Positions 1-36,711 of a DNA stretch of 36,711 bases are shown in pieces (positions within the stretch are counted from its first letter, which is position 1; every line of letters starts with the position of its first letter). The position numbers and the translations under genes were made by a program. Below the pieces are notes generated by a model. The model worked only from the letters and a program-made list of their open reading frames with translations, was not told the origin of the DNA and searched no databases. The stretch comes from Kamptonema formosum PCC 10802 (lineage in GTDB: Bacteria; Cyanobacteriota; Cyanobacteriia; Cyanobacteriales; Oscillatoriaceae). Location: NCBI RefSeq assembly GCF_000332335.1, contig NZ_KB235948.1, positions 3,668,009 to 3,704,719 of the forward strand. The letters are read 5' to 3'.

Positions 1-125
1 GGGGGGGCGGGACGCCTGCCCTACGTCTATATAGCAGTAAGCATTTAGGAAACGTACATTTCGGCCTCCCTTGCTCCCCCGCTCCCGAAGCTTCTATTGT
101 TCTAACCTATATGACTGCTGCTATA
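1..125 (-). repeat. MITE-A copy, cut by window edge
   Basis: This is the inverted form of the repeat seen complete at 2743-2905 and 19149-19312. It ends in GACTGCTGCTATA at 113-125, and the other end lies outside the window. It contains the shared internal words ACGTCTATATAGCAGTAAGC, GAGCGGGGGAGC (complement) and AAGCTTCTATTG. It encodes nothing. Confidence 0.85.
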
Positions 126-293
126 TTGTCAAAGAAACCGGGTTTCTGGGCCGTAGTTGATCCCGCTTTAGCCCCACGAAGCGCTTACTTTAAGAAACTT
201 TACGTTTCTTTAAGTTTTCTTCATATTTCGTTTCCTTCTTCAAGCTTCTGTTACGCTTGTGAGAACTTCTGCAAGAAAAAGGAACAATAACAG

Positions 294-404
294 ATGAAAG
301 TCTTAAAAACTTCTAATCCTGTGGTGCAGTCACTCTCAATGGGATCTCTCTTGGCTCTCGTGAGCGCTGCGACCATCGCTCTTGTGGCTATGCTAGGAGT
401 CTAG
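294..404 (+). CDS. 36-aa single-span membrane peptide, unknown
   Basis: This short frame runs ATG to TAG with a good ribosome binding site (AAGGA about 8 bases upstream). The product starts MKVLKTSNPV and has one hydrophobic helix over about residues 13-36 (SLLALVSAATIALVAMLGV), so it would be a single-span membrane peptide. Cyanobacteria encode many peptides of this size in photosystem and cytochrome b6f complexes. I do not recognise this one as PsbX, PsbY, PetM, PetN, PsaM or Psb30. It stands alone, followed by about 380 bases without a gene. The upstream 100 bases are T/C-rich with no clear promoter. The call rests on the start signal and hydrophobicity only, and it could be a chance frame. 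Confidence 0.45.
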   Translation: MKVLKTSNPVVQSLSMGSLLALVSAATIALVAMLGV

Positions 405-785
405 TGTCCTGTTCATCAATCGCGTCTCCAGACCAAACCGTCCCACGGGCAGGCCCCGTGCCTGCCCGACCGCCGGCGCTATTGCGCGTGCAGTTTCATC
501 CTTTTGATCTGGGGCACCGCAAAATTTAACGCGGGCCGGTGTTTCAGATCCCACAGAAAGTTTTATATATTATTTCATATCCGGTTAATCACTTTAATTA
601 TCCTTCCGGCTTGCGCCCGAAAATTGCAAGTTGTTAATATAGAATAAGCTACAGCCCCTGGCCACACCGGCGGGAGTTTTGCAGTGGGGGCAGCAGATGA
701 GACAATGACGCAGTAGGGAGAGACTGGGACAGCCCAGACCAAAGCTCTCGCCAAGGAAAGGCACTGCAAAAAGGGAACAGCTCAG
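405..785. other. Gene-free stretch before psbP
   Basis: About 380 bases hold no convincing reading frame. The only frame over 60 codons here runs antisense and has no family features. The stretch presumably carries the psbP promoter. I see no clear -35/-10 pair or terminator. Confidence 0.5.
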
Positions 786-1325
786 ATGCTCAAAAGAATT
801 GCGACAATACTTCTAGTGGTGGTAACGCTGGCGGTTGCCGGCTGCGTTTCGCCCACCGCCGGCCTCAACAGCTACATCGACAGCACAGATGGCTATCAGT
901 TCCTCTATCCCAACGGCTGGCAGCAGGTGAAAGTGAGCAATGGCCCAGATGTGGTCTTCCACGATTTGATTCAGGAAACCGAGAACGTCAGCGTCGTCAT
1001 CAGTCCCGTGCCGGACAGCAAAATCCTGGCTGAGCTGGGAACCCCTAGCGAGGTGGGCTACAAGCTGTCCAAGAGCGCGATCGCACCTCCGGGATCGGGA
1101 CGCGAAGCGGAATTAGTCAGCGCCGAGGAGCGCTCGCTGGGCGACAAGACTTATTACAAGCTGGAATATGCGGTAAAACTGCCCAATCAGAAACGGCACA
1201 ATCTGGCCAGCGTCGCCGTCAGCCGGGGCAAACTCTACACCTTCAACATCTCCAGCACCGAAGAGCGCTGGCCAAAAATGGAGCGGATGTTTGAGAAAGT
1301 CATTAATTCCTTCTCAGTCTATTAA
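786..1325 (+). CDS. psbP: PsbP/CyanoP-type photosystem II lipoprotein
   Basis: This 179-aa protein has a lipoprotein signal peptide: a hydrophobic stretch over residues 8-19 ending in the lipobox LAVAGC, with the lipidated Cys at residue 20. The mature part reads as a PsbP fold: [16 protein letters not shown] near residues 30-46, a VVFHDLI segment, and the C-terminal pattern [15 protein letters not shown] with [11 protein letters not shown] at the end. CyanoP sits on the lumenal face of photosystem II and helps early assembly rather than acting as a stoichiometric oxygen-evolving subunit; this is family knowledge. Length is normal. It lies just upstream of maf in the same direction (47 bases), with a short hairpin between them. 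I am confident of the family. Confidence 0.92.
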
Positions 1326-1334
1326 TAGTAGGGT

Positions 1335-1351
1335 GCGTTCCAAAGGAACGC
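1335..1351. terminator. Short hairpin after psbP
   Basis: A 7-bp perfect stem (GCGTTCC/GGAACGC) with an AAA loop lies 10 bases after the psbP stop. There is no T tract, so it may slow or end transcription weakly. The surrounding GTAGGGTGCGTT...AACGCAGCCC is also a dispersed genomic repeat (similar words at 31427 and 33177), so it may just be repeat sequence. Confidence 0.35.
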
Positions 1352-1372
1352 AGCCCACTGAAAACTGTCCCC

Positions 1373-2077
1373 ATGCCCACGCCTATGGAACCGCCAAAGT
1401 TTTTACTCGCCTCCGCCTCACCGGCACGCCGAAAATTGCTGCAGAGTGCCGGCATCGAGCCGGTTGTTTGGGCCAGCCACATTGATGAGTCGGAAGTCAG
1501 GAGTGCCAACCCCGCAGAATTGGTGCAAACCCTAGCCCAGCTGAAAGCGCAGAACATCGCCAGCCGGTTGAAGAGTGGGGAGAAGCCGCCCGCCGGCCCA
1601 ACGCCAGTGCCGGTGGCAGGGGCACCCGACTCTACATCGTGGCTAATTGCCGGGTGCGATTCCGTTTTGCTGGTCAGCGGCGAAATCCACGGCAAACCGG
1701 CGGACGCGGCGGAGGCGATTGCCCGCTGGAAGCGAATGCGCGGGACAGTCGGGGAACTTTACACCGGCCACGCCTTAATCGAACCAGACCGGGATAAAAC
1801 CATAGTGCGGTGCCAGATGACGCGGGTTTACTTTGCCTCCCTCAGCGATATAGAAATTGAAGCTTACGTCGCCACCGGCGAGCCCCTCGTGTGCGCCGGT
1901 TGCTTTGCCCTAGAAGGGCGAGGGGGGCTATTCGTGGAAAAACTCGAAGGCTGCCACAGCAACGTCATTGGCCTCAGCTTGCCCCTGCTGCGGCGGATGC
2001 TGGGGGAACTCGGCTACAGCGTCACAGACTTTTGGCGGTCGGATGCAGACCCCCTGGCAGCCAGCCGGTCAAGCTAA
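1373..2077 (+). CDS. maf: Maf-family nucleoside triphosphate pyrophosphatase
   Basis: This 234-aa protein has the Maf/HAM1-like fold signature. The phosphate-binding start is [19 protein letters not shown] (about residues 10-28), followed by IDESE, then the catalytic region [16 protein letters not shown] with its Asp near residue 101, and [19 protein letters not shown]. Maf proteins hydrolyse dTTP/UTP or modified nucleotides to the monophosphate plus pyrophosphate, acting as house-cleaning enzymes in the cytosol. A Pro-rich insertion of about 20 residues ([19 protein letters not shown]) lies before the catalytic Asp and makes the protein slightly longer than the usual ~200 aa. Translation may start at the first ATG or at Met5, since neither has a strong ribosome binding site. 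Confidence 0.9.
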
Positions 2078-2083
2078 CCCCGG

Positions 2084-2419
2084 CTAGCGGACATGGCCAA
2101 GTGCGGCAAGGAAAGCGACAAGCAGGATAATGTTGAGCGCGATGCTGCAGGGCAGCCACAAATCGTGCGGGGATTTTCTGGCAGTGTTCTTAACAGCCTC
2201 CCTGGTCGCTACGGCCAAAGAAGACAGCTGTAGCTGCAGGCTGTCGAGTTGCGCCTTGACCTTGGCGTAGCGGCGGTCTGCGTTCTGCTGCTGCTGGTGC
2301 AGCTGCGCTTCCAACCTGTTGAGCCTCACCCACACATCGGCTTTGGTTCCTTCCGAAGTCGGTTCTCCTGAGTGGCTCACCTGGCTGCTGTTCAGTGTCA
2401 GTTTGCTGTTATTCATCAT
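2084..2419 (-). CDS. Small coiled-coil protein with C-terminal membrane span
   Basis: The open frame extends upstream to 2656, but the first 79 residues look like random translation. I therefore place the start at the double Met (MMNNSKL) at 2419/2416, which has GGAG about 11 bases upstream. The 110-111 aa product has a polar N-terminus, a heptad-like helix over about residues 31-70 (VWVRLNRLEAQLHQQQQ..., VKAQLDSLQLQLSSLAVA), and a hydrophobic C-terminal segment (CSIALNIILLVAFLAAL), suggesting a tail-anchored coiled-coil protein. It runs convergent with maf, with 6 bases between the stops. I recognise no family. Function unknown. Confidence 0.6.
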   Translation of the reverse strand: MMNNSKLTLNSSQVSHSGEPTSEGTKADVWVRLNRLEAQLHQQQQNADRRYAKVKAQLDSLQLQLSSLAVATREAVKNTARKSPHDLWLPCSIALNIILLVAFLAALGHVR

Positions 2420-2742
2420 CCGTCTCCAACTCCATGCGTGCTTTCCTTGCCGTTTCCCCGATACAGGTGCGTTTGGCACCTTCAGGCCGTTGCGTAGCGC
2501 TGCTATTGAGGCTGCTATTTTCGCAGCCTTTGAGCGCGGCTTGGTTTCCCACAGCCGGCTGCAGGAGAGAGAGCCAGGAAGCCGGTTTCTGGCGTGCGAG
2601 CTTCGGGTGGGAGTGAGGCTTTGCTTTCTAATTTTTGCTGAAAAACAGTCCAGCATGTTGCCATTTTGCCAGGAATCTGTGGGGCATATTCAGTCGGTTT
2701 GCATCGCTTTTATAAGTCAAATGACACCACTAAAGGCAACAT
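2420..2742. other. Gene-free stretch upstream of the small coiled-coil gene
   Basis: About 320 bases with overlapping open frames on both strands but no recognisable protein. It should contain the promoter of the 2084-2419 gene. I see no other structure here. Confidence 0.4.
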
Positions 2743-2905
2743 TATAGCAGCCGTCATATTGGTTAGAACAATAGAAGCTTCGGGAGCGGGGGAGCAAGAG
2801 AGGCCGGAATGTAGGTTTCCTAAATGCTTACTGCTCTATAGACGTATGTACGGCGTCCGCCGAGCCTGAAGGTCTAATGTTCTAACCTAAGTGCATACTG
2901 CTATA
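2743..2905 (+). repeat. MITE-A copy 2
   Basis: This 163-bp element is bounded by TATAGCAG and its complement CTGCTATA. The arms extend imperfectly: left GTCATATTGGTTAGAACAAT, right ATGTTCTAACCTAAGTGCAT. The inside carries AAGCTTCGGGAGCGGGGGAG and GACGTATGTACGGCGTCCGC. It is the first of three copies within 640 bp. Confidence 0.88.
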
Positions 2906-2962
2906 GTTTTGTAAAAAATAAAACTTCTATAGCGATTTTCCCCAACAAATCCCCTGGCAAGA

Positions 2963-3134
2963 TATAGCAGTAGTCATCTTGGTTAGGACAATAGGAGCTT
3001 CGGGAGCAAGGGAGCCGGGGAGGAAGAGAGGCCGGAATGTAGGTTTCCTAAATGCTTACTGCTATATAGACGTAGGGCAGGCATCCCGCCCCCCCTGAAG
3101 GTCTAATGTCCTAATCTAAGTGGCTACTGCTATA
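2963..3134 (+). repeat. MITE-A copy 3
   Basis: About 172 bp, with the same TATAGCAG...CTGCTATA ends. It differs from copy 2 by an internal insertion (GGGAGCCGGGGAGGAAGAGA) and by reading GGCAGGCATCCCGCC in place of GTACGGCGTCCGCC. Confidence 0.88.
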
Positions 3135-3218
3135 AATAGTCTTGTTCCGCACGGCGAAACTCCCTTCATGGCAGGGGCTTTAATCCACAATCTAACATCT
3201 AAAATCCCAAATTGGTAT

Positions 3219-3381
3219 TATAGCAGCAGTCATATTGGTTAGAACAATAGAAGCTTCGGGAGCGGGGGAGCAAGGGAGGCCGGAATGTAGGTTTCCTAAA
3301 TGCTTACTGCTATATAGACGTATGTACGGCGTCCGCCGAGCCTGAAGGTCTAATGTTCTAACCTAAGTGCATAGTGCTATA
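3219..3381 (+). repeat. MITE-A copy 4
   Basis: A 163-bp copy almost identical to the one at 2743-2905, including the GTACGGCGTCCGCCGAGCC variant. The right end reads AGTGCTATA in place of ACTGCTATA. Confidence 0.88.
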
Positions 3382-3440
3382 GCGGCAGCTGGCCTTAATA
3401 AGGCATTTGGTAAAAGTGCCGCAACTTGCTTTGAAATCCG

Positions 3441-3470
3441 AAAAAAAGCCTCTGCCTTTGCAGGCAGAGG
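3441..3470 (-). terminator. Rho-independent terminator for the methyltransferase gene
   Basis: On the minus strand a 9-bp perfect GC-rich stem (CCTCTGCCT/AGGCAGAGG, 4-base loop) is followed after two bases by seven T residues. This is the cleanest intrinsic terminator in the window. It lies about 300 bases after the stop of the methyltransferase gene, which points toward it. Confidence 0.75.
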
Positions 3471-3767
3471 GTATCAATCAGGGTGCATCTGTTCCGAGTA
3501 TTCGCGTTTTGAGGTTCGACCTCCGGAAAGTTCGCGGCAAAATTCCACCGCACCACCAGACGAAAGCTGATTTTTTTCAGGGCTTGAGCACAGCCTGCTG
3601 AGAAACGGCCACCATTCCCTGACCATTCCCCATCTCCGTTAATATCAAGAGTGTTTTGTTTGGGAGGCAAATAACCTACAATTATTGTAGAGTGACGCTT
3701 TGCTCTCCCACTTCCCGGTCCCCGCCCGACTGCTATGCAAAAACGAAGCAATCGGAAATGTTCTAAC

Positions 3768-4469
3768 TCACCGGCGAGGTTTGCTCACCATCACCAAGCT
3801 AGTGGGCACATAAGTCGGGCGCTCGCCGTGGAAAAAGGCTGTGCTCGGAAGCTTTTCAACTTGAGCGCCAACTTTCAGCAGCCAGGTGCGGAAGGAATCG
3901 CACTTGTGGTCATCCCGGAAAAACCGGCAGTGGCACAAAACGGACACTAGCCGCCCGTTCGGGCGCAAGCACTCGTAGGCGTGGCGGATGTGAACGCTGT
4001 CTAAGCCGCCAGAAAACGGGGGATTCATCACAATGCGGTCGTAGCGAGTTTCGTGTTGCAGGAAGTCGTTCCCGACGATCTTGTAGCCTTTGAGTGCGAG
4101 AATTTCCCGCAGGGGGGGTTGGGACTCGATCACCTCCAGGTCGATGCCGCCGGTTTCACTGAGGGCGTCGGCGATGTTCCCTTTGCCGGCAGAGGGTTCC
4201 AGGACTTTCTGCCCGCTGCGAACCCCAGCCAGTTCAATTATTCGCTGGATGACCGGCTGCGGGGTGGGGTAATAGTCGGGGAGCTTCAGTATGGCGATTT
4301 CCTCTTCTAAGGCGCGGATATCCGCTTCTACATCCGGCGAAGGAGGTTGCCTGCTTGAACTGTCGGTGTTGGAGCGGTACTGTGTGCTCCAAGATGGGTT
4401 GGAGCGAATGTTTCTCGGTTTTGACCGGCTCTGCATAAGAAAAAAACTTTTACTCTGTGATATTCTCAT
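3768..4469 (-). CDS. Class I SAM-dependent methyltransferase, NPPF (N6-adenine-like) type
   Basis: This 233-aa protein has a low-complexity, Ser/Arg-rich N-terminus (about residues 1-45), a short helix rich in Glu, then the methyltransferase core. The SAM-binding loop is KVLEPSAGKGNIADAL (about 88-103) and the acidic strand end is LEVIESQPP. The catalytic NPPF tetrapeptide is at about 149-152 (IVMNPPFSGGLDSVHIRHAY). NPPF motifs occur in DNA adenine and in some rRNA or protein-glutamine methyltransferases. The DYYPTPQPV segment just before the core is common in orphan phage- or plasmid-like adenine methylases. No restriction enzyme lies next to it, so the substrate cannot be assigned. Start at 4469, or Met12 at 4436. 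Confidence 0.8.
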   Translation of the reverse strand: MRISQSKSFFLMQSRSKPRNIRSNPSWSTQYRSNTDSSSRQPPSPDVEADIRALEEEIAILKLPDYYPTPQPVIQRIIELAGVRSGQKVLEPSAGKGNIADALSETGGIDLEVIESQPPLREILALKGYKIVGNDFLQHETRYDRIVMNPPFSGGLDSVHIRHAYECLRPNGRLVSVLCHCRFFRDDHKCDSFRTWLLKVGAQVEKLPSTAFFHGERPTYVPTSLVMVSKPRR

Positions 4470-4581
4470 TCTCTCAGGTCGCGCCGGCTGCCACGGGGAA
4501 GCGATCGCATCTTTTTAATATCTGGCATGACAGCGGTCAAAAACCGGAGGGCACGGGGGCCTGCCCCTACGGCTATAAAGC

Positions 4582-5592
4582 TATAGCGGGTTGCGCCTGC
4601 GTGAGGTACAATTTTTAAAACGCGCTTTGACGCTTATGAAACCTTACTCGCTTAATTTACGGCCAAAAATAGTATCAATATATACAACTCGGGAAGGCTA
4701 AATTTGGCCAGTAGCTCAACGCTTTAAAAGTGGCCAAGAGTTGTGTACAAAAACTCGTGAAAGTCTACTAACAGCAGCAAATGCGAGAACCACGACCATC
4801 AGGAGGTGGGAGACCTTCCAAATTGGCCAACCACCTAGAACTGGTTAAAGAACTGATAGACCATAAAAATGATAGCTTATGAAAAGAGTTATGTGCGAAA
4901 ATCAAAGTTATAACCGGAATGACTGTAAGAAGTAATAGCTTGTTTACTTCCTAAAACAGCACAACATAGCACATAAAAAAAGCTCGCACCAAATTTAAAA
5001 ATTAGCGAATGCAGCATTTAATATTTATATATTGGCAAATTATCACTGACTGCCCGGTAGAAACCTGAGTTTTTTTTGATGAGAGCGGTCTGCTCCCAGC
5101 GATGACAAAAGTGTATGCTTGGTCGATGAAAGGTCAAGTAACCATTGGCATAACGCCTTTAAAAAGAGGAGAAAATCTCACTTTAATAGGAGCCCTCGCA
5201 AAAAAAAGGAGTCTTAGGAAATTTTACAGTTAATGGGGGCACAACAGGAAATGTCTTTAAAGTATATGTTAAGAAAGTTTTAGTCCCTTCTTTGTGGCCC
5301 GGTGGGAGTGTGGTCATGGAGAATCTGCCCCCACATTAAGTAGAAGGAGTATCGGACATGTGTCGGCTGCTGGGGCCAAGGTAATTTATTTATCTCCGTA
5401 TTCTCCAGACTTTAATCCAATTGAAAACCTAGGGTCAAAATTAAAAGAATATCTTCGCTCAGTTGGAGTTCGGACTCGTGAAGCCTTGGAAGTGGCTATT
5501 AAGAAAGGATTAGACATGATTACTTTAAAAGACCTTGAAAGCGGGTTTACCCATTGTTCCTACTGTACCTCACCCGACTGAAAACCGCTATA
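4582..5592 (+). mobile_element. Decayed IS630-family insertion sequence
   Basis: The element is about 1.01 kb. The left end reads TATAGCGGGTTGCGCCTGCG then TGAGGTACA. The right end, complemented, reads TATAGCGGTTTTCAGTCGGG then TGAGGTACAG, so they form imperfect terminal inverted repeats beginning with the TA expected of IS630/Tc1 target sites. The interior is a frameshifted transposase gene (4636-5581). The right-end sequence is nearly the same as the ends of the MITE-B repeats elsewhere in the window. Confidence 0.85.
4636..5581 (+). pseudogene. IS630 transposase remnant
   Basis: The start MKPYSLNLRPKIVSIYTTRE matches the helix-turn-helix start of IS630 transposases, but a TAA follows at codon 22. 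The N-terminal domain resumes (VAQRFK), then GGGRPSKLANHLELVKELID, then further stops. Middle fragments such as DESGLLPAMTKVYAWSMKGQ (catalytic DE...W region, about 5080-5140) appear. The last part, open from 5294, holds VIYLSPYSPDFNPIENLGSK, the final DDE-domain signature with its catalytic Glu. At least two nonsense codons and two or more frameshifts make it inactive. The open frame at 5294-5581 is only the C-terminal piece. Confidence 0.88.
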
Positions 5593-6052
5593 TAAAGCTA
5601 GAATTTCTCTTCTCCCATCCAAATAAAGCCGGTTTCTGGTATTCCTTGACCTGCTGCTAGTGCGCAGCCTTCGTCCCTGGCCTGCTCCTTGCGGTGTATG
5701 TCTCTGGGGGGTTGCGAAAGTTTTTATTTTGTGGTAATGGCACCGGCTGCCACTAGGGGTGAAGTGAGTGCCGGTGAATTCTCTGCAACAGTTGGTAAAC
5801 TGGAGCGAGCCGGCGACAGGTGAGACTCTATGGAAATTGCCACACCGGCAGGTTTCACAACCGGGTATTTGCCGCCGCTCGTCCCACACTTCCCCGAAGC
5901 CGGGAGCGGTCAGGAAGAGACAGTCGGTTTGTGCCGGTTAAAAGTCGCCAGATTGCCTGAGAGCGGACTCTTGCAGACGTGCCGGTGTGGGGATTGCTTC
6001 TCCCGCGCCGGCAGTGGGGTGTGGGGTTTTCCAGGCCACCATATCCCTAACT
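5593..6052. other. Gene-free stretch between the IS630 remnant and moaB
   Basis: About 460 bases. Short frames exist on both strands (for example a 109-codon minus frame and a 91-codon plus frame), but neither shows family features or a ribosome binding site. I see no RNA gene or long hairpin. Confidence 0.45.
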
Positions 6053-6562
6053 TCAAGATTTTTTCCGCATCTGCCCAACTAAGTGAACAATTTCTGGTAA
6101 AATAAGCTTCTCAACCGCCAATTTAACCGCCCCCGTCGAACCGGGAATCGAAAACACTAACTTATCGCCATAAACACCGGCAATCGCTCTCGAAGACATC
6201 GCCCGCGTTCCGATTTCCTGATAGCTCAGCCAGCGAAACAGCTCGCCAAATCCGGGCAGCGTCTTGGACAGCAACCCCGCAATCGCTTCATAAGTGGTAT
6301 CTCGCGGCGAAATGCCGGTGCCGCCATTAAAAATCAAAACATCCAAATCACCCCGCTCGCCCAGTTCGCCCAGCAGCGTTTGGATTGCCGCCGGCTCGTC
6401 CTTAAGAATGGTGTGCGCTCCCACACCGTGACCCGCCTCAAGGAGTAACTCCTGAATCAGCCGGCCACTTTTGTCTGTTTCAAGGGAGCGCGTATCACTA
6501 ACAGTAATGACAGCGCAATTCACTGTCATTTTCTCTGGATCGGGGTGAGGGAGTTGCACCAT
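6053..6562 (-). CDS. moaB: Molybdenum cofactor biosynthesis protein MoaB/MogA family
   Basis: This 169-aa protein shows the MoCF_biosynth fold: NCAVITVSDTRSLETDKSG near residues 15-33, the molybdopterin-binding loop FNGGTGISPRDTTYEA near residues 78-93, and FSIPGSTGAVKLAVEKLILPE near the C-terminus. Proteins of this type bind molybdopterin and, in the MogA role, adenylate it before molybdenum insertion. Bacterial MoaB paralogues can be inactive. Cyanobacteria need the cofactor for nitrate reductase. Length is normal and the start at 6562 is a plain ATG. It is a single gene, with the next gene on the same strand about 390 bases away. Confidence 0.92.
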   Translation of the reverse strand: MVQLPHPDPEKMTVNCAVITVSDTRSLETDKSGRLIQELLLEAGHGVGAHTILKDEPAAIQTLLGELGERGDLDVLIFNGGTGISPRDTTYEAIAGLLSKTLPGFGELFRWLSYQEIGTRAMSSRAIAGVYGDKLVFSIPGSTGAVKLAVEKLILPEIVHLVGQMRKKS

Positions 6563-6601
6563 TGTCTTAACAGCAGCTATTCTAACCTTAGAGGTGGGTT
6601 A

Positions 6602-6697
6602 TATATCGTTTATTACTGGGATGAAGTAGGCTCCAGAAACCCGGTTTCTTTAAGAAACCGGGTTTCTCAGCACCTCACTAATATGAGAGAGGCTATA
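6602..6697 (+). repeat. MITE-B copy 1
   Basis: About 96 bp. The left arm is TATATCGTTTATTACTGGGA with TGAAGTAGG next, similar to the IS630 end. The core is a perfect palindromic stem (AGAAACCCGGTTTCT, its complement, spacer TTAA at the centre). The right arm is CCTCACTAATATGAGAGAGG ending CTATA. A half-copy with the same stem words follows at 6718-6755. Confidence 0.82.
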
Positions 6698-6840
6698 AAA
6701 AAAGTGAGGGCTGCCAGAAATCGGGTTTCTTGCAGAGAAACCCGGTTTCTCAGCTCCCACAGCTATTCTAACTTTACGGTATTGTGAATTTGAATTGAAT
6801 GAGTGGGGGGGTATACCAAGAACTTTACATCCCCCTTGTC

Positions 6841-6867
6841 CCCCCTCTGCGCGGTTCGGAGAGGGGG
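6841..6867. repeat. C/G-run hairpin (dispersed repeat)
   Basis: CCCCCTCT and AGAGGGGG form an 8-bp stem around an 11-base loop in the psb28-moaB interval. Similar C-run/G-run hairpins occur at 33283-33309 and 34563-34600, so this looks like a dispersed genomic repeat. It lies downstream of psb28, where it could also act as a weak terminator. Confidence 0.5.
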
Positions 6868-6953
6868 CTGGGGTGTGAGGTTTTCAACTCAAGTGCAGGA
6901 ATATACGCCCCCTGAACTGCCCGCCCTAGCTGGCCATTAATTTCGCCAAGCCA

Positions 6954-7289
6954 TCAAGCCTTCTTGAAGTCCAAGCCATTTTGTTCAGCGTAGCGCTCCA
7001 TGAAACGCATAAACCTGTCCCACTGATCGGGGGATTTGATCGAGTAAATCGCTTCTATTGCCGACGGCTTGCCATTAATAAATTTGGCGTTAACCTCCCG
7101 CGTGGAGAGTTCCCCTTCCTCATCAATCATGTACATGCCCGTGATGTTTTGCGTGCTCTCCTGGCTGAGAGCGTTGGGATTCTCAAAATAAAACGTGGCT
7201 CTGCCATTGCTGCCATCGCGAGAGCGAGTGAGGCGCACATCGGGCACCACTTCCTCATTGATCCCTCTGGAAAACTGAATGTTGGCCAT
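6954..7289 (-). CDS. psb28: Photosystem II assembly protein Psb28
   Basis: This 111-aa protein starts [20 protein letters not shown] and ends [11 protein letters not shown], with [20 protein letters not shown] and [20 protein letters not shown] between. These are the conserved blocks of Psb28, which binds CP47/cytochrome b559 on the cytosolic side of photosystem II assembly intermediates. The frame is open upstream to 7655, but that extension is G/P-rich translation of a repeat. The conserved family start and length fix Met at 7289. The 130 bases upstream contain a 14-bp tandem repeat (7416-7465), so the leader is unusual. Confidence 0.96.
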
Positions 7290-7415
7290 AAGTCCGCAAT
7301 TAAACCTATAGGGTGGGCGAGTGACTCTATTCCTATCATAAAGCCGGAAGGGCACCCGCAACTGGGGTGCCCTCACCGGCACGCGCCTTTGGGGGTATGG
7401 GGCATGGGGCAATGG

Positions 7416-7465
7416 GGGCATGGGCCATTGGGCATGGGCCATTGGGCATGGGACATGGGCCATTG
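7416..7465 (+). repeat. 14-bp tandem repeat upstream of psb28
   Basis: GGGCATGGGCCATT is repeated twice exactly (7416-7443), followed by a degenerate third unit (GGGCATGGGACAT, GGGCCATTG). Related GGGGCATGGGGCAATGG runs extend left to about 7391. It lies 127 bases ahead of the psb28 start, in its probable promoter or leader region. Confidence 0.8.
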
Positions 7466-7711
7466 TGAATTTCCCCCGCTCCCCTACCCTGTGAAAATTA
7501 TTTTTCAAGGAACCGCCAAGACGCGCCTGTTCGCCAAGGAAAGAGAAGAGAGAGGCTTTCACCAATGATTTAAGAATGATTTCCGGCTGATTTATAAAAG
7601 AAAGTAAAGTTATCAGCAACCTGCTTCCTTCTGGTGGACGAGCCGGAAAACTCAACTTGAGTACAGAAGAAACCCGGTTTCTGGCAGATCCGGTTTTGAA
7701 TAATTACTTTA

Positions 7712-7804
7712 TATAACGGTTATCAGTTGGATGAACTATGGGTCAGAAACCCGGTTTCTTTAAGAAACCGGGCTTTCAGTACCTCACTAATATGAGGGAC
7801 GCTA
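7712..7804 (+). repeat. MITE-B copy 2
   Basis: About 93 bp: TATAACGGTTATCAGTTGGA then TGAACTATGG, the AGAAACCCGGTTTCT palindromic core, and right arm CCTCACTAATATGAGGGACG ending CTA. It is preceded by a lone core half-site at 7668-7683 and abuts MITE-A copy 5. Confidence 0.85.
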
Positions 7805-7825
7805 GAAACCCGATTTTAGAACTGC

Positions 7826-7985
7826 TATAGCAGTATGCACTTAGGTTAAAACATTAGACCTTAAGGGCAGCCAGACGCTGGCCTACGTCTATATCCCAGT
7901 AGTAATATGGGTTAGGACAATAGGAGCCGGAGTGCGGGGGTGCAAAAGAGGCCGAAATGTACGAACCTCAGTGCCTACTGCTATA
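7826..7985 (-). repeat. MITE-A copy 5
   Basis: An inverted 160-bp copy: TATAGCAGTATGCACTTAGG at the left, CCTCAGTGCCTACTGCTATA at the right. The inside shows CTACGTCTATATCCCAGTAG and GGAGCCGGAGTGCGGGGGTG. The internal variant matches the copy at 18337-18497, so these two form a sub-family. It ends 24 bases after the stop of the SLH protein gene. Confidence 0.85.
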
Positions 7986-8008
7986 TACTGTTCCTACCGG
8001 CTCGGATA

Positions 8009-9601
8009 CTAACTGTCAAAAACCGGCAAAGTAGTATTGGGGTTGAGGATATAAGGAGAGTAAATCACCGGCGCTTTGCCTGTGGCAACCAGCGCCTGGT
8101 AGATAATCGCCGCTACCTCAGCGCGGGTGATATCTCGCATGGGGTTGAGCTTATCCACCACGGGATAGTTAACAGCGAGGCGCTTTTCAGTAGCCGTGGC
8201 GACTTCATCTGTGGCGTAGCTGGGAATCTCGGCTCGGTCGGTGTATTTTTGCAGCGAATTGGGATTGCCGCCGGTCAGCCCCAAACCACTCACCAAAGAT
8301 ACAATCGCCTGCACGCGGGTTAGGTTATTATTGGGGCGAAAGGTTCCATCTGGATATCCGGAGAGAAAACCCATCCGGCTCGCCTGCTCAATCGCCGATT
8401 TCGCCCAAAAATCAGCTGCCACATCTTTGAATTTGACGGCCTCTTTTTTGGGAGGCAGCTGGAAGGTTTTGACAATCAGTGCCGCATACTGGGCGCGGGT
8501 GAGGCTGGCTTCTGGCTTGTAGGTGCCGTCGGGAAAGCCCACGATCAGTCCTTTTGTGACCATGCCTTCGATAAAGGCTTGCGCCCAGTGACCGGCTATG
8601 TCTTTCAAGCCGGTGGGTGACGGTGCGGGTGCCGGTGCCGGTGCCGGTGCCGGTGACGGTGCGGGTGCCGGTGCGGGAGTAGGTGCGGGTGCCGGTGCGG
8701 GAGTAGGTGCGGGTGCCGGTGCGGGTGACGGCACTTCATTGATGACAAAATCCACCGCACCTTTGACTCGCGTTGGATTGAGCTGATTGCCCACAGAAAC
8801 CAGCAGGTTCGAGGAGGCGTTTTCTAAATCGTACTGGCCATTGTCCCGCAGGATATTGCCGCCGGCGTCTTGGCGAGATCCCAAATCCGGTAGGGCTTTA
8901 ACTGTGACAGTCAGCCCATTTTGGGTGTTTTTCTCAATCAGATTCCGGCGCAGCACGGGTCGCCCTTCGCCATTGACAACAATGCCGGTGCGATTTTCGG
9001 TTATTTGGCTGTCCATAATCAGGGGTGCGGCACGGTCGCTAATGGCAATGCCGTAACCCGTTTTTTTAAAGACGTTGCGCCGCACTTCTCCTTTGGCGTT
9101 GCGCACGAAGGTGATGCCGTTGCCGGCGTTTTGGAGAAAGACGCTATCCACAATCGCCGGCTGGGCTGTGCCGGTGGCGTAAATCCCTTCGCGGGCGCTA
9201 TTGGTGAAGGTGCTGTTGGCTATTGTCGGTGCTGTGGATTCTACCCAAACACCTGTGCCGCGAGAGGCGCGGTTGGTAACGGTAACGCCCCGCAGTTGGG
9301 CTTGATTTTCTAGCAGAATTGTGATATTTTGGCTAGCAAAGGTGGGGCTGATATATTCGCCGCTGCCTTCTATTAAGATGTCGCTACCTTTTTTGGTTTC
9401 GCTCCCCAGAACGGTAACTCCAGCGGGAACAGTGAGGGGAAAGACTTCCCCACCGGCAGCGCTGTAAGTGCCCGCAGCTAGCTGAATTGTGGTGCCGGCT
9501 GTGGCTTGTTTGAGGGCTTTGGTGAGAGTTTTGAAAGGCGCAGACTGGGTGCCGGCTGCGGAGTCGCTTCCGCCGGCTGGGCTGACATACAGGGTGGGCA
9601 T
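8009..9601 (-). CDS. DUF1565 parallel beta-helix protein with three SLH domains
   Basis: This 530-aa protein starts with a DUF1565/pectin-lyase-like beta-helix (about residues 1-290): LYVSPAGGSDSAAGTQSAPF then TLTKALKQA, and repeated turns such as GIYATGTAQPAIVDSVFLQN. A Pro-Ala linker follows (about 293-332, PAPAPTPAPAPAP repeats). Three S-layer homology domains end it, with DIAGHWAQAFIE/GFPDGTYKPEASLTRAQ, DVAADFWAKSAIE/GYPDGTFRPNNNLTRVQ and a weaker YATDEVATA/MRDITRAEVAA. SLH domains anchor proteins to peptidoglycan-linked polysaccharide, and in cyanobacteria often tether the outer membrane. No signal peptide is visible at the annotated start and no good ribosome binding site precedes it, although the start is conserved-looking for DUF1565. 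It may be exported by an unusual route or have an upstream non-ATG start. Confidence 0.88.
   Translation of the reverse strand: MPTLYVSPAGGSDSAAGTQSAPFKTLTKALKQATAGTTIQLAAGTYSAAGGEVFPLTVPAGVTVLGSETKKGSDILIEGSGEYISPTFASQNITILLENQAQLRGVTVTNRASRGTGVWVESTAPTIANSTFTNSAREGIYATGTAQPAIVDSVFLQNAGNGITFVRNAKGEVRRNVFKKTGYGIAISDRAAPLIMDSQITENRTGIVVNGEGRPVLRRNLIEKNTQNGLTVTVKALPDLGSRQDAGGNILRDNGQYDLENASSNLLVSVGNQLNPTRVKGAVDFVINEVPSPAPAPAPTPAPAPAPTPAPAPAPSPAPAPAPAPAPSPTGLKDIAGHWAQAFIEGMVTKGLIVGFPDGTYKPEASLTRAQYAALIVKTFQLPPKKEAVKFKDVAADFWAKSAIEQASRMGFLSGYPDGTFRPNNNLTRVQAIVSLVSGLGLTGGNPNSLQKYTDRAEIPSYATDEVATATEKRLAVNYPVVDKLNPMRDITRAEVAAIIYQALVATGKAPVIYSPYILNPNTTLPVFDS
8622..8740 (-). repeat. Degenerate GCGGGTGCCGGT repeat encoding the Pro-Ala linker
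   Basis: About 120 bp of 6-bp units (GGTGCC/GGTGCG) arranged in a 24-bp higher-order period containing GGAGTAGGTGCG. It encodes the alternating Pro-Ala-Pro-Thr linker of the SLH protein and is expected to change length by slippage. Confidence 0.8.
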
Positions 9602-9727
9602 AATTTGGCGCTCGTTTCTAATCGGCAGAATCTCTCCCGTTGAGGCGACAAATCTAGGGAGGTGATGTTAGAGGCGCTGCACCAGATCGTGGGGAAATCT
9701 GTTGGCTCGGCATTGGGGTGGGGCATT

Positions 9728-9823
9728 GATAGCGGTTCTCCGTTGGATGAACTGCGTCTCAGAAACCCGGTTTCTTAAAGAAACCGGGTTTCTCAGTCCC
9801 TCACTAATATGAGAACCGCTATA
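9728..9823 (+). repeat. MITE-B copy 3
   Basis: The most symmetrical copy of the family. The outer arms ATAGCGGTTCTC and GAGAACCGCTAT are perfect inverted repeats. The core palindrome (AGAAACCCGGTTTCT and complement) lies in the middle. It sits 126 bases upstream of the SLH protein start, within its probable promoter region. Confidence 0.88.
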
Positions 9824-10231
9824 GGTTGGGGATCGCCCATAAGGGATGCTCCTCCGATGCCGGTGTCTCCTCAACTGTCTTTCGATTTCTGGCCTTTTCT
9901 CTGCCGGTCAGGGAAAATTGCTGCTGGGCGCTGGGCGCTCGCACCCTCGCACCCTCGCACCCTCGCACCCTCGCACCCTCGCACCCTCGCACTGGACAGT
10001 CCTCCGCCAGCCGTCTGTGCCCCCGCCGGCTATGAAAAAATCATCCAAACGGAAAATATAATATGGGGGGCAAAAGATACGGGTTTTAGAGCCCCTTATT
10101 AAGGATACTGCTGGCAAATCCGTAAGGTCAATAGCCGATAATTAATTCTTCTGCCCCTCTTTCTCTTCCTTCTTGGCGCTCTTGGCGTCTTGGCGGTTCA
10201 ATACTAAACCCACATCAATTCGCCCGCAGTC
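9824..10231. other. Gene-free repeat-bearing stretch
   Basis: About 400 bases without a convincing gene. It holds the 8-bp tandem repeat at 9941-9992 and the word CTTGGCGTCTTGGCGGTTCA at 10180-10199, which recurs at 27859-27879 (one base different) and in inverted form near 7509. The open frames here are translations of the tandem repeat. Confidence 0.5.
9941..9992 (+). repeat. 8-bp tandem repeat, six and a half units
   Basis: GCACCCTC is repeated six times exactly and followed by GCAC. It lies in intergenic DNA. Copy number is likely to vary between strains. Confidence 0.9.
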
Positions 10232-10942
10232 TCATCTGGTTTTTAGGTGTTTGAGCAGCTGAGCGTCTCCCGGTTGCGGTTGCGGCAGCCTCGGTGCGCT
10301 TGAGGGCTGGCTTGCCGGTGGGGGAGCGGGTGCCGGTTCGTTGCTCCGTGCGGAACTGGGATTGAAGAGCCTGGCGAGAGCACTGACGAGGGCATCCCGC
10401 TGGGCTCGATTCAGCCGGCTGATGGCCGCTTTGTCGCTTTCCATTGGGTTTTCTTGCAAAACTTCTCGCCCCGGATACAGCGCCTTGTCCATCAGTTCAT
10501 TGGCGTCGAGATAGTCAGCCAGGGTGAGTTTCCAGTCCAGCCGGTAGGAAGCAGGACGCCCTTTGACGTAGATGTGATAGCGGATCAAGCGACTGGCTAG
10601 GGTATTTTCCGGATCGACTTTTCCTGTCTCCCGGAGCGCATAGCTGTTTTCTCGCGGCAAATCGGGGAGGACTTGGTAAAGTTGCGCCGCTGCTTCGGCC
10701 ACCTTGACTCGCTGGGCAAAAGCCGGCTGCGCTCCCAGGTGGGACTCGATGGCTGGAATCCGCACCCCGAAGTTTCCTGTTTCTTTAACCCCTGGTGCGA
10801 AAACCGCAAGACACATGCCGGCCAGGGCGATGGCGGCAAACAGGACTTTTCGCCGCACCTCGGGAGTTCCCAGCAGCAGCCCGGTTCTGATTCCCTTGTG
10901 AAACCGCTGTCGCCATCGGTTGTTCATGACTTTCTTTATCAC
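10232..10942 (-). CDS. Unknown protein with one N-terminal membrane span
   Basis: This protein has up to 236 aa, starting at GTG 10942 or more probably ATG 10927 (Met6). After a basic N-terminus (RWRQRFHKGIRTG) comes a hydrophobic segment at about residues 33-50 (VLFAAIALAGMCLAVFA), either a membrane anchor or an uncleaved signal. A soluble helical region follows, with VAEAAAQLYQVLPDLPRENS and RLIRYHIYVKGRPASYRLDW. The last 35 residues are Pro/Ser/Ala/Gln-rich (APAPPPASQPSSAPRLPQPQ). I do not recognise a family, though the composition resembles conserved cyanobacterial proteins of unknown role. It lies alone, upstream-to-downstream with rpoZ (150 bases apart on the same strand). Confidence 0.75.
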   Translation of the reverse strand: MIKKVMNNRWRQRFHKGIRTGLLLGTPEVRRKVLFAAIALAGMCLAVFAPGVKETGNFGVRIPAIESHLGAQPAFAQRVKVAEAAAQLYQVLPDLPRENSYALRETGKVDPENTLASRLIRYHIYVKGRPASYRLDWKLTLADYLDANELMDKALYPGREVLQENPMESDKAAISRLNRAQRDALVSALARLFNPSSARSNEPAPAPPPASQPSSAPRLPQPQPGDAQLLKHLKTR

Positions 10943-11047
10943 TTCACCGCTTTTATGTCAACACCACCCAGCTAGAATTTCTGGTCGAGAGCCGCAGGAA
11001 CACCCTACGGCTCCGGGGAGGGTGGGGAAAGGGGCACAGGTGTGGGG

Positions 11048-11070
11048 GGAGTTCCGCGCTGCGGAACTCC
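11048..11070. terminator. Perfect hairpin after rpoZ
   Basis: GGAGTTCCGC and its complement GCGGAACTCC form a 10-bp stem with a GCT loop, 25 bases after the rpoZ stop. No T tract follows on the minus strand. It probably stabilises the rpoZ mRNA end or acts as a factor-dependent terminator, or it may be a dispersed palindrome. Confidence 0.45.
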
Positions 11071-11094
11071 ACCCTAGATCCTAGCTTCTAACCT

Positions 11095-11343
11095 CTAGCC
11101 CCTGCTCTTTAACTCGTCATCGCCGATAATTTGCGGCTGGATCAGCTCATCCGACATTTCAATAATGGCCCGCAGCACCGGCTTCATCGTCGGGTCGTCG
11201 GGACTGTCAAAGTCTTCGTACCGGCGGCGCTTGGCGCGATTGGCCACCTGCACGGTAATCCGGTAGCGATTGGAAGCGGTACCGATCAATTCTTCAGCCC
11301 GCCGCATCAGATGGGTAGTATCTAGGTTAAAACGCTTGTGCAT
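11095..11343 (-). CDS. rpoZ: RNA polymerase omega subunit
   Basis: This 82-aa protein starts [20 protein letters not shown]. It contains [20 protein letters not shown], the conserved helix that embraces the beta-prime C-terminus, followed by [20 protein letters not shown]. This is the short cyanobacterial omega form. Omega helps beta-prime folding and core assembly, and in cyanobacteria it influences sigma-factor recruitment. The ATG at 11343 gives the family length. It is divergent from the SGNH hydrolase gene, with about 240 bases between them. Confidence 0.95.
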
Positions 11344-11581
11344 AACTATTTTTGCTTATGTGTGCCCCTTTTAGTTTATCAAGTGTGTCGAGCCCGATTT
11401 TAGACCGGCCCGCGACTCTCCTGTTGGCAATCTGTAATTTGGGGCGCAGAGGAGTCCGGAAGGGGAAGTTCCGGCAAATTGTGTAGATTTTTATAGTTGA
11501 ATAAAGATTTGAAAAGGATACAATGGTGCGTTGCAGCCCGATTCAGAAAGTTAAAGGTGTTGAAATTCTTCTGGTGCGCTC

Positions 11582-12301
11582 ATGCAGACACTTGCGAGTC
11601 CAGTTTACAAACCGTTACAGAAAGCCTGTTACCGTCCCCTGAAGATTGTGGCCCTGGGGGACAGTATAGTTTACGGATACGGAGATCCGGAAGGAGGGGG
11701 CTGGGTAGAGCGGCTGCGGCGCAGCTGGATGTTGCCCGACAGCGCCGGTCACATAGTTTACAATCTGGGAGTGCGCGGCGATCGCGTCCGTCAAGTCGCA
11801 GACCGGCTGGAAATCGAGTTCCGGCACAGGGGGGAGCTGCGCAACCGGTTCCCGGATGCCATAATTCTGTCCGTGGGGGTGAATGATTCGGCCAGGATTG
11901 GCCGGCATCCCGGACGAAACTATACGGATTTTGAAACCTTCCAAGCCGATCTAGCTGGGTTGCTAGACCTGTCGCAGGGGCTGTGTCCGGTGCTGTTTGT
12001 GGGGATGGTGCCGGTGGATGAAGCCCGGATGCCCTTTTTAGACTGTTTTTACTACAGTCACGCCGAGCAGTATCGCTACAAAGAAGCCACGAGAGTGGCC
12101 TGCAGCGAGCGGCAGATTCCCTATCTGGATATCTTTGAGCTGTGGCTGGCTCACAGTGCCGAATGGCGGCGAGCGCGACTGTGCGCTGACGGGCTGCACC
12201 CCAACGTGGCGGGATATCAAACTATACTTCAAGATGTGCTCAGCTGGGAGCCGCTTGCTCAAATGGCAGCAGGCAAGCCAGAATTAGCTATTAGCTATTA
12301 G
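11582..12301 (+). CDS. SGNH/GDSL-family hydrolase
   Basis: This 239-aa protein has all four SGNH blocks: block I VALGDSIVYGYG with nucleophile Ser28, block II NLGVRGD (Gly), block III SVGVND with Asn101, and block V DGLHPNVAGY with Asp203 and His206. It is therefore a competent esterase or lipase-like enzyme. No signal peptide is visible, so it is probably cytosolic. The substrate is unknown; members act on acyl esters or sugar acetates. It lies 86 bases upstream of the Gld-like ABC locus on the same strand. The C-terminal tail coincides with a GCTATTA direct repeat at the stop codon (12286-12307), which may have altered the last residues. Confidence 0.9.
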   Translation: MQTLASPVYKPLQKACYRPLKIVALGDSIVYGYGDPEGGGWVERLRRSWMLPDSAGHIVYNLGVRGDRVRQVADRLEIEFRHRGELRNRFPDAIILSVGVNDSARIGRHPGRNYTDFETFQADLAGLLDLSQGLCPVLFVGMVPVDEARMPFLDCFYYSHAEQYRYKEATRVACSERQIPYLDIFELWLAHSAEWRRARLCADGLHPNVAGYQTILQDVLSWEPLAQMAAGKPELAISY

Positions 12302-12387
12302 CTATTAACCCCAGCATTCCTGTGCGCTTTTCTGCGCGCGCGTGCTGAGCGAGCGGTAGCGCGAACAACCCCGATGGGTGAGACTGG

Positions 12388-13782
12388 ATGATAGAAGTTG
12401 AGCATTTAAGCAAAAGCTACGGCTCGACACCGGCAATAATCGATGTCACCTTTGCCGTAGAGCCTGGAGAAATTCTGGGCTTCCTCGGTCCCAACGGGGC
12501 GGGGAAAACCACAACGATGCGGATTTTGGCGGGGTATTTGCCCGCGACGAGCGGCACCGCCCGGGTGGCCGGCTTCGATGTCCACGAAAATTCAATGGCG
12601 GTGCGGCAGCGGATAGGCTACCTGCCCGAAACGCCACCACTCTATCCGGAAATGACGGTAGAGGGATTCCTGCACTTCGTGGCTAGGCTGAAGCGGGTGC
12701 CTGCAGGCGATCGTCCCGATCGCGTGGAGTACGCCCTCAAGCGCTGCAACCTGCTAGAAAAGCGGCAAGTCTTGATTCGCAAGCTTTCTAAAGGGTTCCG
12801 GCAGCGAGTCGGCATCGCCCAGGCGATTGTCCACGACCCGCCGGCGATCATTCTCGACGAGCCCACCACCGGCCTCGATCCGCGCCAAATTATCGACGCC
12901 CGCAATTTGATCAAGAGCTTGGCCGGGGATCACACCATTATCCTGTCCACCCATATTTTGCCGGAAGTCAGCATGACCTGCAGCCGGGTGGTAATTATCA
13001 ATCAGGGCCGCGTGGTGGCCACCGATACGCCGGCAAACCTGATGGCTCAGCTGGCGAGCGGTTCGCGCTACGAGCTGGAGGTGGATGGGGACGCTGCTGT
13101 TGCCCTGCAGCTGCTGGAAAAAGTGCCCGGAGTGATATCGGTTGAGCTGATGCCGGCAGACAACCTGCCGGAAAATCGCCACCTGCTGCGGCTGACCGCC
13201 GGGCCAACAGCAGCACCGGCACCGGAGATTGTCGCGGCTTTAGTGTCAGCGGGGCTCGGCTTGTACCAAATGAGGCCGGTGCAAGCTAGCCTCGAAGATG
13301 TATTTTTAGAAGTGACTACGGAGGAAAAGACACTCGCACTCGAAAAGGCGAGTGGCTTTCAGCTGGAAACAGCACCGGCACCGGAAATTGCCAGTGGCGA
13401 ACAGCAGGAAAAGACGCCGGCACCCGAACTTGCCAGTGGCGAAGACCAGGAAAAGACACCGGCACCCGAAATTGTCAGTGGCGAAGCATCTCAAAAGACA
13501 CCGGCACCCGAGTCTGTGAGTGGGGATATCTCTGAAAAAACACCGTCACCCGAGTCTGTGAGTGGCTTTCAGGAAGAAGAGATAAAAGAGGTAGGGACTA
13601 GCAGCGCCGCGACCCCAGAGGAAAATCCGTTTCAAATCGATGAAGAACCTTTAGAGAGCGCGCCCACCTGGGTGGGAGTAAACGACCTAATGCCAGTGTG
13701 TGAAGATGTGGATGTGGAGTCAGACCTGTGGGCGAGCGATGATGTGAAGGATGAAAGTCAGAAAAAATCTCACAATAATTAA
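12388..13782 (+). CDS. ABC transporter ATP-binding protein (GldA-like) with repeat tail
   Basis: This 464-aa protein has a standard ATPase domain in its first ~310 residues: Walker A GPNGAGKTT (34-42), signature LSKGFRQR (133-140), Walker B AIILDEPTTGLDP (153-165) and the switch His at 189 (LSTHILPE). The NBD resembles the GldA/CcmA-type export ATPases. A tail of about 150 residues follows. It begins with five 14-aa repeats (pattern SGExxEKTPAPEx, residues 321-390) and continues acidic (DLMPVCEDVDVESDLWASDD). The tail has no homologue that I recognise, is expected to be disordered, and is unusual for an ABC ATPase. The gene starts a row of same-strand genes with a permease, a GldG-like protein and a DUF4340 protein, a conserved cyanobacterial export module of unknown substrate. 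Confidence 0.92.
   Translation: MIEVEHLSKSYGSTPAIIDVTFAVEPGEILGFLGPNGAGKTTTMRILAGYLPATSGTARVAGFDVHENSMAVRQRIGYLPETPPLYPEMTVEGFLHFVARLKRVPAGDRPDRVEYALKRCNLLEKRQVLIRKLSKGFRQRVGIAQAIVHDPPAIILDEPTTGLDPRQIIDARNLIKSLAGDHTIILSTHILPEVSMTCSRVVIINQGRVVATDTPANLMAQLASGSRYELEVDGDAAVALQLLEKVPGVISVELMPADNLPENRHLLRLTAGPTAAPAPEIVAALVSAGLGLYQMRPVQASLEDVFLEVTTEEKTLALEKASGFQLETAPAPEIASGEQQEKTPAPELASGEDQEKTPAPEIVSGEASQKTPAPESVSGDISEKTPSPESVSGFQEEEIKEVGTSSAATPEENPFQIDEEPLESAPTWVGVNDLMPVCEDVDVESDLWASDDVKDESQKKSHNN
13348..13557 (+). repeat. Five 42-bp in-frame repeats in the ABC ATPase tail
   Basis: Five units of 42 bp encode 14-aa repeats (ASGEQQEKTPAPEL type). The 2nd to 4th units are most alike (words such as ACACCGGCACCCGAA and GCCAGTGGCGAA), which suggests recent in-frame expansion. 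Confidence 0.85.
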
Positions 13783-13857
13783 TAGATGTAGCGAGGTGGG
13801 GATGCGGGGTGAATTAATTTTGCCCGAGCCCATTTATCAACCACTCGGAGGGCTTCT

Positions 13858-14670
13858 ATGAAAGTGATCGTGGGAAATATTATGGCCATCTATCGCAAAG
13901 AGTTGCAGGGGTATTTTGTCTCCCCTCTGGCGTATGCGATAGCCGGCGTGTTTTGGCTGCTAGCCGGCTTCTTTTTTGTGGCCCTCCTGCTGGGGCCTGA
14001 AGGCGCGATCGCCCAAGCGGCTTTCAGAGACGAGCAGATAAAACAGATGGGGATATCTGTCCCGCCGGTGGATGTGCCCTACCAATTCGTGCAGCTGTTC
14101 TTGCAGTTGATGGGTTCGCTTTCCCTGTTCGTGCTGCCGGTGCTGTCGATGGGGCTGTATGCTGAGGAGCGCAAGCGCGGCACACTAGAGCTGCTGGCGA
14201 CCTCACCGATTACCAACTGGGCAGTTGCCACCGGCAAACTGTTGGGCGTGCTGACTTTTTTTACCACGATAGTGGTGCCCCTGCTCGCCTGCGAGCTGAT
14301 TGCCCTCAGCGCTTCCACACCCCCGATGCCCCCAGCCGTACCGCTGTTGGCGCATCTGGGATTGGTCCTGCTGGCAGCCAGTATTCTATCTTTAGGGATG
14401 TTTATCTCCTCTCTGACAGACAGCACCATTCTGGCGGCGGTTCTCACCTTCGCCCTAGTTTTGTTCCTGTGGGTAATCGATTTGCTGGCCAACAGTATAA
14501 GTGGGCCAGTTGGGGAAGCCTTGGCGCATTTATCGCTGCTCAAGCACTACAGCAACTTGGTTCAAGGGGTGATAGATAGCAGCAGTTTGATTGTGTTTGC
14601 GAGTTATATTGCTCTGGGAGTCTTTCTAACGGCTCAATCTGTTGAAACGTTGCGCTACCAGCAGTCTTAG
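13858..14670 (+). CDS. ABC-2 type permease (GldF-like)
   Basis: This 270-aa protein has a strong ribosome binding site (GGAGGG, 7 bases before the ATG). It starts with a cytosolic segment MAIYRKELQGYFVSPLAYAI typical of GldF, then about six membrane spans: around residues 23-45, 80-102, 122-150, 160-183, 190-213 and 235-258. The loop YAEERKRGTLELLATSPITN (about 101-120) is the coupling motif of ABC-2 permeases. It is the membrane partner of the ATPase encoded 75 bases upstream. In Flavobacterium the related GldAFG complex is needed for gliding. In cyanobacteria the role is not established. Confidence 0.93.
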   Translation: MKVIVGNIMAIYRKELQGYFVSPLAYAIAGVFWLLAGFFFVALLLGPEGAIAQAAFRDEQIKQMGISVPPVDVPYQFVQLFLQLMGSLSLFVLPVLSMGLYAEERKRGTLELLATSPITNWAVATGKLLGVLTFFTTIVVPLLACELIALSASTPPMPPAVPLLAHLGLVLLAASILSLGMFISSLTDSTILAAVLTFALVLFLWVIDLLANSISGPVGEALAHLSLLKHYSNLVQGVIDSSSLIVFASYIALGVFLTAQSVETLRYQQS

Positions 14671-15020
14671 GAAAGAAAAAGCAAAAAGGAAGAAGCTCAA
14701 AAAAGCCTCTGCCATTTTGAAGTTTGATTTTGCCCCAGAAAAGAAGGCTGAACAGAAAATAAAGGGAGCATAAAAACGCATTGCCCCTCACACAGCCCGG
14801 TAAGGAAAGGGGGAGCAATATCTCCCGATAGATTGCCCTCCTGACCTTGCAGACCCTCAAGCGCGCCCATATCGGGATGCGTGACTGAGGGGTGGGGAGG
14901 AAGGTGGTTGGGTCGCTAAACCGAATTTGATATAAGTGATTTATATTAGAGCTAAAAGCTAAAAGCTAAGAAGTCAAAACAAAAACATAGCATCTAAAGG
15001 CTAAAATTGTACCAGCTAAA
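14671..15020. other. Gene-free gap inside the Gld-like locus
   Basis: About 350 bases between the permease and the GldG-like gene, with no convincing frame. It has an A/G-rich start and a short direct repeat GAGCTAAAAGCTAAAAGCTA at 14949-14968 just before the next gene. No clear terminator was seen, so read-through is possible. Confidence 0.5.
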
Positions 15021-16733
15021 ATGAAGACAGTCAAGATCGAAGACAAGCAGCCGAGACAGGCTTGGAAATATGCGTTTTGGCTAAGTCCGTGCTTAATAGT
15101 GATGGGCTTAACAGCAGGGGTGATCTCGGGCACCTGGGTGCCGGTGCCGGCAGGGCTGCTGCTGGCGGGGACGGCGATCCTGGGGCTGTGGGTGCTGGTG
15201 GAAGGCAGTGCCATACAGGGGTTTTTGAACCGGCGCTCAACACAAGCCAACACTAATGCCCTAGCCGCCATCCTGTCAGTGCTGGTGATTCTGGGCCTGA
15301 TTAATTTTATGGCCACTCGCTATCCGCTGCGAGTGGACTTAACGGAAAACCAGCAGTTTACTTTGGCCCGCCAAACACAGCAGCTGGTGCGCAATTTAAA
15401 GGAGCCGCTAAAGGTTAGGGTGTTCGACCGCGCAGAGAATCCCTCAGATCGGGCATTGCTGGAAAATTACCGCCGGCAGGGGGGGTTCAAGTTCAGCTTT
15501 GAGTATATCGATCCCCAAGAAGAGCCGGCGCTGGCGCGAAATTTTGGCGTCAGCCGTTTTGGGGAAGTGCATCTGGAATCTGGAAAGCGGCGGAAGTTTC
15601 TCCTGAGCGTAGACGAGCGCAGTCGCCTGACCGAACTGAAACTGACCAATGGCATTGCGCAACTGCTCAGCGATCGTCAAGCCAAAGTTTACTTCCTGCA
15701 AGGTCACGGAGAGCGATCCCTGAAAGCCGGGAAAGGCGGACTCTCCTCCGCTGTCGCCGCCTTGGAGAACAAAAACTTTATCAGTGAGCCGCTGAATCTG
15801 GCCGAGCGCTCGGAAGTGCCGGCGGATGCCGCTGTCGTGGTGATTGCGGGGCCCAAACGGGCCCTGTTTGAGGGCGAGGTAAAAGCCTTGAGGGACTATC
15901 TCAACCGGGGTGGCAGCCTGCTGGTGATGCTGGACCCCACTTCTGACGCCAAATTGGACAGCCTGCTGGCAGAATGGGGGGTGAAGCTGGACAATCGCTT
16001 GGCGATCGACGCTTCCGGTCAGGGACAGTTAGTGGGTCTCGGGCCGGCTATACCCCTGATCGCGAATTATGGGGATCACCCGATCGCCGCAGATTTTCAG
16101 GGAGGCTACTCGTTCTATCCCGGAGCGCGACCGCTTGAAACTAAGCCGGTGCCGGGAATTCAGGAAACGCCCCTGCTGATTACCAATGAGCGGAGTTGGG
16201 GAGAGAGCAACCCCCAGAAGCAGCCACTAAAGTTCAACCCGGAAACCGACCGCAAAGGTCCGCTGCTGTTGGGCGTGGCCCTGAATCGCACGGCGGCTAA
16301 ATCCGCCGCAGAGCAGGCTAAGGACACTCCGCTGCCCATTCCCGCACCGCCGCCCATTCCCGCACCGCCGCCAGAAGACGGTGAGAAGCCCAAGGCGGAA
16401 GCCTCTCCGTCGCCGGCGGCCACTCCGCCGGCTTCCCCGGGCCAAAAGCCGGCTCAGACTGGCCAAGAAGCGCGCATGGTCGTGCTGGGCAATTCTGAGT
16501 TTGCCACGGATGGCATATTTGAGCAGCAGTTAAATGGGGATGTTTTCCTCAATTCCGTCAGCTGGCTGAGCAAGCTGGACGGGCTGACCCTTTCCATCCG
16601 CCCCAAACAACCCACTGACCGGCGCATCAACATAACACCAGAGCAACGGTTGCTGTTGAGTTTGATGGCTGTGGGGGTTTTGCCCGCCATCGGGCTGGGG
16701 TCCGCAGGGGTTCTCTGGTGGAGCCGGCGCTAA
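15021..16733 (+). CDS. GldG-like ABC auxiliary membrane protein
   Basis: This 570-aa protein has membrane spans at about residues 17-35, 40-60, 77-97 and near the C-terminus (about 542-566, LLLSLMAVGVLPAIGLGSAG). Between them is a large extracytoplasmic region that fits the GldG/ABC-auxiliary family: RYPLRVDLTENQQFTLARQT, VYFLQGHGERSL, LRDYLNRGGSLLVMLDPTSD and VVLGNSEFATDGIF. A Pro-rich low-complexity insertion (about residues 433-490; IPAPPPIPAPPP) interrupts the last part. It presumably forms the periplasmic part of the exporter made with the ATPase and permease upstream. Confidence 0.9.
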   Translation: MKTVKIEDKQPRQAWKYAFWLSPCLIVMGLTAGVISGTWVPVPAGLLLAGTAILGLWVLVEGSAIQGFLNRRSTQANTNALAAILSVLVILGLINFMATRYPLRVDLTENQQFTLARQTQQLVRNLKEPLKVRVFDRAENPSDRALLENYRRQGGFKFSFEYIDPQEEPALARNFGVSRFGEVHLESGKRRKFLLSVDERSRLTELKLTNGIAQLLSDRQAKVYFLQGHGERSLKAGKGGLSSAVAALENKNFISEPLNLAERSEVPADAAVVVIAGPKRALFEGEVKALRDYLNRGGSLLVMLDPTSDAKLDSLLAEWGVKLDNRLAIDASGQGQLVGLGPAIPLIANYGDHPIAADFQGGYSFYPGARPLETKPVPGIQETPLLITNERSWGESNPQKQPLKFNPETDRKGPLLLGVALNRTAAKSAAEQAKDTPLPIPAPPPIPAPPPEDGEKPKAEASPSPAATPPASPGQKPAQTGQEARMVVLGNSEFATDGIFEQQLNGDVFLNSVSWLSKLDGLTLSIRPKQPTDRRINITPEQRLLLSLMAVGVLPAIGLGSAGVLWWSRR

Positions 16734-17267
16734 GATCGGGGCTCCGGGAGCCGGCGCTCCGGAAGTGAGTCCACTCTACTTCCCACCCCGCGCTCCCATC
16801 GCCCCACCACCGGCACCACGCGGGACAGCGGTCAGCCTGCCAGCTTTCAGGTTAAGTTTAGTTATGTCCATCGGGAGCATCCCGATTGTGCAAAGAAGCC
16901 CATATTAATGCGACAATGATTTCAGCAGGGGGTGGGAGGAGACGATGTTTGGCCTGCGAATCTTTGGAAACGGGATTGAAACCAGATATTGAGCCCCCCG
17001 CCCCCCCCTAACAAAGGGGGGACGCCAGGGAAAGACGCTCACCCCGGGTAGGGGCCAGCCCTCGCGCCTCCCAAAGGGGAGAAGGACGCGCAAGGCTTAC
17101 AACGCTTGCGAACGGCACTCCGAGCGCATTAAAACTGCTATATCTTCCGGCAGCAAAGCATATCTATCAACCCGCCCCTACACTTCATAACAAAACTCTC
17201 TGTCCAGCGCGCTCCTAGTCGCTCTGCAGGACTAAAAACTTATTCCTCAATAATCTCATCTCTCACC
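16734..17267. other. Gene-free gap between the GldG-like and DUF4340 genes
   Basis: About 530 bases. It holds an inverted GGAGCCGGCGCTCC motif near 16747, and a C-run/G-run hairpin at about 17000-17024 (CCCCCCCTAACAAAGGGGGG), similar to the dispersed hairpins at 6841 and 33283. No gene was seen. A start context for the DUF4340 gene follows, without a clear ribosome binding site. Confidence 0.5.
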
Positions 17268-18176
17268 ATGAAGTTGCAGCGGTCTACTCTAATTTTGATG
17301 CTTTTGGCGTCGCTCGCTGGTGGGTTTGTTTACGTTTATGAAATTCAGGGCGCTCCTGAGCGGGAAGCTGCCAAGGCAAAACAGCAGCAAATCTTTTCCT
17401 TTAAGGAGCAGGACGTGCAATCTCTGACGGTGAAAACCCCGAACGAAATGCTGGCGTTTGAAAGGGGCACTCAGGAGAAGCAGCAAACGCCGGGGGAGCC
17501 CCGCTGGCTGGTAAAAGTTCTCAATTCGGCACCGGCAGGGCAGCCGGCAGCCTGCAAAGCACCAGCTTCCGGGCAGACTGCAGCAACCTGCCAAGCACCG
17601 CCACCCCCGCCACCGCCGCCCCCCTCCGCCTCAGCGAAACCGCCAGAAAAACCGGCAGCTTCCCCAAAACCGGCAGCCACTGCTTCCCCCTCCGGTTCCG
17701 CGAAACCGGCTGAAAAACAAGCCAAGGGTTCCGAGACTCCAGGAGTTCCGGCTTCTGAGGCACCGGTGGCATTTTTGCTGAATCTGCTCGCCACCGGCAA
17801 AAGCGACCGCACCCTGGTGATGACTGACCCCGCCAACCAGCGCAAAGAATACGGTTTGGATGAGCCGGTGGCGACGCTAGAAGTGAAGCTGAACAATCAG
17901 CAAAGCCATCGCTTGCTTTTGGGCAAGCCTGATTTTAACGGCACTTTTCTGTACGCTCAAGCTGACCCGCCGGCAGACCCATCTGAGGCTCTTGAGGTGC
18001 TTTTGGTGTCTCCGGACTTTCAAAATGCTGTCAGTCGCCCCCTGTCTGAATGGAAAAGCTCCGAGAAGAATCCTACTAAGCCGTCTGAGAGCAGTTCTAA
18101 GGACAAGGACTCTAAGACGCCTCCTAAGGGAACTGGGGGGAGTTCTGACAAACCCGCGCCTAAAGCGCCTAAGTAG
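17268..18176 (+). CDS. DUF4340 domain protein of the Gld-like export locus
   Basis: This 302-aa protein starts with a single N-terminal span (about residues 6-24, STLILMLLASLAGGFVYVYE), then IFSFKEQDVQSLTVKTPNEM, the usual start of DUF4340 proteins. DUF4340 segments resume around FLLNLLATGKSDRTLVMTDP, KEYGLDEPVATLEVKLNN and HRLLLGKPDFNGTFLYAQ. A Pro/Ala/Lys-rich stretch of about 60 residues, including nine consecutive Pro, splits the domain. The C-terminus is Ser/Lys/Pro-rich. DUF4340 genes commonly follow gldG in cyanobacteria, so it is probably a periplasmic accessory of the exporter. Confidence 0.88.
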   Translation: MKLQRSTLILMLLASLAGGFVYVYEIQGAPEREAAKAKQQQIFSFKEQDVQSLTVKTPNEMLAFERGTQEKQQTPGEPRWLVKVLNSAPAGQPAACKAPASGQTAATCQAPPPPPPPPPSASAKPPEKPAASPKPAATASPSGSAKPAEKQAKGSETPGVPASEAPVAFLLNLLATGKSDRTLVMTDPANQRKEYGLDEPVATLEVKLNNQQSHRLLLGKPDFNGTFLYAQADPPADPSEALEVLLVSPDFQNAVSRPLSEWKSSEKNPTKPSESSSKDKDSKTPPKGTGGSSDKPAPKAPK

Positions 18177-18202
18177 CAACTGCCTAGCCTGAGGGAAGGA
18201 AA

Positions 18203-18231
18203 ACCGGCTTTCCGATTTTTAGAAAGCCGGC
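18203..18231 (+). terminator. Hairpin after the DUF4340 gene
   Basis: CCGGCTTTC and GAAAGCCGG form a 9-bp stem with a loop containing CGATTTTTA, 28 bases after the stop codon. No T tract follows the stem. It is positioned to end the Gld-like locus transcript. Confidence 0.5.
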
Positions 18232-18336
18232 ATCCTCAAGACTGCAAATACAGTGCCAGTCCTGCCGGTGTCGGGGACAGGCAGCGGAAATTGTCCCTTT
18301 TAGCAGAACAAAAGTTTTCCCCCTCACAGAGCCTAC

Positions 18337-18497
18337 TATAGCAGTAGCCACTTAGGTTCGTACATTTCGGCCTCTTTTGCACCTCCGCACTCCGGCTCCT
18401 ATTGTCCTAACCCATATTACTACTGGGATATAGACGTAGGTACGGCGTCCGCCGGGCCTGAAGGTCTAATGTTTTAACCTAAGTGCATACTGCTATA
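18337..18497 (-). repeat. MITE-A copy 6
   Basis: A 161-bp element with TATAGCAG...CTGCTATA ends and the internal variant CACCTCCGCACTCCGGCTCC and TACTACTGGGATATAGACGT shared with copy 5 at 7826-7985. Confidence 0.85.
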
Positions 18498-18550
18498 AAA
18501 CAGTAAAATTGGTAACATAGTTCGGAAGCGAGCGGGTGATTTTTAGTTGA

Positions 18551-18595
18551 GATGAGAGTTGCAATGAGAGTTGCGATAAGAGTTGCGATGAGAAG
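18551..18595 (+). repeat. 12-bp tandem repeat
   Basis: GATGAGAGTTGC is repeated about 3.7 times with single-base changes (AATGAGAGTTGC, GATAAGAGTTGC, GATGAGAAG). It is intergenic. Confidence 0.85.
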
Positions 18596-18737
18596 ACCGG
18601 CATCTTGCCTGTCCTCGCCCCACGAGAAAGTTTTTCTGCCTTGGTGAGAGGCTCCCGAAACGCAACGAGCGCGCCGGAGGGGAAAATTCCGCCGGCGCTC
18701 CGATATGAAACAATTAATTTGCAATAATAATTTATAT

Positions 18738-18862
18738 TATAGCAGCAGTCATATTGGTTATGACACTGATGGCCCAATATGACTGCTGCTATATATAGAC
18801 GTAGGTACGGCGTCCGCCTGCCCTGAAGGTCTAATGTTCTAACCTAAGTGCATACTGCTATA
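18738..18862 (+). repeat. MITE-A copy 7, rearranged
   Basis: This copy begins with a 56-bp near-perfect palindrome (TATAGCAGCAGTCATATTGG ... CCAATATGACTGCTGCTATA, 18738-18793), then only the right half of the usual element (GACGTAGGTACGGCGTCCGC to CATACTGCTATA). The left-internal segment has been replaced by an inverted copy of the left end. Confidence 0.8.
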
Positions 18863-18957
18863 TCCCTCTTTTATCAAACAAGGGTGAAAGCCTGATCTGT
18901 CGTTGCATGAAATGGCGCAAATTCGTCAAATTGCCTCAAAATGACAGAAGAGGGATA
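18861..18957. repeat. 97-bp inverted-repeat element
   Basis: TATCCCTCTT at 18861 and its exact complement AAGAGGGATA at 18948 bound a 97-bp segment with no gene. It abuts the end of MITE-A copy 7 and may be another small non-autonomous element. Confidence 0.5.
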
Positions 18958-19148
18958 TCAGAGCTTAGGGGCGGGTTTATCGGTGTTGTAGCTGTGTGGC
19001 ACAGGTTGTGGGTGAACCCGCCCCTACATCATGTTAAACCCCTTGTCTTAACCTAAGTGCCTACTGCTATATCTCGCTAGCATAACTTCCTGGAAAAGCA
19101 ATCAGGAGGCTCTGCCCCATTCAACAGAAAAGCAGATTAAAAGCCTAA

Positions 19149-19312
19149 TATAGCAGCAGTCATATTGGTTAGAACAATAGAAGCTTCGGGAGCGGGGGAG
19201 TAAGGGAGGCCGGAATGTAGGTTTCCTAAATGCTTACTGCTATATAGACGTAGGGCAGGCGTCCCGCCCCCCCTGAAGGTCTAATGTTCTAACCTAAGTG
19301 CATACTGCGATA
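19149..19312 (+). repeat. MITE-A copy 8
   Basis: A 164-bp copy with the AAGCTTCGGGAGCGGGGGAG interior and the GACGTAGGGCAGGCGTCCCG variant. The right end reads ACTGCGATA. The 60 bases to its left (AGGAGGCTCTGCC ... AAAAGCAGATTAAAAGCCTA) resemble the left flank of the copy at 27608, so the two insertions sit in the same kind of repeat. A detached MITE-A right end also occurs at about 19046-19071. Confidence 0.85.
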
Positions 19313-19579
19313 GCTTATCGCGACCGTCCCCGTTCTGGCGTCCGTGTCGTGCCGGCTTTCCGGGATGGTGGGCGAAGCGCTGCCAATCCAAACGCCACCG
19401 CATGCTTTTCCTTTCGTTTGCCCGCGCGCCCGCGCACTGCGCCACCGGCCTTGTCGGTCCGGCACCCCTCCAAAGGGCTCGGGGCTCTCCCACCGCCGGC
19501 TCACATTACGTCCGGCTAATTCATTGCAATTGGGATTCACAGAGATGGCGGGAGACGGAAAGAAAAGGAAAAAAAAAAT
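19313..19579. other. GC-rich block without recognised gene
   Basis: About 270 bases lie between two MITE copies, GC-richer than their surroundings and open in several frames on both strands (up to 101 codons). No frame shows family features or a good start. It could be a remnant of a foreign element. Confidence 0.35.
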
Positions 19580-19744
19580 TATAGCACTAGCCACTTAGGT
19601 TAGGACGTAGGACAGGCGTTCCCTCCGATAGCGAAGCGGGATGCGACAGCCTCCTTCCCAGAAACCTTGAGGGCACGGAGGGAACGCCTGCCCTATGCCT
19701 GTACTTCGTATCGAGCGTGTCCTAAACTGACTGTCTATTGGTAT
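19580..19744 (+). repeat. MITE-A copy 9, diverged
   Basis: The left end TATAGCACTAGCCACTTAGG and the right end CTGTCTATTGGTATA are still alignable to the family. Inside, GGACAGGCGTTCCCTCCG and its complement CGGAGGGAACGCCTGCCC form a strong inverted repeat. Confidence 0.6.
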
Positions 19745-19785
19745 AAAAGTAACTAACCGGAATTGCTGCCAGAGCGTCAGTGAGG

Positions 19786-19901
19786 TATAGCAGTAGCCAG
19801 TTAGGTTAGGACATTAGATCGAGAGGGCGCGGAAGGAACGCCTGTCCTACGCCTTTTATCCCTAGGCCACGGATGTCCTAATCAATATGACTGCTGCGAT
19901 A
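19786..19901 (+). repeat. MITE-A copy 10, short sub-family
   Basis: A 116-bp copy: TATAGCAGTAGCCAGTTAGG at the left, AATATGACTGCTGCGATA at the right, with interior ATTAGATCGAGAGGGCGCGG and CTTTTATCCCTAGGCCACGG. It matches the copy at 27608-27722 along its length. Confidence 0.85.
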
Positions 19902-20161
19902 AAATCTCAGCGCGCGCTTTAATTCTTATCCGGGCTGCCAAAACTGAAGCCCTCTGTGCGGGCGGCTTTGACCGAGCCTTTGGATTTAACCCACAGGAGT
20001 TACCCAATCTAAAATTTAAAATCTAAAATCGCCACGCCTGCCTAAGCCCTTGGGAGGTGCGGAGATCGGGTGAGATTGCTCTTGTACTTGCGCCGGCAAC
20101 GCGGTTATCTTGCAGGAAGAGGTTCCATATTCACTCGGGTGCCGAGACGCAGGAATGAGGG

Positions 20162-23100
20162 ATGGCTGGCAAGAATGTTGCGGGACGGTTACAAAAATTG
20201 ATTGTTGCCTATTCAGCACTGGGGATTTTGGCCACCGGCACCCTCGTTGCTGTGGTGAGCGCGGTGCCGGTGTATCACCATCTCAGACAAAACGAGGAGA
20301 GAAATCTGCTGTTAGCCGTCAGAACTAAAACCCTGGCGGTTGAGGAATACCTGAGGCGAACCAAAGACATCGCCCAGCAGATCGCCAGCCGCACCGAACT
20401 CCGCAACCACCTGGAGGCGTACAGCCAAAAGAAGCTCAGCCTCAAGCAATTGGTGTATTTTAGCTTGCCCAAACTCAGAGACGCCCTCAACCAGTCTCAG
20501 GAATTGGCAGGGATTACCCGCCTCGATGTCTCTGGGAAACTGGCGGTGAGCGTGGGGCTGCCGGTGCCTCCCGAATTTTGGCCCGTCCCAGATGCCGGCT
20601 CCCACGAGGCGAAGGTTTATGGCCCAGTCACTCTGCAAGGTGCCCCCTATTTAGTCGTGGGTGTTCCGATTCTCTTTCAATCCCGTCTCTCGGACTCACC
20701 GTTTCAATCCCGTTTCCGAGATTCATCGGCGGGCAAATCAGGGCGAGTGGGGACGGATATCGTTCTGTTCAAGCTTGACCGCTTGCAGCAGATTCTAGCA
20801 GATGACTCCGGTCTGGGTCAAATCGGCGAAACAGTTCTCGGAACGGTGCGCCCAGAAGGAGTGCAGCTGTTTTTCCCCTTGAGAGAAAACAAGGGGGGCT
20901 CTGCAGCGGTGGGGCAGGTGGCGGGCAGATGGTGGGGGATAAATGGGAAATCCAGTCGGCCTCCAATTTCCGCAGATGGGGCACAGAGTCCGGCAAATCC
21001 TGAGGGCGCAATTCCAGCAGCAGCAGCACAGGGCGCTCGACTCCCGATTCCCAATCCCCAACTCCCGATCCCCAATTCCCAATCCCTGATTCCCAAAACC
21101 TCTCTCCTGGGAATAGCCCTGCAAAAGGCTGTCGCTCAAAACACCGGCATGCTTTCGCCATCGGGTGCGGGCGGTGGCGCTGAGATTGTGGCCTACAGCC
21201 CGATTTCAGACAGCGAATGGGGGCTGGCTGTTACAGTCGCTGGCTCCGAGCTCTATGGGCCGCTCTACCGCCTGATTGCTGCCACCGGCACGCTCGTTGC
21301 TGTTTTGGTGTTGCTGGGCACCGGCGGCACCGCACTCCTGCTGCGTTCGCTTGCCGGTAAAGCGATCTTTCACGCTGCCGAACTCGAGCAGATGGTGCAG
21401 CAAAAAACGGCATCTTTGGAAACCGAACAGCAGTACCGGATATCGGCACAGGAGGCGCTCCGGGAGTGGGAGGAGCGCTATGCGATTGCCGCTGCCGGTG
21501 CCAACGACGGGCTGTGGGACTGGAATCTGGAAACCAGCGAGGTTTATTTTTCCCCGCGCTGGAAAGCCACGCTCGGTTACGGCGAAGACGAAATCGGCAC
21601 TCACTCGTCGGAGTGGTTTGACCGCGTGCATCCCGACGACGTGGAGCGGCTGAAGGCGGAGATCACCGTTCATTTCGCAGGGCTGACCTCCCATTTGCGA
21701 AACGAACACCGCATCTGGCACAAAGACGGCACCTACCGCTGGGTGCTCTGTCGGGGAGTGGCAATTCGCAACACCGGCAACAGAGCCTATCGCATGGCCG
21801 GTTCGATGACTGACATCACCGCACACAAGGCGGCTGAGGAAGAGAATATCCGTCTCGCCGCTTTCCCCAGAAACGATCCCAATCCGGTTCTGGCATCCGA
21901 CCGGCAGGGCAACCTGATTTACATCAACCCAGCGGCACAGCGGGTGCTGGCACAGCTGGGCGTGGAGCCGGCAGGGGGTTTTTTGCCGGCAAACCACCCC
22001 AAACTCGTGCGCGGGTGTCTGGAAACCGGATACGGCGAGCGCCAGATCGAGGCGACGGTTGGCAGTCGGGTCTTTTCTTGGACGTATCACCCGATCCCCG
22101 CACTGGATGTGGTGCATATGTACGCTACTGATATCACGGAGCGCCTGTGGGCGGAAGAGCAGTTGCTTCACGCCGCCTGGCATGACGGGCTCACCGGCAC
22201 CCCCAACCGCAACAAATTTATCCACCAGCTCTCCCAGACCGTGGAGCAGGCCAAACAGCGGCAGGACGATCTGTTTGCCGTGCTGTTTTTGGATCTGGAT
22301 CGGTTTAAAGTCGTCAATGACAGCCTCGGGCACAGCAAGGGCGATCAATTTCTGATTGCCGTGGCGCGGCGACTGGAAGCGTGCTTGCGCCCCGGGGATC
22401 TCGTCGCCAGACTTGGGGGAGATGAATTTACGATCCTGCTGTCAGAGATTAGCGACGTTAGCGACGCCACCGGCTTTGCTGAGCGCATCCAGCTGGAACT
22501 GATGCAGCCGGTCAATCTCAGCGGGCACGAAGTGTTCACCACCGCCAGCATTGGCATCGCCATCGGCGCGTACCGCCCAGCGCCCTCGCAAAGCGAGCCG
22601 GTGGGCCGCCCTTATGAGCAGCCGGAAGACATCCTCCGCGACGCTGACCTGGCCATGTATCGCGCCAAGGCCCTGGGAAAAGCCCGTCATGTGGTCTTCG
22701 ACGCAGCCATGCACGAGAGCGCCGTAGCGCTGCTGCAGTTGGAAAATGACCTGCGGCGAGCGATTCAAGAAAATAGTGAGGGCTCAAATTTGAGCTTAGA
22801 AATAACTGGCGGAGGCGCAGCCACCGGGCGGGCGTTTTCAGGCGAGAGCCCGTCGGAGCGACTGAAGGCACAGCTGTTGCTTCACTACCAGCCGGTTGTG
22901 GCGCTGGATACGGGGCGAATTGCGGGATTTGAGGCTTTGGTGCGCTGGCGGCACCCAGAACGCGGTCTGATCTCACCGGCAGAGTTTATTCCAGTGGCAG
23001 AAGAAACTGGAATGATTGTGCCTCTGGGCGCTTGGGTGTTGCTGGAGGCGTGCCAGCAGTTGCGCCGGTGGCAGGAGAAATTTCCCGACCGGCACGAATT

Positions 23101-23605
23101 GACGATGAGCGTCAATCTTTCTGGCAAACAGCTCTCCCAACCGGATCTGCTCCCCCAAATTGACATAATTTTGCAGAAAACCGGCATTTCTCCCGCTTAT
23201 TTGAAGCTGGAGATTACGGAGAGCGTGCTGATGGAAAATGCCGCCGCTGCTGCTGAAGTGCTGGAGAAGCTGCGAGACCGGAATATTAATTTGTGCGTGG
23301 ATGATTTCGGCACAGGCTATTCGTCTTTGAGCTATTTGCACCGCTTTCCTATCAATACGCTGAAGATTGACAGGTCTTTTGTCATGGAGATGTCTGGGGA
23401 TGATGAAAACTCAGAAATTGTGCGAGCAATTGTGACGCTGGCTCACAACCTGGGCATGTATGTGGTGGCGGAAGGTGTGGAAACAGAAAAGCAGCTGGTG
23501 CAGCTCTGGGCGCTGCAATGCGAATACGGGCAGGGCTATTTTTTTTCTAAGCCCCTGCGAGCCGAGGATGCTGAAGCCTTGCTGGCTGACAATCCCCAGT
23601 GGTGA
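20162..23605 (+). CDS. Membrane PAS-GGDEF-EAL cyclic-di-GMP turnover protein
   Basis: This 1147-aa protein has a membrane span at about residues 14-38, a periplasmic sensor region (about 39-365) and a second span at about 367-395. A PAS domain follows (about 435-560; WDWNLETSEVYFSPRWKATL), then a second PAS-like segment (about 563-660). The GGDEF domain (about 665-830) carries the intact motif RLGGDEF near residue 752 and an RPGD inhibitory site just before it. The EAL domain (about 905-1145) has EALVRW near 924, ITES, DDFGTGYSSL near 1047, LKID and AEGVE, all catalytic positions present. Both synthesis and breakdown of cyclic-di-GMP are therefore possible, with the net activity set by the sensor. 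The periplasmic region contains a repeat-derived insertion (LPIPNPQLPIPNSQ). It stands alone after the MITE-rich block. Confidence 0.95.
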   Translation: MAGKNVAGRLQKLIVAYSALGILATGTLVAVVSAVPVYHHLRQNEERNLLLAVRTKTLAVEEYLRRTKDIAQQIASRTELRNHLEAYSQKKLSLKQLVYFSLPKLRDALNQSQELAGITRLDVSGKLAVSVGLPVPPEFWPVPDAGSHEAKVYGPVTLQGAPYLVVGVPILFQSRLSDSPFQSRFRDSSAGKSGRVGTDIVLFKLDRLQQILADDSGLGQIGETVLGTVRPEGVQLFFPLRENKGGSAAVGQVAGRWWGINGKSSRPPISADGAQSPANPEGAIPAAAAQGARLPIPNPQLPIPNSQSLIPKTSLLGIALQKAVAQNTGMLSPSGAGGGAEIVAYSPISDSEWGLAVTVAGSELYGPLYRLIAATGTLVAVLVLLGTGGTALLLRSLAGKAIFHAAELEQMVQQKTASLETEQQYRISAQEALREWEERYAIAAAGANDGLWDWNLETSEVYFSPRWKATLGYGEDEIGTHSSEWFDRVHPDDVERLKAEITVHFAGLTSHLRNEHRIWHKDGTYRWVLCRGVAIRNTGNRAYRMAGSMTDITAHKAAEEENIRLAAFPRNDPNPVLASDRQGNLIYINPAAQRVLAQLGVEPAGGFLPANHPKLVRGCLETGYGERQIEATVGSRVFSWTYHPIPALDVVHMYATDITERLWAEEQLLHAAWHDGLTGTPNRNKFIHQLSQTVEQAKQRQDDLFAVLFLDLDRFKVVNDSLGHSKGDQFLIAVARRLEACLRPGDLVARLGGDEFTILLSEISDVSDATGFAERIQLELMQPVNLSGHEVFTTASIGIAIGAYRPAPSQSEPVGRPYEQPEDILRDADLAMYRAKALGKARHVVFDAAMHESAVALLQLENDLRRAIQENSEGSNLSLEITGGGAATGRAFSGESPSERLKAQLLLHYQPVVALDTGRIAGFEALVRWRHPERGLISPAEFIPVAEETGMIVPLGAWVLLEACQQLRRWQEKFPDRHELTMSVNLSGKQLSQPDLLPQIDIILQKTGISPAYLKLEITESVLMENAAAAAEVLEKLRDRNINLCVDDFGTGYSSLSYLHRFPINTLKIDRSFVMEMSGDDENSEIVRAIVTLAHNLGMYVVAEGVETEKQLVQLWALQCEYGQGYFFSKPLRAEDAEALLADNPQW
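21043..21097 (+). repeat. In-frame CCCGATTCCCAATCCC-type repeat inside the sensor gene
   Basis: About 55 bp of imperfect 7-14-bp units (TCCCAATCCCCAA, CCCGATCCCCAATTCCC, CCTGATTCCCAA) encode Leu-Pro-Ile-Pro-Asn-like repeats in the periplasmic domain at about residues 294-313. The reading frame is kept. Confidence 0.8.
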
Positions 23606-23614
23606 GAGCGCAGA

Positions 23615-23710
23615 TATAGCGCTTTTCATCTGAGTGAGGTACTGAGAAACCCGGTTTCTTTAAGAAACCAGGTTTCTGGCATGTACTTCATCCAACTGAA
23701 AACCGCTATA
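23615..23710 (-). repeat. MITE-B copy 4, closest to the IS630 ends
   Basis: A 96-bp copy starting 10 bases after the GGDEF-EAL stop. Its right end, complemented, reads TATAGCGGTTTTCAGTTGGA then TGAAGTAC, against TATAGCGGTTTTCAGTCGGG then TGAGGTAC at the end of the IS630 at 5592. It carries the core palindrome (one mismatch, AAACCAGGTTT). Confidence 0.88.
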
Positions 23711-23729
23711 AACTGAGTTGCAGCGGAAA

Positions 23730-23764
23730 AAAGGCAAAAGAAAGATTCCTTTCTTTTTGCCTTT
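23730..23764 (+). terminator. A/T-rich hairpin after the GGDEF-EAL gene
   Basis: AAAGGCAAAAGAAAG and CTTTCTTTTTGCCTTT form a 14-16-bp stem with one mismatch and a 4-base loop. A short T-containing run follows (TGTATAGG). It could terminate the GGDEF-EAL transcript. Confidence 0.55.
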
Positions 23765-24223
23765 GTATAGGCTAAGTTTTGCACGAATAGGTCGGTTTAT
23801 ATCAATCCCCGTAGCATCGCTATCGCACCGGCATGTAGAGCGCGCCCGCCCTTGCACTGCGAGCGGAGGCGATAGTATTCGCCGGTTGCAAACCCATCAC
23901 TGGCAGCCAACTTGAGCCGCCAGAGGCATTTGCATTGCGATATTCACCCTGAAATATTGCAGCTTTTCGGCTGTATTCGCCGCCCGTACCCTCTGGCTGG
24001 CAATTCGAGCCAAAATCATCAAAAGCTAATTGCTGTGAGAGCCTCGTAACTTTGTAGATGCGTTGAACGATGCTCTGTGAATTGGAAATTATCAGCCCTG
24101 CCAACCTGAGTGGATATTCCGCCACAAAGGAGATAGCTGTATCTCTTCAAGAGTGCAATATTTCAGAGTTTTTACTTCCTAATTTTGCATTTCAGCTGTT
24201 TTTTCAAGACAAATCCGTAACAT
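23765..24223. other. Stretch without a convincing gene
   Basis: A 101-codon minus-strand frame (23820-24125) covers most of it but has no recognisable domain. Its C-terminal half (GGEYSRKAAIFQGEYRNANA) is Gly/Ala/Ser-rich. It could be a decayed gene continuing from the small membrane frame at 24224-24403. Confidence 0.3.
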
Positions 24224-24403
24224 TTAGTTTTTGCGACTCCCAGATGGCGGTTGGCCGTCGCCAGACTGGTTTACACTCGCATCTCCCTGCTCGGCATAGA
24301 GGAATCTATCCAGTTGAGCTGAGCGCTGATCAGCTTTGTGGAAATGGGCTACTAAACCAATCACTAATAGGCTAGACAAAACAACAGACATGTACTTTAG
24401 CAT
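24224..24403 (-). CDS. Possible 59-aa protein with N-terminal membrane span
   Basis: The product would start MLKYMSVVLSSLLVIGLVAH, one hydrophobic span, followed by a polar stretch rich in Asp, Gln and Gly (FHKADQRSAQLDRFLYAEQG). A TTG start 18 bases upstream is also possible. The ribosome binding site is weak (AGGT). It may be a real small membrane protein or the 5' end of a broken gene. The family is not recognised. Confidence 0.35.
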   Translation of the reverse strand: MLKYMSVVLSSLLVIGLVAHFHKADQRSAQLDRFLYAEQGDASVNQSGDGQPPSGSRKN

Positions 24404-24630
24404 GGTAGATACCTGTATCAACGTTTGCGTTTATTGATACGGGATCTCACCTTTGCCATCAGGATAAAAAAAACAGCCGGAGGCAAAAAAAAATCACCCG
24501 CCGGTCGCCAAACCGGCACACCGGCATTTACACGGATAGTTGGGATGGCAACAAGCCACTATAATGAGTCAAAATTGCAGAAAAACCGGATTTCTCCGAC
24601 TCACAGCTGTTATATTTATTTCTGGCTCCC

Positions 24631-24774
24631 GATTGCAGATTGCCAACAGTATCCGACCGGCATATCCCCTGTAGGGTAGGTTCCCTCCCAAGGAACCCAC
24701 CCCCACCCTCTTGACATCCGAGACGTTCTATGTATTGGCGGGCGATTGCAGATTGCCAACAGTAGCCGACCGGC
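24631..24774 (+). repeat. Direct repeat pair upstream of the response regulator stop
   Basis: The words GATTGCAGATTGCCAACAGT and CCGACCGGC occur at 24631-24661 and again at 24744-24774 with one difference. Between them lies a short GGTTCC/GGAACC hairpin (24679-24699). Confidence 0.7.
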
Positions 24775-24834
24775 GGCTTTGCCGGTGGGGTGTGTTGTGG
24801 GAGCGCACCCCACTGGGGTTGAAAATAGCGGAGC

Positions 24835-25572
24835 CTACTTGGTCAAGCCATGTTCCAGGGCGTAGCGCACAAGCTCGGTGCGGCTGTTGGTGCCGGTTTT
24901 GCTGAACAGGCGGCTGACGTACTTTTCCACATTGCGGACACTGGTTTCCAGTTTGCGGGCAATTTCTTTGTTCATCAGCCCTTGCGCCACCAAGTCCAAA
25001 ACGCTCTGCTCTCTGGGAGTCAGGTCTATTTTGATCGGTGACGGTGTTTGGGGGATGGAAGCGCGACCGGTTAACAGAGACTTGATCTCGGCAATCTGAC
25101 TGGCCAGGTCCGCGATATCCGGCGTTTCGCCATCCCCACCGGCAGGTTTGGAAGCTTCCCGGCGCAAGAGCAAATTTTGCACGACCGCCACTAACTCATC
25201 TGGGTCAAACGGCTTGGGAATATAGGCATCGCAACCGGCTTGATAGCCTTGGATGCGGTCTGTGGTCATGCCCCTAGCGGTTAAAAACACCACCGGCAGG
25301 GCCTTAAATCGGGGATCTTCCCGCAGCCGCTTCAGGAACTGATAGCCATCCACCTGAGGCATCATAACGTCGGTAATCACCAAGTCAGGGAGCTTCTGCT
25401 GCACCAGCTCCCAGCCCTGATTGGCGTTACTGGCCACATCAACCTTAAAGCCGCTGTCTTCGAGATACGCTTGTACCGCTTCGCGCAAACCGGGCTCATC
25501 ATCCACCAGTAACAGCTGTGCTGACGCTGGCGCGCCCCTGTCATTACCTTCTTTTTGTTTAACAACGCTCAT
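24835..25572 (-). CDS. Response regulator with LuxR/NarL-type DNA-binding domain
   Basis: This 245-aa protein is read from the ATG at 25572, which has GGGA about 7 bases upstream. An upstream ATG at 25614 would add 14 residues. The receiver domain has LLLVDDE (acidic pocket), phospho-acceptor Asp68 in VITDVMMPQVDGY, the switch Thr in FLTARG and Lys120 in YIPKPFDP. A linker of about 45 residues leads to a C-terminal LuxR helix-turn-helix: LTPREQSVLDLVAQGLMNKE, then IARKLETSVRNVEKYVSRLF. The arrangement and the EKYVSRLFSKTGTNSRTELV end resemble Ycf29-like regulators of cyanobacteria and red-algal plastids, but I do not fix that identity. No histidine kinase is next to it. Confidence 0.92.
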   Translation of the reverse strand: MSVVKQKEGNDRGAPASAQLLLVDDEPGLREAVQAYLEDSGFKVDVASNANQGWELVQQKLPDLVITDVMMPQVDGYQFLKRLREDPRFKALPVVFLTARGMTTDRIQGYQAGCDAYIPKPFDPDELVAVVQNLLLRREASKPAGGDGETPDIADLASQIAEIKSLLTGRASIPQTPSPIKIDLTPREQSVLDLVAQGLMNKEIARKLETSVRNVEKYVSRLFSKTGTNSRTELVRYALEHGLTK

Positions 25573-25769
25573 TGATGTCCCTTTGCCGCTACTTTCTTCG
25601 ATCGTAACAATCATCAGGGGCAGTGGCGGCGGTCGGATGCCCGAACCTCAAGAGATCGCCCGGTCGCTCGGCTGGGCAGTGTGGGGATGGGGCCGTCTCC
25701 GCCGGTGGCCACCCACACCATTGCTCTTGCGAGTTACAGAGAGGGCGGAAAATATTCCGTCTGATTGAT

Positions 25770-26645
25770 TTAGTTGGAAAATAAACCGCCCGCGTGAAGG
25801 GACGCCAAGAAGGGAGAGGGCACCGGCTTCCTTTGTCGGTCGCCAATGCCGGCATCCGATCGCACAGAAGACAGCAGCCTTGCTTTTCTCAGAAGAAATG
25901 TCAGTACCGTCTCCTCTCGGGAGATAATCTCAGCCGCGCCCTCCATGCCGGCGGCGATGGCGCACTGACTAGAGCCGGCACTCAACACGCGGCTTTCTGG
26001 CTCCACAGTCACTTCGTAGTAAGCGCCGGCGGAACTCCCCCCACCCCCCTGCAGTCCAGGGGTGCCGCCGGTCTGCAGTGAGGAGTTATTGCTTTGAGGC
26101 GAGATAGCATCTGGAGAAATAGCCGTCTGGAGAAATAGCCGTGACCGCGCCTTTGAGGGTGCCGCAGTCGGGATAGGGACAGGCTCCCACCGGCAAGAGC
26201 GCCGTTTGGCCAGTTTTCACTTTGCCGATCTCCCCAGACGCCACAAAAACTTTGATCTCCAAAGCAGCCTCACTGGGGGCAATTTAAGCAATCGCATCTC
26301 CCGCACGCACCATTTGAGATGTGTTGCGGAGATTGAGTTGCTGTATCGTGCCAGATACCGGTGTTCTGAGGGCCGTATTTTTCAGTTCAGTTTCGAGTTG
26401 CTGCAGGTCTTGCCTGTCGCTGTCCACTTTATTTTGCAGCTCAAATATTTTGCGCTAATAGCTGATTGTTCTCCTGATTAAATATGGCTAAATTGGACTC
26501 ACCGCCAGCTTTCTTTTGGTATATTTCGCTGGAATATTGCAACATCAGCTTCACTGAGCTTGAGCGCGGCTGACACCTTTTTCACCCTAGCACCGGCAGC
26601 TTCAACCGCTGACGCCTGGTATATCACAGCGTCAGTGAAAATGGT
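25770..26645 (-). pseudogene. HlyD-family membrane fusion protein, decayed
   Basis: Minus-strand translation gives a clear HlyD C-terminal half: LRTPVSGTIQQLNLRNTSQM, VRAGDAIA, a stop (TAA at 26285-26287), then VFVASGEIGKVKTGQTALLP, VGACPYPDCGTLKGAVTAIS, and finally MEGAAEIISREETVLTFLLR. A 16-bp exact tandem duplication (26111-26142) shifts the frame after TAIS; removing one copy restores an unbroken frame to the end. More frameshifts occur upstream (about 26450-26520), where ALKLSEADVAIFQRN can still be read. The N-terminal membrane span is missing. HlyD proteins bridge an inner-membrane exporter to the outer membrane. Cyanobacterial RiPP and bacteriocin exporters commonly have this subtype. 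Confidence 0.85.
26111..26142. repeat. 16-bp exact tandem duplication
   Basis: CTGGAGAAATAGCCGT occurs twice in a row. It causes a +16 frameshift in the HlyD remnant and is identical between copies, so it is probably a late event. Confidence 0.9.
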
Positions 26646-27521
26646 TTAGGGAAAGTTGGGTAAATTCAGCCTTATCTGTCTGAGCCCCACAATCAAAACC
26701 GCTGTGTGATGGCGCTCTCCTTGGAATCTGGACTGAAGCTTGTCTGCAAACCAAAGGGTTTGGGCGTAGAAGTCGCCTACACTAAGTTTTTGGAGTGGTG
26801 CAACCGGGACGGCGCAGCCTTACCTTTCAAAGTCCTAAAAGTGTGCGATATGCAAACGCCTGGCTGGGTGGAATATGCGCCGCATCTCCCCTGTCAGGAT
26901 GAGGAAGCGGCGCAGCGTTTCTATCAGCGAGCGGGGATGCTGCTCTGCCTCCAGCACGCACTGAGAGAGGTAGACTTTAACAAGGATAATTTAATTGCTG
27001 GCGGCGAGCATCTGGTGCTGGATCGGATGGAAACGGTGGCGCACCCCGAGGCGAAACCAATGGCGGAGTTTCCAGAAATCACAGAAGCTGAGACAGCTGT
27101 AAACCGGCATTTTTGGGACTCTGTATTGCGCACCGGCTTGTTACCCCGCTGGGAGTTCAGCAAAGATGGCTTGCCGGTATGGAAAACCGAGAAAATCTCT
27201 GAGGATGTGGAAGTGGCGCTGCAGACGACATGCCGGCACAGTTTGCAGGGTGTGGATTGCGTGTGCTGCGGTAATTTTGGCCGGCTGGAGGCGCTGCTTG
27301 CCGGTGCGCAAAAACTCTCTCGCCCCCAGTTGCGCGACATCGCTGTGCAAAAAGCCGCTTGGGGGGTGGCGAGAGCGCAAAAAATGGGAGGCTATCAGTT
27401 TCCAAATTTGCCGGTGTTCGCCTTTAGCCCCAGCTTCTTTCAGGGAACTTCTGGGATTAGCTACGAGTTGCTGCGTCTGGCGCATCCAGACCTATTGCCC
27501 TCTGTTCTGTTGTGGGAATAA
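26646..27521 (+). pseudogene. lanM: LanM lanthipeptide synthetase remnant with large internal deletion
   Basis: From 26646 the frame reads LGKVG, a TAA, then IQPYLSEPHNQNRCVMALSL. From the GTG at 26706 it is open for 271 codons. Residues 1-155 match the LanM dehydratase domain (SGLKLVCKPKGLGVEVAY, GWVEYAPHLPCQDEEAAQRF, DSVLRTGLLPRWEFSKDG). Residues from about 156 match the end of the LanC-like cyclase domain (GVDCVCCGNFGRLEALLAGA, PSFFQGTSGISYELLRLAHP, LLPSVLLWE). Complete LanM proteins have about 1000 residues, so roughly 600 or more are lost at a junction near 27171, as well as the true N-terminus. The CCG zinc motif of ProcM-type enzymes is kept, but its upstream Cys partner is lost. The usual DxHxxN of the dehydratase reads DFNKDN, without the His. 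It is very probably inactive. Confidence 0.85.
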
Positions 27522-27607
27522 TACCAATTTCTCTCGTTCCCAGGCTCTGCCTGGGAACGCAATCTGGAGGCTCTGCCTCCTTTAAACGGAAAAGCAGGTT
27601 AAAAACC

Positions 27608-27722
27608 TATAGCAGTAGCCAGTTAGGGCGCGGACATTAGATCGAGAGGGCAGGCGAGACGCCTGCCCTACGCTTTTTATCCCTAGGCCACTGATGTCCT
27701 AACCAATATGACTGCTGCTATA
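27608..27722 (+). repeat. MITE-A copy 11, short sub-family
   Basis: A 115-bp copy matching 19786-19901, with interior GGCAGGCGAGACGCCTGCCC forming an extra inverted repeat. It lies between the lanM remnant and the graspetide ligase genes. A GTTCCCAGGCTCTGCCTGGGAA hairpin-type dispersed repeat precedes it near 27537-27559. Confidence 0.85.
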
Positions 27723-27876
27723 ACAGCTCAGTTAATCTGGTAGCGGTCAACAAGATCGTGTAGAAAGGCGACATGTCGCGTCTCTAGAACAGGACTTACG
27801 CAGCGACACTTAATGTGGGGTGGGTTACGCTATCGCGTTCCCCACCCTACAGATAGAGGCTTGGCGTCTTGGCGAT

Positions 27877-28854
27877 TCAATCTTTCCCTCCCAGCAACAC
27901 ACCGGCGAGAGCCCTGGAAATGGGGAAATGTGGCGGACAGCATTCCAGCCAGAAGAATTCCCCAACCGGATTTATCTCCAGAAAAACATGACGCCCGTCA
28001 GGGGTGAGTATAACATCTATCGCCCCATAATTCAAGCCGAAATGCTGCGTCAGATCCAGCAGTTTTCCCGCCACATCTTCGGGGAGACTGTAAGGCTCCC
28101 AGTCTTTTATCATAACCAGACCCTGCCGCCGCCAGTCGTCTTGCGCCCGCTGGTTTTTCTGGGAGTCAATCCCGGCGGCAAACACCTGTTTCCCGACAAC
28201 TGTCACGCGCAGTTCCAGCGCTTTGGGAACCTTTTCCTGAAAGGTCATCGGACAGTAGCGCAATCCGTCGAGACTGTCAATATCCTTCGGTTTGAGCCTG
28301 TTGGTGAATACAACTTTTTCCTTTCCCCCTTCATAGATGGCAAAGGAGGAGAGCATCTTTACTATCAAATCCCCCTCGCACTCTTTGGCGAATTTTCGCA
28401 CCGCTTCTGGATTGTTTGTGATCAGGGTGCGGGGGGTATCTAAACCCATATCTCGCGCGACTTGCAGCTGAAGCTGTTTGTTTTCCGCACGGCGGATATT
28501 CGGCACTGGATCGAGGTGAAATGCTCTAATACTGGCAATCGCACCCTGAACAGTCGCCCGCGATTCCTGTATGGATGCGTCTCGGAGTTGGGCGTCCATT
28601 GTGGCGGGAATGCGAGCCCCAATTCTAATCCGCCTGTACCAGACGGCGGATACGTCGTTGAGATTGATATCTCCGGACTCGGAAGCGAGAGTTAGCTGCT
28701 CTTTTCCCCCGCTATAGCATAAATCGAGCCGCACTTCGGTGGGAAACCGGTCTGTGTCGAATCGAAACGCTTTTCCTCCGCGCTCCTCTATGGCGTTTAT
28801 CACCATCGGGATACTTTCGTTGTCTTCGCTGTGGGTAATGATTAAGACTGTCAT
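27877..28854 (-). CDS. mdnC: Graspetide ATP-grasp ligase, MdnC/MvdD type (lactone forming)
   Basis: This 325-aa protein starts MTVLIITHSEDNESIPMVIN, followed by GGKAFRFDTDRFPTEVRLDL, the typical N-terminal domain of microviridin ligases. The ATP-grasp part contains NKQLQLQVARDMGLDTPRTL, LIVKMLSSFAIYEG, the MTFQEKVPKALELRVTVVG strand and, at the end, the metal/ATP site AIDVILTPDGRHVFLEINPV then GEFFWLE. MdnC-type enzymes phosphorylate core Asp/Glu side chains and form the Thr and Ser ester (omega-ester) rings. The similarity to MdnC rather than MdnB is judged from the THSEDNE start. It starts 15 bases after the mdnB stop, so the two are co-transcribed and probably coupled. The stop codon overlaps a dispersed repeat (TTGGCGTCTTGGCGATTCAA). 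Confidence 0.9.
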   Translation of the reverse strand: MTVLIITHSEDNESIPMVINAIEERGGKAFRFDTDRFPTEVRLDLCYSGGKEQLTLASESGDINLNDVSAVWYRRIRIGARIPATMDAQLRDASIQESRATVQGAIASIRAFHLDPVPNIRRAENKQLQLQVARDMGLDTPRTLITNNPEAVRKFAKECEGDLIVKMLSSFAIYEGGKEKVVFTNRLKPKDIDSLDGLRYCPMTFQEKVPKALELRVTVVGKQVFAAGIDSQKNQRAQDDWRRQGLVMIKDWEPYSLPEDVAGKLLDLTQHFGLNYGAIDVILTPDGRHVFLEINPVGEFFWLECCPPHFPISRALAGVLLGGKD

Positions 28855-28869
28855 ATCAGTATGTGCTCT

Positions 28870-29841
28870 CTATGCTAGCAGTGCGCCGGCGATGGCGTCG
28901 GAAATCGGATAGCCTAAATCTCGCTCGATCATCCCCCACTCGCCGGTGGGGTTAATTTCCAGGAAGACATATTCACTGTCGGGCGTTTCGATGAAGTCAA
29001 AGGCTCCAAAGTGCAGCCCAAATTCTGCCATGAAGGCATTGAGGCAACCGGCAACTTGACTGGGAAGTTCCGCCGGCTCCCAGACGCACTCTTCTGGTTT
29101 GGCTCGCCGCCAATCGGTTGCGGTTGCGGAATAGCGAGAGGCGTCGAGCGCCCCGACAAACAGGTTTCCCGCCACAAATATCACCCGCAACTCTCTCCGC
29201 TTTGGGATTTCCTCTTGGAAAACCATCGGGCTGTAGCGCAGCGACTCCGCCTCAGCCAAGTCTTGCTCTCTGACAGTGCTGGTGTAGAGGAAGAAGGAGG
29301 AGCCTTCCATGCTGTATGAAAGGGGAGTCAGGAGTTTGGCAACCATTTTTCCCCCGACTTCTTGGAAAAACGCCCGCGCTTCCTCAGGGTGGTTGGTGAC
29401 GAGGGTGCGGGGGATTTGCAAGCCGACTTTTCTGGCAATTTTTAGCTGGCGCTGCTTGTTTTCTGCCTCGGAAATCCGCTGCAAGTCATCCACCCAGAGG
29501 GCTTCGCTGAGGCTGTCTAAAAAACCCTCTAGGGCAGCTCTCGACTCTCTGGCGCACGACTCGCGGAATTTTGGGGCGAGTTCGCTGGGGAGTTTTGGCT
29601 GCCAGAGCCGGCGCATCCAGACGGAGCGCACTTCTTCGCTTGCGAGAGATTGCTCGCCTTCTTCGAGCCGGTGAGCCACCCCGGAAATGCTGAACCGGGC
29701 GGAAATCCGCACGGCTGCGGGAAATTGATCTGTATTGAAACGAAAGGGTTTTGCGCCCCGTTGCGAGAGGGCGTCTGCCACTCTGTCAATTGTGAAGTAA
29801 TCGCCACTGTGCGTGAGCAGTAAAACAGCGTCTCTCGGCAT
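28870..29841 (-). CDS. mdnB: Graspetide ATP-grasp ligase, MdnB/MvdC type (lactam forming)
   Basis: This 323-aa protein starts MPRDAVLLLTHSGDYFTIDR and GAKPFRFNTDQFPAAVRISA, the MdnB-type N-terminus. Later motifs are ENKQRQLKIARKVGLQIPRT, MVAKLLTPLSYSMEG, MVFQEEIPKRRELRVIFVAG and AFDFIETPDSEYVFLEINPT then GEWGMIE. MdnB-type enzymes close the final omega-amide ring between the core Lys and an acidic residue after MdnC has made the esters. It is the first ligase of the pair. The stretch to the nearest precursor gene upstream (30184) is 342 bases and contains a MITE-B hairpin only 34 bases before the ATG. I see no good ribosome binding site. A cytosolic enzyme, complete in length. Confidence 0.9.
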   Translation of the reverse strand: MPRDAVLLLTHSGDYFTIDRVADALSQRGAKPFRFNTDQFPAAVRISARFSISGVAHRLEEGEQSLASEEVRSVWMRRLWQPKLPSELAPKFRESCARESRAALEGFLDSLSEALWVDDLQRISEAENKQRQLKIARKVGLQIPRTLVTNHPEEARAFFQEVGGKMVAKLLTPLSYSMEGSSFFLYTSTVREQDLAEAESLRYSPMVFQEEIPKRRELRVIFVAGNLFVGALDASRYSATATDWRRAKPEECVWEPAELPSQVAGCLNAFMAEFGLHFGAFDFIETPDSEYVFLEINPTGEWGMIERDLGYPISDAIAGALLA

Positions 29842-29874
29842 GCCGGTTATATCGGTTTGGGTTGAATACCATCA

Positions 29875-29950
29875 TATAGCAGTTCTCAGTTAGATGAACT
29901 AGGGCCCAGAAACCCGGTTTCTTTAAGAAACCGGGTTTCTCAGTACCTCA
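29875..29950 (+). repeat. MITE-B copy 5 in the leader of mdnB
   Basis: TATAGCAGTTCTCAGTTAGA then TGAACTAGGG, then the perfect core palindrome (15-bp stem of AGAAACCCGGTTTCT with its complement, 29910-29942) and CAGTACCTCA. The right arm is truncated. On the transcript from the precursor genes this forms a strong hairpin just ahead of mdnB. Confidence 0.85.
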
Positions 29951-30010
29951 ATGGCTGCTAATTTCGGTTAATCTGTGCGATAGGTTGGAACAGCTGCAAA
30001 CTGGGGTTGG

Positions 30011-30101
30011 GGCAGCAGTGGCTAAATAAAAATGTGGCTACTGTCCAATCAAGAAAGAGAAATTTCCTTTCTTGGCGCAGAGTTCGATTAACACTGCTGC
30101 C
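30011..30101 (-). other. Stem-loop element downstream of the four-core precursor
   Basis: GGCAGCAGTG and its complement CACTGCTGCC bound a 91-base segment. Inside it CAAGAAAG/CTTTCTTG forms a second stem (30048-30074). The same structure follows the second precursor (30762-30853), so it was duplicated with the gene. It may be a transcript end or a small mobile palindrome. Confidence 0.5.
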
Positions 30102-30183
30102 TCAGGGAGATATTATGCAGGAAGCCGGTTTTCGCCCTCACCGGCGCGTGCGCCAGTTGGGGGAGCCGGCTCCCGGAAGGCGT

Positions 30184-30495
30184 TTATTCGGCTATGTTGT
30201 CATCTCCGTCTGATGGGTATTTCAGGGTTACGTTCACATCCTCATTATCAGATGGGAACTTCTCCGTCACCATACCGCCGCAGCCACCCCCATCCTCGCT
30301 GTCAGATGGGTACTTCCGCGTCTGAACACCGCCTTCTTCGCTGTCAGATGGGTACTTCAGCGTCACCATGTCAGCGCCACCGGCTATGGCTTGCATCTCT
30401 TCGTCAGAGAGCTCTTCAGTACCTTGCCCTTCCAGGAAGCGGGCGAAGAAGGGAACTGCCTCTGGCTGCCTGCCTTGCTTTTCTTTATCAGACAT
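30184..30495 (-). CDS. mdnA: Microviridin-type graspetide precursor with four cores
   Basis: This 103-aa peptide has a clear ribosome binding site (AGGAG, 9 bases before the ATG). The leader (1-40) contains PFFARFLEGQ (15-24), the helix that MdnB/MdnC bind, and ends ELSDEEMQAIAGG, a double-glycine cleavage site. Four cores follow: TLKYPSDSEE (45-54), TRKYPSDSED (59-68), TEKFPSDNED (77-86) and TLKYPSDGDD (90-99). In each, the Thr, Lys, Ser and the Asp after PS occupy ring positions (Thr-Asp ester, Ser-acid ester, Lys-acid amide). The residue after PSD, Trp in classical microviridins, is Ser, Ser, Asn or Gly. The last core has Asp at both final acid positions. Extra GG pairs (55-56, 69-74) separate cores. 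The product is presumably a serine-protease inhibitor or a related multi-cyclic peptide. Confidence 0.93.
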   Translation of the reverse strand: MSDKEKQGRQPEAVPFFARFLEGQGTEELSDEEMQAIAGGADMVTLKYPSDSEEGGVQTRKYPSDSEDGGGCGGMVTEKFPSDNEDVNVTLKYPSDGDDNIAE

Positions 30496-30761
30496 AGGTT
30501 TTTTCTCCTATTTTACGCACCTACAAAATTCCGAAAATGAAAATTAAGTCTGTTTTGATGCTCCCCTGTCTCATTGTAGTTGAGGTTCTATTGGGGTCGC
30601 AAGTTCCCGGCAATATTCAGGCAGTGACAAGCTTTTTTAGCTAAGTAATTTTACTCAAAAATATTAAAAGCGCCAGTCCAAAAGCATGGCTGTTTCCTGC
30701 GCCGCGCAGGCTGCCGGTCGGACAGTACAATACGTTAGAACAGCTGCCAGTTAGGGTTGGG

Positions 30762-30853
30762 GGCAGCAGTGGCTAAATCAAAATCGGGAAACTCTCAAAC
30801 TAAGAAAGAGCGATTTCTTTCCTTGGCGAAGCGCCTGCTCCGTACTGCTGCCT
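30762..30853 (-). other. Stem-loop element downstream of the two-core precursor
   Basis: The paralogous copy of 30011-30101: GGCAGCAGT at 30762 pairs with ACTGCTGCC near 30844-30852. An inner AAGAAAGAG/TTTCTTTCCTT pairing is weaker than in the other copy. Confidence 0.45.
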
Positions 30854-30947
30854 CAAGGAGATAATCATTTAGGAAGCCGGTTTTCGCCCGCAGCGGCGCG
30901 TGCGCCAGTCGGGGCAGCCTGCTCCCGGAACGCTGTTATTCGATCAG

Positions 30948-31166
30948 CTACAAGCTCTCATCACCGTCAGAGGGGTACTTCATCGTCGTCAGCATCTCAT
31001 CACCGTCAGATGGGTACTTCATCGTCGTCACAGGCTTCCTTTTTTTGCCACCGGCTATGGCTTGCATCTCTTCGTCAGACAGTTCTTCAGTGCCTTGCCC
31101 TTCCAGGAAGCGGGCGAAGAAAGGAACGGCCTCTGGCTGCAAACTTTGCTTTTCCTTCTCAGACAT
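30948..31166 (-). CDS. mdnA: Microviridin-type graspetide precursor with two cores
   Basis: This 72-aa peptide has a ribosome binding site (GGAGAA, about 8 bases before the ATG). The leader is nearly identical to that of the neighbour at 30184-30495 (PFFARFLEGQGTEELSDEEM then QAIAGG), so the same ligases and the same peptidase should act on both. After GG comes a basic spacer KKRKPVT, then two cores of identical type: TMKYPSDGDE and TMKYPSDGDE, separated by MLT, with a SL end. The second-ring acid is Asp where classical microviridins have Glu, and Gly replaces Trp. It is the most upstream gene of the row, transcribed toward the other precursor and the ligases. Confidence 0.92.
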   Translation of the reverse strand: MSEKEKQSLQPEAVPFFARFLEGQGTEELSDEEMQAIAGGKKRKPVTTMKYPSDGDEMLTTMKYPSDGDESL

Positions 31167-31410
31167 ATCTTTTGTTCTCCAGGGTTGTATTCTACCATTA
31201 TAGATGAGGTTTTAGGCAAATGGCAAATCCCTAGGAATCGGGAGACAATGGACTTGCTCCAGAGTCTCAATCCCGCAAATTTCTTAAAAGCGCCAGTACC
31301 AGACTTGGGACTTGTGCGACTATCATATTTTTTGTCAGGTGCCATCGCCCGGGAGAAGTATTTTTTATCCGGCACCGGCAATTTCTGAAAAGCGCCAGCC
31401 TAAAAGCATC

Positions 31411-31678
31411 CGTTCTCCACAAAAGTAGGGTGCGTTACCGGCGGCTTCTCGATGATTCTCACAGCCGGCGATCCCGCACCCCACCCTTGCGGTGGGAGAG
31501 CGGTGAAAAACCCTCCTTCTAAGCTTACAGCGGCATTGGTTTCGGTTGGAAAGAAAGAACGGCGAAGCATTGGAGAATGAAAATTTCGGGTGGGCGGTAA
31601 AGAACCCCGCGCCAATGCTTCGCCCCTATATTGAAGCGGATGAAGGGGATATCTCGGGTGAGCCCGCCCCTCCTTGAA
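31411..31678. other. Gap between zorC-like gene and precursor genes
   Basis: About 270 bases with no gene. It contains GTAGGGTGCGTTACC and GCGAAGCATTGGAGAATGAA, words of dispersed cyanobacterial repeats, and an imperfect inverted repeat around GCATTGG/CCAATGC (31568-31616). The promoter of the precursor row should lie in or near 31170-31420. Confidence 0.4.
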
Positions 31679-33160
31679 TTATCGCTCCAGCTGTTCCATT
31701 TCCTTCTGCCACTGTTTTAACTGTTTCTCTCGCTCTTTAAGCTCTTTTTCTGAAAGCACCGGCAGCCCATTGCTGCGGCTGTATTTCCCCCTATCTCTGG
31801 GCAGCCCCGTAAAATATTCCGTACCTTCGTTGGGTAAAATCTTTTTCTCGCTCAGCCCTTTTTCGCAAAAAGTCTGCCAAAATAAGAGCCGGTCAAAAAC
31901 TTCCCCGCCCAGGCGTCGCAGGCGCTTTACTGACAGTTTGGAAGGGCCAAACAAAATTAGCTCGGTTTCTGTTTTTCGCGGGAGCAGGCGAAGCTCGCCG
32001 CCGCGCCCCCGCAAGAATTCTATGCCGAAACACTGCCCAAAATCAAAGATAGAAATTTCTGTGACATCGCTGTCTTCTTCTGCTAAAATATCTACTTTGA
32101 CCTGGAGCTGGTAGCCGAGGGCGGTGACGGATGACTGCGGCAAAACTATGCGGATGCGCTCAATGGATTCGCTGTAGTTCGCCCAGAAATCCCGGCGCAT
32201 TTCTAGCTGGGCGATCTGTTCGTCTTCCAGTCGCAGCATTCTGGCGAGGAGGTTGACGACTTGCTGGAAATAGCTGTAGTTGAGAGCGCCTAGATTGCGG
32301 CGCAGCGCAGATTTGGCGCTGTCGGAAAGCTGGTGCCACCGGCTGCCGGTGCTGCCGGCGCTATAATTTCGCCCGATCAAGTTGAGCACATCTGGCATTT
32401 TTCCTGCAACTTCTGCCGGCATTTTGGGGAGCAATTCCTCAACTGCTGCCAGCTGCTGCTGCGGTGACATCTGCTGCAAGCAGCGCAACAGCCACTCCGC
32501 TTCTTTCTTGTTCGGTGTTGATTTAGCCGGAAATAGGGTAGCGGCGCGCTCGTAAGCGGCCTCGACGGCGCTCGCCCGCGCCGGCAAGCCGGCACGCCGC
32601 ACAAGCTCTTTGGGCGTGATTGTGTACTGCCAGCTGATTTTGGCGATATCGGATGCCGGCTGCTGGCTCCCCGCGAACACTCTGATAAGCTGTACGGCTA
32701 AAGTGTCATCGCCTTTAGCGCGAGGGGCAAAGACAGAGAAGCTCTCGATCAGGGAGGGAGCGAGCGGGGGAGCGGTGAGTTTTTCTGTCTCCAGATTCTT
32801 GACATCTGACTTGTGAATGTGGTAGAGAGCGAGACGCCAGAGCAGGCGTCGTTTCAGCAAGGAGTTGCTGACAGCCGCCTCCCAGATAGCTTCGGAGGTG
32901 GCTGAGCTGGCGTCTGGGTGCTGCGCGTCCCAAGCCGGCTTATTGTAGAGACAGTACACCCACTCTATTTGCGTGAGGCTGCCGGTTTCACCGTTTTGGA
33001 TATCGGCGACAATCTCGTCAAGGAGGCGCAGTTTAGCCGGAGTATTGATGTTGGATACAGCCGGTGGATGGCTGGGGAGTTTTGCCACCGCACGCGCCTG
33101 GAGTTTTGCCGGCACCCATTGGGGCGGGTTTTTGGGGAAATTAAAAGTGAAGTTTTTCAT
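31679..33160 (-). CDS. zorC: EH_Signature-like protein, ZorC-like
   Basis: This 493-aa protein is mostly helical in its first 300 residues. It then shows the region that I assign to the EH_Signature family: RWHQLSDSAKSALRRNLGAL, NYSYFQQVVNLLARML, MRRDFWANYSESIERIRIVL and IFDFGQCFGIEFLRGRGGEL, with a Glu at 381. The last 25 residues are a charged coiled coil. In Zorya, ZorC binds DNA and works with the ZorAB motor. The family's conserved His after the Glu is not present here, as there is no His after residue 276. The gene follows the ZorB-like gene by 233 bases on the same strand, the zorB-zorC order. The assignment rests on motif memory and context, so a different helical protein cannot be excluded. 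Confidence 0.6.
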   Translation of the reverse strand: MKNFTFNFPKNPPQWVPAKLQARAVAKLPSHPPAVSNINTPAKLRLLDEIVADIQNGETGSLTQIEWVYCLYNKPAWDAQHPDASSATSEAIWEAAVSNSLLKRRLLWRLALYHIHKSDVKNLETEKLTAPPLAPSLIESFSVFAPRAKGDDTLAVQLIRVFAGSQQPASDIAKISWQYTITPKELVRRAGLPARASAVEAAYERAATLFPAKSTPNKKEAEWLLRCLQQMSPQQQLAAVEELLPKMPAEVAGKMPDVLNLIGRNYSAGSTGSRWHQLSDSAKSALRRNLGALNYSYFQQVVNLLARMLRLEDEQIAQLEMRRDFWANYSESIERIRIVLPQSSVTALGYQLQVKVDILAEEDSDVTEISIFDFGQCFGIEFLRGRGGELRLLPRKTETELILFGPSKLSVKRLRRLGGEVFDRLLFWQTFCEKGLSEKKILPNEGTEYFTGLPRDRGKYSRSNGLPVLSEKELKEREKQLKQWQKEMEQLER

Positions 33161-33393
33161 ATTTTACCTCATAAGTAGGGTGCGAATCGCGAAGCGTAAC
33201 GCACCAGGAGCTTTTTGTAATCCCCCTCACCCCCAACCCCTCTCCCACTTTGGGGTGAGGGGAGAATTCTTTATTTTTTCCCCCCCTCTCCCTTTATGGG
33301 AGAGGGGGGTTAGGGGGGTGAGGGTGAAACTCTTTGCAAAAATGGGACGCTCCCCAAAGAACGCGGCGCAGTAACGCACCCGCCAGCCTGTTC
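33161..33393. repeat. Dispersed-repeat insertion between zorB-like and zorC-like genes
   Basis: The segment is bounded by TAGGGTGCG (33176) and its complement-like AACGCACCC (33373). It contains a C-run/G-run hairpin (CCCCTCTCCC/GGGAGAGGGG, 33283-33309) and a run of CCCCTCACCCCCAACCCCTC. No gene is present. It separates two genes that are normally close together. Confidence 0.65.
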
Positions 33394-34128
33394 TCATTTC
33401 TCCAAAGACTGTATCTGACGGGACAAATTATCAAAATTTTCCCGGCGCAGTTGGAAGCGGAAAACCACCTTGCGATCGCGCGGATCGTCTGCGGTTTGTT
33501 TGGCGTCTGTCTCGCCGCGCCCTGACACCAGGATTTTCTGTTTCAATTGCGCCTTTGTGGGGAAATTAACCTCCTTGGAGAAGATATAATTAGAGACAGA
33601 GAGCGCCCGCTCCAGACTGAGACTCAAATTGTTCCCCTCGGTGCCGGCGGAACTGGTGTGCCCTTCGAGGGCGATGCGGGCAATTTGCTCGGAAAATTTC
33701 GGGTTGGAAAAAACAACTTGGCTGTAAAGGGGGATAAAGGAGCGCAGGAATCTTTTCCCTGCCGGTTTGAGCTGCGCGCTGTTTTTATCAAAGAGAATGC
33801 GATCGCGAATGCTGACATCCCCTGTGACTGGATCGACGGTAAAGATGTCTTTCCCCCCTAGCTTGGCTTCCAGGGTGGCTGCGATCGTCTGCGGCAGCAC
33901 CTCAAATGCCTTTCGGTAATCCTCCAGCTGGCGTTCGAGCTGATCGATGCGAGCCATTTTTTCCTCAAGCTTTTTGACTTGCTGCTGCAGCTGGATTTGC
34001 ACTAATATAAAGAGCAGGGCGAAAAACATCAGCAAACCGGACATCAAATCGCCAATGGAGAGCAAGACGCTGGAATTTTCATCCTCTGGCCTGGTTGATT
34101 CCGTCTCGAAGTCAGAGAAGTCACTCAT
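33394..34128 (-). CDS. zorB: MotB/OmpA-type stator protein, ZorB-like
   Basis: This 244-aa protein has a short polar N-terminus, then one membrane span (about 21-45) beginning VLLSIGDLMSGLLMFFALLF with an Asp at residue 27, the place of the ion-conducting Asp in MotB and ZorB. A coiled coil follows (about 46-75), then an OmpA-like peptidoglycan-binding domain: DRILFDKNSAQLKPAGKRFL, IALEGHTSSAG, LSLSLERALSVSNYIF, ILVSGRGETD and DRKVVFRF. ZorB forms the central dimer of the ZorA5-ZorB2 proton-driven motor of Zorya anti-phage defence. No MotA/TolQ-like zorA gene occurs upstream within the window. The downstream ZorC-like gene supports the assignment. A generic OmpA/MotB protein is the alternative. 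Confidence 0.8.
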   Translation of the reverse strand: MSDFSDFETESTRPEDENSSVLLSIGDLMSGLLMFFALLFILVQIQLQQQVKKLEEKMARIDQLERQLEDYRKAFEVLPQTIAATLEAKLGGKDIFTVDPVTGDVSIRDRILFDKNSAQLKPAGKRFLRSFIPLYSQVVFSNPKFSEQIARIALEGHTSSAGTEGNNLSLSLERALSVSNYIFSKEVNFPTKAQLKQKILVSGRGETDAKQTADDPRDRKVVFRFQLRRENFDNLSRQIQSLEK

Positions 34129-34280
34129 ATCGATTTTACTTTATACCGGCATGGGTTTGGGCTAGGTGGGCGAAGCTTTTGCGCCGCTTCTCTCTTTTTT
34201 TACCACAGAATGTTACTGTTTGTAAATGGGGTTTTGGTGCGTGACTGAGGGATTGAGTGCCTGCCGGTGCCGGGACTCCG

Positions 34281-34458
34281 TTTGGAGTTGGGCTAAAGCC
34301 CAAAGGTTTGGAGTTGGGCTAAAGCCCAAAGGTTTGGAGTTGGGCTAAAGCCCAAAGGTTTGGAGTTGGGCTAAAGCCCAAAGGTTTGGAGTTGGGCTAA
34401 AGCCCAAAGGTTTGGAGTTGGGCTAAAGCCCAAAGGTTTGGAGTTGGGCTAAAGCCCC
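34281..34458 (+). repeat. 26-bp palindrome-containing tandem repeat, about seven units
   Basis: Six exact units of TTTGGAGTTGGGCTAAAGCC then CAAAGG, and a seventh ending at CCC. Each unit contains the palindrome TTGGGCTAAAGCCCAA. There are no spacers, so it is not CRISPR. A related array lies at the window end (36651-36711). Confidence 0.95.
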
Positions 34459-34845
34459 ACCACCGGCAAGCTTATATGCGCGCACCTTTTCCAGCCTACT
34501 TATAGTAACACAACTCCAGCCAATGGCAAGGGGGTTTGTTGAGAAAATTTTTGAGCGAATTTCCTCTTCTCCCCTGATCGAAGAGGGGAAAAATAGGGGG
34601 TGAGGGGACTTCCGGCGCACCGGCTATTGGGTGCGTGACGCCGCACACCTGAGTCCAGGAATTGATGAGGCGGAACGCCCCCAGGTTTTATCCGTGTTTG
34701 CACGGAAGTCGCTCCCAGCACCCTGCGCCACTCCGGCAATTATACGGAAAAGCGGACATTGTAACTTCTCGGCGCAGTCAGCCTTATTGTCCATTTTGCT
34801 TTACAATAAAACTGCCAGCATACTTTAGATGACAGGCAGGTAACA
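34459..34845. other. Gene-free stretch between divergent zorB-like and WD40 genes
   Basis: About 390 bases with no recognisable gene. It holds a CCCCTGATCGAAGAGGGG-type hairpin near 34569-34588 belonging to the dispersed C-run/G-run repeats. Promoters for the WD40 gene should be here. No MotA/TolQ-like sequence was found in any frame. Confidence 0.5.
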
Positions 34846-36435
34846 ATGAGTGACGTTCGGAAAACGCCCCCTACTGATAATAGCGGATCGGGCGGAGAAT
34901 CTCTGGCGGAGGCAAGTGCTTCAGTGCGGGGGGAACTAGAAGAGATTGAGCGGCGATTTGCCGGCAGTGAGTCCTTTGACGGAAAAATGGCCGCACTCGC
35001 AGATGCCCTCAAATATGGAGAACTCGGGAAGCCGCGGATAGCTGAGATGCTGGAAACCTGGAAAGCGCCGGTGCGCTGGGGGGCTTACAACCAACTTTGG
35101 GAAAGGGCTTCGGAAACAGAAAGAGAGAAACTCCCGCCATATCAACCAACAGTTATTTTGCCAGATCTGGAGCAGCAGGGGATGGTGCGGCGACTGGGGC
35201 GCGGAATTATCCACAATGCGATTCTCCTAGATCGGGAGTTGGTGCTGGTGTGTGCCAGTGGTGGCGCGACACTGTTTAATATGAGCAGTGGGAAAGCGCT
35301 GTGGGAGATAGACAGTCCTTGTGCCATCGCCAGTGCGTTGAGTGCGGACAGCACTGTGCTAGCTTTAGCCTGGGGGCGAGATATCTACTTGTGGGATTTG
35401 CGCACCGGGCAATTGTTGCGCTCACTGACGGAAGATGCGGATGAAGTGTGGTGCGTCGCCTTCTCCCCAGATGGCAAGATTTTAGCGTCGGGGAATCAAG
35501 ACAGCACTGTGCGACTGTGGGATGTTGCTTCTGGGAAAGAACTGCGCTCACTGACTGGACATGCCGGTTCGGTACACACTGTCGCCTTCTCTCCAGATGG
35601 CAAGATTGTAGCATCAGGAAGTGGGGATGTTTACGATTTAGACAATACCGTGCGACTGTGGGATGTCGCTTCTGGGAAAGAACTGCTGCGACTGACTGGA
35701 CATGCGGATTGGGTGTTCAGTGTCGCTTTCAGTCCAGATGGGAAAATTCTGGCTTCAGGGAGTCAGGATGAAACGGTGAGTTTGTGGGAGGTTGCTTCTG
35801 GGAAAAAGCTACAGCAACTGACTGGACATGCGAGGGCGGTGAACAGCGTTGCCTTCTCCCCAGATGGCAAAATTCTGGCGTCGGGAAGCGATGATAATAC
35901 CGTGCGTTTGTGGGATGTGGCATCTGGGAAAAAACTGCGGCGACTGACTGGACACAAGCAGCCGGTAGGTAGGGTGACATTCACGCCTGATGGCAAGTTT
36001 GCGGTATCGGAGTCGAATGATGAAACCGTGCGTCTGTGGGATGTCGCTTCTGGGAGGCAACTGCAGAAACTGGAGGTAAATGCCCATTGGGTTTTCGGTG
36101 TCGTCTTCACCCCAGATGGCAACTATCTGACATTAAACAGTCAGGAGAATACGGTGCTTCTGTGGCAGATTACTGATGGGGAAGAACTGCGGCGGCTGAC
36201 TGGAGACAGCCGGAAAGAGTTAAGCATCGCCTTTACCCCAAATAACAGGTTTCAGGCATCGGTGAGTGGGGAAACTGCGGTGCAGCTGTGGGAGGCTAAT
36301 TCTGGGAGAAAACTTTGGCAACTGACGGGACATACGGATTGCGTGCGCCAAATTGCCTTCTCTCCAGATGGCAAGTTTATCGTATCGGGGAGTGATGATG
36401 GGATAGTGCGGATGTGGGCGGTTAGCAGATTTTGA
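34846..36435 (+). CDS. WD40 repeat protein with helical N-terminal domain
   Basis: This 529-aa protein has a polar helical N-terminal part (about 1-105) with a segment ALADALKYGELGKPRIAEML and APVRWGAYNQLWERA, seen at the start of several cyanobacterial regulatory or HEAT-like proteins. After about residue 150 come nine recognisable WD40 units of about 42 residues: repeats of AFSPDGKILASGSxD, TVRLWDVASGKEL and LTGH. The third has a five-residue insertion (GDVYDLDN). Units 6-8 are more diverged. Such propellers are protein-interaction platforms. No catalytic domain is fused. It is divergent from the zorB-like gene. The function is unknown. Confidence 0.92.
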   Translation: MSDVRKTPPTDNSGSGGESLAEASASVRGELEEIERRFAGSESFDGKMAALADALKYGELGKPRIAEMLETWKAPVRWGAYNQLWERASETEREKLPPYQPTVILPDLEQQGMVRRLGRGIIHNAILLDRELVLVCASGGATLFNMSSGKALWEIDSPCAIASALSADSTVLALAWGRDIYLWDLRTGQLLRSLTEDADEVWCVAFSPDGKILASGNQDSTVRLWDVASGKELRSLTGHAGSVHTVAFSPDGKIVASGSGDVYDLDNTVRLWDVASGKELLRLTGHADWVFSVAFSPDGKILASGSQDETVSLWEVASGKKLQQLTGHARAVNSVAFSPDGKILASGSDDNTVRLWDVASGKKLRRLTGHKQPVGRVTFTPDGKFAVSESNDETVRLWDVASGRQLQKLEVNAHWVFGVVFTPDGNYLTLNSQENTVLLWQITDGEELRRLTGDSRKELSIAFTPNNRFQASVSGETAVQLWEANSGRKLWQLTGHTDCVRQIAFSPDGKFIVSGSDDGIVRMWAVSRF

Positions 36436-36650
36436 ACCGCACGAAAAGTTGTCTTATAACAATGCATGGATTTTGAATGCCTGGATGTATGGATTGCAAC
36501 GCACCGGCACACGGGCGCGTTGCATCCCAGAATTTCAATATGGGTTGGGTAGCAAATCCAGTCGCCGGGATGCTTCGCCCCTACAAGTCACGGTTGCACC
36601 GGCAATGGAGACGCGACATGTCCCGTCTCTCCAACATGGGGGGATAAAAG
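36436..36650. other. Gene-free stretch after the WD40 gene
   Basis: About 215 bases with no gene. ACGCACCGGCACACGGGCGCGTTGCATCCC-like dispersed repeat words are seen, but there is no clear terminator. Confidence 0.4.
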
Positions 36651-36711
36651 TTTGTAGTTGGGCTTTAGCCCAAAGGTTCGTAGTTGGGCTTTAGCCCAAA
36701 GGTTCGTAGTT
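36651..36711 (+). repeat. 26-bp palindromic repeat array cut by window end
   Basis: Two units of GTAGTTGGGCTTTAGCCCAA then AGGTTC and the start of a third. The central palindrome GGGCTTTAGCCC is the reverse complement of the GGGCTAAAGCCC in the array at 34281-34458, so both belong to one repeat family. Confidence 0.9.

Follow-up and report, generated by a model that had tools for sequence, protein, structure and literature searches.

A class II microviridin cluster in Kamptonema formosum PCC 10802 and the apparent loss of a neighbouring C39 transporter

Is a leader that joins the microviridin helix PFFARFLE to a double-glycine end a new hybrid, and by what route would precursors bearing such a leader be cut and exported? 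These questions are raised by positions 27877-31166 of a 36,711-nucleotide stretch of the K. formosum PCC 10802 genome, the whole of which is termed the window here. Four genes lie on the minus strand of this region and are transcribed in the order two-core precursor, four-core precursor, MvdC-type ligase, MvdD-type ligase:

30948..31166, minus strand: two-core microviridin precursor, 72 aa; open frame, with an orthologue in the congener Oscillatoria princeps RMCB-10
30184..30495, minus strand: four-core microviridin precursor, 103 aa; open frame, with an orthologue in the same congener
28870..29841, minus strand: MvdC-type ATP-grasp ligase, by family a lactam former (TIGR04185, 492.3 bits, cut-off 425)
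27877..28854, minus strand: MvdD-type ATP-grasp ligase, by family a double-lactone former (TIGR04184, 513.5 bits, cut-off 475)

The original prediction, made from the DNA letters, had placed here two precursors with PFFARFLE and an AGG end, and both the open reading frames and the precursor models bear this out. NF033738 matches the four-core precursor with 97 bits and the two-core precursor with 72.2 (cut-off 26), whilst the corresponding scores for PF12559 are 94.1 and 86.2 (cut-off 21). The two predicted ATP-grasp genes are likewise real members of their families, one of the MvdC and one of the MvdD type, each above its equivalog cut-off. The predicted count of 4 + 2 cores was recovered by reading the translated precursors. 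The longer one carries TLKYPSDSEE, TRKYPSDSED, TEKFPSDNED and TLKYPSDGDD and the shorter one two identical copies of TMKYPSDGDE, so that the six cores represent five different sequences. T, K, S, D and two acidic end residues are kept in all six, with F in place of Y in TEKFPSDNED. D, not E, occupies the expected lactam position in three of the six cores (three of the five distinct ones); the core consensus as described in PMC5934393 permits either residue at this position, and 167 of the 245 cores counted in the leader-selected relatives considered below end in ED or DD. GG separates cores 1 and 2 and cores 2 and 3 of the four-core precursor; it is absent between its cores 3 and 4, and between the cores of the two-core precursor.

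Chance is excluded as the source of the precursor and ligase calls by these model scores together with the orthologous precursor pair in a second species. The congener (G002; loci L021 and L028) shares both precursors (2 + 4 cores), both ligases and the flanking genes. Both ligases are 94% identical to their counterparts there, with dN/dS values of 0.18 (MvdC type) and 0.19 (MvdD type) that resemble those of two flanking genes (0.18 and 0.12); this points to purifying selection, which is not datable to after the deletion described below. The values for the precursors are 0.82 (four-core) and 0.54 (two-core), each drawn from few sites.

Both leaders read AVPFFARFLEGQGTEELSDEEMQAIAGG and combine the PFFARFLE helix with an AIAGG end. 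The division of microviridins into classes reportedly goes back to Ahmed et al. 2017. Three classes of precursor are distinguished in the accounts of PMC13039773 and PMC7823629, according to which class II combines one PFFARFL leader with up to five cores, with or without GG separators, and double-glycine motifs, in clusters that often include a C39 transporter. In the window, the PFFARFL motif is present in both leaders, each leader is followed by more than one TxKYPSDx(D/E)(E/D) core within the limit of five (four and two, one with F for Y), AIAGG provides the double-glycine motif in both and MvdC- and MvdD-type ligases lie beside the precursors. The C39 peptidase-transporter, a usual or frequent yet not obligatory feature of the class, was not found in the window. 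Class I is defined by a single core, mostly without a double glycine, and does not accommodate the multi-core, GG-containing precursors seen here. The region 27877-31166 is thus a class II microviridin cluster, and its leader is a normal class II leader, not a new hybrid. By its description in PMC5934393, AMdnA of Anabaena sp. PCC 7120, also of class II, likewise has one leader with several TxKYPSDx(D/E)(E/D) cores, and the macrolactone-forming ATP-grasp ligase AMdnC acts on its three cores as well as on made substrates of 1-4 cores. The window differs from the AMdnA/AMdnC system in having two precursors, of four and two cores, and no C39 transporter nearby.

The frequency of this leader architecture was gauged in loci from a search of 60 relatives, 8 of which have the family, and of 386 genomes of the phylum, 24 of which have it; the window's own genome is counted in each, and the samples partly coincide. 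From 38 loci, 39 distinct precursors with a PFFAR-type motif were obtained, a set that takes in the window's two precursors and the congener's two. Nineteen have GG before the first core and 18 of these, among them all four just mentioned, are multi-core; the other 20 are single-core and have no GG. Three matches were left out of the tally: L071 and L078, whose motifs, PFFVR and PFFER, deviate from the search pattern and which both have GG, and a second match in genome G048 (L013), which has no frame with the leader motif. In the 386-genome search, 13 of the 43 match rows had no locus of their own; two of these were covered by loci from the 60 relatives and the rest entered the analysis only if another locus happened to contain them. 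A leader scan of named genomes, from which 80 of 139 confirmed loci were kept, gave GG in 76 of 80, multi-core precursors in 78 of 80 and both ligases within the stretch examined in 61 of 80; the sample is biased to this leader by a GG-containing query and by use of the pattern EELS.E.M. The joint presence of PFFARFLE and an AGG end, proposed earlier as a distinctive trait, is therefore common. The accompanying statement that classical microviridin leaders lack the double glycine holds for the single-core precursors among the 39 (20 of 21 without GG, the exception being L010) and fails for the multi-core ones (18 of 18 with GG).

Two very large microviridin-type precursors were met among the loci. 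One, in an Arenicellales metagenome-assembled genome (L135:9554-10936, plus strand), has 460 aa with PFFARF at residue 150 and 15 cores, 13 of them different; the other, in a MAG labelled 'bacterium' (L150:9233-10705, plus strand), has 490 aa with PFFARF at residue 262 and 10 cores, all different. Both exceed the figure of up to five cores given for class II in PMC13039773 and PMC7823629. Their long N-terminal parts have no Pfam or NCBIfam match, and MvdC- and MvdD-like genes are present in both loci.

What sets the window apart is the neighbourhood of the cluster. The congener's locus resembles the window, with EH-signature and OmpA-type neighbours common to both. In the congener, the MvdD gene is followed on the opposite strand by a full-length LanM gene (1077 aa) and a C39 ABC transporter (728 aa; L028:2006-4192); beyond these, on the strand of the ligases, lie a Nif11-type precursor, whose leader ends in ISDDEAEIVAGG, and a TPS-domain protein. 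In the window LanM is truncated, and the Nif11-type precursor and the transporter are missing. The corresponding part of the window holds:

26706..27521, plus strand: LanM remnant, 271 aa (TIGR03897, 235 bits, below the cut-off of 304; blastn against the congener; tblastn)
25723..26618, minus strand: decayed stretch, possibly an HlyD remnant (84% alignment to the congener)

By blastn, this part aligns to the congener in pieces only (25723-26618, 26644-27170 and 27171-27520). Relative to the congener, about 8.4 kb are missing, comprising the C39 transporter, the Nif11-type precursor, the TPS-domain gene and the start of LanM, and a further 1533 bp are missing inside LanM, such that in the remnant a part of the first half of LanM runs directly into the final 117 residues. 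The survival of two separate LanM pieces is more simply explained by loss in the window's lineage than by gain in the congener. The HlyD assignment is weak: one HlyD protein matches most of the corresponding stretch of the congener at 22% (E 3e-4), with no long open frame there, and the same query gave no match against the window. Rfam returned a single, sub-threshold match across 25600-33300. A literature search joining microviridin with Oscillatoria princeps found no match, and a plasmid search returned two diverged Nostoc records.

No match to the C39 peptidase (PF03412) was obtained in the window. A candidate at 12391-13041 was rejected, the congener's C39 transporter matching there only by its ATP-binding end. 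There are six C39 matches elsewhere in the genome. Four (L041, L042, L043 and L045) are complete ABC transporters carrying the Cys motif; in L044 the scan did not pick up this motif. On the same contig, the closest match (L046, C3:3211514-3213670) lies about 0.48 Mb away and is an ABC transporter broken by one in-frame TAA; an HlyD-type gene adjoins it. Searched with the congener's C39 transporter, the genome gives a best match of 35% identity. By comparison, the congener's transporter is 65% identical over 714 aa to that of locus L022, which comes from another genus and lies directly beside a three-core precursor. L022 to L024, all from this other genus of the same family (L024 is Microcoleus vaginatus WJT46-NPBG5), combine both ligases with a class II precursor that carries PFFARFLE and AAAGG; they are unlike the window in having one three-core precursor and a C39 gene directly beside it.

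A cluster without a local C39 gene is common. Of the 80 leader-selected loci, 57 are well flanked, with at least 9 kb on each side; 18 of these 57 have a C39 gene in the stretch examined, 8 of them within 1 kb of the precursor, and none was found in the other 39, using as queries two relatives' domains and pattern-picked genes of the window's own genome at E 1e-5, a search by which distant C39 genes can be missed. According to the graspetide survey of PMC8939145, the GG motif occurs in about half of all precursors; the survey states both that a C39 gene is often near microviridin clusters and that it is not typically encoded in ATP-grasp loci. A strict scan for GG precursors around the C39 loci found none, and missed even the congener's Nif11-type precursor; a looser scan gave two small candidates near the genome's own C39 genes (L032 and L033).

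The original prediction also supposed that a double-glycine peptidase exports these precursors. This supposition is weakened, because the C39 transporter adjoining the congener's cluster is missing in the window; cutting and export would most likely depend on a C39 ABC transporter elsewhere in the genome. By analogy with the family, the leader helix would activate both ligases, each core would receive two side-chain esters from MvdD and one amide from MvdC, and the products would be tricyclic serine-protease inhibitors. The leader would then be cut after GG, most likely by the distant C39 transporter, which would also export the product. Cutting at GG alone cannot release every core singly, since GG is wanting between the last two cores of the four-core precursor and between the pair of the two-core precursor. 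The products would then either include pairs of linked cores or depend on another protease, which the release of single cores would require in any case. For fully cyclised products the computed monoisotopic masses are 3539.69 for the two-core peptide and 6498.83 for the four-core peptide after its leader GG; additional cuts after SEEGG and GGGCGG would give pieces of 1643.71, 1757.74 and 3133.40. To this explanation as a whole, namely a class II cluster with cyclisation of the family type, a C39 transporter from elsewhere and a further protease, we assign a probability of roughly 0.88.

Three other readings have to be weighed against it. That the leader is a new cross between microviridin and Nif11/NHLP leaders, and hence marks a new kind of graspetide, is highly improbable. 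The congener's adjoining Nif11-type precursor does have a similar end, and the leaders give weak matches to several leader models, all below cut-off: the Nif11 leader model TIGR03798 (14 and 15.1 bits, cut-off 32.3), the general bacteriocin leader model TIGR01847 (14.8 and 15.5 bits, cut-off 15.7), the type 2 lantibiotic model TIGR03893 (19.8 and 19.2 bits, cut-off 32.95) and Pfam Mersacidin (22 and 17.6 bits, cut-off 27.6). The likeness to Nif11 leaders noted earlier is therefore present but weak, and at these scores the leaders do not count as Nif11 leaders. Against novelty, the same combination is the architecture set out for class II in PMC13039773 and PMC7823629, and it recurs in all 18 multi-core precursors of the 39-precursor set. 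The view of the locus as a multi-core graspetide (microviridin) cluster stands, without the novelty claimed for its leader.

The remaining two readings concern what happens to the precursors. With the transporter gone and LanM reduced to a remnant, the cluster might be losing its function, the precursors being modified without export or not made at all. The missing 8.4 kb and 1533 bp are consistent with this, as is the want of a close C39 homologue elsewhere in the genome; yet both ligases and both precursors are open, the ligases evolve at rates like those of the two flanking genes and most well-flanked relatives (39 of 57) show no C39 gene in the stretch examined, and we regard decay as distinctly unlikely. 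Alternatively, a non-C39 protease could release the cores, for example by cutting after their acidic ends, with GG serving for the first cut only or being a relic. The missing inter-core GG motifs and the lack of a local C39 gene would suit such a scheme, and there are precedents: a bifunctional non-C39 protease, NosP, processes class I microviridins in the account of PMC13039773, and class II cores are released in vitro by GluC as described in PMC7823629 and PMC5934393. The GG end is however kept across the class II precursors sampled, and a graspetide C39 transporter that cuts after GG is recounted in PMC13039773, which makes this scheme rather unlikely, albeit worth keeping in mind.

In the intergenic DNA, each precursor is followed by a conserved element:

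29975..30183, minus strand: conserved 3' element after the four-core precursor, with a GGCAGCAGT / ACTGCTGCC stem
30725..30947, minus strand: second copy of the 3' element, after the two-core precursor (alignment and fold)

The element is about 200 bases long and also occurs in the congener; in the window's genome these are the only full-length copies, alongside one 27-base partial match. Compared with shuffled sequences, one copy folds with a z of -2.70, whilst that at 30725-30947 is not clearly better than the shuffles (-0.60). In a four-sequence alignment, both partners have changed in 5 of 47 predicted pairs; the outer GGCAGCAGT stem is almost invariant and contributes none of the five. 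One guess is that the element, lying between the genes, determines how much precursor is made relative to ligase. A scan for terminators in 29800-31400 gave no hit, with 2.2 expected by chance. A promoter-like TTGCCA-18-TATAAT (31226-31197, minus strand; 11 of 12 matches) lies some 30 bases ahead of the two-core precursor's start; the scan of 29800-31400 gave three promoter-like sites, with 1.3 expected by chance.

The new fact is thus the neighbourhood of the cluster, which by comparison with the congener appears to have lost a transporter and kept a LanM remnant. It is tempting, if decidedly tentative, to suppose that an ancestral Oscillatoria C39 transporter served both a Nif11-type lanthipeptide and the multi-core microviridins by way of their similar (I/L)SD.E....AGG ends, and that the window's lineage lost the transporter along with the lanthipeptide and handed its microviridins to another C39 exporter. 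The picture of the microviridin family is unchanged. New core sequences, one with F for Y, are added to the class II microviridins, and the natural deletion offers a way to ask whether class II precursors that have no adjoining C39 transporter are processed by one at all, and by which.
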